Shown here: positions 1 to 64,000 of the stretch, piece by piece | Layout of the letters: each line of letters starts with the position of its first letter | Numbering within the stretch: position 1 is the stretch's first letter | Virus record (IMG/VR): IMGVR_UViG_3300031787_000016 | Span: 1-64,000 of that record | Direction: 5' to 3' (one strand) | Source of the DNA: a virus | DNA: 64,000 nt | Program-made: the position numbers and the translations under genes | Notes under the pieces: model-generated | The model's input: only the letters and a program-made list of their open reading frames with translations | Told to the model about the DNA's origin: nothing | The model's database searches: none

Positions 1-523
1 CACCGACTGCGTTAGCAGGAGTGATGTTGTCGGAGTAGTTGATATTTGCGTAAAGTTTGTTAATGTATTGTAGTTCAAGTACTTGCTTGCCGAAATATGC
101 TGTGAGAAGTGTTGCTTGGCTGTATTGCTTAGGTAGCGCGAAAAGTTCAGTGAAATTCTTGATTATGTGACCATTTGGAACCAACTCGATGAAGTATTTG
201 GTGTACTTGCCAGCATTGAGAATTGTGAGGGTCGTGTTGGTTGCTAGGGTGATACTGATGTATTGGGTCGCGCCAGCGAGGTCAAGAGAGTATGTGTCGG
301 TCGAAATGGTGATTGAGGTGAGTGTGTATGCGTCGATTGAGTTCTGAGGTATGTACTCGAAACCAGATGATGCGTTAAGGCTGCTGGCGACGTTCGTGTA
401 AACGCCCCAACATTTGCGGTCGAAGTTGATTAGCGGTGTATTTTCAGGTAATAATGAAGACTCTAGTGCCGAAAGCTCTAAATCGCTGTTTATCGTATAG
501 CCGTTGCGTGGTGGTCTGCTCAT
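1..523 (-). CDS. Virion-type protein, 3' end beyond window
   Basis: The minus strand is open from an ATG at 523 to the left edge with no stop, giving about 174 residues; the C-terminus lies outside the window. The protein begins MSRPPRNGYTINSDL and is rich in Ser, Thr, Asn and beta-branched residues, like the tail and adhesin proteins elsewhere here. I recognise no domain. It faces away from the plus-strand cassette that begins at 605. A tail or fibre role is inferred from composition and from its resemblance to the other minus-strand genes. Confidence 0.75.
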   Translation of the reverse strand, partial: MSRPPRNGYTINSDLELSALESSLLPENTPLINFDRKCWGVYTNVASSLNASSGFEYIPQNSIDAYTLTSITISTDTYSLDLAGATQYISITLATNTTLTILNAGKYTKYFIELVPNGHIIKNFTELFALPKQYSQATLLTAYFGKQVLELQYINKLYANINYSDNITPANAVG

Positions 524-604
524 GGTGTAACTATTCTACCATTGGGATGATGACATGGATAAGTGTTGTGAGTAATATCAAATAGTTAATTACGAGAGAA
601 GCAC

Positions 605-826
605 ATGAACACAAGACACTTATATACATTACGAAACGGTACGGTAATTGTACTTGAACATATCTCCACTATTCACCCAACTACTGAGCAAGGTAGATTT
701 AGGATTTATGATGTCACACCTAAGCATTACGATGTTGCTGATACTGAATTTAAATTACCTAAAGAGGGTGGAACTTATATAACTACTGAACGCGCTGAAC
801 TCCTTAAGGCACTTGCGGCAATCTGA
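605..826 (+). CDS. Small protein of unknown function
   Basis: 73 residues, first gene of a tightly packed plus-strand cassette. The ATG follows a purine-rich GAGAGAAG ribosome site, and a TAATAT hexamer at 573-578 could be its -10. The N-terminus (RHLYTLRNGTVIVLEHIS) looks like a small beta fold. The stop overlaps the next start in TGATG, which suggests translational coupling. No family recognised. Confidence 0.75.
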   Translation: MNTRHLYTLRNGTVIVLEHISTIHPTTEQGRFRIYDVTPKHYDVADTEFKLPKEGGTYITTERAELLKALAAI

Positions 827-1107
827 TGCGAAAACCTAAAAACTGTTGTCGAACAAGGGTAATGGGGTATCAGTACGATGAGTTGATTTTACTGAAACTC
901 ATCATGTCAATCAAAGAGAGTTGTCCTCACTACAGCGTTCGAGAAATACTGAACGCACAAGATTTCATACCAGTAAAACGTTGTTGGTACTATCTTGAAA
1001 AGTTTTGCGGTCGTGATTGGTATAACTACGGAGTTTGCCTTAATTTAGGTTGGTTGCAGCCTGAAAATATTCCACAAGAAGTTTACAAAGCTATGGAGTT
1101 AATATGA
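826..1107 (+). CDS. Small Cys-containing protein, unknown
   Basis: 93 residues, basic N-terminus with several cysteines (NCCRTR, SCPHYS, KRCWYYL, FCGRDW, GVCLNL). Spacing is not a clear zinc-finger pattern. It is coupled to both neighbours: TGATG upstream, and an ATGA overlap with the gene at 1104. Function unknown; the arrangement says only that it is co-translated with the cassette. Confidence 0.7.
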   Translation: MRKPKNCCRTRVMGYQYDELILLKLIMSIKESCPHYSVREILNAQDFIPVKRCWYYLEKFCGRDWYNYGVCLNLGWLQPENIPQEVYKAMELI

Positions 1108-1463
1108 TTAGACATTTTCTTAGACTGTTCCCCTACGTGAGACAACTGGAAGACCAACTTCGCCAAGCTATTTGTGGCGAAATCTCACTCGAAAGTATGC
1201 AAATCAAGGACAACAGTATCGACCTAAAACTAAAGTCAAAAATCGTTCCTATCGTGGCTGAAGCATTCCATGAGCTACTTGACGAGATGGAAGCGCCTAA
1301 CTACATCGAGTTCAGCCTAGACCACCTAGAAACGCACGAAACTATCCTTGTGACTGTGCAGAAAAAGAGTGGTAAATCACCTGCTGAGTTGCAAGCTTTA
1401 GCAGAAAAGAAAGAGCAATACTGGGAAGAGAAATATTATGAGTTACTTAAGGGGATGGAGTGA
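1104..1463 (+). CDS. Small acidic helical protein, unknown
   Basis: 119 residues, predicted mostly helical, with a charged C-terminus (LAEKKEQYWEEKYYELL). The ATG overlaps the previous stop in ATGA. No recognisable domain. It contains one of the dispersed TTTTCTGC octamers (as GCAGAAAA near 1401). Confidence 0.7.
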   Translation: MIRHFLRLFPYVRQLEDQLRQAICGEISLESMQIKDNSIDLKLKSKIVPIVAEAFHELLDEMEAPNYIEFSLDHLETHETILVTVQKKSGKSPAELQALAEKKEQYWEEKYYELLKGME

Positions 1464-1464
1464 C

Positions 1465-1740
1465 ATGAATCTCATTGAACGTGCTTTAAAAGCTACCGAA
1501 GAAGACCAAATGGTGTATCCAACCAAACCAAAACTTCAGAGCTTTCTGGGGTGGGTAGAGTGGTACTGGGACACGCAAATTTGTCTAGGCTATATGGTTT
1601 GTTTATTTTTTGATTGGGTAGACATCTTTTTCAAACCTTCCGATGAACGGTACTTTGGTACTAGAGAGGAAGAACTGGAGCAATTTTGGACTAACCTTAG
1701 CCACTGGCATTTTTATCAAGATGACTATGAAGCTGAGTAA
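1465..1740 (+). CDS. Trp/Phe-rich small protein, possibly membrane-associated
   Basis: An open frame begins at 1438, but the ATG at 1465 is preferred: it sits just after the previous stop with a good AAGGGGATGGAG ribosome site. The 91-residue product has a hydrophobic aromatic stretch (YMVCLFFDWVDIFF) that could lie in or on a membrane, then an acidic tail. Function unknown. Confidence 0.65.
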   Translation: MNLIERALKATEEDQMVYPTKPKLQSFLGWVEWYWDTQICLGYMVCLFFDWVDIFFKPSDERYFGTREEELEQFWTNLSHWHFYQDDYEAE

Positions 1741-1951
1741 ATTCGATATTGAACGACTCGAAAAGATTGCAAAAGCCCTTAATGACCGAGAAGCTGAAAT
1801 TCGCTCCAAATTCGATGTGGTACAAGGCTGTAAGATGATTGGTGACTTTATGGAGACTAGATGGTGCATTGTGAGCAAAAAGACTCGCATACTTTGTCTT
1901 GATTGGTTTACGAGTGAAGACGCTGCTTGGAGTAGTTTGTTTAATGTATAA
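1721..1951 (+). CDS. Small protein of unknown function
   Basis: 76 residues from ATG 1721, or 74 from ATG 1727; the frame overlaps the end of the preceding gene by about 20 bases, which fits the compact cassette. Helical charged N-half (FDIERLEKIAKALNDREAEI) and a Trp-containing C-half. The ribosome site is weak, so the exact start is uncertain. A longer start at 1643 would run deep into the neighbour and is unlikely. Confidence 0.6.
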   Translation: MTMKLSKFDIERLEKIAKALNDREAEIRSKFDVVQGCKMIGDFMETRWCIVSKKTRILCLDWFTSEDAAWSSLFNV

Positions 1952-1980
1952 TCATTAAAACTAACTCATAGGCAAAGATT

Positions 1981-2685
1981 TTGGCTAAACAAAGAAACCA
2001 ATCCACCGCACTATTTTCCACAGATAAGCTTCTTACAGTAAAGCCGAAGACAGAGAACCAGCAACTCGCTGTAGATTACTGGTCGGAGAACTATAACCTT
2101 GTACTAAGCGGGAATGCAGGAACAGGAAAATCCTTCCTAGCGCTGTATCTTGCTCTCAAGTCGCTACTACTGAAAAAGTACGAGAGAGTAGTTATTTTCC
2201 GTTCAACAGTCCCAACTCGTAACCAAGGCTTCTTGAAAGGAGATTTGTCTGAGAAGCAAGCCCCGTTCGAGGACTGCTATCGCGCAATATTTTCAGAATT
2301 GTTACCTACAATCTCCAATCCTTATGATGCACTGAAGAAAGAGAAAACATTAGAGTTCAAAAGCACTTCTTTCGTGAGGGGTCTTACCATTTCAAACTCC
2401 GTAGTCATTGTCGATGAGTTTCAAAACTTAAATTTTCACGAATTAGACAGCGTAATCACGAGAATCGGAGAAAATTCTCGTATAATTTTCGCAGGAGATT
2501 ACCGCCAGAGTGATTTTCGTTTTGAAGATGAGAAGTCTGGGGTACTTACTTTCCTCAAGGTGTTAGCAAATATGCCAGAAGACTTTCAACGTGTAGACTT
2601 TAAAATCGAAGACATCGTGAGAAGCGGTCTTTGCAAAAGGTATTTGCTTGCTGAGCATGATTTACGTCAGCAAGGGCAACTTTAA
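1981..2685 (+). CDS. phoH: PhoH-like P-loop ATPase
   Basis: 234 residues. Walker A is GNAGTGKS near residue 43, Walker B is VVIVDEFQNL near residue 138, and the sensor motif GDYRQSDF follows near 174. The block RSTVPTRNQGFLKGDL matches the PhoH-family segment that follows Walker A. PhoH-like ATPases/helicases are common in phages; their substrate is unsettled, RNA or stress functions being suggested. The start is TTG after AGGCAAAG; no earlier ATG is available. A TATAAT at 1947-1952 may give it its own promoter, although it closes the upstream cassette. A terminator follows. Confidence 0.9.
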   Translation: MAKQRNQSTALFSTDKLLTVKPKTENQQLAVDYWSENYNLVLSGNAGTGKSFLALYLALKSLLLKKYERVVIFRSTVPTRNQGFLKGDLSEKQAPFEDCYRAIFSELLPTISNPYDALKKEKTLEFKSTSFVRGLTISNSVVIVDEFQNLNFHELDSVITRIGENSRIIFAGDYRQSDFRFEDEKSGVLTFLKVLANMPEDFQRVDFKIEDIVRSGLCKRYLLAEHDLRQQGQL

Positions 2686-2714
2686 CTGACTGTATCCGAT
2701 AATAACCTTCTACG

Positions 2715-2738
2715 ACCCAGCAGCAATGTTGGGTTTTC
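2715..2738 (+). terminator. Rho-independent terminator after phoH-like gene
   Basis: ACCCAGCA pairs with TGTTGGGT around a GCAA tetraloop, with one G-U wobble, and is followed by TTTT. It closes the plus-strand cassette that starts at 605. Confidence 0.7.
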
Positions 2739-2812
2739 TAGTATATGTCTTCAGATAGATGTTTTATAAAATTATAGATGCTTCAATGAAGTTGTTGTAA
2801 ACAGCAAAACAA

Positions 2813-3508
2813 ATGTTTGATGAATTAGTAAGTAGCGCTAAGCGCGAAAATGACAATTACGTTAACGCTACGAAATGGTGCAAACAATTCGGTAAGGGTA
2901 AGGAGTGGTGGAGGTTTAAGGATTTAGACAGTACTACTATTTTTGTCAAAGCTTGTTGCAAGAATTTAAGCCTCGATTTAGTCGAGGTTATTCAAACTAA
3001 GCAAGGACGAGGTGGTGGTACATGGATTCATCCACTTATTGCAATCAAACTTGCAGAATGGTTGAGTCCAGATTTTGAAGTCTTTGTGAAGGAAGTATTT
3101 GTTGCCTACATCGAAGCTGATATTAGTTTGGCAGATTCCATCGTAGAGCGCACCGATGACCTTGAAGGGCTAAAAAGGCACAACACTAAGTCTGCTGCTC
3201 GACAAAAGCAACTTGAAGGCTACCATGACCTGATGAATGAATTGCGGAAACACAAATGCGAGGATATACACTTCGCAACCGTGAACAAGCACAACAACCA
3301 ACTTATCGGTGTGGAGACTCGCAAGGCAGGGCTGACCAAAGATGAAGTCAGTGTCGTAACTATTTTGGAAAACTTCGAGAGACTGAGACTATCAGGTGAA
3401 ATCCCCACAAAACCTTGGAAAGCTGTGAATCTAACCAAGGATGCAGGGAATCGCTTGATGCAGTTTTTAGCTGGAGAACTAATCCCAGAAGCTAGAACTG
3501 CAACTTAA
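2813..3508 (+). CDS. KilA-N domain DNA-binding protein (copy 1)
   Basis: 231 residues. The N-terminal ~110 residues are a KilA-N domain: YVNATKWCKQFGKGKEWW, then GGGTWIHPLIAIKLAEWLSP and FEVFVKE. KilA-N proteins bind DNA and in phages often act as antirepressors or regulators. The C-terminal half is almost the same as the gene at 17924-18601 (shared RHNTKSAARQKQLE-like and HFATVNKHNN blocks), so the two are paralogues. An AGATAGATGT box lies at 2753-2762 in the leader. It converges on the small acidic gene at 3505, with stop codons overlapping. Confidence 0.88.
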   Translation: MFDELVSSAKRENDNYVNATKWCKQFGKGKEWWRFKDLDSTTIFVKACCKNLSLDLVEVIQTKQGRGGGTWIHPLIAIKLAEWLSPDFEVFVKEVFVAYIEADISLADSIVERTDDLEGLKRHNTKSAARQKQLEGYHDLMNELRKHKCEDIHFATVNKHNNQLIGVETRKAGLTKDEVSVVTILENFERLRLSGEIPTKPWKAVNLTKDAGNRLMQFLAGELIPEARTAT

Positions 3509-3738
3509 TATTTACGATTATCTTCGGGAACGGGGTCGGGCTTAACAACAGGCTCGTCCTCGTCGTCATCATCTTCATCCCAAAAAACTTCGCTCATTTC
3601 CAGAATCTGAAACAATATCGAAAGATGCTCCGACACCATTTCACTATTTTTCTCACTCAAGTCTACTAAAGCCAGCCCCTGAGCCTTCTCCGCGATTCGT
3701 ATCTGATTTTCCGTAAGCTTACTAAAATCGAGTTCCAT
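3505..3738 (-). CDS. Small acidic protein
   Basis: 77 residues with a run of acidic residues (WDEDDDDEDEP) and a helical N-half. AAGGA stands eight bases before the ATG. It lies 31 bases downstream of the 466-residue LamG protein gene, so both are probably one transcript. Function unknown; very acidic small proteins in phages are sometimes DNA mimics or chaperones, but nothing here decides it. Confidence 0.7.
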   Translation of the reverse strand: MELDFSKLTENQIRIAEKAQGLALVDLSEKNSEMVSEHLSILFQILEMSEVFWDEDDDDEDEPVVKPDPVPEDNRKY

Positions 3739-3769
3739 GTTTGTTCCTTTAGGTTTTATTTATTCTACC

Positions 3770-5170
3770 CTAAAAATAGCTCTTCAATTGTAAAAACCCC
3801 AGATTTAGCCACTCGTAAACCGAAATATCATCCCAACAATTTCGTCTCTTCGGCAACGGCTGGACAAAAGGCGCAAAAGTCTCGGCACTACTTGAACTGA
3901 GGTAAATTCCGTTGCAAAGCCCCAAAATCCCTGAGCAAACTACGAATGGGTTGCTGTTGCTTGCTGTTGTAGTCGCATAAGAAGCTATCGTGTTTATGTC
4001 TGCACTATTGACCCGCAAACGTAGCTGAGAGCCTGTTTTTTGCACCCAAACGTGATTCCATGTATTTATAGCTGGAACCCACGAAGTTGAAATAATCACC
4101 GAATTGTTTATTGACACCTCAAGGTTATTACTCGAAGTTTTGGCTAACTTGAACACCCCATTCTTTTCTGCCAACGTCGTCAAACGACCTGCTGCGGCTG
4201 TCGTAAAATATACAAAAGCATTCAGTGTAAATTCATTAGGAAACACTACTCCCTCGTAAGATATAGATGTACCCGCAGAAGCCACTAGACACTCAGTTCC
4301 AAATAATTTATTTTCTGAGTCATACTCGATACCCGACATCGATGCAATTTTTGAATTACTGCTTTGGTCACTCAGCCGTCCATTGAAATCTAAGTGCAGA
4401 AGGCTCGAATTGTTGCTTGGCGAAGTATATGTCGCCAGATTTATCTCTGGGTCTTGGATTCTTAATACTAAGCTATTAGAGTAAATGATAGAACTTGGCT
4501 TCAAGTTCGTAGGTATAGATATGTCTGCCTCGAACCAAATATTGTTACTGGCATCAGTTATTCGCGCCAAATTCACAATACTGTTTATCGTAGGGAGCGT
4601 CTGTGTGTTACCATACTCGAAAAATATCTCGCCAAGTGTACCGACTTCTTTTTCTGACCATTTGCTCGGCATCAGGGAAATGGTTGCTTGCAATGCATCG
4701 CTGTTGTCGTAATATTTGGCACTGAGTGCGCTGGGGAAAGTGTTGTTACCCTTGAAGAGTAGGTTGAGTATCGCGTTGCTGAGCGTAGCCGTGCCGAAGT
4801 CCAGTGTCAGTGTTACGCCTGTATCAGCGTATAAAGTCAGTTCTGAGCCAGTTTCTACGGTTACATCCAAAAGTGCAGCATTAGCAACGATAATGCCGTC
4901 AGAGGTAGTAAGGCGGAGTTTGAGGGGTAACGCATAGTCAGTTAGGGCGAATCCAAAATTTATATCACTGCTATTATTGCAGGTGTTGCCTGTGACTGTC
5001 CAGTAGCTTGCGTCTAATGGTAGAGAGGAGATGCCAAACAGTGTTGATGTGATATTTACATCAGATGAGTTGAGAATAGTTGCTATGATAGGTAAAGAAG
5101 CGGCTGTGATGGTTTGCTGCTTAATTACTTTTTCTGTGGTGTCAACGCAAATGCTGAAGAGTATGGTCAT
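3770..5170 (-). CDS. LamG/ConA-like virion protein
   Basis: 466 residues. The C-terminal ~200 residues have the LamG/concanavalin A-like pattern: LLHLDFNGRLSDQSSN, then EFTLNAFVYF, NTWNHVWVQKTGSQLRLRVN. The N-terminal half is beta-rich and unrecognised. Such domains in phage tails bind surface glycans, so a role in adsorption is inferred. A TACAAT hexamer just upstream (minus strand) may be its promoter; the nearest plus-strand gene starts divergently at 5249. Confidence 0.75.
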   Translation of the reverse strand: MTILFSICVDTTEKVIKQQTITAASLPIIATILNSSDVNITSTLFGISSLPLDASYWTVTGNTCNNSSDINFGFALTDYALPLKLRLTTSDGIIVANAALLDVTVETGSELTLYADTGVTLTLDFGTATLSNAILNLLFKGNNTFPSALSAKYYDNSDALQATISLMPSKWSEKEVGTLGEIFFEYGNTQTLPTINSIVNLARITDASNNIWFEADISIPTNLKPSSIIYSNSLVLRIQDPEINLATYTSPSNNSSLLHLDFNGRLSDQSSNSKIASMSGIEYDSENKLFGTECLVASAGTSISYEGVVFPNEFTLNAFVYFTTAAAGRLTTLAEKNGVFKLAKTSSNNLEVSINNSVIISTSWVPAINTWNHVWVQKTGSQLRLRVNSADINTIASYATTTASNSNPFVVCSGILGLCNGIYLSSSSAETFAPFVQPLPKRRNCWDDISVYEWLNLGFLQLKSYF

Positions 5171-5211
5171 GAATCTATTGTACCAAAGAGGTATTGCAAT
5201 GCGGGTGAGGT

Positions 5212-5222
5212 TGTGTTAATCT
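5212..5222 (+). promoter_or_regulatory. Extended -10 promoter
   Basis: TGTGTTAATCT fits the TGTGYTATANT motif seen before other plus-strand genes, with TAATCT as the hexamer. It follows GGTGAGGTTGTG (5204-5215), a 12-mer repeated at 6911-6922. It would drive the gene at 5249. Confidence 0.45.
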
Positions 5223-5248
5223 AAGTGAGAACATTACACAGGCATAAT

Positions 5249-5668
5249 ATGTCAACTCACCCAAATCAACTCAGTAAGTATCAAGATATTATTGAGACTT
5301 ATCTTGTCGGACTTTGCACTAAACTAGGCATCACAGTCAGAATTTACTTCGCTTGGGAAAAGGGGCAAGTATCTTTTAGGCGCACTATCCCCCATACCTC
5401 TAAAGACAAAGCATTGGCTATCGACTATTTCTTTGACGAAAAGACTCTAAACTGGTCAGAGCCTTCGGCTGAATGGCTACGAGTAAATATTCACTCACTA
5501 CATGAATGCCTTACTAGAACTATCATGAGATTTACCGACCAGTTTTATCAAGACCGATTTGCTGGCAAACCTTTTGTAGATGACACTTTGATGGATTTCA
5601 GCAACACAGACGGAAGTATAACTCAGAAACGTGTTGATGAGATTGACTGGATAGCATTGTTTCAATAA
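5249..5668 (+). CDS. Protein of unknown function
   Basis: 139 residues from the ATG at 5249; a GTG at 5225 would lie on top of the likely transcription start. The sequence (GLCTKLGITVRIYFAWEKGQ) suggests an alpha/beta fold similar in layout to the N-part of the gene at 5755, but I cannot name a family. It is followed by a large perfect palindrome. Confidence 0.7.
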   Translation: MSTHPNQLSKYQDIIETYLVGLCTKLGITVRIYFAWEKGQVSFRRTIPHTSKDKALAIDYFFDEKTLNWSEPSAEWLRVNIHSLHECLTRTIMRFTDQFYQDRFAGKPFVDDTLMDFSNTDGSITQKRVDEIDWIALFQ

Positions 5669-5681
5669 ATCAATTTAACTG

Positions 5682-5726
5682 GCGTTCTTTTCTGCAGCTA
5701 GCGTCAGCTGACGCTAGCTGCGAGTC
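5682..5726. repeat. TTTTCTGC-anchored palindromic repeat (copy A)
   Basis: TTCTTTTCTGC leads into a perfect 28-bp palindrome at 5694-5721 centred on CAGCTG and ending CGAGTC. The same layout recurs at 41456-41511 and, more weakly, at 44521. It sits between two plus-strand genes and could fold as a 14-bp hairpin, but no T-run follows, so it is not a standard terminator. Confidence 0.75.
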
Positions 5727-5754
5727 ACATTAAATAATTTTAGAGGTTATTAAC

Positions 5755-6387
5755 ATGAGTTTTACAGCAGAAGTCAGCCTTACCGAAAAACATCTATATC
5801 TCACCAGAGGTACTCAGAGACTTCATTTCACTTTCGACATCGATTGGGATGAGCGCTCTATTACTTTTGAGGGTGAAGGTCTTAAAGTTAAATACACTGA
5901 TGAGCCAGATTTAGACTGGTCAGTTACTAGAGTTGAAGAGTTGGTTGACAGAGGTATCAAGCACTTGAAAGAGATTGCAGAGCAGTTACCTTCAGCAAGC
6001 GTTGAGATTAAATTGTCGCACTCAGACACATTAGAATCTATCTACGAAGAACAACTGAATAAAAACTGCGCTATCACCGAATACCTGAACCAGCAGCAGA
6101 AAGATAACAACGAGCGCTTTGTGCAGTTGATGCGTAAAAAGTGGTGGTTGCTCAATCCTGAGATTGTTGAGATTTCCTATGTGGCGGTTTACAAGACGGA
6201 CTACTCGGCTCATGACCCTTCTTACCCACATATAGCTTGGCATAACATGATAGATGTGAATGGCGAAGATATTCTTTGGAAAGATGCTGTCATGAATACT
6301 AGCGGCTATCCTGCGCTTGAGTCGGAGATTACTGACGAGGAAACTGTGATTACTGTTCGGAATCCCTACCTAGAGGCTGTAGCTTAA
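5755..6387 (+). CDS. Protein of unknown function
   Basis: 210 residues, clear AGAGG ribosome site. N-terminal half beta-rich (YLTRGTQRLHFTFDIDWDE), then a helical stretch (VEELVDRGIKHLKEIAEQL) and a mixed C-terminal domain with WHNMIDVNGEDILW. The gene at 6389 begins one base after its stop. No family recognised. Confidence 0.75.
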   Translation: MSFTAEVSLTEKHLYLTRGTQRLHFTFDIDWDERSITFEGEGLKVKYTDEPDLDWSVTRVEELVDRGIKHLKEIAEQLPSASVEIKLSHSDTLESIYEEQLNKNCAITEYLNQQQKDNNERFVQLMRKKWWLLNPEIVEISYVAVYKTDYSAHDPSYPHIAWHNMIDVNGEDILWKDAVMNTSGYPALESEITDEETVITVRNPYLEAVA

Positions 6388-6388
6388 C

Positions 6389-6745
6389 ATGAAAAAATTA
6401 TTACGCAGTTGGATTGAATCTCTGTACGAAGCTACCGAGTCTTGGTCAGGGCGCAAATATCCTGTTATAGATAAGAAGCAGCGCACACTAGACTATTTGG
6501 ATGCGTTTGCTGAAAAAGTTGCTGAAGGTATTGTCAAAGATGCCTACGCGATTAATGTGCAAGATGACCCGTTTTACGGTAGTGCTTGGTATGTTTGCAA
6601 AAAATACAACGGTATTGTCTGTGACCGACCTTTCGAGTTCTGCAGAGATGCAGAGCGTAGCATAAGGGATTATGAGTATGCCAGAGCTAAAGAGTGGGTT
6701 GCTAAGAATCAGCACAAAATTGAAGTGCCTAGTTGGTGGCATTGA
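6389..6745 (+). CDS. Protein of unknown function
   Basis: 118 residues, directly coupled to the preceding gene (TAAC then ATG). The N-terminus is basic; the middle, with LDAFAEKVAEGIVKDAYAIN, looks helical. No domain recognised. It is the last gene before the 320-base control region. Confidence 0.7.
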   Translation: MKKLLRSWIESLYEATESWSGRKYPVIDKKQRTLDYLDAFAEKVAEGIVKDAYAINVQDDPFYGSAWYVCKKYNGIVCDRPFEFCRDAERSIRDYEYARAKEWVAKNQHKIEVPSWWH

Positions 6746-6757
6746 AGCTAGTAGATG

Positions 6758-6775
6758 CTCAGTCGCCGCAGGGCT
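6758..6775 (+). repeat. 18-mer shared with 44959-44976
   Basis: CTCAGTCGCCGCAGGGCT differs at one base from the copy at 44959. Each copy stands about 250-310 bases before one of the two winged-helix-like genes. Confidence 0.7.
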
Positions 6776-7030
6776 GTGAAGATTTTAGTAGAAGTAGTAG
6801 GAGTATTCCTAGCGAATTAAACACAAAAATTAGTAAGCTCGAAATTCAATCTGTGTAAGGATTCTACAATACAGTCTAAAAAACGGATTTGTGGTTTGTG
6901 ATTTAATTTTGGTGAGGTTGTGCTTTTTGTGAGGTCTGCTTCGCCAAAGAAAGTTAAGTTGGTGTTTTGTTGTGGTTTTAGGGTTTGATATTGAGTACTC
7001 CTTTAGATAGATATAGCCTTCTTTGTGGTT

Positions 7031-7041
7031 TGTGTTATATT
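7031..7041 (+). promoter_or_regulatory. Extended -10 promoter
   Basis: TGTGTTATATT (hexamer TATATT, TG one base before it) lies 26 bases before ATG 7067. An AGATAGATAT box starts 31 bases before the hexamer, as also before the tRNA promoter at 31805. Confidence 0.6.
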
Positions 7042-7066
7042 AATAAAAAGAAACAAAAACTCATTA

Positions 7067-7711
7067 ATGAATATAACCAAGATTACGGAAATCGAATTAG
7101 TACGCCTACTCAAGCCCCCGATACCTATGGATAAAATTTCTTGCATGGTCGAAAACAGTCCAAGAGAGAGTCAAGAAAATCTTTGGAAAATGGTAGCAAT
7201 CGCTCTTGCCGACCAAGCAAACACACTAAATAAGTACAGCCTCGACACTGCTCAAATTGCACAAGTTGACGGTCTTGCTAATTTCCTTCGTAGCAACCCT
7301 GAGTACCTTCGTGGATTTGATATTGATAAAGATACCCAAAAAATCATTTTCAATGGTGTAGAAGCAGAAAAAGGAGCCTATGGGTTTGACCTTAGCCCAA
7401 TTGACATACTGAGCAGCAAGTTGAGTGAGAATTTCAACTATCGATACAACTTTGAGTATAAATTTCTTCTTACCGCTTTGAAGAAAGCTCTAAAACTTGC
7501 AAAACATCAAGGCTCAGTGGAAACAGTTGAGTATGTTGACCGAGTTATCACTAAGTTGCTTGAAGGTACTCGCAAAGCGCGAATTACAGTGTCTGAGATT
7601 CTTAAAGATACCCAAGGACTTGACAAGAAAGTTGTTGCTGATTCACTACTCCGCTTAGGTTGGTCTAAACAAACGTATAAAAATGGAGCAGTATTTTACC
7701 TAAAACCATGA
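7067..7711 (+). CDS. Winged-helix-like control protein (copy 1)
   Basis: 214 residues. The open frame extends up to 7025, but that start is inside the promoter; ATG 7067 is used. The C-terminal ~45 residues (ISEILKD-type helix, VVADSLLRLGWSKQTYKNG, then VFYLKP strand) have the helix-helix-wing layout of a winged helix and align with the end of the gene at 45213 (LLITNGWEYVQYKNSRVKYF). The N-terminal part is helical. Regulation or replication initiation is inferred from the upstream repeats; I cannot name a family. Gene 7708 overlaps its stop. Confidence 0.65.
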   Translation: MNITKITEIELVRLLKPPIPMDKISCMVENSPRESQENLWKMVAIALADQANTLNKYSLDTAQIAQVDGLANFLRSNPEYLRGFDIDKDTQKIIFNGVEAEKGAYGFDLSPIDILSSKLSENFNYRYNFEYKFLLTALKKALKLAKHQGSVETVEYVDRVITKLLEGTRKARITVSEILKDTQGLDKKVVADSLLRLGWSKQTYKNGAVFYLKP

Positions 7712-7992
7712 ACAACAAAGTACTCACGAACTTCCGTTCTCATCCCACACTCCGCTTCGATAACCACCAATCTGTATTCAAAATCGAAAATAAGGTATAC
7801 CTCATCAGTGAAGGTGTTGTACGCCAAATTATTCCTCAAAGGATTTGCCAGACTAATATTGGGGAGCCTTACATGAATTTACTTTATCTTTTCTATATTT
7901 TTGCTGATGTTGAGCCAGAAGACTCCACTTACGGAGAATCTATTTACTTCGCCCCAAAACATGAAGAAGCTCTGAGGCAATTGCTTAGCTAA
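7708..7992 (+). CDS. Small protein of unknown function
   Basis: 94 residues; its ATG overlaps the previous stop (ATGA). Contains a strand-rich N-half (HQSVFKIENKVYLISEGVVR) and an acidic C-half. Probably co-transcribed with the winged-helix-like gene. Converges on the RlpA-like gene with a 4-base overlap. Confidence 0.7.
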   Translation: MNNKVLTNFRSHPTLRFDNHQSVFKIENKVYLISEGVVRQIIPQRICQTNIGEPYMNLLYLFYIFADVEPEDSTYGESIYFAPKHEEALRQLLS

Positions 7993-8345
7993 AGCCTACA
8001 GACCTGTACATCTAACACTCCACTGTCTAAATTCCCAATAGCATCAAATGCAGCTTGTGACAAATCGATATTATCTCCAAAGTCACCTCTATCATTCGCG
8101 TAGACCTCCACAGATGCTCCTGTACGCTCGTTTGTGACTCTGTAGCTACCGAAACTCCTCCAGTCTGCTATTGCGGCTGTATAGCCTGAATTACTGAACG
8201 TTTCGCCGTTTGCGGTTTGCCTACCTTCGTAGTAATCCGAGTAATAAGTTGCAGTGGCGTTGAAGCATTCAGCTAGGGCGTTTGCAGGGTTTGAGACTGT
8301 TGCTAGTAGTGCCAAACTTGCTGCCGATAATGTTTTGATAAGCAA
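7989..8345 (-). CDS. Secreted RlpA-like double-psi beta-barrel protein
   Basis: 118 residues. A TTG start follows AAAGGA at good spacing. Residues 1-25 are a signal peptide (hydrophobic SLALLATV, cleavage after ANALA), so the product is exported. The rest is an RlpA-type barrel: ATYYSDYYEGRQTANGETF, then VYANDRGDFGDNIDLS. RlpA proteins act on or bind peptidoglycan. The family's TAAHxTLPFG segment is TAAIADWRSFG here, so the catalytic His is absent while the Asp of NDRG remains. It may bind or loosen the wall rather than cleave it. It stands alone on the minus strand beside small membrane-peptide genes, which suggests a lysis or exit role. Confidence 0.8.
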   Translation of the reverse strand: MLIKTLSAASLALLATVSNPANALAECFNATATYYSDYYEGRQTANGETFSNSGYTAAIADWRSFGSYRVTNERTGASVEVYANDRGDFGDNIDLSQAAFDAIGNLDSGVLDVQVCRL

Positions 8346-8449
8346 ATCGTGATTCCTTTACTTAAGTTCGTAAACCACCATAACATATAAAACAAATGTA
8401 TCTAAAGATGGATGCAGACAATAGAACTGACGTTTACTATTAAATTATT

Positions 8450-8596
8450 ATGATTGAAACACTAACTGCTCTATGCACCTTTCTCTTACTAAGTGCAATA
8501 TCTTTGTTTTTAGTCCTGACGATATTACTACTTTTATCTGTAGCTTTTGAAGTATTGTTGGGATATATTCAATCGTTGCGAGGACGCAAAAAATAA
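8450..8596 (+). CDS. 48-residue single-helix membrane protein
   Basis: ATG 8450 to TAA 8596. About 30 hydrophobic residues (TFLLLSAISLFLVLTILLLL) are followed by a basic tail (QSLRGRKK), an N-out/C-in topology by the positive-inside rule. It is next to the exported RlpA-like gene and two bases before another membrane peptide. A holin- or spanin-like lysis role is possible but only inferred. Confidence 0.6.
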   Translation: MIETLTALCTFLLLSAISLFLVLTILLLLSVAFEVLLGYIQSLRGRKK

Positions 8597-8597
8597 T

Positions 8598-8690
8598 ATG
8601 TTCCTTCACCTAATCTTGCCACTTACATTGGCACTCGGTATTCCTGCATTCCTTTGCTACATTGCACTTAAACTTTACTTTGGTAACTAA
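8598..8690 (+). CDS. 30-residue membrane peptide
   Basis: ATG 8598 to TAA 8690, starting one base after the previous stop. Nearly all hydrophobic (MFLHLILPLTLALGIPAFLC) ending KLYFGN. The next gene starts three bases later. Coupled spacing favours real translation over chance. Confidence 0.5.
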   Translation: MFLHLILPLTLALGIPAFLCYIALKLYFGN

Positions 8691-8693
8691 CAC

Positions 8694-9173
8694 ATGACTG
8701 CACCACAAATTCTCGCTGTATCTAACGCCACCACCGAACTTTCACCAGAAGAGAACGAGTTACTCCTTTCTGCAATCAATCTCAGCAGCCAAGAAAAGAG
8801 CGTCCAAGCCGAGTTGAAAGACGTAAAGGTAAAAGTGACAGAACTCTTCACAAAACGCTTTGACGTAGCGAAAACTGGCACAATCGCGAAGCTGGGCAAA
8901 TCGAGCATTCAAGTCAAGCGCAAGGCTGGCAAAATCGTGCTAACCGACGAGCTACTTGAACTGGCAAACAACATTGATGGGGCTAGAACTGATTTGATTG
9001 CAGCTAATGAAGGCGAAGTTCAAAAGTTGCAAAAACAGATTGAACTATTCCAACAAAAGATTGCAGCGCTCCAAACCAACGAAGAGATTGAGTTCATGGA
9101 GTTCGACTTCAAACAACGTGTTGCGGCACTGCCTGAGCCTGAAGCGACCTATGAAGTAGCAATTAAGGTGTAA
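8694..9173 (+). CDS. Helical/coiled-coil protein, unknown
   Basis: 159 residues. Two long helices flank a short basic beta segment (KLGKSSIQVKRKAGKIVLT); residues ~105-135 (GEVQKLQKQIELFQQKIAAL) have coiled-coil heptads. Likely cytoplasmic. No family recognised. It lies in a run of closely spaced plus-strand genes that ends at 10059. Confidence 0.75.
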   Translation: MTAPQILAVSNATTELSPEENELLLSAINLSSQEKSVQAELKDVKVKVTELFTKRFDVAKTGTIAKLGKSSIQVKRKAGKIVLTDELLELANNIDGARTDLIAANEGEVQKLQKQIELFQQKIAALQTNEEIEFMEFDFKQRVAALPEPEATYEVAIKV

Positions 9174-9174
9174 T

Positions 9175-9459
9175 ATGTATAATGGTCTAGCAAAAAACGA
9201 CCCTCGCATCAAACATCGATTCGTAACAATCTTCCCCGTTAACTTCATTCGCGGCAAACACAAATGTCGTGATGGAGTCGAGCGAAGTGTCATCTGGGAA
9301 AAGCCTTGGAAGCTTGGAGGAGTAATCTTCATTCCTCTGTTCCAGTTCTACATTGCAACTCGGTTCATCAATAATCAATACATGAAGGAAGATTACACTT
9401 ACTTTAGCCTGAGATTCATCTGGTGGCAAATTAATGGGAGCTTTTGGTACAGTAAATGA
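9175..9459 (+). CDS. Protein with hydrophobic segment, unknown
   Basis: 94 residues, starting one base after the previous stop. A hydrophobic aromatic stretch (LGGVIFIPLFQFYIATRF) may insert in the membrane; the N-terminus is basic. Its TGA overlaps the next ATG (ATGA). Confidence 0.65.
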   Translation: MYNGLAKNDPRIKHRFVTIFPVNFIRGKHKCRDGVERSVIWEKPWKLGGVIFIPLFQFYIATRFINNQYMKEDYTYFSLRFIWWQINGSFWYSK

Positions 9460-9557
9460 CTAATATTGAATCTGGATTACTTTTTTGGTGGTTACTATTT
9501 AATATAGTCCTACCTTTAACTTTGGGATTTCTCTCGACATACTTTATACGCAAATGA
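9456..9557 (+). CDS. 33-residue membrane peptide
   Basis: ATG overlaps the previous stop. The product is one hydrophobic helix (GLLFWWLLFNIVLPLTLGFL) with a basic end (IRK). A 14-residue frame (9554-9598) then overlaps by ATGA at both ends and links to ATG 9595; it may be only a coupling device. Third membrane peptide in 1.1 kb. Confidence 0.5.
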   Translation: MTNIESGLLFWWLLFNIVLPLTLGFLSTYFIRK

Positions 9558-9594
9558 CTATTTACTACATTGCAACATACACACAACTAAAAAC

Positions 9595-10059
9595 ATGACA
9601 CTTACAACACAATCTGAAATCGAAGAAATCGTCTCACAACAAGACTTTCCAATCCGTCTTGAAGTTTACGAGTCTGGAAGTATCTCACTATTTGCTCACA
9701 ACCGTAACATTGTTATAGACTTACCCGCAGAAAGAGAGTATGTAGACAAGCTGTTTAAGTACCTTAAGACAGGCGAGAACGTCAACCCACTCAAAACACT
9801 CTATTTAATCTCCTTCCCTACAACAGAAACGACAATTGGTGATATACACTTTGAGAAAATTTTCGGTGAGGGTGTTCGCGTACAGAGATTAGCTTTCGAT
9901 GCTAATACAGATTATAAAACTCTTGACAAATGGCATTCCAGCATCATCGAAGAAATAAACACCTCTCTCGACCAATACTTTGACGACAAAGATAAGTTTA
10001 ATGAGGAGTTACTCAAAGATATTTACGAATCAGCCTTCAGGGTAGGTGAAGAAGTTTAA
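9595..10059 (+). CDS. Acidic protein of unknown function
   Basis: 154 residues, acidic, alpha/beta. N-terminal part (IEEIVSQQDFPIRLEVYESG) and C-terminal helix (DKFNEELLKDIYESAF). No domain recognised. Its end overlaps the convergent 1013-residue gene by four bases. Confidence 0.7.
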   Translation: MTLTTQSEIEEIVSQQDFPIRLEVYESGSISLFAHNRNIVIDLPAEREYVDKLFKYLKTGENVNPLKTLYLISFPTTETTIGDIHFEKIFGEGVRVQRLAFDANTDYKTLDKWHSSIIEEINTSLDQYFDDKDKFNEELLKDIYESAFRVGEEV

Positions 10060-13000
10060 ACGTAAAGTGACCTCTCCGCCAGCCCAAGATACTCTTCAAT
10101 GTTTTGTTCGATTCCCTGAATCTCAGCCGTAGTAAGCTGTCTATTATAAAGCAAGCAGCCTAACCACAATCCGTTTATGTCTGATGCTATTGAATCAATC
10201 GTCAGCCCACTGCTTGAACTAAATACCAATACCTGAGCGTCTGTGCTATCCACATTACTTGTGAGTGCTACAGATGCTTTTTTTTGTCGCACATCTGTAA
10301 TTATTTGAGGAATACTTGCTCCATCGCTACTGTAGAACTCCAATTGGTCTGTGTAGTTGCTTATCAGAACACTATCAGCCGTTAGAGCATTCGCATAGCC
10401 ATATAGCCCAGTACTGGCAAACGTAGTCGGTGTAGCCCAGTTGCCAGAAAAGAGGTACAGAAAAGAGGTACTTTCGTTCGGGCTTCCCACTAGCAGGTCA
10501 TAGCTGGCGTTAAAGGATAGTGAGTATCCAAAGTTGGTAGTTGAGCTTGTGATGGTCTTGATGACTGTCCAAGCGCCAGTTTCGTATTTCCAAATTTTCA
10601 CCTCACCAGAGAAATTAGCGGTCGCCAAGTAATCATCCTTCAGCGCAAAATCCAAATCTGCGCCTGTAATCGTTTGTGTAAGTGCGTCTGAGTCGAAAAC
10701 CCGAACATTACCTGAGTTGTCCATCGCCGCCCATCGCGACAAATCAAAATTGCCCAGAATTTTTTTCCCTAAAAAGTTGAAGACGTTACTGGGGGTCGTG
10801 TTGTAGATTCCAGCAGAAGAAGTAAATTTATATATATGATTGCTTCCTTGGACTGAAGCTAAAAGTGCTGTATTGTCATCTTTTACAAAAGCTGAAAGAC
10901 CAAAACCATCCACGTAAGGTACTGGGCTAGTTTGCCCTAAATTGAGGCTCGATGTCCATGTAGCGACACCAGTTCGAGTGAAGTGAAGTACGCGCCCTTC
11001 ACCCAAGTTGCTATTCTTGACACCGATACAAATCAAGTCGCCAGTGCTGTTTATTTGCAGTGAAGCATTAGCTAGAGCAGCCGCATCACCAGAAGTCAAA
11101 GGCAAAGTTACTGCCGAGCCAAATGCCCAAACTCCAGTGATTCGCCGCACTACTTTGACTGTGTTCGCCAAGTCGTCAATGTAAACTAAATTACTTTCAT
11201 CTTCCGAAATTGCAACTTTACTGAAGCGACCAGACTGCGTAGACACTTTTACAAAATCACCAGACGTAAACTGAAGTGAGCCGACCAGTTGAGTACCAGA
11301 GCCGCCATTAAATGTGTAACCAGAACTTGAGCCAACATATTTGCGATACGACTTAGCCGCCAACTCTCGATATACAAAAAACAAGGTGCGAACTCCTGCA
11401 ATAGAAGCTGCCAGATTTATTTTCTGCCCTGAGCTTGCGATGTTGTAGGTCTTGCCGTATAAAAGCGAAGTTTCTAGTGTTGAGCTTGTTGTTGCATTGG
11501 CTGTTGCGGTGAGATTAGGTATTGTGCCGCTTGTGATGCTCGATTTAGCAAAGTAGCCATCAAGATAGCCAGAAATGTTTGTGATGCCAAAAGTACGTGA
11601 TTCATTGAGACTTACTTCGTAGTCTTGATAGTAAGTGCCGTTTGAAACCCTTATAGTGATTGGAGTTCGGGCTGGTCGTACTGCAAAATTACTAAGAACT
11701 AACTGGAAAGTAGCTGTTAGTGAATTAGGTGCTACAGACACAGTACTAACATTTAGAGTCGCTTCATTTACTTGCCAGTCGGAATTATCAGGTATTAGTA
11801 AGTGTAAAAAGTACACTGTGGAATCTGAGTAGCTGCCAGTTTGGGTGATTGTATAAGTAGTTGTTGAGTTAGGGGCGACGGCTGAGCTTCCAGCGACAGA
11901 AAAAATTCGCCTAGAAAAAATCCCCTGAAAAGTTGAAGACGTTTTGTTCCTGAAATTAATTGGGTAAAACTGCTCGACCTTGGATTGAGGAAGGAGCGTA
12001 GCGACTTGAGGAAAATATTGGTCAAGATTCGCTATGCGCTCATAGGCAGAAAAAGAAATTAGGCTAAAGTTTCCTGTAGGCGCTTGATATTTACTTGAAT
12101 TAAACCAGAACTTGTAGCTCGGTATTTTTATTTGCAGCGTCGTAGTAAGCTTTAGTAAGCCATTGAGCCATACTTTGACTGCAAACTGGTTAAACTCCAG
12201 CTTCAGTACCTGAACCTCGTTGGAAGGGTCAAAACTGCCAATGTCTTGCAGATTAATGGCATTTGAGTTGAGTCTGCCAAATTTCAGTAGATTGTCTAGT
12301 TTCCTTACAAAAAAACTGAGGTTGGGCGAGTCCCAGTAGCTTAGTAGTTCTACATTTGCGCCGATGTTAGCCGATAAAAAACGTAGCTCGACTGTAAAAC
12401 TTGATGTGAGAGGTCGGGCGCTTTGTATGGCAAGGGAATTTGGCGTTACTAGCTTTGTCTGTGTTTTGTAGTCATTTGTAGTTGTGTCTATGAGTTTTGT
12501 GAAGTTGCCAATTTCATCAGCATATTTTAAATAGCAGATTTGGTTGTTGCTCGGTCTGTAAGCCGTCAACGCGCTAGCGAAAACATCTGCACTTATTGAT
12601 AAAAGCCAAGGTAATGCCACAGACTTGTAGCCGATATTTTTAACATCACCAGTAAAGTTGCCAATCTTAAAAGTGCCAGACTGAATCTTGTAGTTGAAGG
12701 TGAGGGTAGCCGACGACTCATTCACCTTAATACTCAGCACACTTCCCTTTCTGACAACGCGCAGCAGCGACCAAGAGGCATCGTTTATAGTAAGACCACT
12801 GGATACAGTCTCGAAGATGCCCGAAGCTATCTGACGCTTAATTACTAGCACACCAGATACGATTGCAAAGTAGAAAATATCCCCTACAGTGAATAAAGTT
12901 TGATTTATAACTCCAGAGGGATAAAATTGCCCAAAAAAGGAAAAATCGTACTTGTTTGTTACGGCTGAGTAGCTTGTAGAGGATGCGGAGTAAGCGGTCG

Positions 13001-13097
13001 TGCTGCTGTCATATACGTCTAGAAGAGTAGGAAGGTAATTCTGCTCTGATTCTGTGAGTTGGAGTGGCTCAGGGGCAAAAGTAAAGCGTGGGTGCAT
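10056..13097 (-). CDS. Large LamG plus beta-propeller-like tail/adhesin protein
   Basis: 1013 residues. Residues ~130-370 have LamG-like strands (FTVELRFLSANIGANVELLS, EVQVLKLEFNQFAVKVWLNG). Residues ~600-920 contain repeated blades such as RFSKVAISEDESNLVYIDD, NFDLSRWAAMDNSGNVRVFD and NFSGEVKIWKYETGAW, typical of WD40/FG-GAP-type propellers. The last ~80 residues revert to LamG (LWLGCLLYNRQLTTAEIQGI). The product is probably a receptor-binding virion protein. It ends the minus-strand operon that starts at 17783. Confidence 0.75.
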   Translation of the reverse strand: MHPRFTFAPEPLQLTESEQNYLPTLLDVYDSSTTAYSASSTSYSAVTNKYDFSFFGQFYPSGVINQTLFTVGDIFYFAIVSGVLVIKRQIASGIFETVSSGLTINDASWSLLRVVRKGSVLSIKVNESSATLTFNYKIQSGTFKIGNFTGDVKNIGYKSVALPWLLSISADVFASALTAYRPSNNQICYLKYADEIGNFTKLIDTTTNDYKTQTKLVTPNSLAIQSARPLTSSFTVELRFLSANIGANVELLSYWDSPNLSFFVRKLDNLLKFGRLNSNAINLQDIGSFDPSNEVQVLKLEFNQFAVKVWLNGLLKLTTTLQIKIPSYKFWFNSSKYQAPTGNFSLISFSAYERIANLDQYFPQVATLLPQSKVEQFYPINFRNKTSSTFQGIFSRRIFSVAGSSAVAPNSTTTYTITQTGSYSDSTVYFLHLLIPDNSDWQVNEATLNVSTVSVAPNSLTATFQLVLSNFAVRPARTPITIRVSNGTYYQDYEVSLNESRTFGITNISGYLDGYFAKSSITSGTIPNLTATANATTSSTLETSLLYGKTYNIASSGQKINLAASIAGVRTLFFVYRELAAKSYRKYVGSSSGYTFNGGSGTQLVGSLQFTSGDFVKVSTQSGRFSKVAISEDESNLVYIDDLANTVKVVRRITGVWAFGSAVTLPLTSGDAAALANASLQINSTGDLICIGVKNSNLGEGRVLHFTRTGVATWTSSLNLGQTSPVPYVDGFGLSAFVKDDNTALLASVQGSNHIYKFTSSAGIYNTTPSNVFNFLGKKILGNFDLSRWAAMDNSGNVRVFDSDALTQTITGADLDFALKDDYLATANFSGEVKIWKYETGAWTVIKTITSSTTNFGYSLSFNASYDLLVGSPNESTSFLYLFSGNWATPTTFASTGLYGYANALTADSVLISNYTDQLEFYSSDGASIPQIITDVRQKKASVALTSNVDSTDAQVLVFSSSSGLTIDSIASDINGLWLGCLLYNRQLTTAEIQGIEQNIEEYLGLAERSLYV
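10445..10470. repeat. 13-bp perfect tandem duplication inside the propeller gene
   Basis: CAGAAAAGAGGTA occurs twice head to tail. The unit is not a multiple of three, yet the frame is open on both sides, so a compensating change or ancient origin is implied. Confidence 0.6.
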
Positions 13098-13099
13098 CG

Positions 13100-13450
13100 T
13101 TATACCGTTACAATGACATTAGCAAAACCAACTACACTAATCGAAGCAGTAAGCGAAGCGTAAGCCTTAATTACTAAACTCCCAGTTACTGTGACTCCAG
13201 AAAGAATTGGCACTAGTCCACGACCTGCTGGAATTACTTGTGAGAATATTTGAGAGGCGCTCGAACCTCCTATTAACACATATAAAGTTTGGTCAATATT
13301 AGAATAGTTAAATGCCGATACCCAGAGTTCATGAATATCAGTAGACCCCGCAGTGTGTATAGTGTTGGCACTACCTGAAGTAGTAGCATTGATGGCTATT
13401 GGCAAACCATTTGTGCTACCACCTAAAATCGACTTCTGAAAAGTATCCAA
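13100..13450 (-). CDS. Small virion-type protein
   Basis: 116 residues, beta-rich, Ser/Thr-rich (HTAGSTDIHELWVSAFNYSN). Starts with TTG directly after the previous stop; AGAGGA stands seven bases before it, which supports this start. Likely a fibre or baseplate component by operon position. No family recognised. Confidence 0.7.
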   Translation of the reverse strand: MDTFQKSILGGSTNGLPIAINATTSGSANTIHTAGSTDIHELWVSAFNYSNIDQTLYVLIGGSSASQIFSQVIPAGRGLVPILSGVTVTGSLVIKAYASLTASISVVGFANVIVTV

Positions 13451-15535
13451 TTATAAATCCTCTGAGTGTGGTACAAGTAGACTAGCTTTTTTAACACCTT
13501 CATTAATAATAACTAAATCAGCTTCTATACTTGATAAATCTGTATTAACTAAAATGTCTGTTTTAGCCTTAATACTATCTAATTTAGTTTCGTTAGTATT
13601 AATCTCACTTATTATAGCTGTTTGAGCATTGCTTACATTAGTTGGTGTAGCAAAACCTGTCGCAGTTATCCATTGATTTTGATTATTTTGTAATTCATTG
13701 GTATCTTCAAGAATAGATGCAATACCAGAATTATTTGGTATTGTGTAATTAGCTGATGCAAGTCTAGTTGAAGTTGGAACATCAATCCTAGATAATTCTG
13801 TAGCAAGTTCAGTTCGGACTTGACCAGCAATAACTGAAGCTGTAGGAGGTGTGCTATAAGCCCCAAAAGCTAAGCGTGTGCTTATTGCTACATCTAGTTT
13901 TGTTGAATTAGTGTCAATTTCCGAACGAATAGCGGCTACGGTAGGGGGGATTGTATAAGAAACACTTGCTAATCGACTTGAAGTTGCAACATCTATTCTT
14001 GAAAGTTCTACAGAAAGTTCAGTTCTTACTTGGGAAGCTAATGTACCAGCAGAAACTGGGGCAGAGTATCCTGTTGTTGCCAATCTGCTAGATATAGTTG
14101 CATCAAGATTATTAAGTCTAGAATCATTCGATAACAACGTATTAGTTGGTATTGCATCTAAAGTTGTTTGTGATGCTCTAGTAGCTATGTCATCAGATAA
14201 AGAAATAGATGGAGTACCTATTTTTGTATTTATAGTTTCAATTGTTGTATTATCTGGAGAAGTATATCCAGCAGAAGATAAGCGAGTGGAAATTGCTGCG
14301 TCAATTCTTCCAAGTTCAGTTGTTAATTCGGTACGAACTTGCGTGGCAACTTGAGAAGCTGTTGGAGGTATTGTATAGGTAACTCCAGCTAGTCTTGTGC
14401 TGACTGCAACATCTAACTTAGTAGAGTTGGTATCAAGTTCTGTTCTAATTTGAGAAACTGTAGGCGGAGTAGTTGCATTTCTGCTTGAGATAGCTACATC
14501 AATTCGTGCCAACTCTGTGGAAAGCTCCGTCCTTACTTGAGATGAAATAGTAGAGGCAGATATAGGTGCAGAATAACTTGCGGTGGGTAATCGGCTGCTT
14601 ATTGCAGCATCGAGATTATTAAGTCTAAGGTCAGAAGAAAGTAATGTTGTGACTGGTATGGAATTAACACTAGTTTGAGATGCTCTGGTTGCAATGTCAG
14701 CACTAAGGGAAACAGAAGGTGTCCCTAATTTAGTGTTTATGGTAGATATTGTTGCGTTATCAGGTGCTGTGTATCCAGCAGAAGCTAAGCGACTAGAAAC
14801 AGTTGCATCAATTCTCCCTAATTCTGTAGAAAGTTCGGTTCTAACTGCACCAGCAATAGTACTAGGAGAACTACCACCACCAGCATCAGATAAAGCTTTA
14901 CCTGCACTTCCAGATATTTGATGCCCAGATAATAATCTATCCCAAACAGCAGTAGCAATACTAGATGCACTAGCTCCACCGCCTCCACCGCCTCCACCGC
15001 CTCCACCGCCTCCACCGCCTCCACCTGTCGCACTGTTCAGAACTTCTCCCATTGTTCCAATTACATTGTTAAGTGAAGCAATTGCCCCCCAAACTTCTTG
15101 GGCAATATCAAATGCTGAAGGTTTAAAGCCGATATTTAAAGTGGCTCCAATAATACCTTTTCCGTCTAAAGTTAATGGTTCAAAAGTAGCAATACCAGCA
15201 GCAGAACCAGATTTTACAACACCTCGTATTAAAAATCCTGTGCTTGTAATTAATCCAGCAAGATTAAGTGTCGCTACTACAGAACCTATACCAAAAAGAG
15301 AGCTTGAGGTTGTAGCTGCACCAAAAGTTCTAAAAGTGCTACCAATTTCACCTACAGATAATGGTCGCTTTAAAGCATTTTCGTAATAGCCTACAGGAAA
15401 TGAGGTTGTTTTACTGAAAGCTACTCTATTAGCCATAGACCGACCAACTCTATTGAGAGAATCTATAGAAGTAGAGGCTGCCCCACCACCAAGAAATCTA
15501 ATACCATTAGCAGTTATCCCGTTATTAGTTAGCAT
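13451..15535 (-). CDS. Repetitive trimeric tail-fibre-like protein
   Basis: 694 residues. N-terminal ~165 residues are globular, followed by ~17 glycines, then a long repetitive shaft: units with RTELSTELxRIDxAxSSRLA, TKLDVAVSTRLAG and YTIPPTASQV recur, and a block of roughly 150 residues occurs nearly twice (SADIATRASQT... versus SDDIATRASQT...). The heptad-like spacing suggests a trimeric coiled fibre. The C-terminus is helical (ETKLDSIKAKTDIL). A tail fibre is the likely role, from architecture and operon position. Confidence 0.75.
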   Translation of the reverse strand: MLTNNGITANGIRFLGGGAASTSIDSLNRVGRSMANRVAFSKTTSFPVGYYENALKRPLSVGEIGSTFRTFGAATTSSSLFGIGSVVATLNLAGLITSTGFLIRGVVKSGSAAGIATFEPLTLDGKGIIGATLNIGFKPSAFDIAQEVWGAIASLNNVIGTMGEVLNSATGGGGGGGGGGGGGGGGGASASSIATAVWDRLLSGHQISGSAGKALSDAGGGSSPSTIAGAVRTELSTELGRIDATVSSRLASAGYTAPDNATISTINTKLGTPSVSLSADIATRASQTSVNSIPVTTLLSSDLRLNNLDAAISSRLPTASYSAPISASTISSQVRTELSTELARIDVAISSRNATTPPTVSQIRTELDTNSTKLDVAVSTRLAGVTYTIPPTASQVATQVRTELTTELGRIDAAISTRLSSAGYTSPDNTTIETINTKIGTPSISLSDDIATRASQTTLDAIPTNTLLSNDSRLNNLDATISSRLATTGYSAPVSAGTLASQVRTELSVELSRIDVATSSRLASVSYTIPPTVAAIRSEIDTNSTKLDVAISTRLAFGAYSTPPTASVIAGQVRTELATELSRIDVPTSTRLASANYTIPNNSGIASILEDTNELQNNQNQWITATGFATPTNVSNAQTAIISEINTNETKLDSIKAKTDILVNTDLSSIEADLVIINEGVKKASLLVPHSEDL
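14974..15025. repeat. 9-bp microsatellite encoding poly-Gly
   Basis: Five to six copies of CTCCACCGC on the plus strand encode a run of about 17 glycines in the fibre gene. Such a tract can expand or contract in whole codons. Confidence 0.85.
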
Positions 15536-15695
15536 TCCAATTATCTGCTATAGTTTGCAGGGCAATAATTAAATCTAGAGCTTCTTGTTTACTGTTAACT
15601 CTAATAAATCTTCCATCAACAACTTCAAAACCTACTACAGTACCTTCATTATAAGGCGGTGCAGCTAATGGGATTTTTAAACTAGTTCCAAGCAT
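15525..15695 (-). CDS. Small protein of unknown function
   Basis: 56 residues from ATG 15695, chosen over an upstream start because GGAGA stands ahead of it. Overlaps the upstream gene's end by 14 bases and the fibre gene's start by 11. Sequence (NEGTVVGFEVVDGRFIRVNS) suggests a small beta fold. Possibly a fibre-assembly helper, but only position supports that. Confidence 0.6.
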   Translation of the reverse strand: MLGTSLKIPLAAPPYNEGTVVGFEVVDGRFIRVNSKQEALDLIIALQTIADNWNAN

Positions 15696-16584
15696 ATTGA
15701 ATTTCTCCAAAGACAACACTACCCGCAGTTAAAGCTCCGCCAACTTGAATAAACATTCCCAAGCAAGAATCATCATAAATTCTAGGTAAAGCTGGAATTT
15801 GGTTAAGAAAATCGCGTTCGCCAGCTACGTTAGCAGCAACAAGAGGGATATATGCAATTGGACGATGTAAAACTAGGCAACCTACACCAGAAGTTGCTCC
15901 AGTATTGATTACATAAGACTGGACAGATTGAATACCTAAATCCCCTGCTTGCATTGGATGGAAAAGACCTCCAACTGTAACAGCCGTATTAGTTTGACCA
16001 TAACAAGCACCAACTGGAGTTGCTGTAGCAGGAGCAAAAAGTGACCCTGTAGGAGCCACTGTAGTACGTCCAGAAGTACCAGCTTCATTTGTATAAGTTA
16101 AGGTGATTTGACCGTTACCAGCAGTTGTAGCAGTTGTGACAATAAGTGAAGCTTGTACACCGTTAGCATTGGTTAATCGAGTGTTTCCAGTGCCTGTCCA
16201 AGTTGGGTGATTTGATAAAGTGCTAGGAGCGCCAGTTAAAGCTAGTGACGGATACAAATGAATAATATCTGTAAGTAGCAAATAAGAAGGCACTGCCGTT
16301 GCTGAGGGCGTAATTGCTGTCATTGATAATAAATGACGAGTAAGAGTAGCAACATCCGCATTAAGAGGCAAAGCACCCACACTAGAACGGTTTCTTGAAA
16401 TACCTATCCCAGCAGTACCAGTTAAGACCATCTGACCTCCAGTACCACCTGCGGATAATAATTCATGCCATCTACCTGCTGCTGAAGTTGCGCCAGTTTG
16501 AATAGTTCTATTAAAACCTAATTTTGCAATTGTATTATTTACTGTAATTGCATTGACAAGAGCATCGATACTTGAAAAACCCAT
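15682..16584 (-). CDS. Virion structural protein, unknown
   Basis: 300 residues, Ala/Thr/Gly-rich with few charges, as in capsid-surface or tail proteins. Starts MGFSSIDALVNAITVNNTIA and contains RWHELLSAGGTGGQMVLTG. No domain recognised; a structural role follows from composition and operon context. Confidence 0.65.
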   Translation of the reverse strand: MGFSSIDALVNAITVNNTIAKLGFNRTIQTGATSAAGRWHELLSAGGTGGQMVLTGTAGIGISRNRSSVGALPLNADVATLTRHLLSMTAITPSATAVPSYLLLTDIIHLYPSLALTGAPSTLSNHPTWTGTGNTRLTNANGVQASLIVTTATTAGNGQITLTYTNEAGTSGRTTVAPTGSLFAPATATPVGACYGQTNTAVTVGGLFHPMQAGDLGIQSVQSYVINTGATSGVGCLVLHRPIAYIPLVAANVAGERDFLNQIPALPRIYDDSCLGMFIQVGGALTAGSVVFGEIQYAWN

Positions 16585-16589
16585 TTACT

Positions 16590-16997
16590 TTAGTCCTCTG
16601 TGATGCTTAAAGCGCCAGCACCGATAATTGGTTGAATATTTAGTGAGATAGCAAGAGAAGAGTTTAATGCGCCCTTATAAAGTACTTTTCCTGTGCCTGT
16701 GGAAGCTGTCCCAATAGCCCAGTGAGTAGCAGTGTCAGTTCCTCCTGTACAGTTGGCAAATTGAATTTGAGCTGCGTTTACTGCGTTATTATCTACAACA
16801 GTCCATCCTGTATTATCTCTCGGTACAGATATCCGAGCATAACCTGTATAAGAAATTTCTGATGTAGTTTGAACACCAGCTTCACCAACATCTGCGTTAT
16901 GCAGAGAGACAAATAAGTTACCACCAATACCACTGATTGCAGTAGCATTAAAAGTGAATAACATCAAGTCATTTTCGTAAGTATTTGATTTACTCAT
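16590..16997 (-). CDS. Conserved phage structural-type protein
   Basis: 135 residues. The pattern SNTYENDLMLFTFNATAI, then LFVSLHNADVGEAG, YTGYARISVPR and a C-terminal GALSITED is typical of a protein common among phage tail-fibre operons; I know the pattern but not a firm function. Likely virion-associated. Confidence 0.7.
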   Translation of the reverse strand: MSKSNTYENDLMLFTFNATAISGIGGNLFVSLHNADVGEAGVQTTSEISYTGYARISVPRDNTGWTVVDNNAVNAAQIQFANCTGGTDTATHWAIGTASTGTGKVLYKGALNSSLAISLNIQPIIGAGALSITED

Positions 16998-16998
16998 T

Positions 16999-17427
16999 TT
17001 ATCTTGAAACTATTAAACCGCTTAAAGTTGGACTATTGTAAGTGCTGTAAAAAGCATCTTGAGAAGGCGTATAAGGAGAGGGTACAAATCTATACCTAAT
17101 TGTAGCATTGTAGGTATAGCTGTAGACTGAGCCACCTACAATATTCTCTACAAATGTAGGAGCAGTGTCCCAAGTGCTTACATAGTAAATCCAAGTGTTT
17201 AAAGTTGCTTCTTGCCCTTTCAAACTTTGAAGCCACTCCTGCTCAGTACCAACAAAACCGTTTATCAAGGCTATAGTATAAGCACTAAGACCACTAACTC
17301 CTAAAGATGCTACTGTAACTCGTATGTTAGTTGCTAATGACTCTGAAACAAGAATACGAAACTGATTTATATTTTCAGTTGCAGTTATTCTATATTCTTG
17401 AGTGGTTTGATTTACTGTTACTCTCAT
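16999..17427 (-). CDS. Structural-type protein, unknown
   Basis: 142 residues. N-terminal half beta-rich (TVNQTTQEYRITATENINQF); the middle has GFVGTEQEWLQSLKGQEA, a motif often found at the shaft start of phage fibre proteins. The stop of the upstream gene overlaps its ATG (TAATG). Probably a fibre or attachment protein. Confidence 0.65.
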   Translation of the reverse strand: MRVTVNQTTQEYRITATENINQFRILVSESLATNIRVTVASLGVSGLSAYTIALINGFVGTEQEWLQSLKGQEATLNTWIYYVSTWDTAPTFVENIVGGSVYSYTYNATIRYRFVPSPYTPSQDAFYSTYNSPTLSGLIVSR

Positions 17428-17783
17428 TATGTTATATCAGGTAAAATAGTCCACACTAACGGGTTAGCACCGTCTGTAATAGTGGTAACTCGTCCATCAG
17501 GAGCAGTCATTTCTATACCAAATATGTAGCGTTGAGGATTGTATTGTATAACTTGAGGCATAAAATATATCTTGCCATTTGTAGGTACTGGACAAGTGAT
17601 TTTATCATTAGTAGTACTAAATTCCCAAATTACAGAACCTTGAGGGCTAGTTTTAAATTTGGCAGAAAAAGAATAGCCAGTTAAGTCCATGTCAGAATAT
17701 ATGCCATTATTTTCAGTCTCGAAGTGAAACTCAACTCCGTCCCAAGTGTCGCCCTTTTTGTGCGGTTTTATTGTGTCAGCCAT
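17427..17783 (-). CDS. Ig-like baseplate/fibre N-terminal-type protein
   Basis: 118 residues. The sequence GDTWDGVEFHFETENNG, DLTGYSFSAKFK, GKIYFMP and YIFGIEMTAPDGRV resembles the Ig-like N-terminal domain of baseplate upper proteins (BppU-like). First gene of the minus-strand fibre operon. A TTTTCTGC octamer (17784-17791) directly abuts the start codon. A TATACT hexamer near 17810 on the minus strand may be the promoter. Confidence 0.55.
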   Translation of the reverse strand: MADTIKPHKKGDTWDGVEFHFETENNGIYSDMDLTGYSFSAKFKTSPQGSVIWEFSTTNDKITCPVPTNGKIYFMPQVIQYNPQRYIFGIEMTAPDGRVTTITDGANPLVWTILPDIT

Positions 17784-17923
17784 TTTTCTGCGCTTATCTA
17801 TATCTATTAAGTATAGACCACAAGCTAGTTCGCGGCTTAAACAACGTAAACTAAGGATTCCAGACCTCTAAAGTAAAATTAGAAATCCGAAACCCTTACT
17901 GTAAGCTAATTGTGTGTTCGCGG

Positions 17924-18601
17924 CTAGATTGCGGGAAGTAAGTTTTGGTCTAGGAACCCCATGAGTTTGTCGCCAGAATCTTTAACTGAATTAACAGCCT
18001 TCCACTTTTTTGCGTCTGGGTTGCGAGACAGTTGCAATTTTTCAAAATCTTCAAGTAGAGACACAATAGTTACTTCATCAGCAGTTAGACCATTTTTACG
18101 GGTTTCAATACCCACAAGCTTGTTATTGTGTTTGTTGACAGTAGCAAAGTGCATATCTTCACATTCACGACCTCGAAGTTCGCCCATGAGTCCATGATAT
18201 TTTTCAAGTTGCTTTTGTCTCGCAACTGATTTAGTGTTGTGACGAGTAATTGCTTCAAGGTCATCACTACGTTCAACGATAGAGTCTGCAAGAGACATAT
18301 CAGCTTTTAGGTAAGCCGCAAAAGTCTGCTTGACAAAAACCTCAAAATCTGGACTGAGCCATTCTGCAATTTTAATTGCCAGAAGGGGATGAACCCATGT
18401 ACCGCCTCCTTTTCCACGTTTAGTTTCTATAAGGTTGGGTTTGGCAACCTTTAGATTTAATGATAGAGACTCAATGAAATTGATAGCTTCTGCAAGGTGC
18501 ATGAATTGCGCCCATTTTTTATCAAATTTTTTACACCACAAAGTTACATTGACGTAATCATCGGAAACACGCTGAGATTGTGAAATTAATTCTGAGAACA
18601 T
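17924..18601 (-). CDS. KilA-N domain DNA-binding protein (copy 2)
   Basis: 225 residues from ATG 18601 (an upstream in-frame start at 18664 lies inside the promoter). Same architecture as the gene at 2813: YVNVTLWCKKF, GGGTWVHPLLAIKIAEWLSP, then a conserved C-terminal half (HFATVNKHNNKLVGIETRK). Probably regulates DNA or transcription. Divergent from the gene at 18701, sharing a ~100-base control region with direct repeats. Confidence 0.88.
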   Translation of the reverse strand: MFSELISQSQRVSDDYVNVTLWCKKFDKKWAQFMHLAEAINFIESLSLNLKVAKPNLIETKRGKGGGTWVHPLLAIKIAEWLSPDFEVFVKQTFAAYLKADMSLADSIVERSDDLEAITRHNTKSVARQKQLEKYHGLMGELRGRECEDMHFATVNKHNNKLVGIETRKNGLTADEVTIVSLLEDFEKLQLSRNPDAKKWKAVNSVKDSGDKLMGFLDQNLLPAI

Positions 18602-18700
18602 AATATAGGTTAGGAAATTATTTACTACATATTTATTATACACTAAATATTTACTACACGACAATTATGCTATAGTAATTTCTAGTGAATAGTGAAAAAC
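18602..18700. promoter_or_regulatory. Divergent control region with ATTTACTACA repeats
   Basis: Direct repeats ATTTACTACA at 18620-18629 and 18649-18658 flank TGTATAATAAATA (minus strand), a likely -10 for the KilA-N gene. The same 13-mer occurs in the RHH/GIY-YIG operators. On the plus strand TATGCTATAGT (18666-18676) is an extended -10 for 18701. Confidence 0.55.
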
Positions 18701-18976
18701 ATGAAAAAGTTAGAAATTCTAGAAATGTATCTAGAGAGTTGTTTAGGTGTTGTTGGGGAACGGAAAGATATTTCTTGTGAAATTGTAAAATCACCTGAAG
18801 CTATATGCCTTACTCGTAAAATGCGTACTAAAGACGGCAAGACGTACAATTTAGAGTTAACCTATACTCCAGAAGAGTTTTTAACTAAGCCAGACCGTAA
18901 AAAGATGCAAAATAGTGTTGATATAAATGTTGGCAGACTTCTTTACAAACTCATAAACCCGCAATCTGAATTTTAG
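18701..18976 (+). CDS. Small protein of unknown function
   Basis: 91 residues from ATG 18701 (GTG 18692 would give 94). Mixed fold: helix KLEILEMYLES, strands ICLTRKMRTKDGKTYNLELT, helix at the C-terminus. Its 3' end overlaps the convergent RuvC-like gene by 26 bases. Control by the adjacent KilA-N protein is plausible because they share a divergent promoter. Confidence 0.6.
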   Translation: MKKLEILEMYLESCLGVVGERKDISCEIVKSPEAICLTRKMRTKDGKTYNLELTYTPEEFLTKPDRKKMQNSVDINVGRLLYKLINPQSEF

Positions 18977-19436
18977 TTTTATAAATATGACAAAGCGCCA
19001 CTGCCGTACTATCCGCGCAGTGGTTATCTCTTAAAGAGAACTTACGTTCTGGGAATACTTTTTCAACTGCATCAATCACCTGTTGCTTATCTGCCCCACC
19101 TCCTGATGTGACCGCTTTCTTAACTTCAGTTGGCTTATAACAAAATTCAGCTAACTCATACTTATACGATAAATATCTCAGCAAACCAATTACCTGATTC
19201 AACTTTGCCCCAGTTGCACCCTTCATCACAGGGTCTTCAAAAATGTAAGTGTCTGGCTGATATTGTTTAACTAATTGCTTGAAATGTGTCGCTATTTCAT
19301 TTAAATTTTCAGATATAGTCTTGCCAGTTGTAACAAAATTTTCAGCGTACAGTAACTTAAGACTCTCTTTTTCTGCCTGTATCACAGAGAAACCGAGATT
19401 CCTGAAGCCGATATCGCAAGCTAGATAAATGGTCAT
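18951..19436 (-). CDS. ruvC: RuvC-like Holliday-junction resolvase
   Basis: 161 residues, the usual RuvC length. RNase H fold: first catalytic Asp in YLACDIGFRNLGF (residue ~8), Glu in YIFEDP (~67), and C-terminal acidic residues in DNHCADSTAVALCH (~138-142). GGGADKQQV matches the substrate loop before the last helix. It should resolve four-way junctions in phage recombination or packaging. Single gene, divergent from 19471. Confidence 0.85.
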   Translation of the reverse strand: MTIYLACDIGFRNLGFSVIQAEKESLKLLYAENFVTTGKTISENLNEIATHFKQLVKQYQPDTYIFEDPVMKGATGAKLNQVIGLLRYLSYKYELAEFCYKPTEVKKAVTSGGGADKQQVIDAVEKVFPERKFSLRDNHCADSTAVALCHIYKTKIQIAGL

Positions 19437-19470
19437 AATAGTAAAATATAAATAATACTAAGCCTAACAC

Positions 19471-20376
19471 ATGACATTATCCCTAGATTATATCGAGACA
19501 AATTCACTTCCATGCCGTAGTTACTTGGACTTTACCAATATGGCTTATACATCTATTGTTGGGTCAACCTTCACTCAGCTAAACCTTACTGGCAACACAG
19601 ATTACGACTTCATTTCTACAGGCGCACTAAACTTTCCTATACGTGGTGCTCAAGGCATGACCTTCACTTCTACCCAGAAACTATTTCCTCGCGTCTCAGG
19701 CATCATTTCTGGTGCTTCCAGCTATTCTCTGCTCATCGTATCAAAAAACTCTAACAACTCACTGCTAAAAGTAGGTAAAATCAATCCAAATCTGCCCAAA
19801 CTATTAGAAATTGACTACACATCTACAAACTTTGCTCAAAACTACTCTCGACTTAACGTTGCTGACCGAGAATTAGCTTTTGGCGACCTCGAAACTACAC
19901 AAGTTTGCCTACTTTCACATGATGTTGTTACTGGAATGACCAACACATCGATAAATTTAGCTGATTTCCAACAAAATACCAAGCTTGATGCTGGATATAT
20001 GTTACCAAATTTATCTTCGTTTGTTTTAGGAGAAGGATTTGGGGGTGAGTTGCTTAATTTCTTGCTTTTTGTGCCAGCTATTGAAAATGTACATCTTTTA
20101 GAGCTTGGAAGACGGGTATCGGATTATATACCGCAGTCAGAGTTAAAATTTGACAAATTGCTGCTGACAACCGAAAGCAAACTAGAGCTGGCAACTTCAT
20201 CTCTTTCTGCCCCACATATTAAATTTCAATTACCGATAAAAATCCGAAACTTAGAGGCAAATTCAAGATTGTTGTTTAGTAGTTCCTTAATAGTAATTGC
20301 AAGCTACCTATGGGATTCCCTGTCAAATGAGCAGTGGGATGGTATGAGTGAGTCGCTATGGGATTCAGTAGGATAA
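19471..20376 (+). CDS. LamG-like virion protein
   Basis: 301 residues. Sequence CRSYLDFTNMAY, SYSLLIVSKNSNNSLLKVGK and the block VFVLGEGFGGELLNFLLF-type strands suggest a LamG/ConA-like sandwich; the C-terminus carries two repeats of LWDSxSxEQWDG/LWDSVG. Ser/Thr/Leu-rich as other adhesins here. Probably a tail-associated surface protein. Confidence 0.6.
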   Translation: MTLSLDYIETNSLPCRSYLDFTNMAYTSIVGSTFTQLNLTGNTDYDFISTGALNFPIRGAQGMTFTSTQKLFPRVSGIISGASSYSLLIVSKNSNNSLLKVGKINPNLPKLLEIDYTSTNFAQNYSRLNVADRELAFGDLETTQVCLLSHDVVTGMTNTSINLADFQQNTKLDAGYMLPNLSSFVLGEGFGGELLNFLLFVPAIENVHLLELGRRVSDYIPQSELKFDKLLLTTESKLELATSSLSAPHIKFQLPIKIRNLEANSRLLFSSSLIVIASYLWDSLSNEQWDGMSESLWDSVG

Positions 20377-20383
20377 AACTTCA

Positions 20384-21151
20384 CTAATACACAAAGCCGT
20401 TGTAACGACGCACTTTAAAATTGGCAAAAGGGGATTCAGCTTTACTGTTGTTACTTATAGTAGGAGGCAATCCATTAGTTTGATACGTTCCTGCTGGGGC
20501 AGTTTTTAATTGAACTTTCCTACGTTTTTGTGAAAGTGTACCGATTTGTTCTTGTCCCACTCCTTGAGTATTTTGATTAGCTAAAGGATATGGCTGAGAA
20601 TTGCCAGATTGGGTTTTTCCACTTGCATTTGGGACAGTGATAGCCGTAGTATCAATAGTCTGCTGACTTGCAGGGGCAGGTGTTACTATTACCCCATTCT
20701 GAGTAGGCTGTGGTCGTTGAATAGGTTGAGCCGCAGGTAATTGAGCTTGTTGTTTAGGTGGAGCAGTTTGGATAGGTTGACCATTACTTGTAGGGACTGG
20801 TGCTTGTGGTTGAGGCATTGTAGAAGCCGCAGGAGCCAACATAGCCTGATTGCCAGCCTTACGTGCTTGCCAAGCATTTCGTAGACTTGACCCACCATAA
20901 CCAGCAGCGCCACCCAATGCAGCACCACCAGCTACTTGACCTGCAAGATTGCCAATCGACTTGTCTTCACTCCTGAGATAGTTAATTGCACCGACACCTG
21001 CGCCGATGCCAGCACCAAGTTTAGCTGTGCCTCCAGTAGTGGATAAAGCTTTACCAGCCTTAGTACCAAGCTGACCTGCTAAACCTGCCCAATCTACAGC
21101 AAAATTGGCGTATTTAGGATTTGTTGCTCTTGCGTATGCTGAAATTCTCAT
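20384..21151 (-). CDS. Glycine-zipper and Pro/Gln-rich protein with FANF-like termini
   Basis: 255 residues. N-terminal peptide NPKYANFAVDW; residues ~30-85 form Gly/Ala zippers (AKLGAGIGAGVGAI, AGQVAGGAALGGAAGYGG) that could pack in or cross a membrane; residues ~105-200 are Pro/Gln/Thr-rich and disordered; the C-terminus is SPFANFKVRRYNGFVY. A membrane-penetrating ejection protein is one possibility. The FANF-like motif at both ends links it to other proteins in this window. Confidence 0.65.
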   Translation of the reverse strand: MRISAYARATNPKYANFAVDWAGLAGQLGTKAGKALSTTGGTAKLGAGIGAGVGAINYLRSEDKSIGNLAGQVAGGAALGGAAGYGGSSLRNAWQARKAGNQAMLAPAASTMPQPQAPVPTSNGQPIQTAPPKQQAQLPAAQPIQRPQPTQNGVIVTPAPASQQTIDTTAITVPNASGKTQSGNSQPYPLANQNTQGVGQEQIGTLSQKRRKVQLKTAPAGTYQTNGLPPTISNNSKAESPFANFKVRRYNGFVY

Positions 21152-21173
21152 AAATTAAAAATATATTGTTGCA

Positions 21174-21576
21174 TTAAGGTAAGTAAACTAAAGAGCTAAA
21201 ATGTAACTCATCTATAGCAGATTGCCATAAATCCTTCTCTTCTTGTGTAAACTGATAGCCACCAATTTGTGTCAATAGTTGAAAACCACTGGCAAGTGCA
21301 GCTTCAACTTTTACTGTTAAAATAGCATCGGTAATGTCACCTCTTGCCGTGTTAATTGTGTTAGCTTCAGAAGCTAATGATGCAATAGTAAGTCGTTGAA
21401 AAATAGGATATAAATCACCCCCCCAATGCTCTGTTCTTCAACCCCTCCCAATCAGGTGTAAAAATTTTGTTATTTACTGTCCAGATTTGACTCTGCTCAA
21501 GCCTAGCTCCACGCTCAGAATCTAAATAAGACTCCAACCCAGCTTTTTCTGCGGTTAATTTATCTGTGAGCGCCAT
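21174..21576 (-). pseudogene. Small virion-cluster gene interrupted at a G7 tract
   Basis: From ATG 21576 the frame encodes MALTDKLTAEKAGLESYLDS and stops just after a run of seven G (plus-strand C run 21418-21424). Reading one base fewer in the tract reopens the frame for about 80 residues (GDLYPIFQRLTIASL through LHFSSLVYLP) to a TAA at 21174. The two parts look like one protein of ~133 residues, so this is a frameshift mutant, a slippage-dependent gene or a sequencing slip. Confidence 0.7.
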
Positions 21577-21616
21577 TCGCTTTTTGCTTTTTAAATTTAT
21601 ATACTACAATAATATC

Positions 21617-22651
21617 ATGGTCAAAATAGGATATTCAATCAGTGACATAAGCGCAATCAAGGCACTCCCAACAGCTTTGCTTCTGGATGGCTATGCGCGG
21701 CTTTGCAGGTCAGTTAATGCATGGTTTAGCTATGGCAGCACTTCTACCGCTACTGCGGATGATGTTTCGGTGTTGTTGCCAGCATCAGGAATAGGTAGAT
21801 GGTTCAAGCTTAAGGCTGATGTTGCAACGAGTGATATTCTTAATTTCAACGAGACGGTAGATGACAGAATTGCGGCGCTCGTACAAAATAGCTCAACAAT
21901 CAGCGCTAGTTATAATGATGCAGCCAACGCACTTACTTTTTCTGTGGTTGGCGGGAGCATTGGAGATTCACAAGTTAGCAGCCTTAGTCAGTCAAAAATT
22001 ACAAACCTGACGAGCGACCTAGCGAGTAAACTTTCAGCAAACCAAAATATTACTATATCTGGTGATGCAACTGGCAGTGGGGCAACAAGTATAACGCTGA
22101 CTCTTGCAAATTCGGGAGTTACCGCAGGTAGCTATGTTAATCCAAACATCACTGTAGATAGTAAAGGTCGTGTAACAGCCGCAACCAATGGTACATCTGG
22201 AGGTTTTGCTAACCCAATGACAACTCTTGGCGACCTTATTATAGGAGGGGCAAGTGGTACGCCTACAAGATTTTCAGGAAATACAACAACTCAACTAAAA
22301 GTACTCAGTCAAACAGGAGACGGAACTAATTCAGCTAATCCAACTTGGCGAACTCTAGTAAAATCCGATATGACTGACCTTGCTGTATTCACATATACAG
22401 TTGCGGGTCTTGTTCCTGCACCAACAGGAAGTGGCACATCTAGATACTTGCGCGAAGATGGTAGTTGGGGTACTCCAAGCGGCAGTGCAGCTAGTATTAC
22501 AGTGCTTAATGAAGGTTCTACATTGACATCTGCGGCAACTAGTCTTAATTTTGTTGGTGCGGGTGTGATAGCGACAAATACTGGAGGTGATGTAACTGTT
22601 ACAATAGAAGGTAGCAAATCAGGACTTTACGAGTGGAATAATTTCACCTAA
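21617..22651 (+). CDS. Tail-fibre-like protein
   Basis: 344 residues from ATG 21617 (the longer frame from 21566 overlaps the promoter, -10 TACAAT). Contains common fibre blocks: VSSLSQSKITNLTSDLASK, GVTAGSYVNPNITVDSKGRV, and TTLGDLIIGGASGTPTRF. These are shaft repeats of phage tail fibres. The next gene starts at its stop (TAATG). Receptor attachment is inferred from the family pattern. Confidence 0.8.
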   Translation: MVKIGYSISDISAIKALPTALLLDGYARLCRSVNAWFSYGSTSTATADDVSVLLPASGIGRWFKLKADVATSDILNFNETVDDRIAALVQNSSTISASYNDAANALTFSVVGGSIGDSQVSSLSQSKITNLTSDLASKLSANQNITISGDATGSGATSITLTLANSGVTAGSYVNPNITVDSKGRVTAATNGTSGGFANPMTTLGDLIIGGASGTPTRFSGNTTTQLKVLSQTGDGTNSANPTWRTLVKSDMTDLAVFTYTVAGLVPAPTGSGTSRYLREDGSWGTPSGSAASITVLNEGSTLTSAATSLNFVGAGVIATNTGGDVTVTIEGSKSGLYEWNNFT

Positions 22652-23040
22652 TGGCAATAACACCCAACTTTACAAAAACCCCACGTACCGAACGTGGTTT
22701 ATTATCAGTAGCTAATACTAATAGAGATGGTACTGGTACTACAGTAAGCTTATTTATTGCACATCCTACTTTAGGGTCTAGGGTTGAAAGAATAACTATA
22801 ACGGCTACTGATACAACAACTAACGGTATGATTCGTTTTTATATTTTTGATGGTATAAATACAGATTTAAAACTGGAGATTACAGTGTCTGCAATTACCC
22901 CAAGTAGCACAGTTAAAGCTTTTACTTTTGAGGTTATTAATTTAGGGTGGATTATAGCTGCTGGAAAAAGTATAAAAGCCTCCACTCATAATAGCGAAAA
23001 TTTTAGAATAATAGTTGAAGGAGGAGATTTCGATGTCTAG
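22651..23040 (+). CDS. Small virion-type protein
   Basis: 129 residues, beta-rich (TTVSLFIAHPTLGSRVERIT, GMIRFYIFDGINTDLKLEI). Coupled to the fibre gene by TAATG and overlapping the next start by 8 bases. Probably a fibre tip or attachment component. Confidence 0.65.
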   Translation: MAITPNFTKTPRTERGLLSVANTNRDGTGTTVSLFIAHPTLGSRVERITITATDTTTNGMIRFYIFDGINTDLKLEITVSAITPSSTVKAFTFEVINLGWIIAAGKSIKASTHNSENFRIIVEGGDFDV

Positions 23041-23860
23041 TAATGGATTATTCGGATTTCCAAAAAATTTAGGAATAGAGAATGGTTTATATAATTTACC
23101 TAAAATAACTACTAAACTATGGGACTTTGATAAACTTAATCTATTACTTTGGCTAGATGCTTCAGACTCTTCCACTATTACAATTTCAACAGGTGTAAGT
23201 CAATGGAATGATAAGTCAGGTAATTCTATAAATCTTTTACAATCAACTTCAACCAATCAACCTACTTATATTACTGGTGGGTTAAATAGTCTAAATACCA
23301 TAAGATTTGATGGTATTAATCATTTTATGGCTTCTGGTACTAATTTCCCTTTAACTGGTAATCCTCAGTTTTCAGTATTTATTTTATATAAGAAAACTAA
23401 TACTACAAAAGGTGTAGTTTATGGTTGGGGAGATGTTGGAACAGCTTTAAAGGCTTTTGGGATATATGATGACAATACTTTCACCCAATATGCTTATGCT
23501 GGCGCTCAGCCTTTCAATATTAAATCCGTATTAAATAACACGTTTCTAACTCAAGCCTATATTAAAAAAGTTGGTCAAATTGCAAGTACATCTATTGCAC
23601 AAACAAATGGAATATTAGATGTATCTACTGGACACTCTACCTCTATCCCTAATATCTCATCTAGCCCATTTTACATAGGTCAATGGGCTAATTATGCTGC
23701 TTTAAGATTTGAAGGAGAAATATGCGAGTTGGTTATAACTCCTATAAGTTTATCAACAGATTTAACAGATAAAATAATAGGTCGCCTACATCATAAATGG
23801 GGAATAACATCAAATCTTCCAAACTCCCACCGTTATAAAAATTCCCCTCCGTTAGCTTAA
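23033..23860 (+). CDS. LamG-type adhesin
   Basis: 275 residues from ATG 23033, preceded by GGAGG. Starts with LLLWLDASDSSTITISTGVS and SQWNDKSGN, and ends GRLHHKWGITSNLPNSHRYK: the standard start and end of a LamG-like domain found in phage and bacterial surface proteins. Likely glycan binding on the virion. Confidence 0.8.
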   Translation: MSSNGLFGFPKNLGIENGLYNLPKITTKLWDFDKLNLLLWLDASDSSTITISTGVSQWNDKSGNSINLLQSTSTNQPTYITGGLNSLNTIRFDGINHFMASGTNFPLTGNPQFSVFILYKKTNTTKGVVYGWGDVGTALKAFGIYDDNTFTQYAYAGAQPFNIKSVLNNTFLTQAYIKKVGQIASTSIAQTNGILDVSTGHSTSIPNISSSPFYIGQWANYAALRFEGEICELVITPISLSTDLTDKIIGRLHHKWGITSNLPNSHRYKNSPPLA

Positions 23861-23864
23861 TACA

Positions 23865-26564
23865 ATGACTTTAATTAAACCTTCAACTACCTACTACTAC
23901 CGCACTAAAGCTGTCAATCTTGATGGTGAATCTGCATACTCAAACATAGTATCGGTAACTACTCCTGCATCCTCACTTGGTATTGGCGTTACGCCTCCAT
24001 CACCTTCTCAACCAATAATAATAGCAGCAGAAAAAAACAGTAGTTCCTTAAAAATAGAAATACAAAAATCTGCACCTAATGAGTACATAAAAGAATTAAA
24101 ACTAGACGTATCAGTAAATGCCGATTTCAGCGCACCACTTTACTCCAATTTGACGTTCTTGCTTGGCAGCAACGTAGTTGGGACAGAAAAAGAAACTATA
24201 GCACTCACTATTGGCGGCTTGACGGCAAACACACTCTACTATTATCGTTTACGCTTCTCTAATGCAACTGGACTTTCGGCGTGGACTTCTGCTTCGCTCT
24301 CAACCATACCAAACTTCCCCATTTCCGATGCTTTAGGCACAACTAATCTCACAGCTATTGCGGCTCGACTTAATTGGGGCAAAGTAACTGACGCTACCAC
24401 TTATTTTGTAGATTTGGCAACCGATGCCGCTTTCACTTCACTAATCCTCAACAATGTCAACGCTGGAGATGTTAGTTTTCGCGATATAGGGTCACTTACG
24501 GCGCTCACTCAATACTATTACCGTGTCAGAGCTTCCGATGGCACAACTACGTCAGCAAACAGCAATGTAGTCACTTTTACGACGCTCCATGACGCACTAA
24601 CTTACGACGAGCAATTCCAGAACCTTGCAACTCCCAATATTAGTAATATTACCGACATTTACCTAAGTTCTTTTTCTGCATACTGGGGCAAAGTGACTTT
24701 GGCGGATAGTTACAGTATCCAGATTTCAGCAACTTCAGATTTTAGTGTTATTACTCAAACCGTAACTACCAAAAATAACTTTGCCAATTTCACAGGACTA
24801 ACGGCAAATACAATTTATTACGTTCGAGTCAGGGCAATTTCTGTATGGCAAACAACTGCATATTCAGCTACTCAAATTGTCGCTACTCTTTCACTTAACT
24901 CGTCACTGAATCCTCCACAATTACTAACTCCAACAACAATCACTTCTCGAAGCATTTTGTTTCAGTGGGTTTTACGCAGTTACGCCAACCGTTATTTATT
25001 TGAATTAAGTACTTCATCAGTTTTTGCTTCTATTGCTTATTCAACTATTGTTGGCAATGTTGGGTCTTTGCTACTAAATGAAGGAATTAGCCCTGCAACT
25101 ACATACTATTCACGTATTAGGGCGCTCAATTCAAGCCAGTCCTCAGATTACTCCAATTCAGTCACTACAACGACCTCAGCAGCCCTTACAAGCATCACTG
25201 GAGTTGCTACAACTAGCATTACCGATACTTCGGCAGTCATTGGGTGGACTTTAAATGGTAGCTACACAGATTATTTGCTTTCAGTGTGGAAAACTGAGTC
25301 AAATGCTTACTTAGGAGTCAACTTCTATCGTAACAAGAGTCTCGGCAACACCAACACACATACAATCGACCTATTTTTGGAGCCGAGCAGCAATTACAGC
25401 TACACAATCACTGGTAAGACTGCATCTGGAGACACAAAAACAACTGCGATACAGACATTCACCACCAAAGCTGCTGCCCCCATACTGCAACTAGCTAAAA
25501 ATCTACTTACTTGGACGTACAACCTCAACAATCTCGAAGTTAGTACTGACTCTGACTTCAAATTCTTGCTAAAGGGGTATCCGAGGAGCGTAGCAGACAA
25601 TGGCAGCTTCAATGTAGAAAATTTGCTCGACTCTAGTACCAATTACTATATCCGAGGCAACTTTAATGGGGGCATTTACTCCAATACAGTCAATACATCA
25701 GCTTTGGCGGTCTATAAAGGCATAATTGGAAAAACCTCCTTTTCTGCCCTCTGGAAACGCAGTGCTGGAGCTACTTCGTATAGCGTCCAACTAAAAGTGC
25801 TAGATACTGGCAATTATGTGCCTCTAAGTGGCTTCACGTTCCCAAAAAATGTTGGGGATGTTAATAGCTACACATTCGAGTCTCTTTCTGCTGACACACA
25901 ATATCAGGTACTAATTTATGACTCAAACTCGAACGTTTCTATACCATACTTATTCAAAACTAATCTGTTTAGTGATACAGAAGAACCTAGCACTGCATCT
26001 CTTACGATTCCTACAGTAGCTCTTAGCGGAAGCGCTGATTTTGACCGAGCAAGCATAGTGTTAAGTGGTTATTCCAAGTATTTACTCAATTTGGCGCGAG
26101 ATAGTGGTTTTACGCTTGACAACACCTATATTGAAAGCGAAGCCAATAATTTAGAACTGCTACTTAAGCCTAACCGCACATATTATTTACGTGCTTATGG
26201 ATATGACGGAACTAATCGCACTGCTTCGCCATCAACTACACTGACAATCAATACACCTGCTGAGCCGTACACTGAGCTTGCTATTTCTTCTGCGCCAAGT
26301 ATCACTAATGTCAATATAATTGATGAGAGTCAGGCAGAACTAACTTTTTCGCAAGTAAGTAATGCAACTGATTACACACTTGAAATTAGTCGTGCAAATA
26401 CTTTTACTATTTTGGAAGAGCTTAGTGTTACAAGAAGTGCCGATAACAAATTTGTTATATTTGGATTAAGCGGGACAATTCAATACTTTGCCCGAATCTA
26501 CGGGTTCAATAGTAACAAAATCTCAAACTACTCATCTACTGTAACAATCGATACTACTCCATAA
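23865..26564 (+). CDS. Multi-domain FN3 repeat protein
   Basis: 899 residues with about nine fibronectin type III repeats, each ending in a pattern like LTANTLYYYRLRFSNATGLS or TTYYSRIRALNSSQSSDYSN. The first repeat is incomplete: the protein starts at KPSTTYYYRTKAVNLDGESA, the second half of an FN3 domain. FN3 arrays are common spacers and weak adhesins in phage tails. Four bases after the LamG gene, so the two may have arisen by splitting of one protein. Confidence 0.85.
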   Translation: MTLIKPSTTYYYRTKAVNLDGESAYSNIVSVTTPASSLGIGVTPPSPSQPIIIAAEKNSSSLKIEIQKSAPNEYIKELKLDVSVNADFSAPLYSNLTFLLGSNVVGTEKETIALTIGGLTANTLYYYRLRFSNATGLSAWTSASLSTIPNFPISDALGTTNLTAIAARLNWGKVTDATTYFVDLATDAAFTSLILNNVNAGDVSFRDIGSLTALTQYYYRVRASDGTTTSANSNVVTFTTLHDALTYDEQFQNLATPNISNITDIYLSSFSAYWGKVTLADSYSIQISATSDFSVITQTVTTKNNFANFTGLTANTIYYVRVRAISVWQTTAYSATQIVATLSLNSSLNPPQLLTPTTITSRSILFQWVLRSYANRYLFELSTSSVFASIAYSTIVGNVGSLLLNEGISPATTYYSRIRALNSSQSSDYSNSVTTTTSAALTSITGVATTSITDTSAVIGWTLNGSYTDYLLSVWKTESNAYLGVNFYRNKSLGNTNTHTIDLFLEPSSNYSYTITGKTASGDTKTTAIQTFTTKAAAPILQLAKNLLTWTYNLNNLEVSTDSDFKFLLKGYPRSVADNGSFNVENLLDSSTNYYIRGNFNGGIYSNTVNTSALAVYKGIIGKTSFSALWKRSAGATSYSVQLKVLDTGNYVPLSGFTFPKNVGDVNSYTFESLSADTQYQVLIYDSNSNVSIPYLFKTNLFSDTEEPSTASLTIPTVALSGSADFDRASIVLSGYSKYLLNLARDSGFTLDNTYIESEANNLELLLKPNRTYYLRAYGYDGTNRTASPSTTLTINTPAEPYTELAISSAPSITNVNIIDESQAELTFSQVSNATDYTLEISRANTFTILEELSVTRSADNKFVIFGLSGTIQYFARIYGFNSNKISNYSSTVTIDTTP

Positions 26565-26571
26565 CAGAATT

Positions 26572-26727
26572 ATGAAACACTTTACTTACTTTGCTGCACC
26601 TAATAGCAATTTTGCAAATATTTATCAAACAGGGCTACAAAATTTAATCAGTCCTGTTGTAGAGAAAGAAACTAAAAAATACGTCAGAAAGAAAAAAGAG
26701 CAAGCAGAGGCAGAAAAAGAAGGCTAA
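26572..26727 (+). CDS. 51-residue protein with FANF-like N-terminus
   Basis: ATG 26572 to TAA 26727. The N-terminus (HFTYFAAPNSNFANI) resembles the C-terminus of the protein at 34026 (FSAPNFVHFANF); the C-half is a highly charged Lys/Glu helix (EKETKKYVRKKKEQ). Follows the FN3 gene by 8 bases. Possibly a packaged or virion-internal peptide; function unknown. Confidence 0.55.
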   Translation: MKHFTYFAAPNSNFANIYQTGLQNLISPVVEKETKKYVRKKKEQAEAEKEG

Positions 26728-26866
26728 GGGCGTTCGCGCATTTAGAGGACAAAAATAGCTTGAAAGTCATACTGAACAAGGAAAGGGCGTTCGGACAAAA
26801 ATTTATTGTGCGGTTTATAAAATTGTGTGCTATATTAATTAGGTAGTCAATCACTAACTTATTTTT
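26728..26866 (+). promoter_or_regulatory. Control region of the YVSxDG regulator, copy 1
   Basis: Direct repeats of AGGGCGTTCG (starting near 26726 and 26786), each followed by an ACAAAAAT-type stretch. Extended -10 TGTGCTATATT at 26826-26836. The leader GTAGTCAATCACTAAC resembles the leader at 40570-40595. Confidence 0.55.
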
Positions 26867-27715
26867 ATGAATGCACAAATCGAAACAGTAAAACCAATTG
26901 TCGCTGAAAACGGTATTGAGTTTTATGTGAGTAATGACGGCACTGAAGCAGGGGTATCTATTGCAGGGCTTTCTAGGCTCTGTGGTATTAGTCGGGGCTA
27001 TTTAAGTGAAATGTTTTCAGGTGTCTCTAAAACACTGCCCGAATCGCTGAAACCCTTTGCAGATGAGATTTTTCACCAGTCTCTAACTGGCGTGAGAGGT
27101 GCTAGAATTGTTACCGCTAGAGTAGCTGCACAAGTTATCAAGCATTACGCGACAGATGCCAAGACACCAACTGAAATTGCTAAACGTTCTCTGGATAAAT
27201 TCCTAGAAATGGGATTCACAAGTTGGGTCAAAAAAGTTACTGGATTTTCAGATTCAATGAGTCATCACAGCTTAAACGAGACTCTCAATGCCCTTCTTGC
27301 TGATGTCCGTTCAACCAATCAAAACGTCGAGTCGCTAACAAAAGAGGTGAAATCTTGGCGTACTGTAAAGACAGTTGCTGATAATCACATGAAAGGACTT
27401 AATGTTCTTTTTGAAGAAATCGAACTTGCTGAACTTGAAAAAGAGGATTCGGACTACATTCTTGCCCCAGCTAACGAGCGTACTTGGAGTGTGACCGAAT
27501 GGCTTGCTCAAGAGAAGGGCATTCTTGCTGGCGGTCTTGAACGAGGTAAAATGCTTGGTCTAGGTCGTGCAATTGCAGAGACGTACAAAACTTTGCGCCA
27601 ACAACCTATTAAGCGTGGGTATCGCATTATCAACGGCAATCAAGCTAAAGTTGCCGTCTACTCTAAAGAGGATTTTCCAATCTTAGGTGTGACTTTTACT
27701 AAGTTCATGGCTTAG
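26867..27715 (+). CDS. YVSxDG-type putative regulator (copy 1)
   Basis: 282 residues. N-terminal domain GIEFYVSNDGTEAGVSIAGL, SRLCGISRGYLSEM looks helix-turn-helix-like; the middle (VTARVAAQVIKHYATDAK, GFTSWVKKVTGF) is shared with an equal-length paralogue at 40599; the C-terminal half has coiled-coil character. It resembles antirepressor-type regulators, but I cannot assign a family with certainty. A terminator follows. Confidence 0.7.
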   Translation: MNAQIETVKPIVAENGIEFYVSNDGTEAGVSIAGLSRLCGISRGYLSEMFSGVSKTLPESLKPFADEIFHQSLTGVRGARIVTARVAAQVIKHYATDAKTPTEIAKRSLDKFLEMGFTSWVKKVTGFSDSMSHHSLNETLNALLADVRSTNQNVESLTKEVKSWRTVKTVADNHMKGLNVLFEEIELAELEKEDSDYILAPANERTWSVTEWLAQEKGILAGGLERGKMLGLGRAIAETYKTLRQQPIKRGYRIINGNQAKVAVYSKEDFPILGVTFTKFMA

Positions 27716-27723
27716 ACAAAAGA

Positions 27724-27754
27724 AAAACCCCTCTAAAACTAATTAGAGGGGTTC
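27724..27754. terminator. Bidirectional-type terminator
   Basis: AACCCCTCTAA pairs with TTAGAGGGGTT across a short loop. On the minus strand it is followed by TTTTTC, so it best serves the portal gene; it can also stop the plus-strand regulator. Confidence 0.75.
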
Positions 27755-27819
27755 ACGTGTAATGAAACAAATTATTTTTATGAATACAGAAATCGTATCT
27801 ACTTAATATAACACAAACC

Positions 27820-29349
27820 CTAACCTTCTTGACCTCCCTCTTGAGGAGGATATTGTTCAGCTTGTCCTTCTGGCGGTGCAGGAGGAGCCTGAAGCTGATT
27901 TATCTGAGCCTGTAAGGATAGTACCTGACTTTGTTTCTCAAGTTCTTTTTGTACCTCAGCCTTGAGCGCGTCTTCTTCTTTTTTGCGTTTTTCCTCATCG
28001 TCAAGCGAAGGTAATCCGAGATTCTTACGGATAAGCCCAAGTACCTCAACGTCATCAGCAGGGATAATGCCAGATGCAATGAGAGAGGTGATGGTGCTAA
28101 GACGACCGTTAACTGTTGCTTGGTCTTCTTCGACATCGAATACAAACTCGCCCCAATCTTCACTGAACCAACTGGAAGGGAAGTTATCGTGCAATAAGCC
28201 ACGAATCATCTTGTGGATAATTTCGTGTTTGAGTGTGGTTGTTAAGGCAAAGATTGTCGAGTCAAAGGTCATCTTGAAGTTTTGACCAAAGCCGTTGTTA
28301 CCTAGATTTGTTGTGCCTGAGCCACTATTAACGTCAAAGATGCCCGAAGGTATAGCAAAGCTTGATTGAATGCCTCTGTCGATGTATTCTAGCGCTTTGA
28401 AGTGATTTTCGCTGGTGTTTTGAATTTGGATGCGGCTGAGTTCAACATCGTTGTCAGTAACAATGAATCCGCGTTTTTGAATGTCTTTTAGTTGATGACT
28501 GAGAGCAGCTTGTTTTGTTAATTGAAGTGGCTTGCCCTTGGAATCTTTTTTGACGTTACCTTGGGTATCAACCATTGTGGTTGTGCCGTTGTTAGGTGTT
28601 TTTGCCCAGAGTAGACCTTCGCTGTCGTTTTTGATGCGGAGAGCTAGATGTGTGAGCACAATTTTTTTTAATTTGTAATAATTCAGAGCGCTCAGACCGT
28701 CACCAATACCCCAAACAGCCATGCGGTCAAAGGCGGAACCTGAATTATTCGTAATATGCAGACATTTCTGATATGGAATTTTCACTATTTTTCCATTTCC
28801 ATTGTCGTACTCGATAAATTCTATATGCCCACCCTTATTTATCGTTTTTCCGAAACTAATGATATTTTCAGGATTTAATACGTTAATATTCGCAATTCGC
28901 CACTGCCCCCTATATCCTCGCACCTTCGATGATTTTGTAAATTCTGCGACCGCGACACCGTGTAGGATGACTGAGGAGAATAATTGAAACAGAATTTTCT
29001 TAAAACTTTTAGGGAGAGTTTTGAGATTGCTATTTACAAAAGCTTCTATCTCTTTCTTAGGATGGACGTATGAACCAAACGAATTTTGGGCGCGTAGTGC
29101 CTTGAAAGCTAGACACTGGGCAGCTATGGGGTCGCGGTTTGCCATCTCGCTGAGCAATTTCAGTGGAGGGCGCTCGTTTTCGTTAGGGTGAGTTATCGAT
29201 GCAAGTGCGTCTGTCGTGAGGCTCTGGTACTCGCTCGTATATTGCCCTTGGCGAAGTGCTGCCATTGGAGTAGGAGTCCCAGCAAACAACAAAGAATCGT
29301 CTAGGTCTTCTAATAAGCTTAATTGTATGGCTTCTTCTGCGACAGGCAT
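27820..29349 (-). CDS. Portal protein (Mu gp29/DUF935-like)
   Basis: 509 residues, portal-sized. N-terminal region has PPLKLLSEMANRDPIAAQCL and a middle with VILHGVAVAEFTK, WRIANINVLNPENI, YQKCLHITNNSG and FAIPSGIFDVNSGSG, matching the layout of DUF935-type portals. The C-terminus is charged coiled coil plus Pro/Gln-rich tail. Portals form the dodecameric vertex ring for DNA entry. It is 33 kb away from the capsid gene, with no terminase next to it in this window. Confidence 0.7.
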   Translation of the reverse strand: MPVAEEAIQLSLLEDLDDSLLFAGTPTPMAALRQGQYTSEYQSLTTDALASITHPNENERPPLKLLSEMANRDPIAAQCLAFKALRAQNSFGSYVHPKKEIEAFVNSNLKTLPKSFKKILFQLFSSVILHGVAVAEFTKSSKVRGYRGQWRIANINVLNPENIISFGKTINKGGHIEFIEYDNGNGKIVKIPYQKCLHITNNSGSAFDRMAVWGIGDGLSALNYYKLKKIVLTHLALRIKNDSEGLLWAKTPNNGTTTMVDTQGNVKKDSKGKPLQLTKQAALSHQLKDIQKRGFIVTDNDVELSRIQIQNTSENHFKALEYIDRGIQSSFAIPSGIFDVNSGSGTTNLGNNGFGQNFKMTFDSTIFALTTTLKHEIIHKMIRGLLHDNFPSSWFSEDWGEFVFDVEEDQATVNGRLSTITSLIASGIIPADDVEVLGLIRKNLGLPSLDDEEKRKKEEDALKAEVQKELEKQSQVLSLQAQINQLQAPPAPPEGQAEQYPPQEGGQEG

Positions 29350-29376
29350 TTTTAGTTTTTATATTAAAGTATTAGT

Positions 29377-30153
29377 CTATTCTAGCGTACTAGAACCATA
29401 GATAGATTTTTCTTCATCAGTAGCCAGTCTCCAACCATCCCATTTCGACTTAGGACTTTTAATTCTGTCCGATACAGTAGCTGGAACTACTTTTTCCCCT
29501 TCGGCTGCAAATTTTTTTGTAGGATAATATACCCCATTTATCACAACTGCTATACTTCCAGAGTTATTTGCTCCGCTATTAGCTACCCTGAGTTTTTCAA
29601 TCTCTTCTTTGGATTTAACCCTACCTATATTTGAAGCTATTAGTTTAGCTTTATTTTCTGGAGTTAAAATTTTACCTACAGTGCGTGTATGTCCCTTGTT
29701 AGCAGCACTGATTTTCGCTTTAGACTCCTCCGTATGGTGTTTACCTAACCATTTTTTATTACCAAGTTGACCTCTGCTGTAATTTAGCTTTTGTTCTTCG
29801 TTAGCAACTCTCCCTCTGTTTGCAATACTCATCTTTATTTTAGTCTGCTCGGTAGGTTTAAAGCCTACACTACCCTCCCCTCCCAGTTTTACATTGTAAA
29901 TATCAGTGCGTTTAAGGAACTCCTCATTAACCATTTCTGCTTCAGCTTTATAGGCATCTTTACAATTATTAAATTCTGCCAATGTAGTCCTAGTAAAATT
30001 TTTCCTGCCGTATTTTTCAATAGCTGGCTTTAGAATTGTTCCGCTACCTAAATAACGTCTTGAGTGCTTGGTATCAGATACTTTATGTACCCCAACATAA
30101 ATCTTGCCATTCAACAAATTCGTAGTTCGATATAATATCCAAGTCTCAGCCAT
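29377..30153 (-). CDS. GIY-YIG homing endonuclease with NUMOD3 repeats (module 1)
   Basis: 258 residues from ATG 30153, chosen by alignment with the paralogue at 34725. Residues ~3-90 are a GIY-YIG nuclease (TWILYRTTNLLNGKIYVGVH, conserved Arg in SRRYLGSG, Glu in KAEAEMVNEEF). Then NUMOD3-like DNA-binding repeats (KPTEQTKIKMSIANRGR, HTEESKAKISAANKG) and a short C-terminal helix-turn-helix-like domain. A Seg/T4-type free-standing homing endonuclease. It diverges from an RHH gene across a conserved operator. Confidence 0.85.
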   Translation of the reverse strand: MAETWILYRTTNLLNGKIYVGVHKVSDTKHSRRYLGSGTILKPAIEKYGRKNFTRTTLAEFNNCKDAYKAEAEMVNEEFLKRTDIYNVKLGGEGSVGFKPTEQTKIKMSIANRGRVANEEQKLNYSRGQLGNKKWLGKHHTEESKAKISAANKGHTRTVGKILTPENKAKLIASNIGRVKSKEEIEKLRVANSGANNSGSIAVVINGVYYPTKKFAAEGEKVVPATVSDRIKSPKSKWDGWRLATDEEKSIYGSSTLE

Positions 30154-30171
30154 TGCACATACCCATCCTTT

Positions 30172-30196
30172 CATGTATAATAAATACAGTATAACA
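30172..30196. promoter_or_regulatory. Conserved divergent operator/promoter (module 1)
   Basis: 25 bases identical, in inverted orientation, to 34683-34707. It contains TGTATAATAAATACA (inverted repeat TGTAT/ATACA), the palindrome ATACAGTAT and -10 hexamers on both strands (TATAAT toward the RHH gene, TATACT toward the endonuclease). Confidence 0.8.
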
Positions 30197-30213
30197 TATA
30201 AAAAACATAAACA

Positions 30214-30366
30214 ATGAGCAATATCGATAAAAGCAAAAGATTTAATGCGGTTATATCTGAGAAGCGCATGGATAAATTCAAGAACTATGCTGACTCCCGC
30301 CAAAAAAAGATGACCTGTCTTTTTGAGGATTGGATTGACTCTTTACCTGACACAACAGCAAAATAA
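30214..30366 (+). CDS. 50-residue ribbon-helix-helix protein (module 1)
   Basis: MSNIDKSKRFNAVISEKRMD then KNYADSRQKKMTCLFEDW and IDSLP: a basic N-terminal strand and two helices as in Arc/MetJ/CopG regulators. Same length as, and clearly homologous to, the gene at 34516-34668. Each faces a GIY-YIG gene across the same operator, so it probably represses both promoters. No ribosome site is visible. Its TAA overlaps the next ATG. Confidence 0.75.
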   Translation: MSNIDKSKRFNAVISEKRMDKFKNYADSRQKKMTCLFEDWIDSLPDTTAK

Positions 30367-31112
30367 TGCCCGATTTCACCTTCCCAGTCGTCTCTGGTCA
30401 CTCATTCCTCGCTCCTCGAAACCAAGTTGGAAAACCATTCTCTACGCTATTCATCGCTGAGGACAATGATGCCCATTTCAGCTTAAACGGAAGTTTTGAC
30501 AAGCACTTCCCCCTCTATGCCCTTACCAACATCATAAATGCCTCCACCTCTTACCGCCCAACGATTTCACTCATAAATCGTCTCGGCACAGAAACCCGAC
30601 TTACAGGCTCCGTCACTCCACAAATCTTTAAAGAGAAAATCAACAGGCGCGAAATCGGTCGAAAAAGCGAAATTCATCCAATTCTAGGTAATTCTGGGCT
30701 TGCCTTGAATACCGTATATTTTCGTGAGTTTCTCATTCCCAAGTTTGACCCACGTTATTCTCTGATTGTTGACAGCAAGTTTATAACCAACACAATCCAA
30801 AAACCCACAGACCAATTCGCAGACCTTGGAGCAAGTCCTAGCAGCGTCTTTGAGCCATTCGCAAAAGGAAGTTTAGTAAAATACACCAATCGCTACTACA
30901 GATGCCTAGAACCTACCAAAACCTACCCAAGTAGCAGCAATACCTCTTGGCAACAACTCCCAGAACGACAATCAATTTTCACGGCTGATATTTACGGCAT
31001 TTTTGGCAGCAATGTGCAATATTTACAAACTTACAGCGAAGACCGCAGTTTTCGACCAGAACAGCAAGATACCTCTCTGGTTACATATAATGTTTCATGC
31101 TTTTATGGTTAA
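30366..31112 (+). CDS. Virion-type protein with CBM-like insert
   Basis: 248 residues. Beta-rich; residues ~165-200 read FAKGSLVKYTNRYYRCLEPT then SSSNTSWQQLPE, the pattern of a small carbohydrate-binding module (CBM5/12-like: G-x-V-x-Y...Y...W-x-x-L). Probably binds host surface polysaccharide. Coupled to the RHH gene by TAATG, but their association may be incidental to an insertion of the module. Confidence 0.6.
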   Translation: MPDFTFPVVSGHSFLAPRNQVGKPFSTLFIAEDNDAHFSLNGSFDKHFPLYALTNIINASTSYRPTISLINRLGTETRLTGSVTPQIFKEKINRREIGRKSEIHPILGNSGLALNTVYFREFLIPKFDPRYSLIVDSKFITNTIQKPTDQFADLGASPSSVFEPFAKGSLVKYTNRYYRCLEPTKTYPSSSNTSWQQLPERQSIFTADIYGIFGSNVQYLQTYSEDRSFRPEQQDTSLVTYNVSCFYG

Positions 31113-31121
31113 CTAGTAATT

Positions 31122-31316
31122 ATGAAATACACACTTCCAGAATTTATCAAATATCTTCAATCTTTTGAAGCAGAATACCCAGAAGCAACTATTGGACTTG
31201 ACCAAGGTGAATTTCACACTACGGACATAGAAATAAATGTTGGCACGTCTTTGTTCGGTCAGCATAGATTACTGATTTCTGAAGTTTACGAAGTTGCACC
31301 TGACGAGGAAAAATAA
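31122..31316 (+). CDS. Small acidic protein of unknown function
   Basis: 64 residues, acidic (PEFIKYLQSFEAEYPEATIG). No clear ribosome site. Followed immediately by a GTG-started membrane microprotein frame. No family recognised. Confidence 0.6.
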   Translation: MKYTLPEFIKYLQSFEAEYPEATIGLDQGEFHTTDIEINVGTSLFGQHRLLISEVYEVAPDEEK

Positions 31317-31373
31317 GTGATTACTTGGATTTTGGCAATTTTGCTTGTTATGAAATTTGTTCCTTGGAGATAA
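31317..31373 (+). CDS. 18-residue hydrophobic microprotein (possible)
   Basis: GTG directly follows the previous stop; product MITWILAILLVMKFVPWR is a short hydrophobic helix with basic end. The next ATG is one base after its stop. Coupling suggests translation, but the frame is short enough to be chance. Confidence 0.3.
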   Translation: MITWILAILLVMKFVPWR

Positions 31374-31374
31374 T

Positions 31375-31773
31375 ATGTCAATAAACAGAGGCGACAAAGT
31401 TGTAGCTATTGCACAAATAGTCTACGGTGAAGCTTTAATTCCGTCAGGTACAGTTGGTACAGTATCTGACTACGATGAAGCTAATTTAGCTGGTGGTCAT
31501 TTTGAAGTATATTGGGTTAACGGTGAAACTACTCCTGCAAGACTAAATGTTAATACTGTAGAGCTTGTGGAATCTACTAGTATCAACCTTAGTGACGAAG
31601 ATTTGCAAGCACTTCACGACCGTATCGACAACGAGGGATTTAGCTACTGCTTCCTTTGTTATAGTCATTTCAACGAGATTGCTGACAAACAGTTTCATCG
31701 ATTGCGTAAAGAATATATTGCCTCACACAAAGCTTTGGAAAAATACTTGAAATATGGAGAATTTGCAGAATAG
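31375..31773 (+). CDS. Protein with SH3-like N-terminal domain
   Basis: 132 residues from ATG 31375, with CTTGGAG before it. Residues 1-65 (GDKVVAIAQIVYGEALIPSG, TVGTVSDYDEANL, FEVYWVNG) look like a small SH3/KOW-like barrel; the C-half is helical (LSDEDLQALHDRID, HKALEKYLKYG) with two Cys (YCFLCYSHF). Function unknown. Confidence 0.7.
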   Translation: MSINRGDKVVAIAQIVYGEALIPSGTVGTVSDYDEANLAGGHFEVYWVNGETTPARLNVNTVELVESTSINLSDEDLQALHDRIDNEGFSYCFLCYSHFNEIADKQFHRLRKEYIASHKALEKYLKYGEFAE

Positions 31774-31804
31774 TCCTTAAGATAGATATGTAAGTCAATA
31801 ATAT

Positions 31805-31815
31805 TGTGTTATATT
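31805..31815 (+). promoter_or_regulatory. Extended -10 promoter of the tRNA island
   Basis: TGTGTTATATT with its hexamer ending 7 bases before the first tRNA, so transcription would start at the tRNA 5' end. AGATAGATAT at 31780-31789 starts 30 bases before the hexamer, as at 7005. Confidence 0.6.
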
Positions 31816-31822
31816 AATAAAT

Positions 31823-31902
31823 GCCAGTGGAGTGACATGGATAATAATCACGGTTGGCTCATAACCAACAGATAGCGGTTTGTTCGATTCCCGCGACTGG
31901 CT
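31823..31902 (+). tRNA. tRNA-like, anticodon CAT, with an enlarged T arm
   Basis: Acceptor GCCAGTG pairs with GACTGGC except the last position. D arm GTGA/TCAC with GG in the loop; anticodon arm GTTGG-CTCATAA-CCAAC gives CAT (Met, or Ile after lysidine modification). T arm has TTCGATT, but the 5' strand is GCGG-TTT-G against C-CCGC: three extra bases bulge in the stem. Either a divergent or a non-functional tRNA. No CCA is encoded. Confidence 0.7.
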
Positions 31903-31908
31903 TACACC

Positions 31909-32001
31909 CTTCCGAGTGTCTCGGATTGCTTAGTGAAAGTGGCAGTTTCAACGCTGCGTCTAGCCGCATAAAGGCTAGGCTACCACAGGTGGAGACGGAA
32001 G
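31909..32001 (+). ncRNA. Structured RNA spacer between two tRNAs
   Basis: CTTCC-(GAGT)-GTCTC at 31909-31922 pairs with GAGAC-GGAAG at 31992-32001. Inside are hairpins GCAG/CTGC, CTAGCC/GGCTAG (31960-31978) and CCAC/GTGG. The four-way layout resembles a degenerate tRNA or a processing structure, but no T loop or clean 7-base anticodon loop is present. Confidence 0.45.
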
Positions 32002-32018
32002 CTAATATTGGTGTTCAT

Positions 32019-32089
32019 GCGGTTGTAGTATAGAGGAAATATGCCTACCTTCCAAGTAGGAGTCAGGATATCGTAATTCCTCAACCGCT
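32019..32089 (+). tRNA. tRNA-Gly(TCC)
   Basis: 71 nt. Acceptor GCGGTTG/CAACCGC; D arm GTAT-AGAGGAA-ATAT; anticodon arm CCTAC-CTTCCAA-GTAGG gives TCC, glycine; T arm AGGAT/TTCCT with loop ATCGTAA, which departs from the usual TTCRANY. Discriminator T; no CCA encoded. Its last base touches the stop codon of the convergent gene. Confidence 0.85.
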
Positions 32090-34023
32090 TAATCATTAAT
32101 TACAATATTCTCATTTACACTTCCTATAAAAGCATTAGGAAATAACGATGGCTCTTGGCTCAATCTCAACTTCTGCTCTGGATTAGGTGAAAGTACCAAA
32201 ATCGACTCAGTATCACTTGCAGCAATCGGTCTATATCCAATATTGAAGCTACTAACACTTGCACCATCTAAAGCCCCTAAAATTTGCGTGTATGTAGCTA
32301 TATAGCCGTTTTGCTTGGAATTTGGGTTAGTATCATCTTGTGAACTGAAAGATGGCGCTAGACTGAAGCTAGGCTGTGCTGGTGCAACACTATTATCGTA
32401 AACCCTGTCACCAGATGACGAGCTTGAGCCTATACGCTCTGGATTGACTTGATAGTAGTAACAACCTTCGTGCGAAAAGAATGGTGGCATCGAATACCGC
32501 AACACGAAGCTAAATTCTCCTCGACGAATCGGAAAATAGCCAGTCTCAGGCAAAGGCGGTGCATCCCAAGTAGTTTGTACTTGATTTGGCGCAGTTTTTA
32601 TCAAAGCTCCATAAGGCGCACTACCATCAACAAATAAAGTCGAAGGAACCTCAGTGCCAAATGTTCGACTGACAAAATAGGTATACTGATTTTTAGTTAA
32701 TGGGTAATAATCCTGAATTTTCCCGTATGCCCACCAACTTTTGTATTGCCACTCGTAACTAACACCTCTTTTGCCAACCGTACTCTTGATTTCGTAAGGA
32801 TGCTCGATTTTTCCTTCTGCCATGCCCATATCGAGGTGCAAAAGCAATGAGCCTTCCTTAGATGCTGCCAAAACACCCCAAGCATTAGGACGAATGACGT
32901 TAGACTGCTGCTGATATTTTTGTAAGCTGAATCGAGCTAAATCTGTCCCATAATCGGGCGACTGCCTTGGAGAGAACAGAAAATAATTGGTGTTACCGAC
33001 ATAAGTAGCCTCTGAGTTGCATACTTCAGTGATTGTCTTTTGCACCAATTGATTGCTCGACATTTCAGGACGCAAAGTTAGGTCAAGAGAGTAGAATGAT
33101 TTCCTTTTCTGCACAAGCACAGCGCTGTCATCAAATGCTTCTTGGTCAAACTCAACTGCTGCACTACGAGTACGCTTTCTAAGTACTGACTGACCACGAC
33201 ACCACGTAAAAGAGTATGTTGGAGTGACACTATATGATGTCACAGTGACCGAGTTCCCTCCTACACCATTAGAAATACGTTTATAGCGGGTATCGCTGGT
33301 GGAAGCTACACCGTAAACAGGTATGCGGTCTTCTGGGTCGATAACTAGGCATGACCATATACCTCCACCAAGATAAGTCAAATTATCGAGTGAGAAGTTT
33401 GACTTGAAGCACCGAGGCAATCCAGTGGCATCTAGGTCTAGTTGGTATGTCTGACGCTCTGTTATAGGCGTAGAACCACCATAAGGGGCTATATCTGCGT
33501 TATCGATGCTAACCAAAGTCCAGTCGATTTCTTTAAGCCCATCTTGCTTGTCTTTAACCGATTTGACATAAGCTAAGTGAACACTCCAACCACCACGATT
33601 GGCAGAATTGGCGCTAACATAGGCGCGGATTTGTGTTTGGTAGCTAGAAGAGAAAAAAGTGAAGATTGGCTCATTACTACCCCTCAAATCTTCATCAATA
33701 AAAACAGAGAAATAGTTTATAGCATCCTCATCTGTTTCTGGGAACTTAACAGGCGCTGGAATAGGAAATTGGGCTAATACAGCAGCTCTTTCTAAGTTGG
33801 CTTGAGAAGTTCTTAGTCGAGAAGTGATAGTTTCTAAAGAAATACCTTCTAATCTTTTTACTGTAACAAGTTTAAAGAGGGATTCCTTACTGGTTCTTTG
33901 TTTCGTTCTCGTTTGTACTTTTGTGTCTACGGTCGATTGGTTCGATATAAGTAACCACTCATCTGTTTGCGAGTCTTTTAGGAATACGCGCCCATTGTTC
34001 TCACGTTTGACAAATTTCCCCAT
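32089..34023 (-). CDS. Large virion-type protein, unknown
   Basis: 644 residues. N-terminus MGKFVKRENNGRVFLKDSQT, followed by a mostly beta, aromatic-rich sequence (FTFFSSSYQTQIRAYVSANS, RRGEFSFVLRYSMPPFFSHE). No domain recognised. The stop lies against tRNA-Gly. Two bases downstream of the FANF-tailed gene at 34026 in the same direction. A tail or baseplate role is inferred from composition. Confidence 0.65.
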   Translation of the reverse strand: MGKFVKRENNGRVFLKDSQTDEWLLISNQSTVDTKVQTRTKQRTSKESLFKLVTVKRLEGISLETITSRLRTSQANLERAAVLAQFPIPAPVKFPETDEDAINYFSVFIDEDLRGSNEPIFTFFSSSYQTQIRAYVSANSANRGGWSVHLAYVKSVKDKQDGLKEIDWTLVSIDNADIAPYGGSTPITERQTYQLDLDATGLPRCFKSNFSLDNLTYLGGGIWSCLVIDPEDRIPVYGVASTSDTRYKRISNGVGGNSVTVTSYSVTPTYSFTWCRGQSVLRKRTRSAAVEFDQEAFDDSAVLVQKRKSFYSLDLTLRPEMSSNQLVQKTITEVCNSEATYVGNTNYFLFSPRQSPDYGTDLARFSLQKYQQQSNVIRPNAWGVLAASKEGSLLLHLDMGMAEGKIEHPYEIKSTVGKRGVSYEWQYKSWWAYGKIQDYYPLTKNQYTYFVSRTFGTEVPSTLFVDGSAPYGALIKTAPNQVQTTWDAPPLPETGYFPIRRGEFSFVLRYSMPPFFSHEGCYYYQVNPERIGSSSSSGDRVYDNSVAPAQPSFSLAPSFSSQDDTNPNSKQNGYIATYTQILGALDGASVSSFNIGYRPIAASDTESILVLSPNPEQKLRLSQEPSLFPNAFIGSVNENIVIND

Positions 34024-34025
34024 TT

Positions 34026-34490
34026 TTAGAAATTTGCAAAATGTACGAAATTAGGCGCTGAAAATCCTCCATATTGCCCCGTCTGGAATTGTTGTTGACT
34101 CTTCCAATTACCAACACTCATTTTTCGACGTATCACTCCCGCCGCATCATAGAATTCATCAGGCGCAAGCTTTCTTTGGGGCTGTCTAGGAGCTTGTTGC
34201 TTAGATAATCCTCTGCCTACAGACTGTGATGCCAAAGCCTCTACACGGGCATCTGGAGCAGTTCCATACTTCACATTTGCAGAGCGTTGGTCGCGAGTTA
34301 GTGAGAATGGTGAGTTATTCAGTTTTTGATTGCCAATAGCTGCTACATTCTTTTGATTGAACGCATCTATAGCGCTTTGCTTTGTTTTAGGCACTAACGC
34401 TTGTTGACCTTTGTTTTTCAAAGTGTTTATGATGGCTTGACCTTGAGTAGCTAAACTTTTAAAAAAGAAGTCTGAAGTTTGGTATGTCAT
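34026..34490 (-). CDS. Basic disordered protein with C-terminal FANF
   Basis: 154 residues, basic and Gln/Asn-rich (KNKGQQALVPKTKQSAIDAF, KQQAPRQPQRKLAPDEF), low structure expected. It ends in FSAPNFVHFANF-stop. The same C- or N-terminal motif occurs on proteins at 20384, 26572, 41498 and 44042. A virion-internal or packaged protein is possible. Confidence 0.65.
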   Translation of the reverse strand: MTYQTSDFFFKSLATQGQAIINTLKNKGQQALVPKTKQSAIDAFNQKNVAAIGNQKLNNSPFSLTRDQRSANVKYGTAPDARVEALASQSVGRGLSKQQAPRQPQRKLAPDEFYDAAGVIRRKMSVGNWKSQQQFQTGQYGGFSAPNFVHFANF

Positions 34491-34515
34491 TGGGTTGGTA
34501 ATGGAAGTGTTTACT

Positions 34516-34668
34516 TTAGTTTAACACTTGGACTTCTGGAAGACTATCAATCCAGCACTCTATAGCTGATGTCATATCCTTATCTTGCGACTCGGCATAT
34601 TTCATCAACTTTTCATGTCTTTTTACGGACAATTTCGCATTTAATCTTTTGCTTTTATCAGGACGCAT
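34516..34668 (-). CDS. 50-residue ribbon-helix-helix protein (module 2)
   Basis: MRPDKSKRLNAKLSVKRHEK, LMKYAESQDKDMTSAIECW, IDSLP: paralogue of the gene at 30214 with conserved DKSKR, K-YA-S, MT and WIDSLP. Divergent from the GIY-YIG gene at 34725, the same arrangement as in module 1. Predicted DNA-binding repressor of the shared operator. Confidence 0.75.
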   Translation of the reverse strand: MRPDKSKRLNAKLSVKRHEKLMKYAESQDKDMTSAIECWIDSLPEVQVLN

Positions 34669-34682
34669 TTTGTACTCACGTG

Positions 34683-34707
34683 TGTTATACTGTATTTATT
34701 ATACATG
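34683..34707. promoter_or_regulatory. Conserved divergent operator/promoter (module 2)
   Basis: The same 25 bases as 30172-30196, inverted. The plus-strand extended -10 TGTGTTATACT (34681-34691) points to the endonuclease; TATAAT on the minus strand points to the RHH gene. Perfect conservation while flanks differ implies selection on protein binding. Confidence 0.8.
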
Positions 34708-34724
34708 GATATGGGATATTTGCA

Positions 34725-35621
34725 ATGGCTGACACTTGGATTTTGTATAAAACTACGAATTTGTTGAATGGCAAGATTTATGTTGGGGTACATAAAGTTG
34801 CCAATACTGCAAAATCTAGGAAATATTTAGGTAGTGGTGACGGTCTACGTGCGGCAATCAATAAACATGGCAGAGAAAATTTTACTAGAGCTACGTTAGC
34901 TGAATTTAGCTGCGCCGATGATGCTTATGAAGCTGAAGAAGAGATGGTCAATAAAGAGTTTATAAGCCGTGAAGATATCTACAATATGAAAATTGGTGGA
35001 AGGGGATGTAAAGGCTTAGCTCTTACAGAAGAGCATAAGGCAAAAATTAGTGCTTTTAACAAAGGTAAGGTTATTACACAAGAAACCAAAGCTAAGATTG
35101 CGGCTGCTAAAAAAGGGAAAGAACGTGATATTCAAACACGTGAAAAAATAAGTAACTCACTGAAAGGTAAGGTACAATCACCTGAAACCAGAGCCAAAAG
35201 AAGTATTTCTTGTAAAGGTAATACTAATGGTCTTGGTTATCGTCATACTGAAGAGGCTAAAGCTAAAATTAGTATTAATAGTAAAAATTGTAGTAAAGAA
35301 ACTAGAGACAAAATAAGCGCTGCGGGTAAAGGAAGGGTATTCTCACCTGAAACCAGAGCAAAAATGAGTGCGTCAGCCAAAGGGAAAATTGTTACAGAAG
35401 AAGCTAAAACTAACATGAGGGCAGCTTCTCCTAATAGCAAACCTGTAATAATAGACGATAAATATTATATATCAATTTCTCAAGCTGCCCGATTTCAAAA
35501 AATAGCTCTCATTACCGCTCAAAGAAGATTTAAAAGTTGTGAACCTGAATGGTTAGGGTGGCGTTTTGCTACTGAGGAAGAAATTACTAGTTTTTTGGAA
35601 GGGGGAGCGTCGGAGGAGTAA
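34725..35621 (+). CDS. GIY-YIG homing endonuclease with NUMOD3 repeats (module 2)
   Basis: 298 residues from ATG 34725; the longer frame from 34569 reads through the RHH gene and operator. Nuclease TWILYKTTNLLNGKIYVGVH, Arg in KSRKYLGSG, Glu in EAEEEMVNKEF, then about six NUMOD3 repeats (LTEEHKAKISAFNKG, SPETRAKRSISCKG) and a C-terminal DNA-binding domain (ISISQAARFQKIALITAQRR). It has about three more repeats than module 1. Its 3' end overlaps the 1636-residue gene by 35 bases. Confidence 0.85.
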   Translation: MADTWILYKTTNLLNGKIYVGVHKVANTAKSRKYLGSGDGLRAAINKHGRENFTRATLAEFSCADDAYEAEEEMVNKEFISREDIYNMKIGGRGCKGLALTEEHKAKISAFNKGKVITQETKAKIAAAKKGKERDIQTREKISNSLKGKVQSPETRAKRSISCKGNTNGLGYRHTEEAKAKISINSKNCSKETRDKISAAGKGRVFSPETRAKMSASAKGKIVTEEAKTNMRAASPNSKPVIIDDKYYISISQAARFQKIALITAQRRFKSCEPEWLGWRFATEEEITSFLEGGASEE

Positions 35622-38600
35622 ATTCCATCAGATATCTTTGAACACCATACGTGACCCTGAATCCAGTTATGTAACCGCTAAAATTGGTTATGGCATAGCC
35701 TAAATTTAGGGTGGAATCCCAACCCATATCACTATTCTTGAGCTTATCAACCAAAATACCATCTAGGTATAATTTTGTAGATTTTGTAGCTGAGGAGTTA
35801 ACCATACTCAAATGGAACCATTGTTTTGATTCAATGTCTTCAGCTACCATCGGACTTGTATAGTTTGGTTGTGATTTGTAACAGCGAATTGTATTTTCGT
35901 CATTAAAGGCAAAGATTTTTGGTGAATTAGAACCCGACGAGAGAATGCCTTGAAGGATGCTATTAGAGGAAAAAGAACCACTTGAAGAGCCCCCATCGAT
36001 TACTACAGATTCTGGCACATATTCAAATGAATCTGTTAAATCTCCCACTGACACATTGTTACTTTTTGTAAAAACAGAAGAAATAGCACTATTGAATGTA
36101 TTACTGAGAGAAGTTACTACGCGATATCCTATACTTCCAGCTCTTTTTCCCCATTCCGCAACAAATCCTTTTTCTGCCTTAACTCTATTGAGTTCTACAA
36201 TAGGTGATTCCAATGCTGAATTGCTAGTAACTGAGACACTATTTACATCACCGACCAACTTATTATCGAATCCATCCACTTTCCTAGAAAAATCACTCGT
36301 ATTTGAGATGTCAACTACATAATCAGTAGCTCCAGCAACATCACTCCAACTAATATCAAATGAAGTTGGTGTAACCGACGATGCAGGACTTGCAATAGGG
36401 GCAGAAAGAGAGAATGTGGTCAGCGATGACAGATAGATATAGAACTCGATGCAATAATCCTGATTGGCTGATAGGGGCTGATTCAGTGTCGCTACCAAAC
36501 TTGAACCCTGACCTGAAAACTTCATCGATTTAAGCAAACCCGTAGGGAAAGTATCATTTACTACGGTCACATTGTTTACTGCAATTGAGCATTCGTATTG
36601 GCTCTCATCAATAATATTTGTTCCAGTGGGTTGAATGAAGAGCAGCAAATTGTTGTAGTAGGGGTCGGGAAGGTAAGCGGGAACTACAGCAGCCCTAGTC
36701 AATGTGTTTGACGCTAAATTAGGTGTTCCAATTGCAGAGTTGACAGCATTAGCCAAAACTGCTAAGCTAAAATCTCCGCTTGTGAGAGCTTGCACTTCAA
36801 AAGTGTATACGTTGTTATTACTTGCTTTTGTTAAGCCGCCTACAATACAATTAGTGAGTGTCAGCGAAACCAAACTGAACGCTGGGGCATCTTTATTGAG
36901 TGTGGCAGTTGCATAGAGCTTAAAGCTGTTATCGTTAGGCTGCGTAGTCGCCAAAACAATAGTAAAAGGGCTATTCTCAACAAATACTGAAGTTCCGTTA
37001 GTAGTCGCGCTAAAATCCTTGTTAGGTAGGCTTGGCTCATCGTGAATAGCAATGTTGAAATATACTTGTTGGTCAATTGTCTCGTCTACTAGAAGTGTGG
37101 CGACATAAGTATTGTAAATGGTGTTGGTAACAGTTGCAGCTTGCCCTAAAATTGTCACTACAGGCAAGTTAGTAAGTGCGATGATACTGTTGAAGGTAAG
37201 CGACAGCGTATTGCCGTTGATAGCCTTATTTGGCACATTGTTGTCCGACACTAGCGAAATGTAGTCAAGCAGTTCGCTAACATCAAGGATATTTGTCACT
37301 TGGTTGTACGGAATCAGAGGTACATCATGTTGGTAAGCTGTGTAGAGTGCTTTCCCTACAGTCAAGCGTAAGTTCGACAGAAAATAAGGGGCTTGGGTAA
37401 CCCTATTCTCATAGTAACCAACTTTGAGCGCTCCACTTGAGATATTTAGTACTGTGGAAGATTCTACAAGCCCGATACGCAGTCCATTACGGTAAAAGCG
37501 ATATACATTACCTTTCTTAGTAATTGCAAAGTGTGGAAATTTCTGTTGAAGAGTATATGCCCCATTTTCGTAGGCTGGATAAATGGGCGCTCCGCTTGAG
37601 AAAATGTCTGACTCTCGCAGAGTGACCGCAGGAAACAGGTTACTGGTCAAATCGATGCTGCGAACTACCTGAATATTCCCATTTACTGCCAAGATTGCAA
37701 AGCCCGTACCTTCTTTTTCTACAGAAAAGAGATGAGTGGTGTTTTGAGGATTGAAAGTGTTGCCGCGATAATGAAACTCAATAGTCCAATCCCCATTCAT
37801 AACCAAAGACGACCCCTGACCAATCGCCTCGAAGTTATCATACGTCAATCCAGACTGCTCTAATTGAGGCACTACGGCAAGAGAGGAGTTTGTGCCTATA
37901 GGAAAGACCGTCGAGCTAAATAACGTGTTGTTAGGGATTATTTCGTCAAGCTGGTATTGGTTTGGTGAAACATCGTAAAACGTGTTGGATAAATCTAAAG
38001 GTAGCTGTAAAATTGGGAAAGCTTCGGCATAAACTCGCGCCAATAAATTGCTTTTCGATGAACTAATGGCTCCATCGGTTACACCAGCACCTTCTAGTGC
38101 CTGAACATATACTACACCTTGTTTTTCGGGCGTAACGTTGAATTGATATGTCTGCGTAATCTCGTTAATCAAAACTAAGTTGGAAAGAACTCCGTTACTA
38201 ACTCCAACCTTAGTGATATCAAATGTAATGATTGCTGCATCCCAAGTGAGTGTACAAGTAAATGACTCGTTAATATAAGGACTTGAACCACTAGTAATTG
38301 TGGGTATAGGGGCATTTTTATTAATTACATAGGTTTGACCAGTAAAACTGAGTTCACCAGTGTAGTTTGAGATAAGCGTATTAGTTCCTTTATACTTAAC
38401 CGTTCGCCTATCTACAAAATTGAGAGTCAGCTTACCGTTACCAGTTCCAGTATTAGCAGTTACAACATATTCCAACTCATTATTCTTAACCAATGAAACG
38501 AGGGACGCACCTGACACCCCTTCTATCTGAGTCAAGCTAAAATCCGCTAGAACAAAACTGTCAAACGCCTGAGCAACGTAAACATACCATTGACAAGTAC

Positions 38601-40497
38601 CTGTGCTGATAGATGGATTATTGATTACAGGAACTATTGCAAGAATACGTGCTTTAGGGTGAGTGAGGACACCTGTAGTAGTAGGGAGTGGTTGAAGACA
38701 ATGAGAATAGAAATAATCGTTAGGAACTGTCGTACTTATAAATCGAGCTGTATTTGTTACTCGTAAACCTTTGACCCCAAGACTTCTTTTAGACGATGCG
38801 TTGGAAGACACCCAAGGCGTATACAAACTACCAAAATTAAGTTCTAGCTTAGCGCTCTCTTGGTATAAAGTTCCTGAATATGCAACTGTCTTAACCAAAA
38901 CCCCATTAACATAGAAATATAGGTTATTTTCTTCCCTTGAAACTGCAAAATGAGTGTTGGGTTCAGAAAAAGGAGAGGCAATAGCTGTTGTGCTTGTAGT
39001 TATGTTAGAAGTGATACTAGCATTGTGATAAAAGATAATATCTGAACTTGGCAGGAAATAATTTGTAGTTGGGTATGTTGGGTTGACGCTGTTATTTGTT
39101 TCCGAAGCAAAGCTGCGCCAAGTGGTTCCGTCTTCGCTTACACTAAAACTAATGTAAGGGGCAGTTCGTGCAAAACCCCCTTGACCAGCATAATCTGCAT
39201 AAAAATTGAAGTCGATACTAGCAACCAGCTTACCGTTAGATGTCAACTTGAGTAGATTGACTTTTTCGACACCTTCAGTATTTGAAAGATTGTTTGCTAA
39301 CCAATCTAGCAATGTTTTTGCTGTAGTAAGAGGCGCACTATTCTCAAAAAGCCCTAAATAGAGTTCTAGCGTCCATGTAGAGGTAGATAGGTTAGTCGTA
39401 ATTTGTTCTGAGACGTATGTGGTATTGCCGTCAAGTTCTAAGAAGCCAGTATTGAAATTTGGAGTGTTCTGGCGGAGAGTAGGGCTGGCTAGGCGTTTTA
39501 GGTTTGAGGCGTAATTGTAAGCGTCAAATTGGAGAGGAAAGTTGAAAAGAGTATCTGAGTAGTTGGGGTCAATACGGTTGGCTATTCCAGACTTAGGGAA
39601 AGGCAGTGTGACGCTATAAAATGTCGAGGGGTATCTAGCAATATTTTCAGTGATACGAAAGTTGGATATACCACCGCTAAAGCTTGCATCTATTAGGTTA
39701 GTTACTTGATTGCCGAACGAACTAAAAAATGGTGAAATACCTAAGAATAGCCTATAGTCTCTTGTATCTATATTATTAGCTACAGAATGTGCCAAGTTAA
39801 AGTTACAAGCTGATACATGAGTTTCTAGGAAATTAAGGAATGTTTGTAAAGTATTGCCAATACGCTGAATGCAAACCGTGTAGAACGTTCCAGTAACAAT
39901 TGGTGAGTTGTTTATTTTAAAGCTTGCACCTTTAGCAGAAAAATAAAGGTCTGAGTTGACTAAAAATAAGCCATAGCCGCCAGTTGCACCTAATGCTGGC
40001 AATTGGGAAGGATTAAAAACATTTGAGTTGAGGCAAGTGTTTACAGAAAAGATAGTTTGTATTGGTACTATATTGTCCGTGAAAAACGAAAGCTCGATAG
40101 TGAAATTACCAGTACCAAGACTGAAACCATCTGACCAACCACTGAGTTGAATATCAGCATAGGTAGGAAGGACATTAGAGACATTTTGCCCAGTATTAAG
40201 CTCTGCGGCTCTATTAATGCGATTGAGGTAGTTGGGTATGTAAAGACAAGAGGTTACGCCAGCAAGACTTGGAATATCATTTATAGGGTAGTTTATTGAA
40301 GATTCGGTGTTTGTGCCAGTGTAGTTTTTGACATGGCGCTGATATCTGGAGTAATCTCGGCTGAAAGGCAAACCTCGACTGTTATCGGCTGCGTTGCCTG
40401 ATATGAGCAAGATAACGTCGTTGAAATATACGTCCTCGACCACAGAGTTAGTGGCATCGGCGCTTGCTAGGTATTTTGCGAGTGTTTTTCCTTCCAT
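35587..40497 (-). CDS. Giant multi-LamG adhesin/tail protein
   Basis: 1636 residues with at least four LamG/ConA-like domains. Typical pieces: NFTIELSFFTDNIVPIQTIF, GISNFRITENIARYPSTFY, WTIEFHYRGNTFN, LRLTVGKALYTAY, and near the end FSGYITGFRVTYGVQRY. Beta-sandwich linkers lie between. An FN3-type domain (TPTSFDISWSDVAGATDYVV) splits the last LamG domain. The product is likely a long glycan-binding virion fibre. The 3' end overlaps the homing endonuclease gene, a usual insertion edge. Confidence 0.8.
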   Translation of the reverse strand: MEGKTLAKYLASADATNSVVEDVYFNDVILLISGNAADNSRGLPFSRDYSRYQRHVKNYTGTNTESSINYPINDIPSLAGVTSCLYIPNYLNRINRAAELNTGQNVSNVLPTYADIQLSGWSDGFSLGTGNFTIELSFFTDNIVPIQTIFSVNTCLNSNVFNPSQLPALGATGGYGLFLVNSDLYFSAKGASFKINNSPIVTGTFYTVCIQRIGNTLQTFLNFLETHVSACNFNLAHSVANNIDTRDYRLFLGISPFFSSFGNQVTNLIDASFSGGISNFRITENIARYPSTFYSVTLPFPKSGIANRIDPNYSDTLFNFPLQFDAYNYASNLKRLASPTLRQNTPNFNTGFLELDGNTTYVSEQITTNLSTSTWTLELYLGLFENSAPLTTAKTLLDWLANNLSNTEGVEKVNLLKLTSNGKLVASIDFNFYADYAGQGGFARTAPYISFSVSEDGTTWRSFASETNNSVNPTYPTTNYFLPSSDIIFYHNASITSNITTSTTAIASPFSEPNTHFAVSREENNLYFYVNGVLVKTVAYSGTLYQESAKLELNFGSLYTPWVSSNASSKRSLGVKGLRVTNTARFISTTVPNDYFYSHCLQPLPTTTGVLTHPKARILAIVPVINNPSISTGTCQWYVYVAQAFDSFVLADFSLTQIEGVSGASLVSLVKNNELEYVVTANTGTGNGKLTLNFVDRRTVKYKGTNTLISNYTGELSFTGQTYVINKNAPIPTITSGSSPYINESFTCTLTWDAAIITFDITKVGVSNGVLSNLVLINEITQTYQFNVTPEKQGVVYVQALEGAGVTDGAISSSKSNLLARVYAEAFPILQLPLDLSNTFYDVSPNQYQLDEIIPNNTLFSSTVFPIGTNSSLAVVPQLEQSGLTYDNFEAIGQGSSLVMNGDWTIEFHYRGNTFNPQNTTHLFSVEKEGTGFAILAVNGNIQVVRSIDLTSNLFPAVTLRESDIFSSGAPIYPAYENGAYTLQQKFPHFAITKKGNVYRFYRNGLRIGLVESSTVLNISSGALKVGYYENRVTQAPYFLSNLRLTVGKALYTAYQHDVPLIPYNQVTNILDVSELLDYISLVSDNNVPNKAINGNTLSLTFNSIIALTNLPVVTILGQAATVTNTIYNTYVATLLVDETIDQQVYFNIAIHDEPSLPNKDFSATTNGTSVFVENSPFTIVLATTQPNDNSFKLYATATLNKDAPAFSLVSLTLTNCIVGGLTKASNNNVYTFEVQALTSGDFSLAVLANAVNSAIGTPNLASNTLTRAAVVPAYLPDPYYNNLLLFIQPTGTNIIDESQYECSIAVNNVTVVNDTFPTGLLKSMKFSGQGSSLVATLNQPLSANQDYCIEFYIYLSSLTTFSLSAPIASPASSVTPTSFDISWSDVAGATDYVVDISNTSDFSRKVDGFDNKLVGDVNSVSVTSNSALESPIVELNRVKAEKGFVAEWGKRAGSIGYRVVTSLSNTFNSAISSVFTKSNNVSVGDLTDSFEYVPESVVIDGGSSSGSFSSNSILQGILSSGSNSPKIFAFNDENTIRCYKSQPNYTSPMVAEDIESKQWFHLSMVNSSATKSTKLYLDGILVDKLKNSDMGWDSTLNLGYAITNFSGYITGFRVTYGVQRYLMEFTPPTLPLPKN

Positions 40498-40555
40498 AGT
40501 TTCATTATACCGTGACTAGATATACCCCTGAAGATACAGTTACTTGCAAATTACC

Positions 40556-40566
40556 TATGCTATAGT
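40556..40566 (+). promoter_or_regulatory. Extended -10 promoter
   Basis: TATGCTATAGT, hexamer TATAGT with TG one base upstream, 33 bases before ATG 40599. The leader GTAATCAATTAACCACG matches that of the paralogue at 26867. Confidence 0.6.
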
Positions 40567-40598
40567 AAAAAAGTAATCAATTAACCACGTATTTTTGT

Positions 40599-41447
40599 AT
40601 GTCTTCTATCGAAATTGTTTCTCCCACTATTGTTGACGGTATTGAGTTCTATGTGAGTACTGACGGAAAGCATTGTGGTGTAAGTCAAGTAGGTCTTGCT
40701 AGGTTGTGCGGAGTTGGTGAGTCTGGTATACGGAGCCTTTTAACGAAACTAGGTGGTTCTAGCGTTCGCACTGTAGAGGCAAAAAATCTCCTCAAAGACT
40801 TGAAGGGTAAGGATTTATACCTCGCACTTGGAAGCAACCAGCAAGCTAAAATCATTAACGGAAAAGTTGCGGCACGTATCATTAGGTATTTTGCTTTTGA
40901 GTCAGTTAAACAGACAGATGAAGCTAAATTTTCCCTTGGTAAGTTTGCTGAGATTGGTATTGACACTTGGATTAAAGAGGTCACTGGTTTTGCCGAATCC
41001 AACGACATTGCTGGAATGTTCAAGTCGATTTCTAGTCAACTTAACTTGATGGCTTCAGAGATTACTGAAATGAAGGTGCAACTCATTCAAACTGAAGGGT
41101 ATCGCGCCGCTAGAGTTGAATTAGGTGGACTTCGCGAATGGATGGAGGGTATTGAAGCAAAAGAGTTCTTGGAAGCCAGCAAGAATGTTGATGAGGCTGA
41201 ACCAGTGTACACGTTAAATGAGTGGGCTTTAATGGCTCAAGACGGATTGATATTAAGTCGCAGTAACAAACACGCTATCGCAAATCTTGCCTCTTCAGTG
41301 TACAAAATGATGGCTTTAGAGATGCCTCCCAAGAAGCAGATGTTGAATGCAAAAGGTCACAAACTACCCCCCGTCCAAGCCTATCCAGAGAAACATTTTG
41401 TACTTCTCAATCTTTGCTACTCGAAACTAGTGGCAAAACTAAATTAG
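40599..41447 (+). CDS. YVSxDG-type putative regulator (copy 2)
   Basis: 282 residues, exactly the length of the paralogue at 26867. GIEFYVSTDGKHCGVSQVGL, ARLCGVGESGIRSLLTKLG (helix-turn-helix-like), NGKVAARIIRYFAFESVK and DTWIKEVTGFAES align with copy 1. The C-terminal halves have diverged. A DNA-binding regulatory role is inferred. A palindromic repeat separates it from the convergent gene at 41498. Confidence 0.7.
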   Translation: MSSIEIVSPTIVDGIEFYVSTDGKHCGVSQVGLARLCGVGESGIRSLLTKLGGSSVRTVEAKNLLKDLKGKDLYLALGSNQQAKIINGKVAARIIRYFAFESVKQTDEAKFSLGKFAEIGIDTWIKEVTGFAESNDIAGMFKSISSQLNLMASEITEMKVQLIQTEGYRAARVELGGLREWMEGIEAKEFLEASKNVDEAEPVYTLNEWALMAQDGLILSRSNKHAIANLASSVYKMMALEMPPKKQMLNAKGHKLPPVQAYPEKHFVLLNLCYSKLVAKLN

Positions 41448-41455
41448 CTCAACTA

Positions 41456-41511
41456 AGCTGACGCTCACTTCTTTTCTGCACCGAGCGTCAGCTTGCGCTA
41501 GCTGCGAGTCT
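41456..41511. repeat. TTTTCTGC-anchored palindromic repeat (copy B)
   Basis: AGCTGACGCTC (41456-41466) and GAGCGTCAGCT (41483-41493) are inverted around CTTCTTTTCTGCACC; then GCGCTAGCTGCGAGTC as in copy A at 5706-5726. It lies between two convergent genes and may also terminate them. Confidence 0.7.
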
Positions 41512-42259
41512 TACTGAAGTTTGCCATGTGTGTAAATTCACGCTTAAATCCTACGTTGATTTCTTCTGGGATACTTACGTCTCGATTATTTCTAAGTCTA
41601 CCTAAAGAGCGACCCTTAATTTTGAAATCTTCTGGTCTTAGTCCTGCATTCTGCATTGCATACCAAATACTAGGTTCTTCAATACTTACTTTTCCAGTCT
41701 TAGCATTTTGTCTTGTAGCAACGCTTTGCATAATTGCTGTATTGACATCTGGAGATACATTGAGACGACCTGTATAAACGTGGTCAGTCGGGAAACCTAA
41801 AGAATCTGCAATTTTACTATTAGTCTTCATAGCGACCATTGCTGGCATTCTTGTAGAGCCAATCTTTTTACCTGCAACTGGTAATTGAAGTAAACTTTTT
41901 TGAATATCGTCAGGGATGTCTAGTTTGGATGTTTTTCCACCTATAAGCGCTGAACCTCTAGCAGCATGAGCCATAGTGCCATAGCTAGGAAAATTAGAAG
42001 TGAGCAAATTGCCAAACTCATCTAATTCTGGGATATGAATACCACCTCTAGGTAAAGTCAAACTAGAAGAGTCTGGAAGCAGATGAACAGAGCCTCCCTT
42101 ACCTTTTAACACTGACTTTCTTGATTGCCCTACTTCTCTAGGCAACTCAGGGAAAGCATTATACTTATCATTGATGTATATGCCTCCAGACCATTTATTA
42201 GGGTCTGGTTTTGTTCCATAAGCTCCCTTCGGGGCAATTTTAACGTTATATCCAGCCAT
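41498..42259 (-). CDS. Virion-type protein with FANF-like C-terminus
   Basis: 253 residues. Basic and glycine-containing (RKSVLKGKGGSVHLLPDS, PRGGIHIPELDEFGNLL). Ends FKREFTHMANFSKTRS, related to the FANF termini of other proteins here. Five bases downstream of the 536-residue gene, so in one operon with it. Function unknown. Confidence 0.65.
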   Translation of the reverse strand: MAGYNVKIAPKGAYGTKPDPNKWSGGIYINDKYNAFPELPREVGQSRKSVLKGKGGSVHLLPDSSSLTLPRGGIHIPELDEFGNLLTSNFPSYGTMAHAARGSALIGGKTSKLDIPDDIQKSLLQLPVAGKKIGSTRMPAMVAMKTNSKIADSLGFPTDHVYTGRLNVSPDVNTAIMQSVATRQNAKTGKVSIEEPSIWYAMQNAGLRPEDFKIKGRSLGRLRNNRDVSIPEEINVGFKREFTHMANFSKTRS

Positions 42260-42264
42260 ATTAG

Positions 42265-43875
42265 TTACCCTGCATCTGTTGTGGCTATCTTGCCTCGTTT
42301 TTTTACTATCCCTAATGAATCTCTTCGTGCAGAAAAAAGAATGATGTCAGACTTCCCGTTACCAGACAGAACTGGAGTTGCACCGCTTGGGAACAGAATA
42401 CTGCTATCAAAAGCCACTACCCCTGTTTTCTGCACCAATTCAATAATCACTGCTTTGGTTTGGTTATTTGCAAGCGTGGCGCTAATGTTGATGTTAGTCA
42501 CTGTATTGCTGATGTCTGTGTTAGGACAATTTAACACAATATAGTCATAATCTTCATCCAGACTGTAAGTATAGTTCGTCGGTGAGTTAATGGTTCGTGT
42601 ATCGGTCTTAATTTGGTCGCCAAGGGCAGTTATCACCTCTGAAGACAGCTTTGCCAGTCCAACGCTCCCATCAGGCAGTGCAGGGTCAAAAATCACCCAT
42701 CTGCCAGTTGTCGGATTAGCATTAGGAATCAGAACTGTATCACCGTTATCAGCCAGCACCGAAGCAGCATCGTATTTGTAAGGTCTGTTGACCGATTCGA
42801 CCAAACGTACCTGCCCAGACTTGTATTGCACTGAGTTGAGTGACTTGAGCGCCGCAATGTTGTCCACTGGAGCGTCCCAAAAAAGCAGGTCTTGTAAAAG
42901 AGAGTAATTAACCAGTTTGGGGTAGATGCTAATAAAACTTTGTGCGGATACGCCATCTAGAAGCTGCGAGGAAGGTGTGACTTCTATCACTACTGCTGAA
43001 CCGTTGGGGATTCCCTTGTTAAACGCAATATCGAGTGTGGGGTACTCTTGAATGACTCCGAGATTGTCAATGCCAGTCGTATCCAGCACAAACGAAGTGA
43101 GGTTCACGTAGCCAATGATTTTGACACCAAATACGAGCCTAATAGCTGGGTCAGAGGTGTATTCACTTAAATTGAGGCGCAAACCCGTCAAAGTACCGCC
43201 TGTATCGTTCATAATCCAGTATTTGACAGGAACTGGTATTGAGTTGATATTTTCGAGTGGAGCAACGAGTAAAGTCTCTTGGTCAGCACTGATTACGTCG
43301 ATTTCGGCTAATGCGGTCGTTTCGTAGAGGCTTGCTTCACGGGTTTTTAGCCACCTGCCGCTACTGTGGTTGAGAACTGTTACGTTATCTACGGGGTCTG
43401 AAGCACTGCTAACAAATTCGTATACAAAACCGTTTCCTGATAATTGTACGCGATAGCCAGTTATAACACCTGCCAGTGTTGCAATGTCCGAAGGGTTAGA
43501 GTAGCTGGTCGCTCCGTTGATGGTCGAATTTGAGGTAATAACCAAGTCGCCCAAGGTTCTTGGGGTAATGTAGTCTGACTCGAAATGGTCGAGTTTGCTA
43601 ATAATTCTGCTAGTCGTGTAGTCATTTGTAGTGCTTACGCTGATTAAAGTTTCTTTTATATCTTCGTATGATAAAGTTGTGAAATTTGCGGCAGCTATTG
43701 TAATTGTGCCACTTGCACCTACGACAAGAGATTTTACGGGTGACGGGGAAGTATACCCAGCGCGATTCCTCCGCCAAAGCCAGAAAAAATATGTACCTGC
43801 GGAGATGCTTCCGCCAGATGTAGTTGTGATGGTTGGTACGGAAAGTGTACGGCTGGCAGCGTAGGTTGTCTTCAT
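42265..43875 (-). CDS. Fibre-like structural protein
   Basis: 536 residues. N-terminal half beta-rich with Ser/Thr (GTYFFWLWRRNRAGYTSPSP), middle LEIDVISADQETLLVAPLEN-type segments, and C-terminal ISNTVTNINISATLANNQTK strands. The repeated phrases of the type LSGNGFVYEFVSSASDPVDN and GRWVIFDPALPDGSVGLAKL are common in phage tail-fibre proteins. Receptor-binding or fibre role inferred. Confidence 0.65.
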   Translation of the reverse strand: MKTTYAASRTLSVPTITTTSGGSISAGTYFFWLWRRNRAGYTSPSPVKSLVVGASGTITIAAANFTTLSYEDIKETLISVSTTNDYTTSRIISKLDHFESDYITPRTLGDLVITSNSTINGATSYSNPSDIATLAGVITGYRVQLSGNGFVYEFVSSASDPVDNVTVLNHSSGRWLKTREASLYETTALAEIDVISADQETLLVAPLENINSIPVPVKYWIMNDTGGTLTGLRLNLSEYTSDPAIRLVFGVKIIGYVNLTSFVLDTTGIDNLGVIQEYPTLDIAFNKGIPNGSAVVIEVTPSSQLLDGVSAQSFISIYPKLVNYSLLQDLLFWDAPVDNIAALKSLNSVQYKSGQVRLVESVNRPYKYDAASVLADNGDTVLIPNANPTTGRWVIFDPALPDGSVGLAKLSSEVITALGDQIKTDTRTINSPTNYTYSLDEDYDYIVLNCPNTDISNTVTNINISATLANNQTKAVIIELVQKTGVVAFDSSILFPSGATPVLSGNGKSDIILFSARRDSLGIVKKRGKIATTDAG

Positions 43876-43877
43876 AT

Positions 43878-44042
43878 TTATTTCATAATCGTGGTGGTTG
43901 TAACTACTGGAGAGATTGGTAGCGTGATGCTCTCATTTCCTTGGGTTATGACAACTTTATCACCCAAAGCTTGCACTCGCGGAATTGCATTTTGAAATCC
44001 TTGCTTGATGTCGGCTAGTGCTTGTGTGTAGTCTTGAGTCAT
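43878..44042 (-). CDS. 54-residue small protein
   Basis: ATG 44042 to TAA 43878. MTQDYTQALADIKQGFQNAI then GDKVVITQGNESITLPISPV: one helix and a small beta part. The upstream gene's stop overlaps its ATG (TAATG) and the next gene starts three bases after its stop, so it belongs to this operon. Confidence 0.65.
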   Translation of the reverse strand: MTQDYTQALADIKQGFQNAIPRVQALGDKVVITQGNESITLPISPVVTTTTIMK

Positions 44043-44488
44043 TATGGCTCTACTCCTCCACGCATATCAAATCGGTTAATTCCACGACCCATAATCTTCT
44101 TCTTATAATCCACAGGCTCCTCCATCATCCCTCCATATCCCTTAAAGGGGTCTTTGCGAAAACCTAAATACTCTGCATTAATTGCATAGTCTTCATTAGG
44201 TCTAACATCTGTAAATTGGTCAAAATTTGGTCTGGAAAGGTCGTCACTAGCACTTATTTTTCTAGGGTTTAATTTGCGTTCAGCTATTTTATTTCTTGCA
44301 GTTAACCCGTTATTGTAAGGTCGTTGCCAGCTAGCCAATGGGTCTGGATTTTCTTCATTTCTCATACTTCGGGCTTCATTGACATCCCATCTAGTAGCAT
44401 TAGCATCACCAGTAGTGTCTTTTTCCCAAGTTTTCTTTTTTAGTTTGTTGGCTTTACGAATAGTGCCAAAGTTAGCGAAGTGTTGCAT
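44042..44488 (-). CDS. Basic disordered protein with N-terminal HFANF
   Basis: 148 residues from ATG 44488, chosen because the protein then starts MQHFANFGTIRKANKLKKK, matching the FANF motif of other proteins; a longer start at 44531 would lie over the promoter. The rest is charged and probably disordered (DVNEARSMRNEENPDPLASW, ARNKIAERKLNPRKI). No ribosome site; a TATACT -10 lies ~30 bases upstream. Confidence 0.65.
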   Translation of the reverse strand: MQHFANFGTIRKANKLKKKTWEKDTTGDANATRWDVNEARSMRNEENPDPLASWQRPYNNGLTARNKIAERKLNPRKISASDDLSRPNFDQFTDVRPNEDYAINAEYLGFRKDPFKGYGGMMEEPVDYKKKIMGRGINRFDMRGGVEP

Positions 44489-44520
44489 AGTGGAAATTTT
44501 AAGTATGTTTCTAGTATACC

Positions 44521-44555
44521 TTCTTTTCTGCATACGAGCGACAGCGAGTGGTGGT
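44521..44555. repeat. TTTTCTGC-anchored repeat (copy C)
   Basis: TTCTTTTCTGC followed by ATACGAGCGACAGCGAGTGG, the same leader as copies A and B with a weaker inverted GAGCG/AGCGA part. It occupies the divergent promoter region. Confidence 0.5.
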
Positions 44556-44556
44556 A

Positions 44557-44567
44557 TGTGTTATTAT
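44557..44567 (+). promoter_or_regulatory. Extended -10 promoter
   Basis: TGTGTTATTAT, hexamer TATTAT, 26 bases before ATG 44593. Member of the plus-strand TGTGYTATANT set. Confidence 0.5.
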
Positions 44568-44592
44568 AGCAAGTAAACATATACCAAACAAT

Positions 44593-44898
44593 ATGACCTA
44601 CCCAATCTCGAAATTTGTCGAAGTAGCCGAAGCATTACGTGAAGAATACGAAAATGCTGAAGTTACATCGTCCGATACGTCAATTACAGTTACACGTACT
44701 ATTGTCTCTGAAGAAGGTGCTACCTATACTTACGGTATCGAGCTTACGCCTCCTGATACTGAATATGATGAAGAGCTTGTCGAATTGTATGTTGAGGACT
44801 TGTTTGAGTCGCTTTATGGCGAAGATGAGGACTATGAAGACGACGACGAGGAAAGCGATGACACTGAATATGATGAAAACGGTTATGTTATAGCCTAG
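44593..44898 (+). CDS. Small acidic protein
   Basis: 101 residues from ATG 44593. N-terminal alpha/beta part (SKFVEVAEALREEYENAEVT), then an extremely acidic C-terminus (GEDEDYEDDDEESDD). Acidic tails like this may mimic DNA or bind basic proteins, but function is unknown. A terminator follows. Confidence 0.7.
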   Translation: MTYPISKFVEVAEALREEYENAEVTSSDTSITVTRTIVSEEGATYTYGIELTPPDTEYDEELVELYVEDLFESLYGEDEDYEDDDEESDDTEYDENGYVIA

Positions 44899-44924
44899 TC
44901 GCTAGTTTGTATGCTCGATGCTTG

Positions 44925-44956
44925 ACCTCTGGTTGTAATGACTGGGGGTTTTTTGT
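44925..44956 (+). terminator. Terminator with G-U pairs
   Basis: CCTCTGGT pairs with ACTGGGGG (several wobbles) around TGTAATG, then TTTTTT. It separates the acidic gene from the control region of the winged-helix-like gene. Confidence 0.6.
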
Positions 44957-44958
44957 TA

Positions 44959-44976
44959 CTCAGTCGCCGTAGGGCT
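44959..44976 (+). repeat. 18-mer shared with 6758-6775
   Basis: CTCAGTCGCCGTAGGGCT, one mismatch to the other copy. 254 bases before ATG 45213. Confidence 0.7.
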
Positions 44977-45017
44977 AGAAGAGGGGATGTTCAATAAAAA
45001 TAATAATGTATAGGGAT

Positions 45018-45199
45018 GTACTAGGTAATCTCCCAAACCGATGTCTACAAACATTTTCAACTCTAGTACAGTTTTATATGTACTAATTGTGTACTAACGT
45101 TATATGCTTACAAACCTTGAATATCGTTCAAAGAATCAGTACATTTTTAAAAACTGTGTAAAAGTACTAATGTAAAGATGTGCTATAGTACTTTAGTAC
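45018..45199 (+). promoter_or_regulatory. Cluster of GTAC-centred sites before the second winged-helix-like gene
   Basis: Eight GTAC cores (45018, 45066, 45080, 45091, 45139, 45164, 45188, 45196), many as TGTACTA or its complement; less than one is expected by chance. Two neighbours are 11 bases apart, one helical turn. The extended -10 TGTGCTATAGT (45179-45189) overlaps the last pair. Reads as an operator or iteron array, in AT-rich DNA. Confidence 0.65.
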
Positions 45200-45212
45200 A
45201 TTAAAAAAGCTC

Positions 45213-45926
45213 ATGTCTAGAATAGCAACCACATTAACCAGAAGACCGCCAGACGTAGATATGTTGGTCACAATACTTCAGGAGTCAACACAAACTTCAG
45301 AAGCTACAAGACAAGCGGCTAATGAATTATTTGCATATTCATATAGTATGCAACAGCAGATAAATAAAAAACTAGACACTTTACTAAATACCCCAAGAGT
45401 CACAACCGCAGCCCTTTCCATGTGTTTCAACTTAGACCCTGAAATTTTAGAGGGTTTTACAGTTGAAGAAGTAGTGGATGAAAAGAAGAAAGATAAGGTG
45501 TGGAGAATTTTTCATAATGGCTCTAGTAGTTCTTCCGAAATTACAAAAGCTTACAACTCATTAAGACGAAAGCTGCTTAAACGTTTTGGGTTGGCTGAAA
45601 TAGATTTTAAAATGCTTTCGGAATCTATTATTCAGGCATACCACTGGAACGAAGATGAGGTCGAAGATGTAGACAATGTTTTATTAGACACAGCTATTAT
45701 TGAAACTGCCTACAATATAAACAAAAAATTTACTATACCCCAACTAAAACAAAAACTACCTAATATCAACAAGAAAACAAAAGATATTGAAGATTTACTT
45801 ATAACTAATGGTTGGGAGTATGTACAATACAAAAATTCTAGGGTAAAGTATTTCTTTAAAGATTTGCCGTTAGAGATTGAGCCTAAGAAAGTATATTTAC
45901 TAGAAGAAAACTATGACACAAACTGA
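45213..45926 (+). CDS. Winged-helix-like control protein (copy 2)
   Basis: 237 residues. The helical N-half (RRPPDVDMLVTILQESTQTS) and the C-terminal block FTIPQLKQKLPNINKKTKDI, EDLLITNGWEYVQYKNSRVK, YFFKD correspond to the winged-helix-like end of the gene at 7067. The upstream GTAC array suggests self-regulation or origin binding. A replication initiator is possible, but no initiator motif is recognised. Gene 45913 overlaps its end. Confidence 0.65.
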   Translation: MSRIATTLTRRPPDVDMLVTILQESTQTSEATRQAANELFAYSYSMQQQINKKLDTLLNTPRVTTAALSMCFNLDPEILEGFTVEEVVDEKKKDKVWRIFHNGSSSSSEITKAYNSLRRKLLKRFGLAEIDFKMLSESIIQAYHWNEDEVEDVDNVLLDTAIIETAYNINKKFTIPQLKQKLPNINKKTKDIEDLLITNGWEYVQYKNSRVKYFFKDLPLEIEPKKVYLLEENYDTN

Positions 45927-46269
45927 CAACCCACTATTCGACACCATCTTGGCATCAGGTGACATCACTAAACGAGCTAATCCTCAAGTGATGGACTGGA
46001 CAACCACCAAGTCCAAAGTACTAACCGAACTGAAGAAAAGACAAACGCAGTCAGGCTACTCCTGCGACATGATTATCATCGATGATGTGATTACCCCACC
46101 CCCAACACCAGAGCAAAAAGCAACTATGCTCAGATGGTATCAAGACCACTTGGACAGCAGAATCTTGAATGCTTTCCGTATCCCTGAAAGTGCTGTAAAA
46201 GGCTCTATAAGAGGTTCGGTGCTTTTCAATGAGGCTGAACTTACCAATTATCAAAACAAAGCCGTGTAA
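45913..46269 (+). CDS. Small protein of unknown function
   Basis: 118 residues; ATG lies 14 bases inside the previous gene. Contains helix SKVLTELKKRQTQSG, strand CDMIIIDDVITPPPTPEQKA and helix MLRWYQDHLD. No family recognised. Likely co-regulated with the winged-helix-like gene. Confidence 0.65.
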   Translation: MTQTDNPLFDTILASGDITKRANPQVMDWTTTKSKVLTELKKRQTQSGYSCDMIIIDDVITPPPTPEQKATMLRWYQDHLDSRILNAFRIPESAVKGSIRGSVLFNEAELTNYQNKAV

Positions 46270-46278
46270 GAAACTAAC

Positions 46279-46596
46279 ATGACTAGATACTATCCCGTAC
46301 TATCAGAATGCACTCTCGAAAACTGCGGAGCTTACGAGCGCTTTCAAGTAAACAAAATTGCAATTTGGCATCGCTACCTGCACAGTGGGAACATCATCTG
46401 GATTGCAGTATTTAAAGAGTTGGATGGTGTAGATATGGAATCCTCTAATGAAATTCACTACTGGTATAGTAAATGCCTAAAATCTTGGTATCTAAATCAA
46501 CGTTCTATTGGAGAACTTCCTCCAAGCGTAGAACGATGGTATCAAGACTATCTAAAGTCCAGACCCACCGCTACTAACCCATCTTCCGAAGTTTAG
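46279..46596 (+). CDS. Small protein of unknown function
   Basis: 105 residues, aromatic-rich (KIAIWHRYLHSGNIIWIAVF). Last gene of this plus-strand cassette, overlapping the convergent hub-like gene by 45 bases. No domain recognised. Confidence 0.65.
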   Translation: MTRYYPVLSECTLENCGAYERFQVNKIAIWHRYLHSGNIIWIAVFKELDGVDMESSNEIHYWYSKCLKSWYLNQRSIGELPPSVERWYQDYLKSRPTATNPSSEV

Positions 46597-49236
46597 GGGA
46601 ACATTATCTAAATTATTTCCGATGTGGTTAGGAAGCCCACTCACGTTAACAGTCGTCACCAACCCACCCTTGATGCTATTTAGCGCTGTAGCGGTCGTGC
46701 TAACTGATGTGAGTGTGACTGGCACTACTTCACCGAACGTGACGCTGACGGGCTGATTAAGCGCACCTCCGTTGATAATCTGCGTAGTGAACGTACTTGA
46801 CTTAGCTGCCCATTTTTGACCAAAGTACTGAAACACACTATTTGGCTTGATTGCGTTTTGTGTCCATGTAAATGACGTACTTAGACTTGCTCCATCAAAC
46901 ACATCTTTGTGCAGCTTGAATGTAGCGCCTTTAATTGCCTCCTGTATATTCTGCGCCCCAGTAATTGTCACATCGCTCAATATGTTGCGGTCACGCACAT
47001 TAGAGGTTAGATAGGTCAGCGAATCTTTAAGTCCATTTTTGTCTTGAACAGGGTTGAGTTGATTAACTGGTTTGCGTACTGTAGCGCTAGGAGGTCGCCC
47101 CAAAGCTGTACTAAAGCTTGAACTTTGTATGTTGCTTTTGAAGCTGGCATCGGCAACTGTGCGGATTGTTCCGTAGATTGAGTAGGAGTCGTCTTTGAAG
47201 CTGGCATCATTACTTGCAGTCGAATACGCTGGAACAGCCGAAGGGTCTTTTTTCTGTTGTGTCGGAATGACTTTGTTGATATCAATACTCGGCGGTACAC
47301 CCTGACCAATTACTGCATCATCAGGTACATTCATGTAACTGAAAGGACGGTAGTAAGTTCCACTATACAACTCGTTCTGATTAATCGAGCCTAACAAACC
47401 ATTGAGGTCATTGAAAGTTTCGTAAATCTTGTCAATATTCTGCTTAGTTGTCTTGCTTGGTCGAATCATGTAGCGAGTATGTTCGTAAACTTCCTCACCA
47501 GTGGTCAAGTAAATAGGATTCTTGCCCCAAAGCGAAGCAGCTTGGTCATTATACTCAGGATTCCCACTGACACCAGCAGAAATTGAATATCTCGACTTAC
47601 TGACTATCATCAAATTAGGAACCCAGTCAGGACTAGGGAAAAGTACGGCTACAGGGTCTTGAGTGCTAGGTGAGTTAGGCAATTGAGCTTTAGGGATATA
47701 CTCGACGTTCCAATCAACTTTGTCGCCATCTTTGTAGTATTTACTGAATGGCTCTATGAAATAATCTACGCGCTCAGTGATAGGAATTTTGCGATACAAG
47801 AAGCTCTCAAGTTTGCATTTGGCTTTGTATACCTCAAGATAGTAATATTGAAGGCTTACAATATCATTTGCAATCTGATTACCAATTTGCAAAAGATAAA
47901 CAAGATTGATATATGCCTGAATACTGCCTTGAGTCCAGTTAGCTGCATCTTCATTAGCAAAACGCTTAATAGTCCATCCTTCAGTCTGCTCAGCTATCAA
48001 TACTTGTGAATTACAGTTAAGGAGGTAGTCAAATTGTGCAGGAACTTCAATTTTTACATAATTGCCAAAAGCATCAAGAACCTGTGGCTTGATATCGAGT
48101 TCGAGAGGCTGATAAATAAAATTAGTTTGCTTGATGCTAGTGACTCGCCACACAATAGGACGCGCAAAAATATTAGTACCCACCATCCCCATAGCTTGAT
48201 TGACAAGGTTTCCCAGCAGCCCTTTAAGTGCATTAGCTTGTTGGGAAGGATTACTTTGCATCCTATCAAGAATTGAATAGTCTAGATTGACTGGTGCTAG
48301 TGGGTTGCTAACCAATTCGAGAGCCGAATGACTAAAACCATAAGTGCCAGATATTTCCGAGTTAGGTTGTCCATATTTGTACAAAGTAATCTTGAATTGC
48401 TTACTCAAACCACCATTGTCAACAAATATACTGAGGTCGCGAGGAACTAAGCTGCCATCACCAACTTCTATTGGAGGTAAGTGAGGATTGGGGTCGCCTT
48501 CGTAAAGCACGTACTCATCATCGGTAACTTGGACGTAAGTATTTTGCAGTCCATAGTTAGTGCCGCCATTCCAATTGAGCAGCGTATTTTTGTAACAAGG
48601 TGTCTCGTTATCTGTCAGAGTAATTTCAGTAAGAGGCGCAGCCGTGATTGACCGCCCAGAACCAAGTGCAACGTAATCGATACCAGACTGTGAGTAAACA
48701 GCTACTTTGGCATCAAGGACGCTTCGCTCAGCCAGAAAAGAACTGAGTGTGAAAAAATCTGTGTTAGCTGGTCGGTATGGAAGATTAACAAAACCACTTA
48801 GCCCTGAAATTGGACATCTGATACCAGTGAAAGCCGCTACCTGAGACAGAAGCGAAATCAAAGGGAAGCGGTAGAACTGCTCACCGATAATTTGAGCCGA
48901 ACGCCCATAAGCCAAAACAAACTTAGCAGTATTAATTCCTTTTTCAGTAAAAAGCTTGCTGACATGAGAGTAGCTGAGCGAAACTTCGTACCGAACCGAC
49001 ACATTACCGACTTTTTGTACTTGAGGTGATTCTTTGTAGCTGTAGTTGGTCAGATAGAAATTGTAGTTGCCAAATGTCAAATCACTTCCTAATGTTGGCA
49101 CTTCATCTAGAGTCACCACGTAAATGACGGCAGAAAGAGATGGAGGCTGGTCAAGCTCCTGATTTAGCGTGTAAGTACCTACAACGGCTCTAAGAGGATT
49201 TTCGGCGCTACTGGAGAGATTTGAGACTAAGGACAC
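46552..49236 (-). CDS. Tail hub/baseplate-like protein
   Basis: 894 residues, GTG start overlapping the previous gene's stop. N-terminal half is beta-rich with FGNYNFYLTNYSYKESPQVQ and ISLLSQVAAFTGIRCPISGL, and DFFTLSSFLAERSVLDAKVA, the layout of a gp27-like hub domain. C-terminal ~250 residues are Ser/Thr-rich beta. Position at the end of the tail operon, after the tape measure and small distal proteins, supports a hub or central baseplate role. Motif evidence is weak. Confidence 0.55.
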   Translation of the reverse strand: MSLVSNLSSSAENPLRAVVGTYTLNQELDQPPSLSAVIYVVTLDEVPTLGSDLTFGNYNFYLTNYSYKESPQVQKVGNVSVRYEVSLSYSHVSKLFTEKGINTAKFVLAYGRSAQIIGEQFYRFPLISLLSQVAAFTGIRCPISGLSGFVNLPYRPANTDFFTLSSFLAERSVLDAKVAVYSQSGIDYVALGSGRSITAAPLTEITLTDNETPCYKNTLLNWNGGTNYGLQNTYVQVTDDEYVLYEGDPNPHLPPIEVGDGSLVPRDLSIFVDNGGLSKQFKITLYKYGQPNSEISGTYGFSHSALELVSNPLAPVNLDYSILDRMQSNPSQQANALKGLLGNLVNQAMGMVGTNIFARPIVWRVTSIKQTNFIYQPLELDIKPQVLDAFGNYVKIEVPAQFDYLLNCNSQVLIAEQTEGWTIKRFANEDAANWTQGSIQAYINLVYLLQIGNQIANDIVSLQYYYLEVYKAKCKLESFLYRKIPITERVDYFIEPFSKYYKDGDKVDWNVEYIPKAQLPNSPSTQDPVAVLFPSPDWVPNLMIVSKSRYSISAGVSGNPEYNDQAASLWGKNPIYLTTGEEVYEHTRYMIRPSKTTKQNIDKIYETFNDLNGLLGSINQNELYSGTYYRPFSYMNVPDDAVIGQGVPPSIDINKVIPTQQKKDPSAVPAYSTASNDASFKDDSYSIYGTIRTVADASFKSNIQSSSFSTALGRPPSATVRKPVNQLNPVQDKNGLKDSLTYLTSNVRDRNILSDVTITGAQNIQEAIKGATFKLHKDVFDGASLSTSFTWTQNAIKPNSVFQYFGQKWAAKSSTFTTQIINGGALNQPVSVTFGEVVPVTLTSVSTTATALNSIKGGLVTTVNVSGLPNHIGNNLDNVPLNFGRWVSSGGSGL

Positions 49237-49886
49237 AATAATATATCCCCCTGCGAAGCGAAGAAACTATTTGGTGAAAACTTCAGGAACTTGTCATATC
49301 GGTAAACTTGCCCGTAATAACTGACGCTCTCAGCATCACCAGCCGCCCCTACTAACCTGAGCAATTTCTTTTTCTGCACAAGCGAAGCGAATCCGAGAAA
49401 TGGTAAGAGTATGTCAAAGTCAAGTCGTATTTTGATGGTTGTGCGGTCAGTAATGGGTAGTCCTTTAATGTCAGATACTTTATAGGAAGTCGTATCTTTG
49501 TCTTTGTAAATAATTGCGTTGGGATAGTAATTGACCCAATCTAAATCTTTGTGGCTATTTAAGTCAGAAAAATAGAAGTCAAGAGTGGCGGTTTTTGAAG
49601 TCGGAAAGTCGCCAGTTGTCAGATAATAGCAAGCATTGAGGTCAGGTGTAGCGAAACGAGAGCCTGAGTTGTTGTATCCATCAGCACCAAGAGCTACAAA
49701 GTTGAAACCAACAAGAAAAGGCAACTTGGACTTCTGGTCGAAATGGATTGCAGTTAGATACGCAGCTTGAGCCGTGTATTGGTCAAGATTAACAGTATTA
49801 GTCGTTTCACTTGTGTATGGTGACACAGATGTACCTCCAACCCAAGTTGGCAATCGTTTGGGTGTATCTTGAAATAGTTTCCACAC
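49227..49886 (-). CDS. Distal tail-type protein
   Basis: 219 residues, GTG start. Beta-rich (AAYLTAIHFDQKSKLPFLVG, FVALGADGYNNSGSRFATPD). Upstream of the hub-like gene and downstream of two small tail genes. A distal-tail or baseplate assignment is from order only. It contains a TTTTCTGC-type repeat (49370). Confidence 0.5.
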   Translation of the reverse strand: MWKLFQDTPKRLPTWVGGTSVSPYTSETTNTVNLDQYTAQAAYLTAIHFDQKSKLPFLVGFNFVALGADGYNNSGSRFATPDLNACYYLTTGDFPTSKTATLDFYFSDLNSHKDLDWVNYYPNAIIYKDKDTTSYKVSDIKGLPITDRTTIKIRLDFDILLPFLGFASLVQKKKLLRLVGAAGDAESVSYYGQVYRYDKFLKFSPNSFFASQGDILLCP

Positions 49887-49891
49887 GCTAG

Positions 49892-50260
49892 TTAACTCAC
49901 TGCAAATTCTGGATTGTTAAATTCTACTGCTGTGAGAGTGTAGTTTCGATAGCACTCTGATGAACCGACAATATAGATGCCACTGTAATCAATTGCTGTC
50001 ACTATCCAAGTTTGTCCTCGAAATGAGAACAATTGAGTGCCAAATTGTTGTAAAGAGGGTTTTTGAAAGGGAATATCAGCTACTTTCATGCCTTCAAAAT
50101 TTATCGTAACTGTCTCGTAAGTTACAGCACCAGCAAGCAAGCTAGAGCCATTGAGCAGAAAGAAAGCATTGGCATTCTGAGCATTAATTTTCCCAAAAGA
50201 AACCGCACCCGATTTTAACGGATAGCCAAAAAGCTTCTCTTGGGAATAACTAAGACCCAC
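49892..50260 (-). CDS. Small tail protein, unknown
   Basis: 122 residues, GTG start. Sequence begins MGLSYSQEKLFGYPLKSGAV, closely matching the start of the next gene upstream (MALNVQQTKLYGIPVPSDKI), so the two may be diverged duplicates. Beta-rich. Tail or baseplate component by position. Confidence 0.6.
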   Translation of the reverse strand: MGLSYSQEKLFGYPLKSGAVSFGKINAQNANAFFLLNGSSLLAGAVTYETVTINFEGMKVADIPFQKPSLQQFGTQLFSFRGQTWIVTAIDYSGIYIVGSSECYRNYTLTAVEFNNPEFAVS

Positions 50261-50265
50261 TAGGA

Positions 50266-50673
50266 TTACCCAATCTTAGAGCGATATTCGTTGGTAACGA
50301 AAGTAACGGGGAAGCTCTTGAGAGATTCATCACTTGCCCCAACTCGGATACCACCTTTTTCTTCAAAGGAGAAAGGGTATAGGGTGTACTCACGGTAAGT
50401 TTGACCACCTACCAATCCAGTTCCTGCGGTCAAGTTTACTTGGTTAAGCAACATGGCTTCAGAGTTGGCGTTTGCATCAGCTTTGATTTCTTGCACTTTA
50501 GTAAGGGAGATACCTCCAAAATCAAAAGTCCAAGTAACAGCAACTACCGATGCGCCGATAGAGAAGTCACCTAAGTTGGCGATGGTACTATCGATTGCCA
50601 GTTCCCCAGCCGTAATTTTGTCCGAAGGTACAGGGATGCCGTACAGCTTAGTTTGTTGAACGTTTAATGCCAT
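50266..50673 (-). CDS. Small tail protein, unknown
   Basis: 135 residues. N-terminal phrase QQTKLYGIPVPSDK resembles that of the 122-residue gene downstream. Beta-rich (YREYTLYPFSFEEKGGIRVG). First gene after the tape measure in transcription order; tail-tip or distal-tail role likely. Confidence 0.6.
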   Translation of the reverse strand: MALNVQQTKLYGIPVPSDKITAGELAIDSTIANLGDFSIGASVVAVTWTFDFGGISLTKVQEIKADANANSEAMLLNQVNLTAGTGLVGGQTYREYTLYPFSFEEKGGIRVGASDESLKSFPVTFVTNEYRSKIG

Positions 50674-50735
50674 AGTTGTTTTTCTTCACTGTTTTACTTG
50701 ATTATATCACTTGAGACAGATTGACAAATTTTGCA

Positions 50736-53700
50736 CTAAACTCCAAAAGCAGTCTTAGATAAATCAAGGAACGCTTTGCCAAAACCAGTAAGAGCTTTTT
50801 CAATAACGTCACCACTTTTACCGACAGCAGCGCCAACTTTATTCAAGCTGTCACCTCCAAACGTAGTCTTTACCCCGTCGATAGTTATAGAATTATTTAC
50901 TACAACTCTAAGGTCTGTTGTATTGCCAACTGAGCTAGCGGTTTGAGGCTTGTTAGGAGAAGCATCGCGGAAATCATTAGTAATCTTGCGAGTCTCTTTG
51001 TTTATTTGGTCTTGAAGTTGCTGTGCTTGTTGTTGAACAGAATCTCTAGTGCTACCCCCAATAGTTTGTAGTTGTCTTTGGGTTGCCTCGAAGTCTGCTC
51101 CAAAGGGTGTTCGGTTAGTAATATTTTGAATAGGCTGTTGAGTAGCAAAACCAGTACTTAGCGCAGTACCTACTTCTTTTATGGAAATCAATCCAGCAGA
51201 GGGGTTTCGTTGTGCAATATCAAGAATCTGACTCTGACCATTCAAACCAATGTTGTTGATTTTGCTGAAAGTGTCTTGCTTAACAAAGCTTTGCGTCTCT
51301 CTATTCAAAGCTAGTGAACCAAGAGTCTGCTTCTGAGCGTCAGCGATGTTTTTGGGAATATCACCGATGAATTTATTTACACCGCTAATGTCACCAACTT
51401 GAATACCGCTACTTGGGTCAAGCTTAGAAACCAGTACCGATAGCAATTTAGTCTGAGTCAACGCATTGACCAGCATTGTCTCTTCAGTTTTTAGTTGTTG
51501 CTCTTGAACTTGAAGTGTGTTGAGTTCTTTTTCACCAGCACGACCAGCTTCATTCTTGTCAGCTTGAGTTTTCTCAATAGTCGCAAGAATTTCGTTACGA
51601 CCAATTAGCGCAGCAGCCGCAGGATTGTTTTGCCCGAACAAACCAAGAACTGACGAACTGAATCCTCTCGTAGCTTGATTGCTTTGGACTGTGGAAGCCT
51701 CTCTACGTCCTTGCAAGTCTAATCGGGCATTAGCTAGTGTTGCGACCTTCTCAAGCTTGTCAGCGCCTTCTTTGGTAATGGCATTGAAACGTTCCATAGT
51801 GGCATTAAGCCCTTCAAGAATCGTGCGTTGCTTTACATACTGAACATCGCGGTCATATTCAATTTGAGCAGACTTAAGTTGTTTACTAAGGTCTTTCTCG
51901 GCTTTGTTTAAATCTGGGTCTGAACGTCCTTGTTTTAGGGCATCTAGCTCTGCTGCTGCAACTCTGTCTCTGGTAGCTCTGAGAGTGTTTACCTTAGCTG
52001 CTGATTTAGAGATGTCCTTGTTAGCATCTATCAGAATTTGGTTTAGCTTGTCACCAAACTTGGAACCAATATTGCTGAAAACCGCACCTAGCGAAGAGGC
52101 AGAAAAGAGAGATGAGGCAGTAGAACCCAGCGAACTGAATGCGTCGCCAACCCCCTTAGAGATATCAACGAGACGTTGTTGACCAGCAAAACTTGCGTCT
52201 ATGGCAGCTTCGTTACGTGCAATAGTCTCGGATAGTGCGCCAATCTCTTGTTTGAGGCGATTTGCGACAACTGTAAACTTGAGGTCTTCTTCTGCTTGCT
52301 TGACGACTTTCTTGGCACTTTCGATGTCGATGTTGGCAACGCGCTCTTTTAGTTGGTCAGCACCACCAGTAATATTGTTTTTAGTTGTATTTGCGTTAGC
52401 TATATTGGTTTGCAATGCCTGTTGCTCTGCTTTAATTTGAGCAGCAGCATCAAAATAAGCTTTACGAATAGCTTCGGAACCAGAATTTCTAGCTGCTTCG
52501 GTATCTATAAACTGAGTACCATTCGCATCTTTACCAATAAGCTTGGAAAGTTTAGCAGCTACCGAATCATTTGCAACATTTTTTGTAAGTTCTGGTAAGG
52601 TATCTATAGGAATTATAGAAGTAGATTCTTTTGTAAATCTATCAAACTCTTCTTTAAAAAGAGATAATTTCAACTGCTCTAAAGATGCAGGGTCAATCTT
52701 AAAAAATCCTTCCTGAGTCTTACTTTCACTTTCTTTCAACTTCTCTTGATTCAACCGTATAGTTTTATCAGCTTCCGCTTTTTTATTTGCAACATCTTTG
52801 CTACTTGCTAAATCAATAGCTGAATCGATGCCAAACTTAGATTGAGCGTCTTTACCAGATATTTTGCCGTTCGTAAGTACTGACTGTAATAGTTGTGTTC
52901 TATTACCTACTTCTGCTTTAGCTGCCTCAACAATATTACGCTTAGTGATTTCTTCTTCCCGCGCCGATATAGCCAAAGATTCTTGCTTGACTGACAATTC
53001 TTTTTCTGCTGCCGCAAGTTTTGCTTGCGCTAGTGATACGCTGAAGGAGCCGAACTTGCTTTCTTGCGAAAACAAAGAGACGATGTTTTTCTGTACATCC
53101 AGCAGTTGCTGATTGAAAGTCAGTACTTGCTTGCGCTTACCAAGCTCTTCAGTAATTTGCCCAGAGTTCTTGATATTAAAAGCCTCAGCGCTTAAGTCTG
53201 CAATCTTACTTAGTGTGTTTGCATACTCAACAGCATCAATATTAGGTTTATCTAACCCTGCTTTTAACGTAGCTATGTTCTTCTGTATAGACTGCAAATT
53301 ACGTGCAGTTGCTTGACCTATAGCTTCACCTCCAACTGCCCCTAGACCAGATAACGTAGAGAATAGTTTGGTGTAAGAATTAGCAATTGCAGTGTTGTAA
53401 CCAATTGCTTTTTCTGCAACAACTTTGAAAGCGTTGTCAGTAGCTTTTTGCAACAAAGGATTAGAAGCAATGACTTGAGTTGCCTTGGCTTCTTTTGTAA
53501 TGCGCTGAAGAGCATCTAATGCACCTTGAGGGTCTAAGTCGGCTTGTACTTCGATACTTTGAAGAGAATCTTTTATCTGAGAATTTAGCTGACTCAAAAT
53601 ATTAACATCTACTTTAGATATGTCAATAGTATCTACCGTGAACACAGTATCAAGAGTTTTCTTCAAATCAGCAAACTGAGCATTAGCAGAGCTTCTAGCC

Positions 53701-56507
53701 GCAGAGGTCAGTGTCACAGAAAGGGGTATATCACTTTTAAATGTGTTTAGTCGGCGTAGTTGGTTGTCAAGAACTGCTCGTTTCCTATCTGTTTCTACAG
53801 CTTCTTTTTTAGATTTTGCTTGACCTTCAAGAAGCTTTTTTTGCTCTTGTAAGTCGCGGACTAAATCTCTAGCACCAGCCCCACCATTATCTTGTGCATC
53901 TTTAATAGCTGCATCAATAGTTGAAATCTCTTTCTCAATCTGGTCAACTTGATTTTCAGCCTTCTTTTTAATTACTTGAAGGTCTTCTTCACTAAGAACA
54001 ATTCCTAATTGAATCTTTCTTCCGACATTTCTCTCTTCGTCATTTAGGGGGTTGAAATCTTTATTTTTGATAGCTTGTTGATTTTTAGCTATTTGTGAAG
54101 ATAGAAGCGCTCTTGCTTTGCCAAACTCTTCTTGGTTAATACCGCTTATGAAAGATTTACCAGAAACAGTGTTGTAAAACTGCTTTAGGTTATCTAAGCC
54201 ATCTAAGAAATTTTGGGTGCTTTGGTCAAGTTTTTTTATTTGTGCATCAACATCACTGAGTCCTTTTACAAATTCGTCAAGACCACCTACATTCTTTAAG
54301 TCTTTGAGGTCTTCTGTCAGAGTTTTGATTTCAGGTATACTTGCTTTGTTTGTTAAGCCAGTGAAAACATTCCCAATAAATTGCAGAGCAGTAGAAGCAG
54401 CAAAACCCGCAAGACCGACAACTCCTAACCCTTTAGCAAAAGAGAATAACTCCCCAACTGCACCACCAATCACATTACGGACAGGGGCAGCAGCTTCCCA
54501 CAATTTACCAAGACTTCCAGTAAGTTTTCCAACAGATTCCTTCGCCCCACCAAAAGCACGACCTATACCAGCTATGCCACTTTTTTCAGGGAAAGAGTTT
54601 AAACGTTTTAGTTCTGCATCGCTTGCAGCAGGAATGGATACATTGTTTTTAATTACTTCTGGTTGAACTTTGTTGCTTTTCCTTTGCCCTAGCCCAGTTT
54701 TTTCCTTTACCTCTTGCCCTACTTGAGCAATTTCTTCGTTGACTTGCTTGACGATATCTTTTACTTTAGATACAACTGTTTTAGCAATTTTTACAATACT
54801 AGCTTCAATTTTTTGCGCTAATGTTTCGTACTTGACATCTCCATCATCAAGTTTGAGAGCAGACTTAATTTTTTCACCTAAACGTCCAAGATTCTTAAAC
54901 AGAAAAGAGAAAAATGCAAGTGGAGCAACTACACTGAACACGCTGCCAATAAATCCAGACACAGCTTGAAACTTATTGGCAATACCATCAATGGAACCCG
55001 CAAAACTACCAAAAGTGCTTGTACTTTTAGTCCCTAGCACACCTAACAATGTGTTGGTATCTTCTAGATTTTTTTTGACACCTTCCCCAACTCCAGAGCC
55101 AAATTCTTCAACCGCAGCTTGAGATTTGTTGAATGAAGACCTAAATGCACCTTCTAATGTTTTCCCACGCTCTTTGGAAGACTCACTGAACTTATCGATG
55201 CCTTCAGCGCTACCTGCATTATCAATTTCATCACGAAACTTTTTGCGGTTTTCTCCTCCAGATTGCAATAAAGCATTTGCCGCCTTTGCTGCTTCACTTG
55301 AACTGAAGATACCATTTAGAGCGTCACGACTACCACCAGTGGCTTTACCTATACGCTCGATGATTTTAATTAGACCTTCGGCTTTTAGCGCTCCAAATCC
55401 AAATTGAATAGGTTTACCAGCTTCATCTTTTAGGGTAGCAAGCGCACTTTGAGCTTTAGGGACATTACTGACAATTTCGTTTACAAGAGACTTGATTGCA
55501 GTCGAACCTTCGCCAGCAGATAGACCTTGCGTGGTGACAAGAGCCAAAGCCGTAGCCATTTCTTCAAAAGCAACACCAGCACCTACACCAGTTGACGCTA
55601 GTTCAGCCGCCTCAGCATTTAATTGGTCAAGTGTGAGAATACCTACCTTAGTAGTCGCAAATAGTTGTGCTGCCCGTTTATCCGCATCTCTGAACGTATC
55701 GCCTAAGTTCTTGTTAGCAGCAAGAATCTTGACAATACCTTGGTTGGTTCCTTCAATATTTGCAAAGCCAACTTCAGCTAAGTTAATGGAGGCATTACCT
55801 ACACTTTTTTGGGCTTGTCTGGAACTAAAACCAGCAGAAGCAATGTCATATTGAGCGTTAAGCGTTTGTGTAGAATTTGTTGCAAAGTTTGTCTCGCGTT
55901 GTAATTCGCGCAATGCTTTGATACGAGCGCCGACAGCACTAAGCGCAGATTCTTCAGAAGAGGTTGTAATTGTAGCTAGACGAAACGCAGCAGATTCTAC
56001 TTTGCTGTATGCTGCAACCGCGCCGATAGACCACTTTTGATATGAACTGTTGTCGAAGATGATTTGGCTGGCAGTACTGATGCGATTGAATACGCCGTCA
56101 GTAGTTTCTTCGAGAATTTTGATGTTCGCGCCAAACTCTTTCGTGCCAAGAATCGCTTCGCTAAAATCGAGACTCTTACTGATACCGACTAAGTTCTTGA
56201 CGGAAGTGTAAGCACCATCTACAATACTTTTTGCGCCTTGAATCTTGTTGAACGCACTACTGATGTTGGCTACAGCAAACGTGGCATTTATAGCGATGGA
56301 ACCGAGCGCACCAAGAGAAGCACCTAACTTAGCCGTCTGACTAATATTAGATGCCCAAGTACCCGACAATTTAGTGAGACTTTTATCAAGTTCAGCTACG
56401 TTGCCGAGCGTACCCCGAATATCATCACCAATGTTTAGAGTGCCTTTATTGAGCGCATCTTTAATTGCTGATTGAGATGGAGATGTATCTATCGAGGGTG
56501 CTGCCAT
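50736..56507 (-). CDS. Tail tape-measure protein
   Basis: 1923 residues, the longest gene here. N-terminal region has the phage tape-measure signature: LASTGVGAGVAFEEMATALA, LVTTQGLSAGEGSTAIKSLV. Hydrophobic segments follow (SVFSVVAPLAFFSFLFK; GVVGLAGFAAS-type). The rest is long alpha-helix with many coiled-coil heptads. Tape measures set tail length, here roughly 0.29 micrometre at 0.15 nm per residue (established rule, applied by inference). It follows the chaperone pair. Confidence 0.92.
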   Translation of the reverse strand: MAAPSIDTSPSQSAIKDALNKGTLNIGDDIRGTLGNVAELDKSLTKLSGTWASNISQTAKLGASLGALGSIAINATFAVANISSAFNKIQGAKSIVDGAYTSVKNLVGISKSLDFSEAILGTKEFGANIKILEETTDGVFNRISTASQIIFDNSSYQKWSIGAVAAYSKVESAAFRLATITTSSEESALSAVGARIKALRELQRETNFATNSTQTLNAQYDIASAGFSSRQAQKSVGNASINLAEVGFANIEGTNQGIVKILAANKNLGDTFRDADKRAAQLFATTKVGILTLDQLNAEAAELASTGVGAGVAFEEMATALALVTTQGLSAGEGSTAIKSLVNEIVSNVPKAQSALATLKDEAGKPIQFGFGALKAEGLIKIIERIGKATGGSRDALNGIFSSSEAAKAANALLQSGGENRKKFRDEIDNAGSAEGIDKFSESSKERGKTLEGAFRSSFNKSQAAVEEFGSGVGEGVKKNLEDTNTLLGVLGTKSTSTFGSFAGSIDGIANKFQAVSGFIGSVFSVVAPLAFFSFLFKNLGRLGEKIKSALKLDDGDVKYETLAQKIEASIVKIAKTVVSKVKDIVKQVNEEIAQVGQEVKEKTGLGQRKSNKVQPEVIKNNVSIPAASDAELKRLNSFPEKSGIAGIGRAFGGAKESVGKLTGSLGKLWEAAAPVRNVIGGAVGELFSFAKGLGVVGLAGFAASTALQFIGNVFTGLTNKASIPEIKTLTEDLKDLKNVGGLDEFVKGLSDVDAQIKKLDQSTQNFLDGLDNLKQFYNTVSGKSFISGINQEEFGKARALLSSQIAKNQQAIKNKDFNPLNDEERNVGRKIQLGIVLSEEDLQVIKKKAENQVDQIEKEISTIDAAIKDAQDNGGAGARDLVRDLQEQKKLLEGQAKSKKEAVETDRKRAVLDNQLRRLNTFKSDIPLSVTLTSAARSSANAQFADLKKTLDTVFTVDTIDISKVDVNILSQLNSQIKDSLQSIEVQADLDPQGALDALQRITKEAKATQVIASNPLLQKATDNAFKVVAEKAIGYNTAIANSYTKLFSTLSGLGAVGGEAIGQATARNLQSIQKNIATLKAGLDKPNIDAVEYANTLSKIADLSAEAFNIKNSGQITEELGKRKQVLTFNQQLLDVQKNIVSLFSQESKFGSFSVSLAQAKLAAAEKELSVKQESLAISAREEEITKRNIVEAAKAEVGNRTQLLQSVLTNGKISGKDAQSKFGIDSAIDLASSKDVANKKAEADKTIRLNQEKLKESESKTQEGFFKIDPASLEQLKLSLFKEEFDRFTKESTSIIPIDTLPELTKNVANDSVAAKLSKLIGKDANGTQFIDTEAARNSGSEAIRKAYFDAAAQIKAEQQALQTNIANANTTKNNITGGADQLKERVANIDIESAKKVVKQAEEDLKFTVVANRLKQEIGALSETIARNEAAIDASFAGQQRLVDISKGVGDAFSSLGSTASSLFSASSLGAVFSNIGSKFGDKLNQILIDANKDISKSAAKVNTLRATRDRVAAAELDALKQGRSDPDLNKAEKDLSKQLKSAQIEYDRDVQYVKQRTILEGLNATMERFNAITKEGADKLEKVATLANARLDLQGRREASTVQSNQATRGFSSSVLGLFGQNNPAAAALIGRNEILATIEKTQADKNEAGRAGEKELNTLQVQEQQLKTEETMLVNALTQTKLLSVLVSKLDPSSGIQVGDISGVNKFIGDIPKNIADAQKQTLGSLALNRETQSFVKQDTFSKINNIGLNGQSQILDIAQRNPSAGLISIKEVGTALSTGFATQQPIQNITNRTPFGADFEATQRQLQTIGGSTRDSVQQQAQQLQDQINKETRKITNDFRDASPNKPQTASSVGNTTDLRVVVNNSITIDGVKTTFGGDSLNKVGAAVGKSGDVIEKALTGFGKAFLDLSKTAFGV

Positions 56508-56550
56508 GTTGCCTTACACTTCTTAGTTGCATCCAATCATTGTATCATCG

Positions 56551-56961
56551 CTAATTATTGAAGAAGTCGAAGCTGTATTTCTTGATGCCTCTCAGGGTTC
56601 GCTTATCTAGATTTTCCCAAGGTATTTGCTTGTTACCTAAATTGTCCAACAACTCGTTGAACTTCTCATTCTTTATTTCTTGTATCTTAATATCAGGAGA
56701 ATAGGATGCTTCACGTTTTAGGGCTAAAAGTGTCCGAATATCCCAATAATCAAGAGTGCGCCATAATTCCAGAGCGTTCTCTGGATATGCAGAAAGAAGA
56801 CAGTCAAGAATTACATCACTGACTTCAAACTCTACAGGGTCTTTAAATCGAGGGAAATCTAGTTCGGTGAGTCTTCGGTTGGTTTTTGCTTGTTGGCTTC
56901 GACCAGACTTTCGATTTCTTTCTCCCGTTCCAGAAGAAGTTTGCCCTGATTCAGTCTCCAC
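56551..56961 (-). CDS. Tail assembly chaperone, frameshifted extension
   Basis: 136 residues in the -1 frame relative to the upstream gene, overlapping it by 103 bases. The only start is a GTG with no ribosome site (56959-56961). The layout matches lambda G/G-T: the second frame is made by -1 frameshifting, extending the chaperone. Contains FEVSDVILDCLLSAYP, ELWRTLDYWDIRTLLA. It lies directly before the tape measure, which fits. Confidence 0.7.
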   Translation of the reverse strand: METESGQTSSGTGERNRKSGRSQQAKTNRRLTELDFPRFKDPVEFEVSDVILDCLLSAYPENALELWRTLDYWDIRTLLALKREASYSPDIKIQEIKNEKFNELLDNLGNKQIPWENLDKRTLRGIKKYSFDFFNN

Positions 56962-57380
56962 TGATGGTAGTGGTTCTGGAGTTGTAGCTCGAAGGGCAAA
57001 AAATGCAGCTTGCTGACCTCTGGTTCTGTAGTGCCTTCAACTTTACGAGTCTTTTCGTCGATAGAGCCGTTGAATACTAAGCGAACGAGTTGTTCCCAAT
57101 TTTCCTTAAGGTCTTCGTAGTCCAAATAGGTTTCGTCCTTACCTTGAATTGGTAATAGACCCAAATATTCTTTGATGAGTGCAACAATGTCGTCTTGAAC
57201 AAATAACTCTGAGATGGCTCCGTTTACTTCGAGATATTTGCCAACCAACTCACCTTGAAGTTCAATCAGGCGTTTTAGGTTGCTTTGTGGAGTGCGTCTT
57301 ACGCGAACTTTTTCACCGCTATCTAGAATGACCTCTAGGGTTTGGTAGGATGGTTTGTTTGATGTCGAGGAGGCTGCCAT
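56859..57380 (-). CDS. Tail assembly chaperone (lambda gpG-like position)
   Basis: 173 residues from ATG 57380. Beta then helical (QTLEVILDSGEKVRVRRTPQ; ELQLQNHYHQWRLNQGKLL). The short C-terminal tail KQKPTEDSPN-stop crosses an A5 tract where -1 slippage would enter the frame of 56551-56961. In this gene order it should bind the tape measure during tail assembly. Homology to gpG is by position, not by sequence. Confidence 0.65.
   Translation of the reverse strand: MAASSTSNKPSYQTLEVILDSGEKVRVRRTPQSNLKRLIELQGELVGKYLEVNGAISELFVQDDIVALIKEYLGLLPIQGKDETYLDYEDLKENWEQLVRLVFNGSIDEKTRKVEGTTEPEVSKLHFLPFELQLQNHYHQWRLNQGKLLLEREKEIESLVEANKQKPTEDSPN
56881..56889 (-). promoter_or_regulatory. Candidate -1 frameshift site in the chaperone overlap
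   Basis: On the coding strand the zero frame reads CAA AAA CCA; the second frame reads GCA AAA ACC. The A5 run allows the AAA tRNA to slip back one base. It is not a canonical X XXY YYZ heptamer, so efficiency is uncertain; the rest of the overlap has no better site. Confidence 0.45.
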
Positions 57381-57747
57381 AAAATTGTCCTAGTTGTGTT
57401 TTTTCGTTGAGAGTTGATTTGTTTTGCACAGATAGCTTTGGTTGAAAAGCGTAAAGTGCCTTGTAGCCGTAAGATTCGTTGCGTGGGTCTTCTTTCTGAT
57501 GTATAGACCGAAGAAAGAAAGAGCATATCCTACCGTCAAAAGCCATCACATAGAAAAACAAGTCAAATATGTAGTCTAATACGAGTGGACTTTCGTAATA
57601 ATTAGCATAGCATATCTCTATTGTTGCTTTGTCTGAGTCAACAACAATATGGTAAGGGGCAGGGAACGTAAAAAAATCGCTATCCAAACTCCTGACAAAG
57701 AGGTTTGAGATAGCGAAATATTTAGTACCTTCACATTCGATACTCAT
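57319..57747 (-). CDS. Small tail-region protein, unknown
   Basis: 142 residues, aromatic and beta-rich (FFTFPAPYHIVVDSDKATIE; VMAFDGRICSFFLRSIH). Overlaps the chaperone gene by 62 bases. Between tail tube and chaperone, as for minor tail components. No family recognised. Confidence 0.6.
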   Translation of the reverse strand: MSIECEGTKYFAISNLFVRSLDSDFFTFPAPYHIVVDSDKATIEICYANYYESPLVLDYIFDLFFYVMAFDGRICSFFLRSIHQKEDPRNESYGYKALYAFQPKLSVQNKSTLNEKTQLGQFYGSLLDIKQTILPNPRGHSR

Positions 57748-57753
57748 TTAAGT

Positions 57754-58605
57754 TTATGCGCCAGTAGGTGCGGCTACACCAGCTTTGGTGCGATAACTGT
57801 TGAGGTCAATTTGGTACTGACCGATATTGCTGTAAGTCAAGGCTGAGTAGACCAGACCATTGAAACCTTCAGTGCTACCGACAACCTGAGAACCATCGAG
57901 AGTCGCGGAGGCAATACTTAGAGTGGCTTTTGCATTGACTGCATTATCAACAGGAGTTAAGCGAAGAACCGTTAACACGCCATCAACTGCACCACCTTTG
58001 ATAGTGACGTTACCAGCTACGCCTGTGGTCGCTACGGTGCTATCGAAATCGATTTCGTTAGGATTAGCTACAGCAGTGGATTTACGAACGGCTGTGACGC
58101 GAATTTTGGGGGTTACGCTGACACTTGCAACTTTACTTTCAGTTAGAGCTTTGTCAATGTAGATTTTACGAGCTACATAGTCAATTTTTGTGACAATGGT
58201 GTTGGCAGGAATGCCAGTACCAGCAGAAGCGACAGTGATTGCGTCGCCAGACTTGACTCCGAGGTTGGTGCTGTTGTAGTTTTCATCGTAAGTGATTTCC
58301 TTCAAGCCAGAAGCAAGATATACGTTGTTGACTGCTACGTTGCTTTTTGCCGTCAAAGAACCAGTTGCCAGTGCGGTAATAAAATCACCAACACGGACTT
58401 TATCGAATGCCCCAGCTACTTCAGCCTTTAATTTGGACTGAGTAGCGATAGGGATAACGGATGCGGTGATATCAGCTTGAGTGACAGCGATAGTTACAGG
58501 AACGTACTCAGAGTCACCAATTGTTTTGATTGGGTTCGTGCTGAGGTCGAGGGTTGTAAGTACTGTAGGATTAGCTACTCCTAAAGCAATTTGAATGTTT
58601 GACAT
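57754..58605 (-). CDS. Major tail tube-like protein
   Basis: 283 residues, Ala/Thr/Val-rich. MSNIQIALGVANPTVLTTLD and a C-terminal GFNGLVYSALTYSNIGQYQI. Composition, size and location (just before the chaperones and tape measure) fit a tail tube protein. The repeated beta (TPKIRVTAVRKSTAVANPNE) suggests one tube domain plus an insert. Could also be another structural tail protein. Confidence 0.6.
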   Translation of the reverse strand: MSNIQIALGVANPTVLTTLDLSTNPIKTIGDSEYVPVTIAVTQADITASVIPIATQSKLKAEVAGAFDKVRVGDFITALATGSLTAKSNVAVNNVYLASGLKEITYDENYNSTNLGVKSGDAITVASAGTGIPANTIVTKIDYVARKIYIDKALTESKVASVSVTPKIRVTAVRKSTAVANPNEIDFDSTVATTGVAGNVTIKGGAVDGVLTVLRLTPVDNAVNAKATLSIASATLDGSQVVGSTEGFNGLVYSALTYSNIGQYQIDLNSYRTKAGVAAPTGA

Positions 58606-58644
58606 GGTTATTTGTTCTTAACGTTAAGATTTAGTTTAATTATA

Positions 58645-59127
58645 TCAGTATGCGAAAACAGCACAATTTATCTTGGCGTAGTCGTAGATGAGGTCAGTAG
58701 TTGTGGCGGATTCGTATTTGATAGTAATACCTTGCTCTTTGTCAATAGTGAAAGGTATATTGTCATCAACTTCGCTGTTTTGAAGTATGCGTTTGATTTC
58801 TTTGGCTACATGGAAAGTCAGTCCTGAAGCTGTGTCCTTGGCGCTATAGGCTAGAACGTAAGCAATCGTGAGACTAACTACATCACCAGCACCGATTGGG
58901 AATAGTGTGGACTCTTCATTACGAAATATCTTCAGAAGTGGGTAGATATTCGTCCCCAGAGGCAGTTTGTTGGTATTGTCTACTGTGTAGCTGGAAATAG
59001 CTGATTTGCCGCCTAGAGCCGTACTAAAGGTGATATTAACCTCATTCCTAATGTACGCCGCAATTGTCTGAAGGTCTATGTCAGGAAACTTGAAGTCAAT
59101 AGGGTAAGTGGGACGGTCTATGAACAT
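58645..59127 (-). CDS. Tail terminator/completion-like protein
   Basis: 160 residues. Helix DLQTIAAYIRNEVNITFSTA, beta YPLLKIFRNEESTLFPIGAG, helix VAKEIKRILQNSE and edge strands follow the alpha/beta pattern of tail terminators. Located between connectors and the tube gene. Assignment mainly from order. Confidence 0.5.
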   Translation of the reverse strand: MFIDRPTYPIDFKFPDIDLQTIAAYIRNEVNITFSTALGGKSAISSYTVDNTNKLPLGTNIYPLLKIFRNEESTLFPIGAGDVVSLTIAYVLAYSAKDTASGLTFHVAKEIKRILQNSEVDDNIPFTIDKEQGITIKYESATTTDLIYDYAKINCAVFAY

Positions 59128-59129
59128 GG

Positions 59130-59831
59130 CTACCAGAAGCTAATTGTGTCTTGATTTCGGAGATTCCCAGAAGGAGCAATGTATCGAGCGCGGCGGGTTT
59201 GTACTCCGTCTACGATAAAGTCGCTATCATTAGTACCAACAACATCATTGAAGTCCTCAGCACAATAAAAACTAGGCTCAATGTTGAGATTCTTTTTAAA
59301 AATATCTGTATCGCTTGTACCATCGTTGTTGAGGTCGTAACCAATAAAGGGTTTTAATTCTTCTCCTGCTAATACAATATTTCTATTTTGTTGTTGTGGG
59401 GCGTTCGGGTCGTTTTGAATAGCTTGAAGTGCTGCGTTTGCACCAGCTACGAAGATACCAGTACCCGCAAATAGCGATTGTAGCTTGTCCAAGCCACGTT
59501 GTAGTGTTACTTGGCTAAATCCATCGTTGTTAGCTTCTCCGTCGGTCTGACGAGGAAATTTGAAGTCAATGATTTTCGCAATTGCGATGTCTTCCGAAAT
59601 CATCTTTAGGTAGTTGACAGTTGATGCCTCGGTCAGTTTGAGAGGGAACACATAAATCATTTGAAGATACGTGTCGATGTCACCTAACTCAACTTCGTCT
59701 ACAAGCATCTCAACAGTCTCAGTGTCAATCTCTTGAGTGGCAATACCAGTGATGCCAGATGTCTCTTGTTGTACAACTTCAAGGCGACCTTTCAGCTTGC
59801 GTGTAAGTGATTGAAGATTTGCGTATTTCAT
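59130..59831 (-). CDS. Head-tail connector-like protein with Ca-binding-type loop
   Basis: 233 residues. N-terminal KYANLQSLTRKLKGRLEVVQ looks like a connector helix; the middle has YLQMIYVFPLKLTEASTVNY; residues ~170-182 read DLNNDGTSDTD, a canonical calcium-binding EF-hand-like loop as in dockerins. C-terminal SDFIVDGVQTRRARYIAPSG is beta. Four bases from the next gene. Confidence 0.5.
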   Translation of the reverse strand: MKYANLQSLTRKLKGRLEVVQQETSGITGIATQEIDTETVEMLVDEVELGDIDTYLQMIYVFPLKLTEASTVNYLKMISEDIAIAKIIDFKFPRQTDGEANNDGFSQVTLQRGLDKLQSLFAGTGIFVAGANAALQAIQNDPNAPQQQNRNIVLAGEELKPFIGYDLNNDGTSDTDIFKKNLNIEPSFYCAEDFNDVVGTNDSDFIVDGVQTRRARYIAPSGNLRNQDTISFW

Positions 59832-59834
59832 GGT

Positions 59835-60365
59835 TTATCCATAGAGTAGTTTCCCGACATAAGGAAGATAACCTTGGCGAATGGCAGACTTTCCTTCGCG
59901 GAATGTATCTAGCTTGGCTCGGTAGTTGGCTCTGGCATTGGCACTCTCGCGGATTTTGTTTTTGGCTTCCACCTCTTGCTGACGGTGGATTGCTTCGTTG
60001 ATTTCTTGGTCAGTCATGTTTGCTAGCTCATCATCGGGAATGTCATCGATGCTGTAATAGCGTTGGCGACCTGTCAAGTTGAGAAATTCGGCTACTCCGC
60101 TACGCTCCGAGGCAGAAAAAGAGGATGAGGTGTGAGCCGAACTGAAGGAAGCGAGATTAGTGTTCATAAATGCGAATGTCATGTTCTTGCCCATACCTGC
60201 TGAGATTACACCTTTGCGGCGCTTGACTACGGGTGCTGTGAAACCGCCACTTTTTTTGTTGGTCGCATTGGGACGAGCTTGGGGCAAACGTTCACCGAAC
60301 ATCGGCTTCATTGCCCCTTGCTTCATTTTTTGCCCTGAGAGTGGGTTAGTTAGCTGATTTTCCAT
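59835..60365 (-). CDS. Basic head-associated protein, unknown
   Basis: 176 residues. Basic, disordered N-terminus (GERLPQARPNATNKKSGGFT), a Phe/Ser-rich segment (MTFAFMNTNLASFSSAHTSS) and a charged helical C-half (QEINEAIHRQQEVEAKNKI). Overlaps the upstream gene by 20 bases. The NLASF segment may be a remote variant of the FANF motif. Likely head or connector protein by position. Confidence 0.55.
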   Translation of the reverse strand: MENQLTNPLSGQKMKQGAMKPMFGERLPQARPNATNKKSGGFTAPVVKRRKGVISAGMGKNMTFAFMNTNLASFSSAHTSSSFSASERSGVAEFLNLTGRQRYYSIDDIPDDELANMTDQEINEAIHRQQEVEAKNKIRESANARANYRAKLDTFREGKSAIRQGYLPYVGKLLYG

Positions 60366-60873
60366 TTGTAGTTTCTGCGGTGTAGCCGAATGTCTTGAGT
60401 CCTTCGTATACTAGACCATGAGTGGGGTCGGGCAGTTCAAAGTCGATAACGGCGATGTCTTCCCATTTTTTGCTCTTGAGTGGAGCAATCTTGTCTAGTT
60501 GCGCGTATGATTCAATCTTAGCATCTTTACGAGCTTCGACGATTTTTTGGGTTGCTACTTTGCCAACGAACTTGAGAGCTTCGATTTCGGATGCTGAACA
60601 GGAGTTGATTTTCAGCTTTTTGACTGTGTGAATTGTGGTTGTGTTGTCGAAGGTTAGGTCATTACTAGGGATGAATGAGATGTCGGGAGAGGGATTTGTG
60701 GGAGTGATGGTCTGGAACTCACTGGCATTTACTAGAATTGCAGTACTGCGTTGACGAGCTTCATTTAGGTTAATTTCATATTCGTAATATTCTCCTGCTG
60801 GAACAGTGTGACCTTCACCATTGACATAGGCTGGGAAGATACGATAACGACGGGCTGGTTGCTTGTTAATCAT
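60346..60873 (-). CDS. Head-tail connector-region protein with helix-hairpin-helix
   Basis: 175 residues. N-terminal beta (RYRIFPAYVNGEGHTVPAGE), then a ComEA-type helix-hairpin-helix: LKINSCSASEIEALKFVGKV, ATQKIVEARKDAKIESYAQL. HhH motifs bind DNA without sequence preference, which could suit a protein at the head-neck DNA channel. First gene after the inserted endonuclease in transcription order. Confidence 0.6.
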   Translation of the reverse strand: MINKQPARRYRIFPAYVNGEGHTVPAGEYYEYEINLNEARQRSTAILVNASEFQTITPTNPSPDISFIPSNDLTFDNTTTIHTVKKLKINSCSASEIEALKFVGKVATQKIVEARKDAKIESYAQLDKIAPLKSKKWEDIAVIDFELPDPTHGLVYEGLKTFGYTAETTNGKSAN

Positions 60874-60895
60874 ATTTGTATAAGTGTAGATGTAT

Positions 60896-62044
60896 TTATG
60901 ATAGCAGAGATTGCTCGGCGGCTAGTCTAGCTGCGATTGCCTCTTGTATAGTCTTAAATGTGCCTAGCCTCTTTTTATTAAAGTCAGCCGTGTAAGACCC
61001 TCTCACTTCTCGAATACCTTTCGGTAATTCTTTTTTAGGTTTGTTAAACATAGCCGCAAAAGTTTGGTCATTATTGTAATAATAATCTTCGGCTTTTTTA
61101 CGAATATCGACAGCTTCTTCTAAAGTAGTAGAGCTTCCAACACGAAGTTGCTTACTATTTACAACAATAGTTACTGAAAATCTACCATTAGATTTCAGGC
61201 ACACACCTGTAGGATATGGGTGAGGCTGTTTAATTGTTAATAAATAGGAAAATTCTTCGCAACCTTCATTAATGTATTTCTCGGCATTTTGATATACTTG
61301 AGAAGCTTTTTCAGGCGTATTAAAAGTACCCAATTGGTACTGACGTTTATTCCAAGTAATCTTAGCTACATACTTACCATCTCTAAATAGTACTCCTCTA
61401 GGTAAGTCTCTAACCCTTTTTACTGCATCTAGTAAAGGTTTTACTGATTCGTCATTATCATAATAATATCGTTCCGCAAGCAATCTGTAGTTTAGAGCCT
61501 CTTCATAGGTCTTAAAAGAGCCTATGTAAATAGACCTTTTTATTTTTACTTCAAAAGTCCCGTCTTTTTTCTTGGTTACATTGCTGCCACTTTTAAAATT
61601 AGATTCTGAAAGAATTTTCCTTACTCGTTCAGTATGAGTTTTACCATAAAAAGGATTATTTTCTCCAGTTACCGATGCAATTTTATTTTGTTTTCTTTCA
61701 TATTCTTCAGGTAAAATTTTCCCGAAGTATTTTGTACTACGTGTTTGATTGTAAGATTCTCTCCAATTCTCGATTAAATCAAGATGGTGTTGCTCTTTAG
61801 TTAGTAATTCTTCTTGTGTCAGACCAACAAACTGTTCTAGAATCTCTATTTTAAAAGAAGATTCGCCGTATTTGTTAAAAGCTCTTTGCAAGAACTTATT
61901 TTTATGTGTATTGTTCCTTAGTCTTGAAAAGTGGTCAATAATTCGTTTATTTAGTTGTTTGCTGCTCCCAATATAGAATTTGTTGTTTGTGGTATTGGTA
62001 ATTTTATAGATACCTTGGGTCGAGGGGTATTGTTGAATAGACAT
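60896..62044 (-). CDS. GIY-YIG homing endonuclease with AP2-like repeats
   Basis: 382 residues. GIY-YIG at the N-terminus (GIYKITNTTNNKFYIGSSKQ, Arg in NKRIIDHF, Glu near TKEQHHLDLI), one NUMOD3 (NPFYGKTHTERVRKILSES), then four AP2/ERF-like DNA-binding modules, e.g. GSFKTYEEALNYRLLAERYY, GTFNTPEKASQVYQNAEKY, GSSTTLEEAVDIRKKAEDYY, GTFKTIQEAIAARLAAEQ. Sits between capsid and connector genes behind a terminator, a typical homing site. No RHH partner adjoins it. Confidence 0.88.
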   Translation of the reverse strand: MSIQQYPSTQGIYKITNTTNNKFYIGSSKQLNKRIIDHFSRLRNNTHKNKFLQRAFNKYGESSFKIEILEQFVGLTQEELLTKEQHHLDLIENWRESYNQTRSTKYFGKILPEEYERKQNKIASVTGENNPFYGKTHTERVRKILSESNFKSGSNVTKKKDGTFEVKIKRSIYIGSFKTYEEALNYRLLAERYYYDNDESVKPLLDAVKRVRDLPRGVLFRDGKYVAKITWNKRQYQLGTFNTPEKASQVYQNAEKYINEGCEEFSYLLTIKQPHPYPTGVCLKSNGRFSVTIVVNSKQLRVGSSTTLEEAVDIRKKAEDYYYNNDQTFAAMFNKPKKELPKGIREVRGSYTADFNKKRLGTFKTIQEAIAARLAAEQSLLS

Positions 62045-62138
62045 AAATTTTTACTGGTAAGATTGGTAAATTTAAAAAGCGACAGGGCTACCAGACCTTT
62101 TCGAGTTGCAATCTCTATTCGCTTATTTTTAGTATAAC

Positions 62139-62178
62139 AAAAAACCCCCTAAAGAATATACTTCTAAAGAGGGATTTT
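62139..62178 (-). terminator. Terminator after the capsid gene
   Basis: On the minus strand CCCTCTTTAGAA pairs imperfectly with TTCTTTAGGGGG, followed by TTTTTT. It would end or attenuate transcripts from the capsid gene before the endonuclease and the downstream morphogenesis genes. Confidence 0.65.
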
Positions 62179-62201
62179 CTTTTTAGTTAAAATAACTAAG
62201 A

Positions 62202-63452
62202 TTAGGAGATTACAGTGAGTCCGTCAGCAGAGTTGAAGGTAGTAAATTCAGCAAGATTTACTGAACTTTCCAAGTTAGCCAATTTCGCAAAACGTCTGGC
62301 ACTTCCAGTGCGACCTATAGTAGGAGCCGAAATCAACTGCATTGAAGCAGTGTTCGTGATGGAAAGAGGCGGGTCGCCAGCTTTGGTGTAAGTATTGACG
62401 TACACGCCACTGCGCCCACCATTTTCTAAAGTACCGCCCAAAATACGATTAAATTGACCTTGACGGCTTAAGAAAACGACAGTACCTTCATCTAGTACGC
62501 GAGTAGGGACAGATTTTCCTTCGTTGTCAGTTAGTTCAACATAGTCGTCAACCAATACGAACTTAGGAAGGAATCTACGAGTCATGACTTCGTTAACTTG
62601 GTCAATGCTAGGAGTGCCAGTAATGACATTGCCTAGAACATTAGCAGCAACTACAGCCTCTTTAACAGACTTACAGCGAACCATGTTCAGAAGCAAACGC
62701 TCCGAGATAGCAATCTCGTCAGCAGGGAAGCCATTAACCCATTTGTAGTTCGAGTGCATATCTACAAGGTCTTGTAAAGGGTCAGCAGTTTCATGCTGAG
62801 TCCAATCGCGCTTCAAGCTATCAACAGTTTCAGTTCCGTTGTAATCCGTTTGATAAACTGGCTGAGGGAACATATTGCGGCGGACGGGCATTGCCTTGCG
62901 CCAGTCAAGTGAAACGTTCAAACCTGTACGACGGTCGGTATACGCCATCTTACCAGTTTGAAGAGTCTGCCAAGCAAGATAGTCAATCAAGTTGATGTGA
63001 CCACGTACAAGAGAAGCTACTGAACCGAAAATGACCTTAGCCAATTCGTTATCTTGACCCAACTGTACTTTACCTTCAGAAACTTGGATGTTCTGGATGG
63101 TGATGTTGCGGAGCTTAGCGATTTCACTAACTTCTTGCATACGCCATTGGGTATCTTCATCCCAGTGATACGAAGTTGCTGCTTTGAAGTTACGAGCTTG
63201 AATGCGAGAGAAGTCGCCTTTTTTCGCTTCAGGGTAATCTTGACCAGTGGCAACCAAAGATGCAATGGGGTCAACGGTTGTACCGATGTAAGCAAGCCAG
63301 TCACGACCTGTCTTTTCAATCAAAGGTACATAAGTGTTGAGAACTTTGCTGCGTTCTTTGGTCTGACGAAGAGTATTGTTGATAACCAAGTCAGCCGCTT
63401 TAGCAGCACGTGCTTCTTTTAAGAAAGCTTCAATAGGGGACATTGTTGCCAT
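62202..63452 (-). CDS. Major capsid protein
   Basis: 416 residues. N-terminal helix MSPIEAFLKEARAAKAADLV, E-loop-like region WLAYIGTTVDPIASLVATGQ, then RRNMFPQPVYQTDYNGTETV and a C-terminal LPKFVLVDDYVELTDNEGKS, VVFLSRQGQFNRILGGTLEN: the layout of lambda gpE-like (HK97-fold) capsid proteins. C-terminal RRFAKLANLESSVNLAEF recalls the FANF motif. GGAG lies 13 bases before the ATG. Preceded by a decoration-like gene. Confidence 0.8.
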   Translation of the reverse strand: MATMSPIEAFLKEARAAKAADLVINNTLRQTKERSKVLNTYVPLIEKTGRDWLAYIGTTVDPIASLVATGQDYPEAKKGDFSRIQARNFKAATSYHWDEDTQWRMQEVSEIAKLRNITIQNIQVSEGKVQLGQDNELAKVIFGSVASLVRGHINLIDYLAWQTLQTGKMAYTDRRTGLNVSLDWRKAMPVRRNMFPQPVYQTDYNGTETVDSLKRDWTQHETADPLQDLVDMHSNYKWVNGFPADEIAISERLLLNMVRCKSVKEAVVAANVLGNVITGTPSIDQVNEVMTRRFLPKFVLVDDYVELTDNEGKSVPTRVLDEGTVVFLSRQGQFNRILGGTLENGGRSGVYVNTYTKAGDPPLSITNTASMQLISAPTIGRTGSARRFAKLANLESSVNLAEFTTFNSADGLTVIS

Positions 63453-63470
63453 TTTTTTTATATTTCTCCG

Positions 63471-64000
63471 TTATTTGTTGAAGTATGGCTTAATATGCAA
63501 GTGCAAACCAAACAAACGCTTCAACTGTAAATCGATGTATGGCAGATTATTTTGGTAGATACCAGCGATTTCACTGATAACTGCAAAATGGCGCACAGGC
63601 TCGTTAGTGAGGTCTACAGGGTCAGGGTACAAGCCAAGGACTTCTTCGACATTGATACCAACAATAGAGTTAATAGGTAAAGCTTGAGCCGCATTCGCCG
63701 CCAAAGTTACCGAGCGAACACCAGTAGTAGCATTTTCAGCACCGATAGCGAGAATCGTACCTAAAGGAGTGAGATTGTCACCTAAGTAACCAGCTTCAGT
63801 AGTTTCAACAACAACTTGACCAGCAGCACCAGAGGTAGCGAAATACACATTATAGCTATCGTTAGCATAAATGGTAGCAACAGCAGTGGAACCAACTTGA
63901 GCGAAGGTAATACCAGCAGTCAATAGAGCAGCAGCGTTAGCAGTTGCGAAATCAGCAGCAGCACCAGCACCAGTCTGAGTAGCTCCTACAGTTGCAGAGT
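63471..64000 (-). CDS. Capsid decoration-like protein, 5' end beyond window
   Basis: Open without stop to the right edge: upstream of the TTG at 63923 the frame continues (SATVGATQTGAGAAADFATA), so the true start is outside. At least 176 residues. Ala/Gly/Thr-rich with small-domain pattern LGDNLTPLGTILAIGAENAT and VRHFAVISEIAGIYQNNLPY. Directly before the capsid gene, as head decoration or scaffold-type proteins often are. Function inferred from position and composition. Confidence 0.6.
   Translation of the reverse strand, partial: SATVGATQTGAGAAADFATANAAALLTAGITFAQVGSTAVATIYANDSYNVYFATSGAAGQVVVETTEAGYLGDNLTPLGTILAIGAENATTGVRSVTLAANAAQALPINSIVGINVEEVLGLYPDPVDLTNEPVRHFAVISEIAGIYQNNLPYIDLQLKRLFGLHLHIKPYFNK

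What the first reader, a model, noticed from the sequence alone, without database searches (positions are those of the whole stretch)
30153..30366. Divergent RHH/GIY-YIG module, copy 1
A GIY-YIG/NUMOD3 endonuclease gene and a 50-residue ribbon-helix-helix gene diverge from a short region containing a 25-bp element. The same arrangement, RHH paralogue, endonuclease paralogue and exact 25-bp element recur at 34.5-35.6 kb. Homing endonucleases are normally solitary; a dedicated RHH repressor with promoter-embedded operator looks like a regulated, toxin-antitoxin-like homing unit.
Basis: partly seen in the sequence, partly recalled or inferred. Interest (0 to 1): 0.88.

Follow-up and report, generated by a model that had tools for sequence, protein, structure and literature searches.

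The report
Homing-nuclease cassette with divergent RHH gene
A virus of freshwater cyanobacteria carries two copies of a mobile cassette that pairs a DNA-cutting "homing" enzyme with a tiny DNA-binding protein read in the opposite direction; relatives of that small protein sit the same way beside a quite different mobile DNA cutter (TnpB) in cyanobacteria, which suggests a portable control gene for selfish nucleases.

Summary
The window is part of a 147.8-kb phage contig related to Pseudanabaena phages PA-SR01 and Pam2. It carries two divergent pairs of a 50-aa ribbon-helix-helix (RHH) gene and a Seg-like GIY-YIG/NUMOD3 endonuclease gene, each around an exact 25-bp element. The pair recurs at four insertion-site classes in related phages, and empty sites exist. 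Of 18 RHH relatives in viral contigs, 17 have the divergent GIY gene; of 21 distinct close GIY genes, 14 have the RHH.

The 25-bp element is best read as two overlapping divergent promoters: TGNTATANT (extended -10 of the nuclease) facing a reversed TATAAT (-10 of RHH). It is present in 17/17 RHH-bearing GIY genes and 0/9 RHH-less ones. An operator there is likely but unproven. A toxin-antitoxin reading is not supported.

The surprise lies outside the window. More distant members of this RHH family, unnamed in Pfam, NCBIfam and PHROGs, sit divergently beside TnpB genes across Cyanobacteria (21 of 28 sampled loci), inside the transposon where copies could be compared. The same regulator family accompanies two unrelated mobile nucleases; I found no description of this in the papers searched.

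The parts
29377..30153 (-). Copy 1 endonuclease, 258 aa, Seg-like GIY-YIG + NUMOD3
   Evidence: 42-50% identical to endonucleases of related phage modules
30153..30181 (+). Predicted RHH-1 promoter: TTGCAC just at 30153-30159, about 17-nt spacer, TATAAT (30176-30181); the scan's own best call is TGCACA, 16, TATAAT; the -35 overlaps the endonuclease start codon
   Evidence: consensus match only
30172..30196 (.). 25-bp element, copy 1: extended -10 of the endonuclease (TGTTATACT, minus strand 30196-30188) overlapping the RHH -10 region (TATAAT, plus strand)
   Evidence: conserved bipartite core in the 16 modules listed
30214..30366 (+). Copy 1 RHH gene, 50 aa
   Evidence: stop TAA overlaps the ATG of the next gene (TAATG)
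27820..29349 (-). Flanking gene at site A: portal protein; now downstream of the endonuclease
   Evidence: orthologue of Pam2_50 'portal protein'; BLAST
30366..31112 (+). Flanking gene at site A: 248-aa phage protein, now downstream of RHH-1
   Evidence: portal and this gene are separated by 42 bp and no module in PA-SR01 and Pam2
34516..34668 (-). Copy 2 RHH gene, 50 aa
   Evidence: 91% identical to the PA-SR01 protein QIW88488.1 region
34683..34707 (.). 25-bp element, copy 2, exact
34725..35621 (+). Copy 2 endonuclease, 298 aa, Seg-like GIY-YIG + six NUMOD3 stretches
34026..34490 (-). Flanking gene at site B, 154 aa, downstream of RHH-2
35587..40497 (-). Flanking gene at site B, 1636 aa, convergent with the endonuclease and overlapping it by 35 bp

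Best explanation
Each copy is a mobile homing cassette: a free-standing Seg-like GIY-YIG endonuclease plus its own RHH regulator, inserted between genes of a cyanophage. Shown here: the two genes diverge from overlapping promoter-like sequences; the cassette occupies the same sites in some relatives and is cleanly absent in others; RHH and the bipartite promoter come and go together. Inferred: the RHH dimer binds the overlapping -10 region, represses its own promoter and the nuclease promoter, and so keeps the nuclease low or delayed, limiting off-site cutting while still allowing homing in mixed infections. At site A the cassette has displaced the native divergent promoter of the portal and 248-aa genes, so both now lie downstream of its two genes. 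The same RHH family accompanies TnpB in cyanobacteria, so it looks like a portable regulator of selfish nucleases.
For: Recurrence: 17 of 18 RHH relatives in IMG/VR, plus PA-SR01 and Pam2, have the divergent GIY gene with starts 54-73 bp apart. Four insertion-site classes. Empty site A in PA-SR01 and Pam2 and empty site B in Pam2. Bipartite promoter in 17/17 RHH+ and 0/9 RHH- GIY genes, although RHH is scattered over the GIY tree (about 7 changes). RHH-like fold. TnpB pairing: divergent TnpB at 21 of 28 loci of a phylum-wide sample, TnpB confirmed by Pfam, and five dispersed copies of a 1.63-kb element with sharp ends holding both genes in Anabaenopsis.
Against: Binding, repression and cleavage are untested. 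The conserved bases coincide with -10 hexamers, which divergent promoters alone would conserve. The distance between the two half-elements varies by a few bases even between near-identical RHHs (copy 2, PA-SR01, G001), unusual for one fixed operator. Similar elements stand at native divergent genes without RHH. About a third of close GIY genes do without RHH.
Confidence: 0.6

Rival explanations
1. The 25-bp element is only a divergent promoter of the phage's ordinary type. The RHH protein is a passenger that regulates something else (phage or host genes) and happens to be co-inherited with the endonuclease.
For: The conserved bases are exactly two -10 hexamers. Similar elements occur at PA-SR01 59384 (empty site A) and 20559, both native divergent gene pairs. 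Variable spacing between half-elements.
Against: The nuclease's own TGNTATANT is missing whenever RHH is absent (0/9). The RHH family also sits divergently beside TnpB, hard to explain for a passenger.
Confidence: 0.25
2. RHH is an accessory DNA-binding subunit or positive factor for the endonuclease (target choice, timing or activation) rather than a repressor.
For: Constant pairing with two unrelated nucleases. RHH proteins can activate as well as repress (general knowledge).
Against: RHH-less GIY genes and RHH-less TnpBs are common, so the nucleases do not need it. RHH type does not track the insertion site (within-site identity 0.70, between 0.68, p=0.21).
Confidence: 0.09
3. A toxin-antitoxin-like addiction unit in which the endonuclease is the toxin and RHH the antitoxin.
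For: RHH domains are common in antitoxins (general knowledge; PMC8987985).
Against: Divergent rather than operonic. The RHH is 47-50 aa with no toxin-binding tail. RHH-less GIY genes persist in PA-SR01 and other phages.
Confidence: 0.04

Closest known systems
Free-standing Seg GIY-YIG homing endonucleases of T4-like phages (SegA-SegH)
   Same: Same protein family (PHROG 314; SegH and SegB hits); intergenic position between phage genes; empty-site relatives.
   Different: T4 seg genes are not described with a dedicated regulator gene; several are promoterless cassettes, others use T4 promoters (PMC2988022). Here a divergent RHH gene and a shared promoter region travel with the nuclease.
I-TevI of phage T4, an autorepressing homing endonuclease
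   Same: Nuclease expression limited at an operator overlapping its promoter (PMC2988022).
   Different: In I-TevI the nuclease itself is the repressor; here a separate 50-aa RHH protein is the candidate.
IS200/IS605-type tnpB-only elements (IS1341-like) of cyanobacteria
   Same: Related RHH gene, divergent from the nuclease gene with a short gap, within the mobile unit.
   Different: TnpB is an RNA-guided RuvC-type nuclease unrelated to GIY-YIG; most cyanobacterial TnpB genes lack the RHH.
Arc/CopG-type RHH repressors
   Same: Size, predicted fold, position beside overlapping divergent promoters.
   Different: No Pfam RHH family is matched above cut-off; DNA binding not tested.

Membership tests
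Seg-like free-standing GIY-YIG homing endonuclease | GIY-YIG-type catalytic residues and NUMOD DNA-binding repeats | tested here: met
   NUMOD3 above Pfam cut-off; TIGR01453 above cut-off; Tyr8, Tyr19, Gly21, Glu71 and Asn87 invariant in 12 relatives. The GIY motif itself reads ILY/YVG, and Pfam GIY-YIG models are below cut-off.
Seg-like free-standing GIY-YIG homing endonuclease | Intergenic insertion with empty sites in relatives | tested here: met
   Sites A and B empty in Pam2, site A empty in PA-SR01
Seg-like free-standing GIY-YIG homing endonuclease | Cuts the empty allele and is inherited preferentially in mixed infection | not testable with these tools
   needs biochemistry and phage crosses
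RHH (Arc/CopG/MetJ) DNA-binding proteins | Strand-helix-helix fold | tested here: inconclusive
   Helices 15-27 and 32-42 at pLDDT 85, strand not formed in the monomer model; top Foldseek hits mostly RHH but E > 0.6; best Pfam hit RHH_5 E=0.014 in 2 of 10 members
RHH (Arc/CopG/MetJ) DNA-binding proteins | Binds an operator in its own promoter | not testable with these tools
   needs gel shift; only indirect covariation evidence
Type II toxin-antitoxin system | Toxin and antitoxin in one operon | tested here: not met
   genes are divergent in every module
Type II toxin-antitoxin system | Toxin gene not kept without its antitoxin | tested here: not met
   7 of 21 distinct close GIY genes lack RHH
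TnpB-associated RHH family of cyanobacteria | Conserved RHH sequence with ...EDWIDSL C-terminal motif, divergent from a mobile nuclease | tested here: met
   38-41% identity of window RHHs to a TnpB-associated member, invariant E-W-I-D-S-L core across both groups; divergent pairing

The most novel reading that the evidence does not exclude
An undescribed family of about 50-aa RHH regulators is a portable control cassette for selfish nucleases: together with a compact divergent promoter it attaches to unrelated mobile nucleases (GIY-YIG homing endonucleases in cyanophages, RNA-guided TnpB in cyanobacteria). In the phage it additionally takes over transcription of the flanking virion genes when it inserts.
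Probability: 0.5. Interest if true: 0.76.

Novelty: new variant of a known kind. Interest (0 to 1): 0.62.

Why it matters
Selfish nucleases must be expressed enough to spread but not so much that they harm their carrier. The known phage solutions are borrowed promoters, RNA hairpins and nuclease autorepression. A dedicated small regulator gene shared by a phage homing endonuclease and by TnpB, the ancestor of Cas12, would be a new solution. It would make the question of how TnpB elements limit their own nuclease directly testable, with isolated phages (PA-SR01, Pam2) and sequenced cyanobacteria in hand.

Tried and rejected
Sequence search of solved structures with the RHH alignment gave nothing credible. 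The 20-bp core pattern in all viral contigs also hit two contigs without GIY or RHH, upstream of a phage gene (L020, L021): taken as a promoter-like match. Distant GIY homologues (L009, L010, L012) and the two T4-like Seg loci inspected (L027, L028) showed no divergent RHH. I tested whether the endonuclease C-terminus follows the insertion site: weak and inconclusive (p=0.10, one truncated row). RHH type does not follow the site (p=0.21). The GIY tree is mostly unresolved (2 starred branches), so the scattered RHH pattern is suggestive, not proven, and the 17/17 versus 0/9 association is not phylogeny-corrected (only one independent contrast on supported branches). Literature searches for RHH with homing endonuclease or with TnpB found no description; subscription-only papers and preprints are largely not held, so absence there is not proof of novelty.

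Full report
WHAT IS THERE. The window is the first 64 kb of a 147,778-bp IMG/VR virus record and is about 82% identical in DNA to Pseudanabaena phages PA-SR01 and Pam2 over large parts. The record holds only these two RHH genes and these two GIY genes.

THE ENDONUCLEASE. Both proteins match the phage homing-endonuclease PHROG 314 and TIGR01453 and carry NUMOD3 repeats. The nearest annotated relatives outside this phage group are Seg-type proteins of T4-like phages, e.g. SegH and SegB. In 12 relatives the N-terminal domain keeps Tyr8, Tyr19, Gly21, Glu71 and Asn87. That these correspond to I-TevI catalytic positions is my own reading, not tested.

MOBILITY. PA-SR01 has a module at the copy-2 site but none at the copy-1 site, and Pam2 has neither; the flanking genes are then 42-50 bp apart. 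Pam2 carries its own module elsewhere, with the RHH not annotated. Across relatives the module sits at site A (portal | 248-aa gene: copy 1, G001, G002, G003b, G004a, G005a, L080, L082), site B (154/644-aa genes | 1636-aa gene: copy 2, PA-SR01, G003a, G004b, L072, L078), site C (Pam2, L073, L074) and site D (L077). One phage keeps only an RHH remnant near site B. Gain, presence and decay are what a homing element should show.

PAIRING IN PHAGES. Of 18 RHH relatives in viral contigs, 17 have the divergent GIY gene (some contigs are near-copies of one another); the eighteenth is divergent from a pRha-type gene. From the nuclease side, 21 distinct close GIY genes were found in IMG/VR: 14 with RHH and 7 without. 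PA-SR01 has two further RHH-less GIY genes.

THE 25-BP ELEMENT. Sixteen module intergenic regions share one core: TGNTATANT, then a short variable spacer, then ATTATA or AGTATA. Read for the nuclease this is an extended -10; read backwards it is TATAAT or TATACT, the -10 of RHH, usually with a TTG-type -35 16-18 bp upstream that overlaps the nuclease start codon. The element is thus a pair of overlapping divergent promoters. RNA polymerase probably cannot use both at once, and any protein bound there would block both (inference). The RHH-bearing GIY genes all have it (17/17) and the RHH-less ones never do (0/9; naive Fisher p=3e-7, not corrected for relatedness). RHH-less GIY genes still need a promoter, so absence of the nuclease's own TGNTATANT together with RHH argues for an operator role beyond being a promoter. 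Against this, near-identical RHHs (copy 2, PA-SR01, G001) face elements with different spacing. The native divergent promoter at empty site A (TATAATAGGCATAAC, PA-SR01 59384) and one more native divergent pair (20559) look alike; these and the module are the only three matches of that pattern in PA-SR01, with none expected.

PROMOTER REPLACEMENT. At site A the RHH stop overlaps or abuts the start of the 248-aa gene (overlapping TAATG in most of the site-A modules listed), and the endonuclease stop lies about 25-40 bp before the portal start. The native divergent promoter between these two virion genes is therefore separated or replaced, and both genes become second genes behind RHH and the nuclease. 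Whether the short AT-rich gap before the portal gene holds a further promoter cannot be excluded.

WIDER FAMILY. The one scan of 84,980 bacterial and archaeal species genomes with the RHH alignment returned 18 loci, all cyanobacterial, with short RHH genes ending in ...EDWIDSL. They lie divergently beside OrfB_IS605/Cas12f1-like TnpB genes. In an even sample of 194 cyanobacterial genomes, 23 had the family, with up to tens of copies per genome; of 28 loci fetched from that search and examined (L132-L159), 21 had a divergent TnpB, usually with a gap under 90 bp. TnpB genes far outnumber the RHH (e.g. at least 150 against 45 in G007, 54 against 11 in G078), and only 2 of 30 top-scoring TnpB loci had it. 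The RHH is therefore tied to TnpB, but not TnpB to the RHH. In Anabaenopsis five dispersed copies of a 1.63-kb element, 96-99% identical with sharp ends, contain both genes. A deposited Calothrix plasmid shows the same pair as 'IS605 OrfB' (split in two frames) and 'hypothetical protein'. No curated family names this RHH.

MECHANISM. Most likely the RHH is an autorepressor that also holds down the divergent nuclease. Steps shown: gene pairing, overlapping promoter-like sequences, co-occurrence of RHH and element, mobility of the unit. Steps inferred: DNA binding, repression of both directions, benefit to the element. A role as activator or nuclease partner is possible but less likely, because many close nucleases lack the RHH. 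A toxin-antitoxin unit is unlikely (see membership test).

NOVELTY. T4 Seg and Mob genes are promoterless or use T4 promoters, and I-TevI represses itself (PMC2988022). A survey of phage HEGs (PMC10448857) held no text on an RHH partner. I found no paper linking an RHH gene to GIY-YIG homing endonucleases or to TnpB. The parts are known kinds; the combination, and its sharing between two unrelated mobile nucleases, appears new. I file it as a new variant of a known kind.

Noticed in passing
L084-L159, e.g. L093:1666-3150: Cyanobacterial tnpB-only elements carry a divergent ~48-aa RHH gene inside the transposon; Scytonema NIES-4073 has 45 RHH matches. No description found in the held papers.
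   Followed up: partly
L081:1250-2260: A phage contig in which an RHH of this family is divergent from a pRha-type regulator (PF09669) instead of a nuclease: a third kind of partner.
   Followed up: no
window 31826-32018: Apparently non-coding stretch before tRNA-Gly (32019-32089); 115 bp (31904-32018) are 99% identical to a related phage whose genes are only ~70% identical here, with a tRNA-Met-like (CAT) hairpin that ARAGORN does not call. No Rfam family; no match in the phage collection for the 31780-32100 stretch.
   Followed up: partly
PA-SR01 80031-81269 (MT234670.1): PA-SR01 itself carries an annotated TnpB, with no neighbouring RHH noted, so both nuclease types occur in this phage group.
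   Followed up: no
L066:1501-1587 (G001 76291-76377): RHH remnant between the 644-aa and 154-aa genes without endonuclease: a decayed module.
   Followed up: yes
L026 (Pam2 80698-80841): Unannotated RHH gene beside the annotated Seg-like endonuclease Pam2_85.
   Followed up: yes
L017:4766-5588 (G004b): Site-B endonuclease with its frame interrupted after 201 codons; the C-terminal homology continues beyond the break, so probably inactive while its RHH is intact.
   Followed up: no
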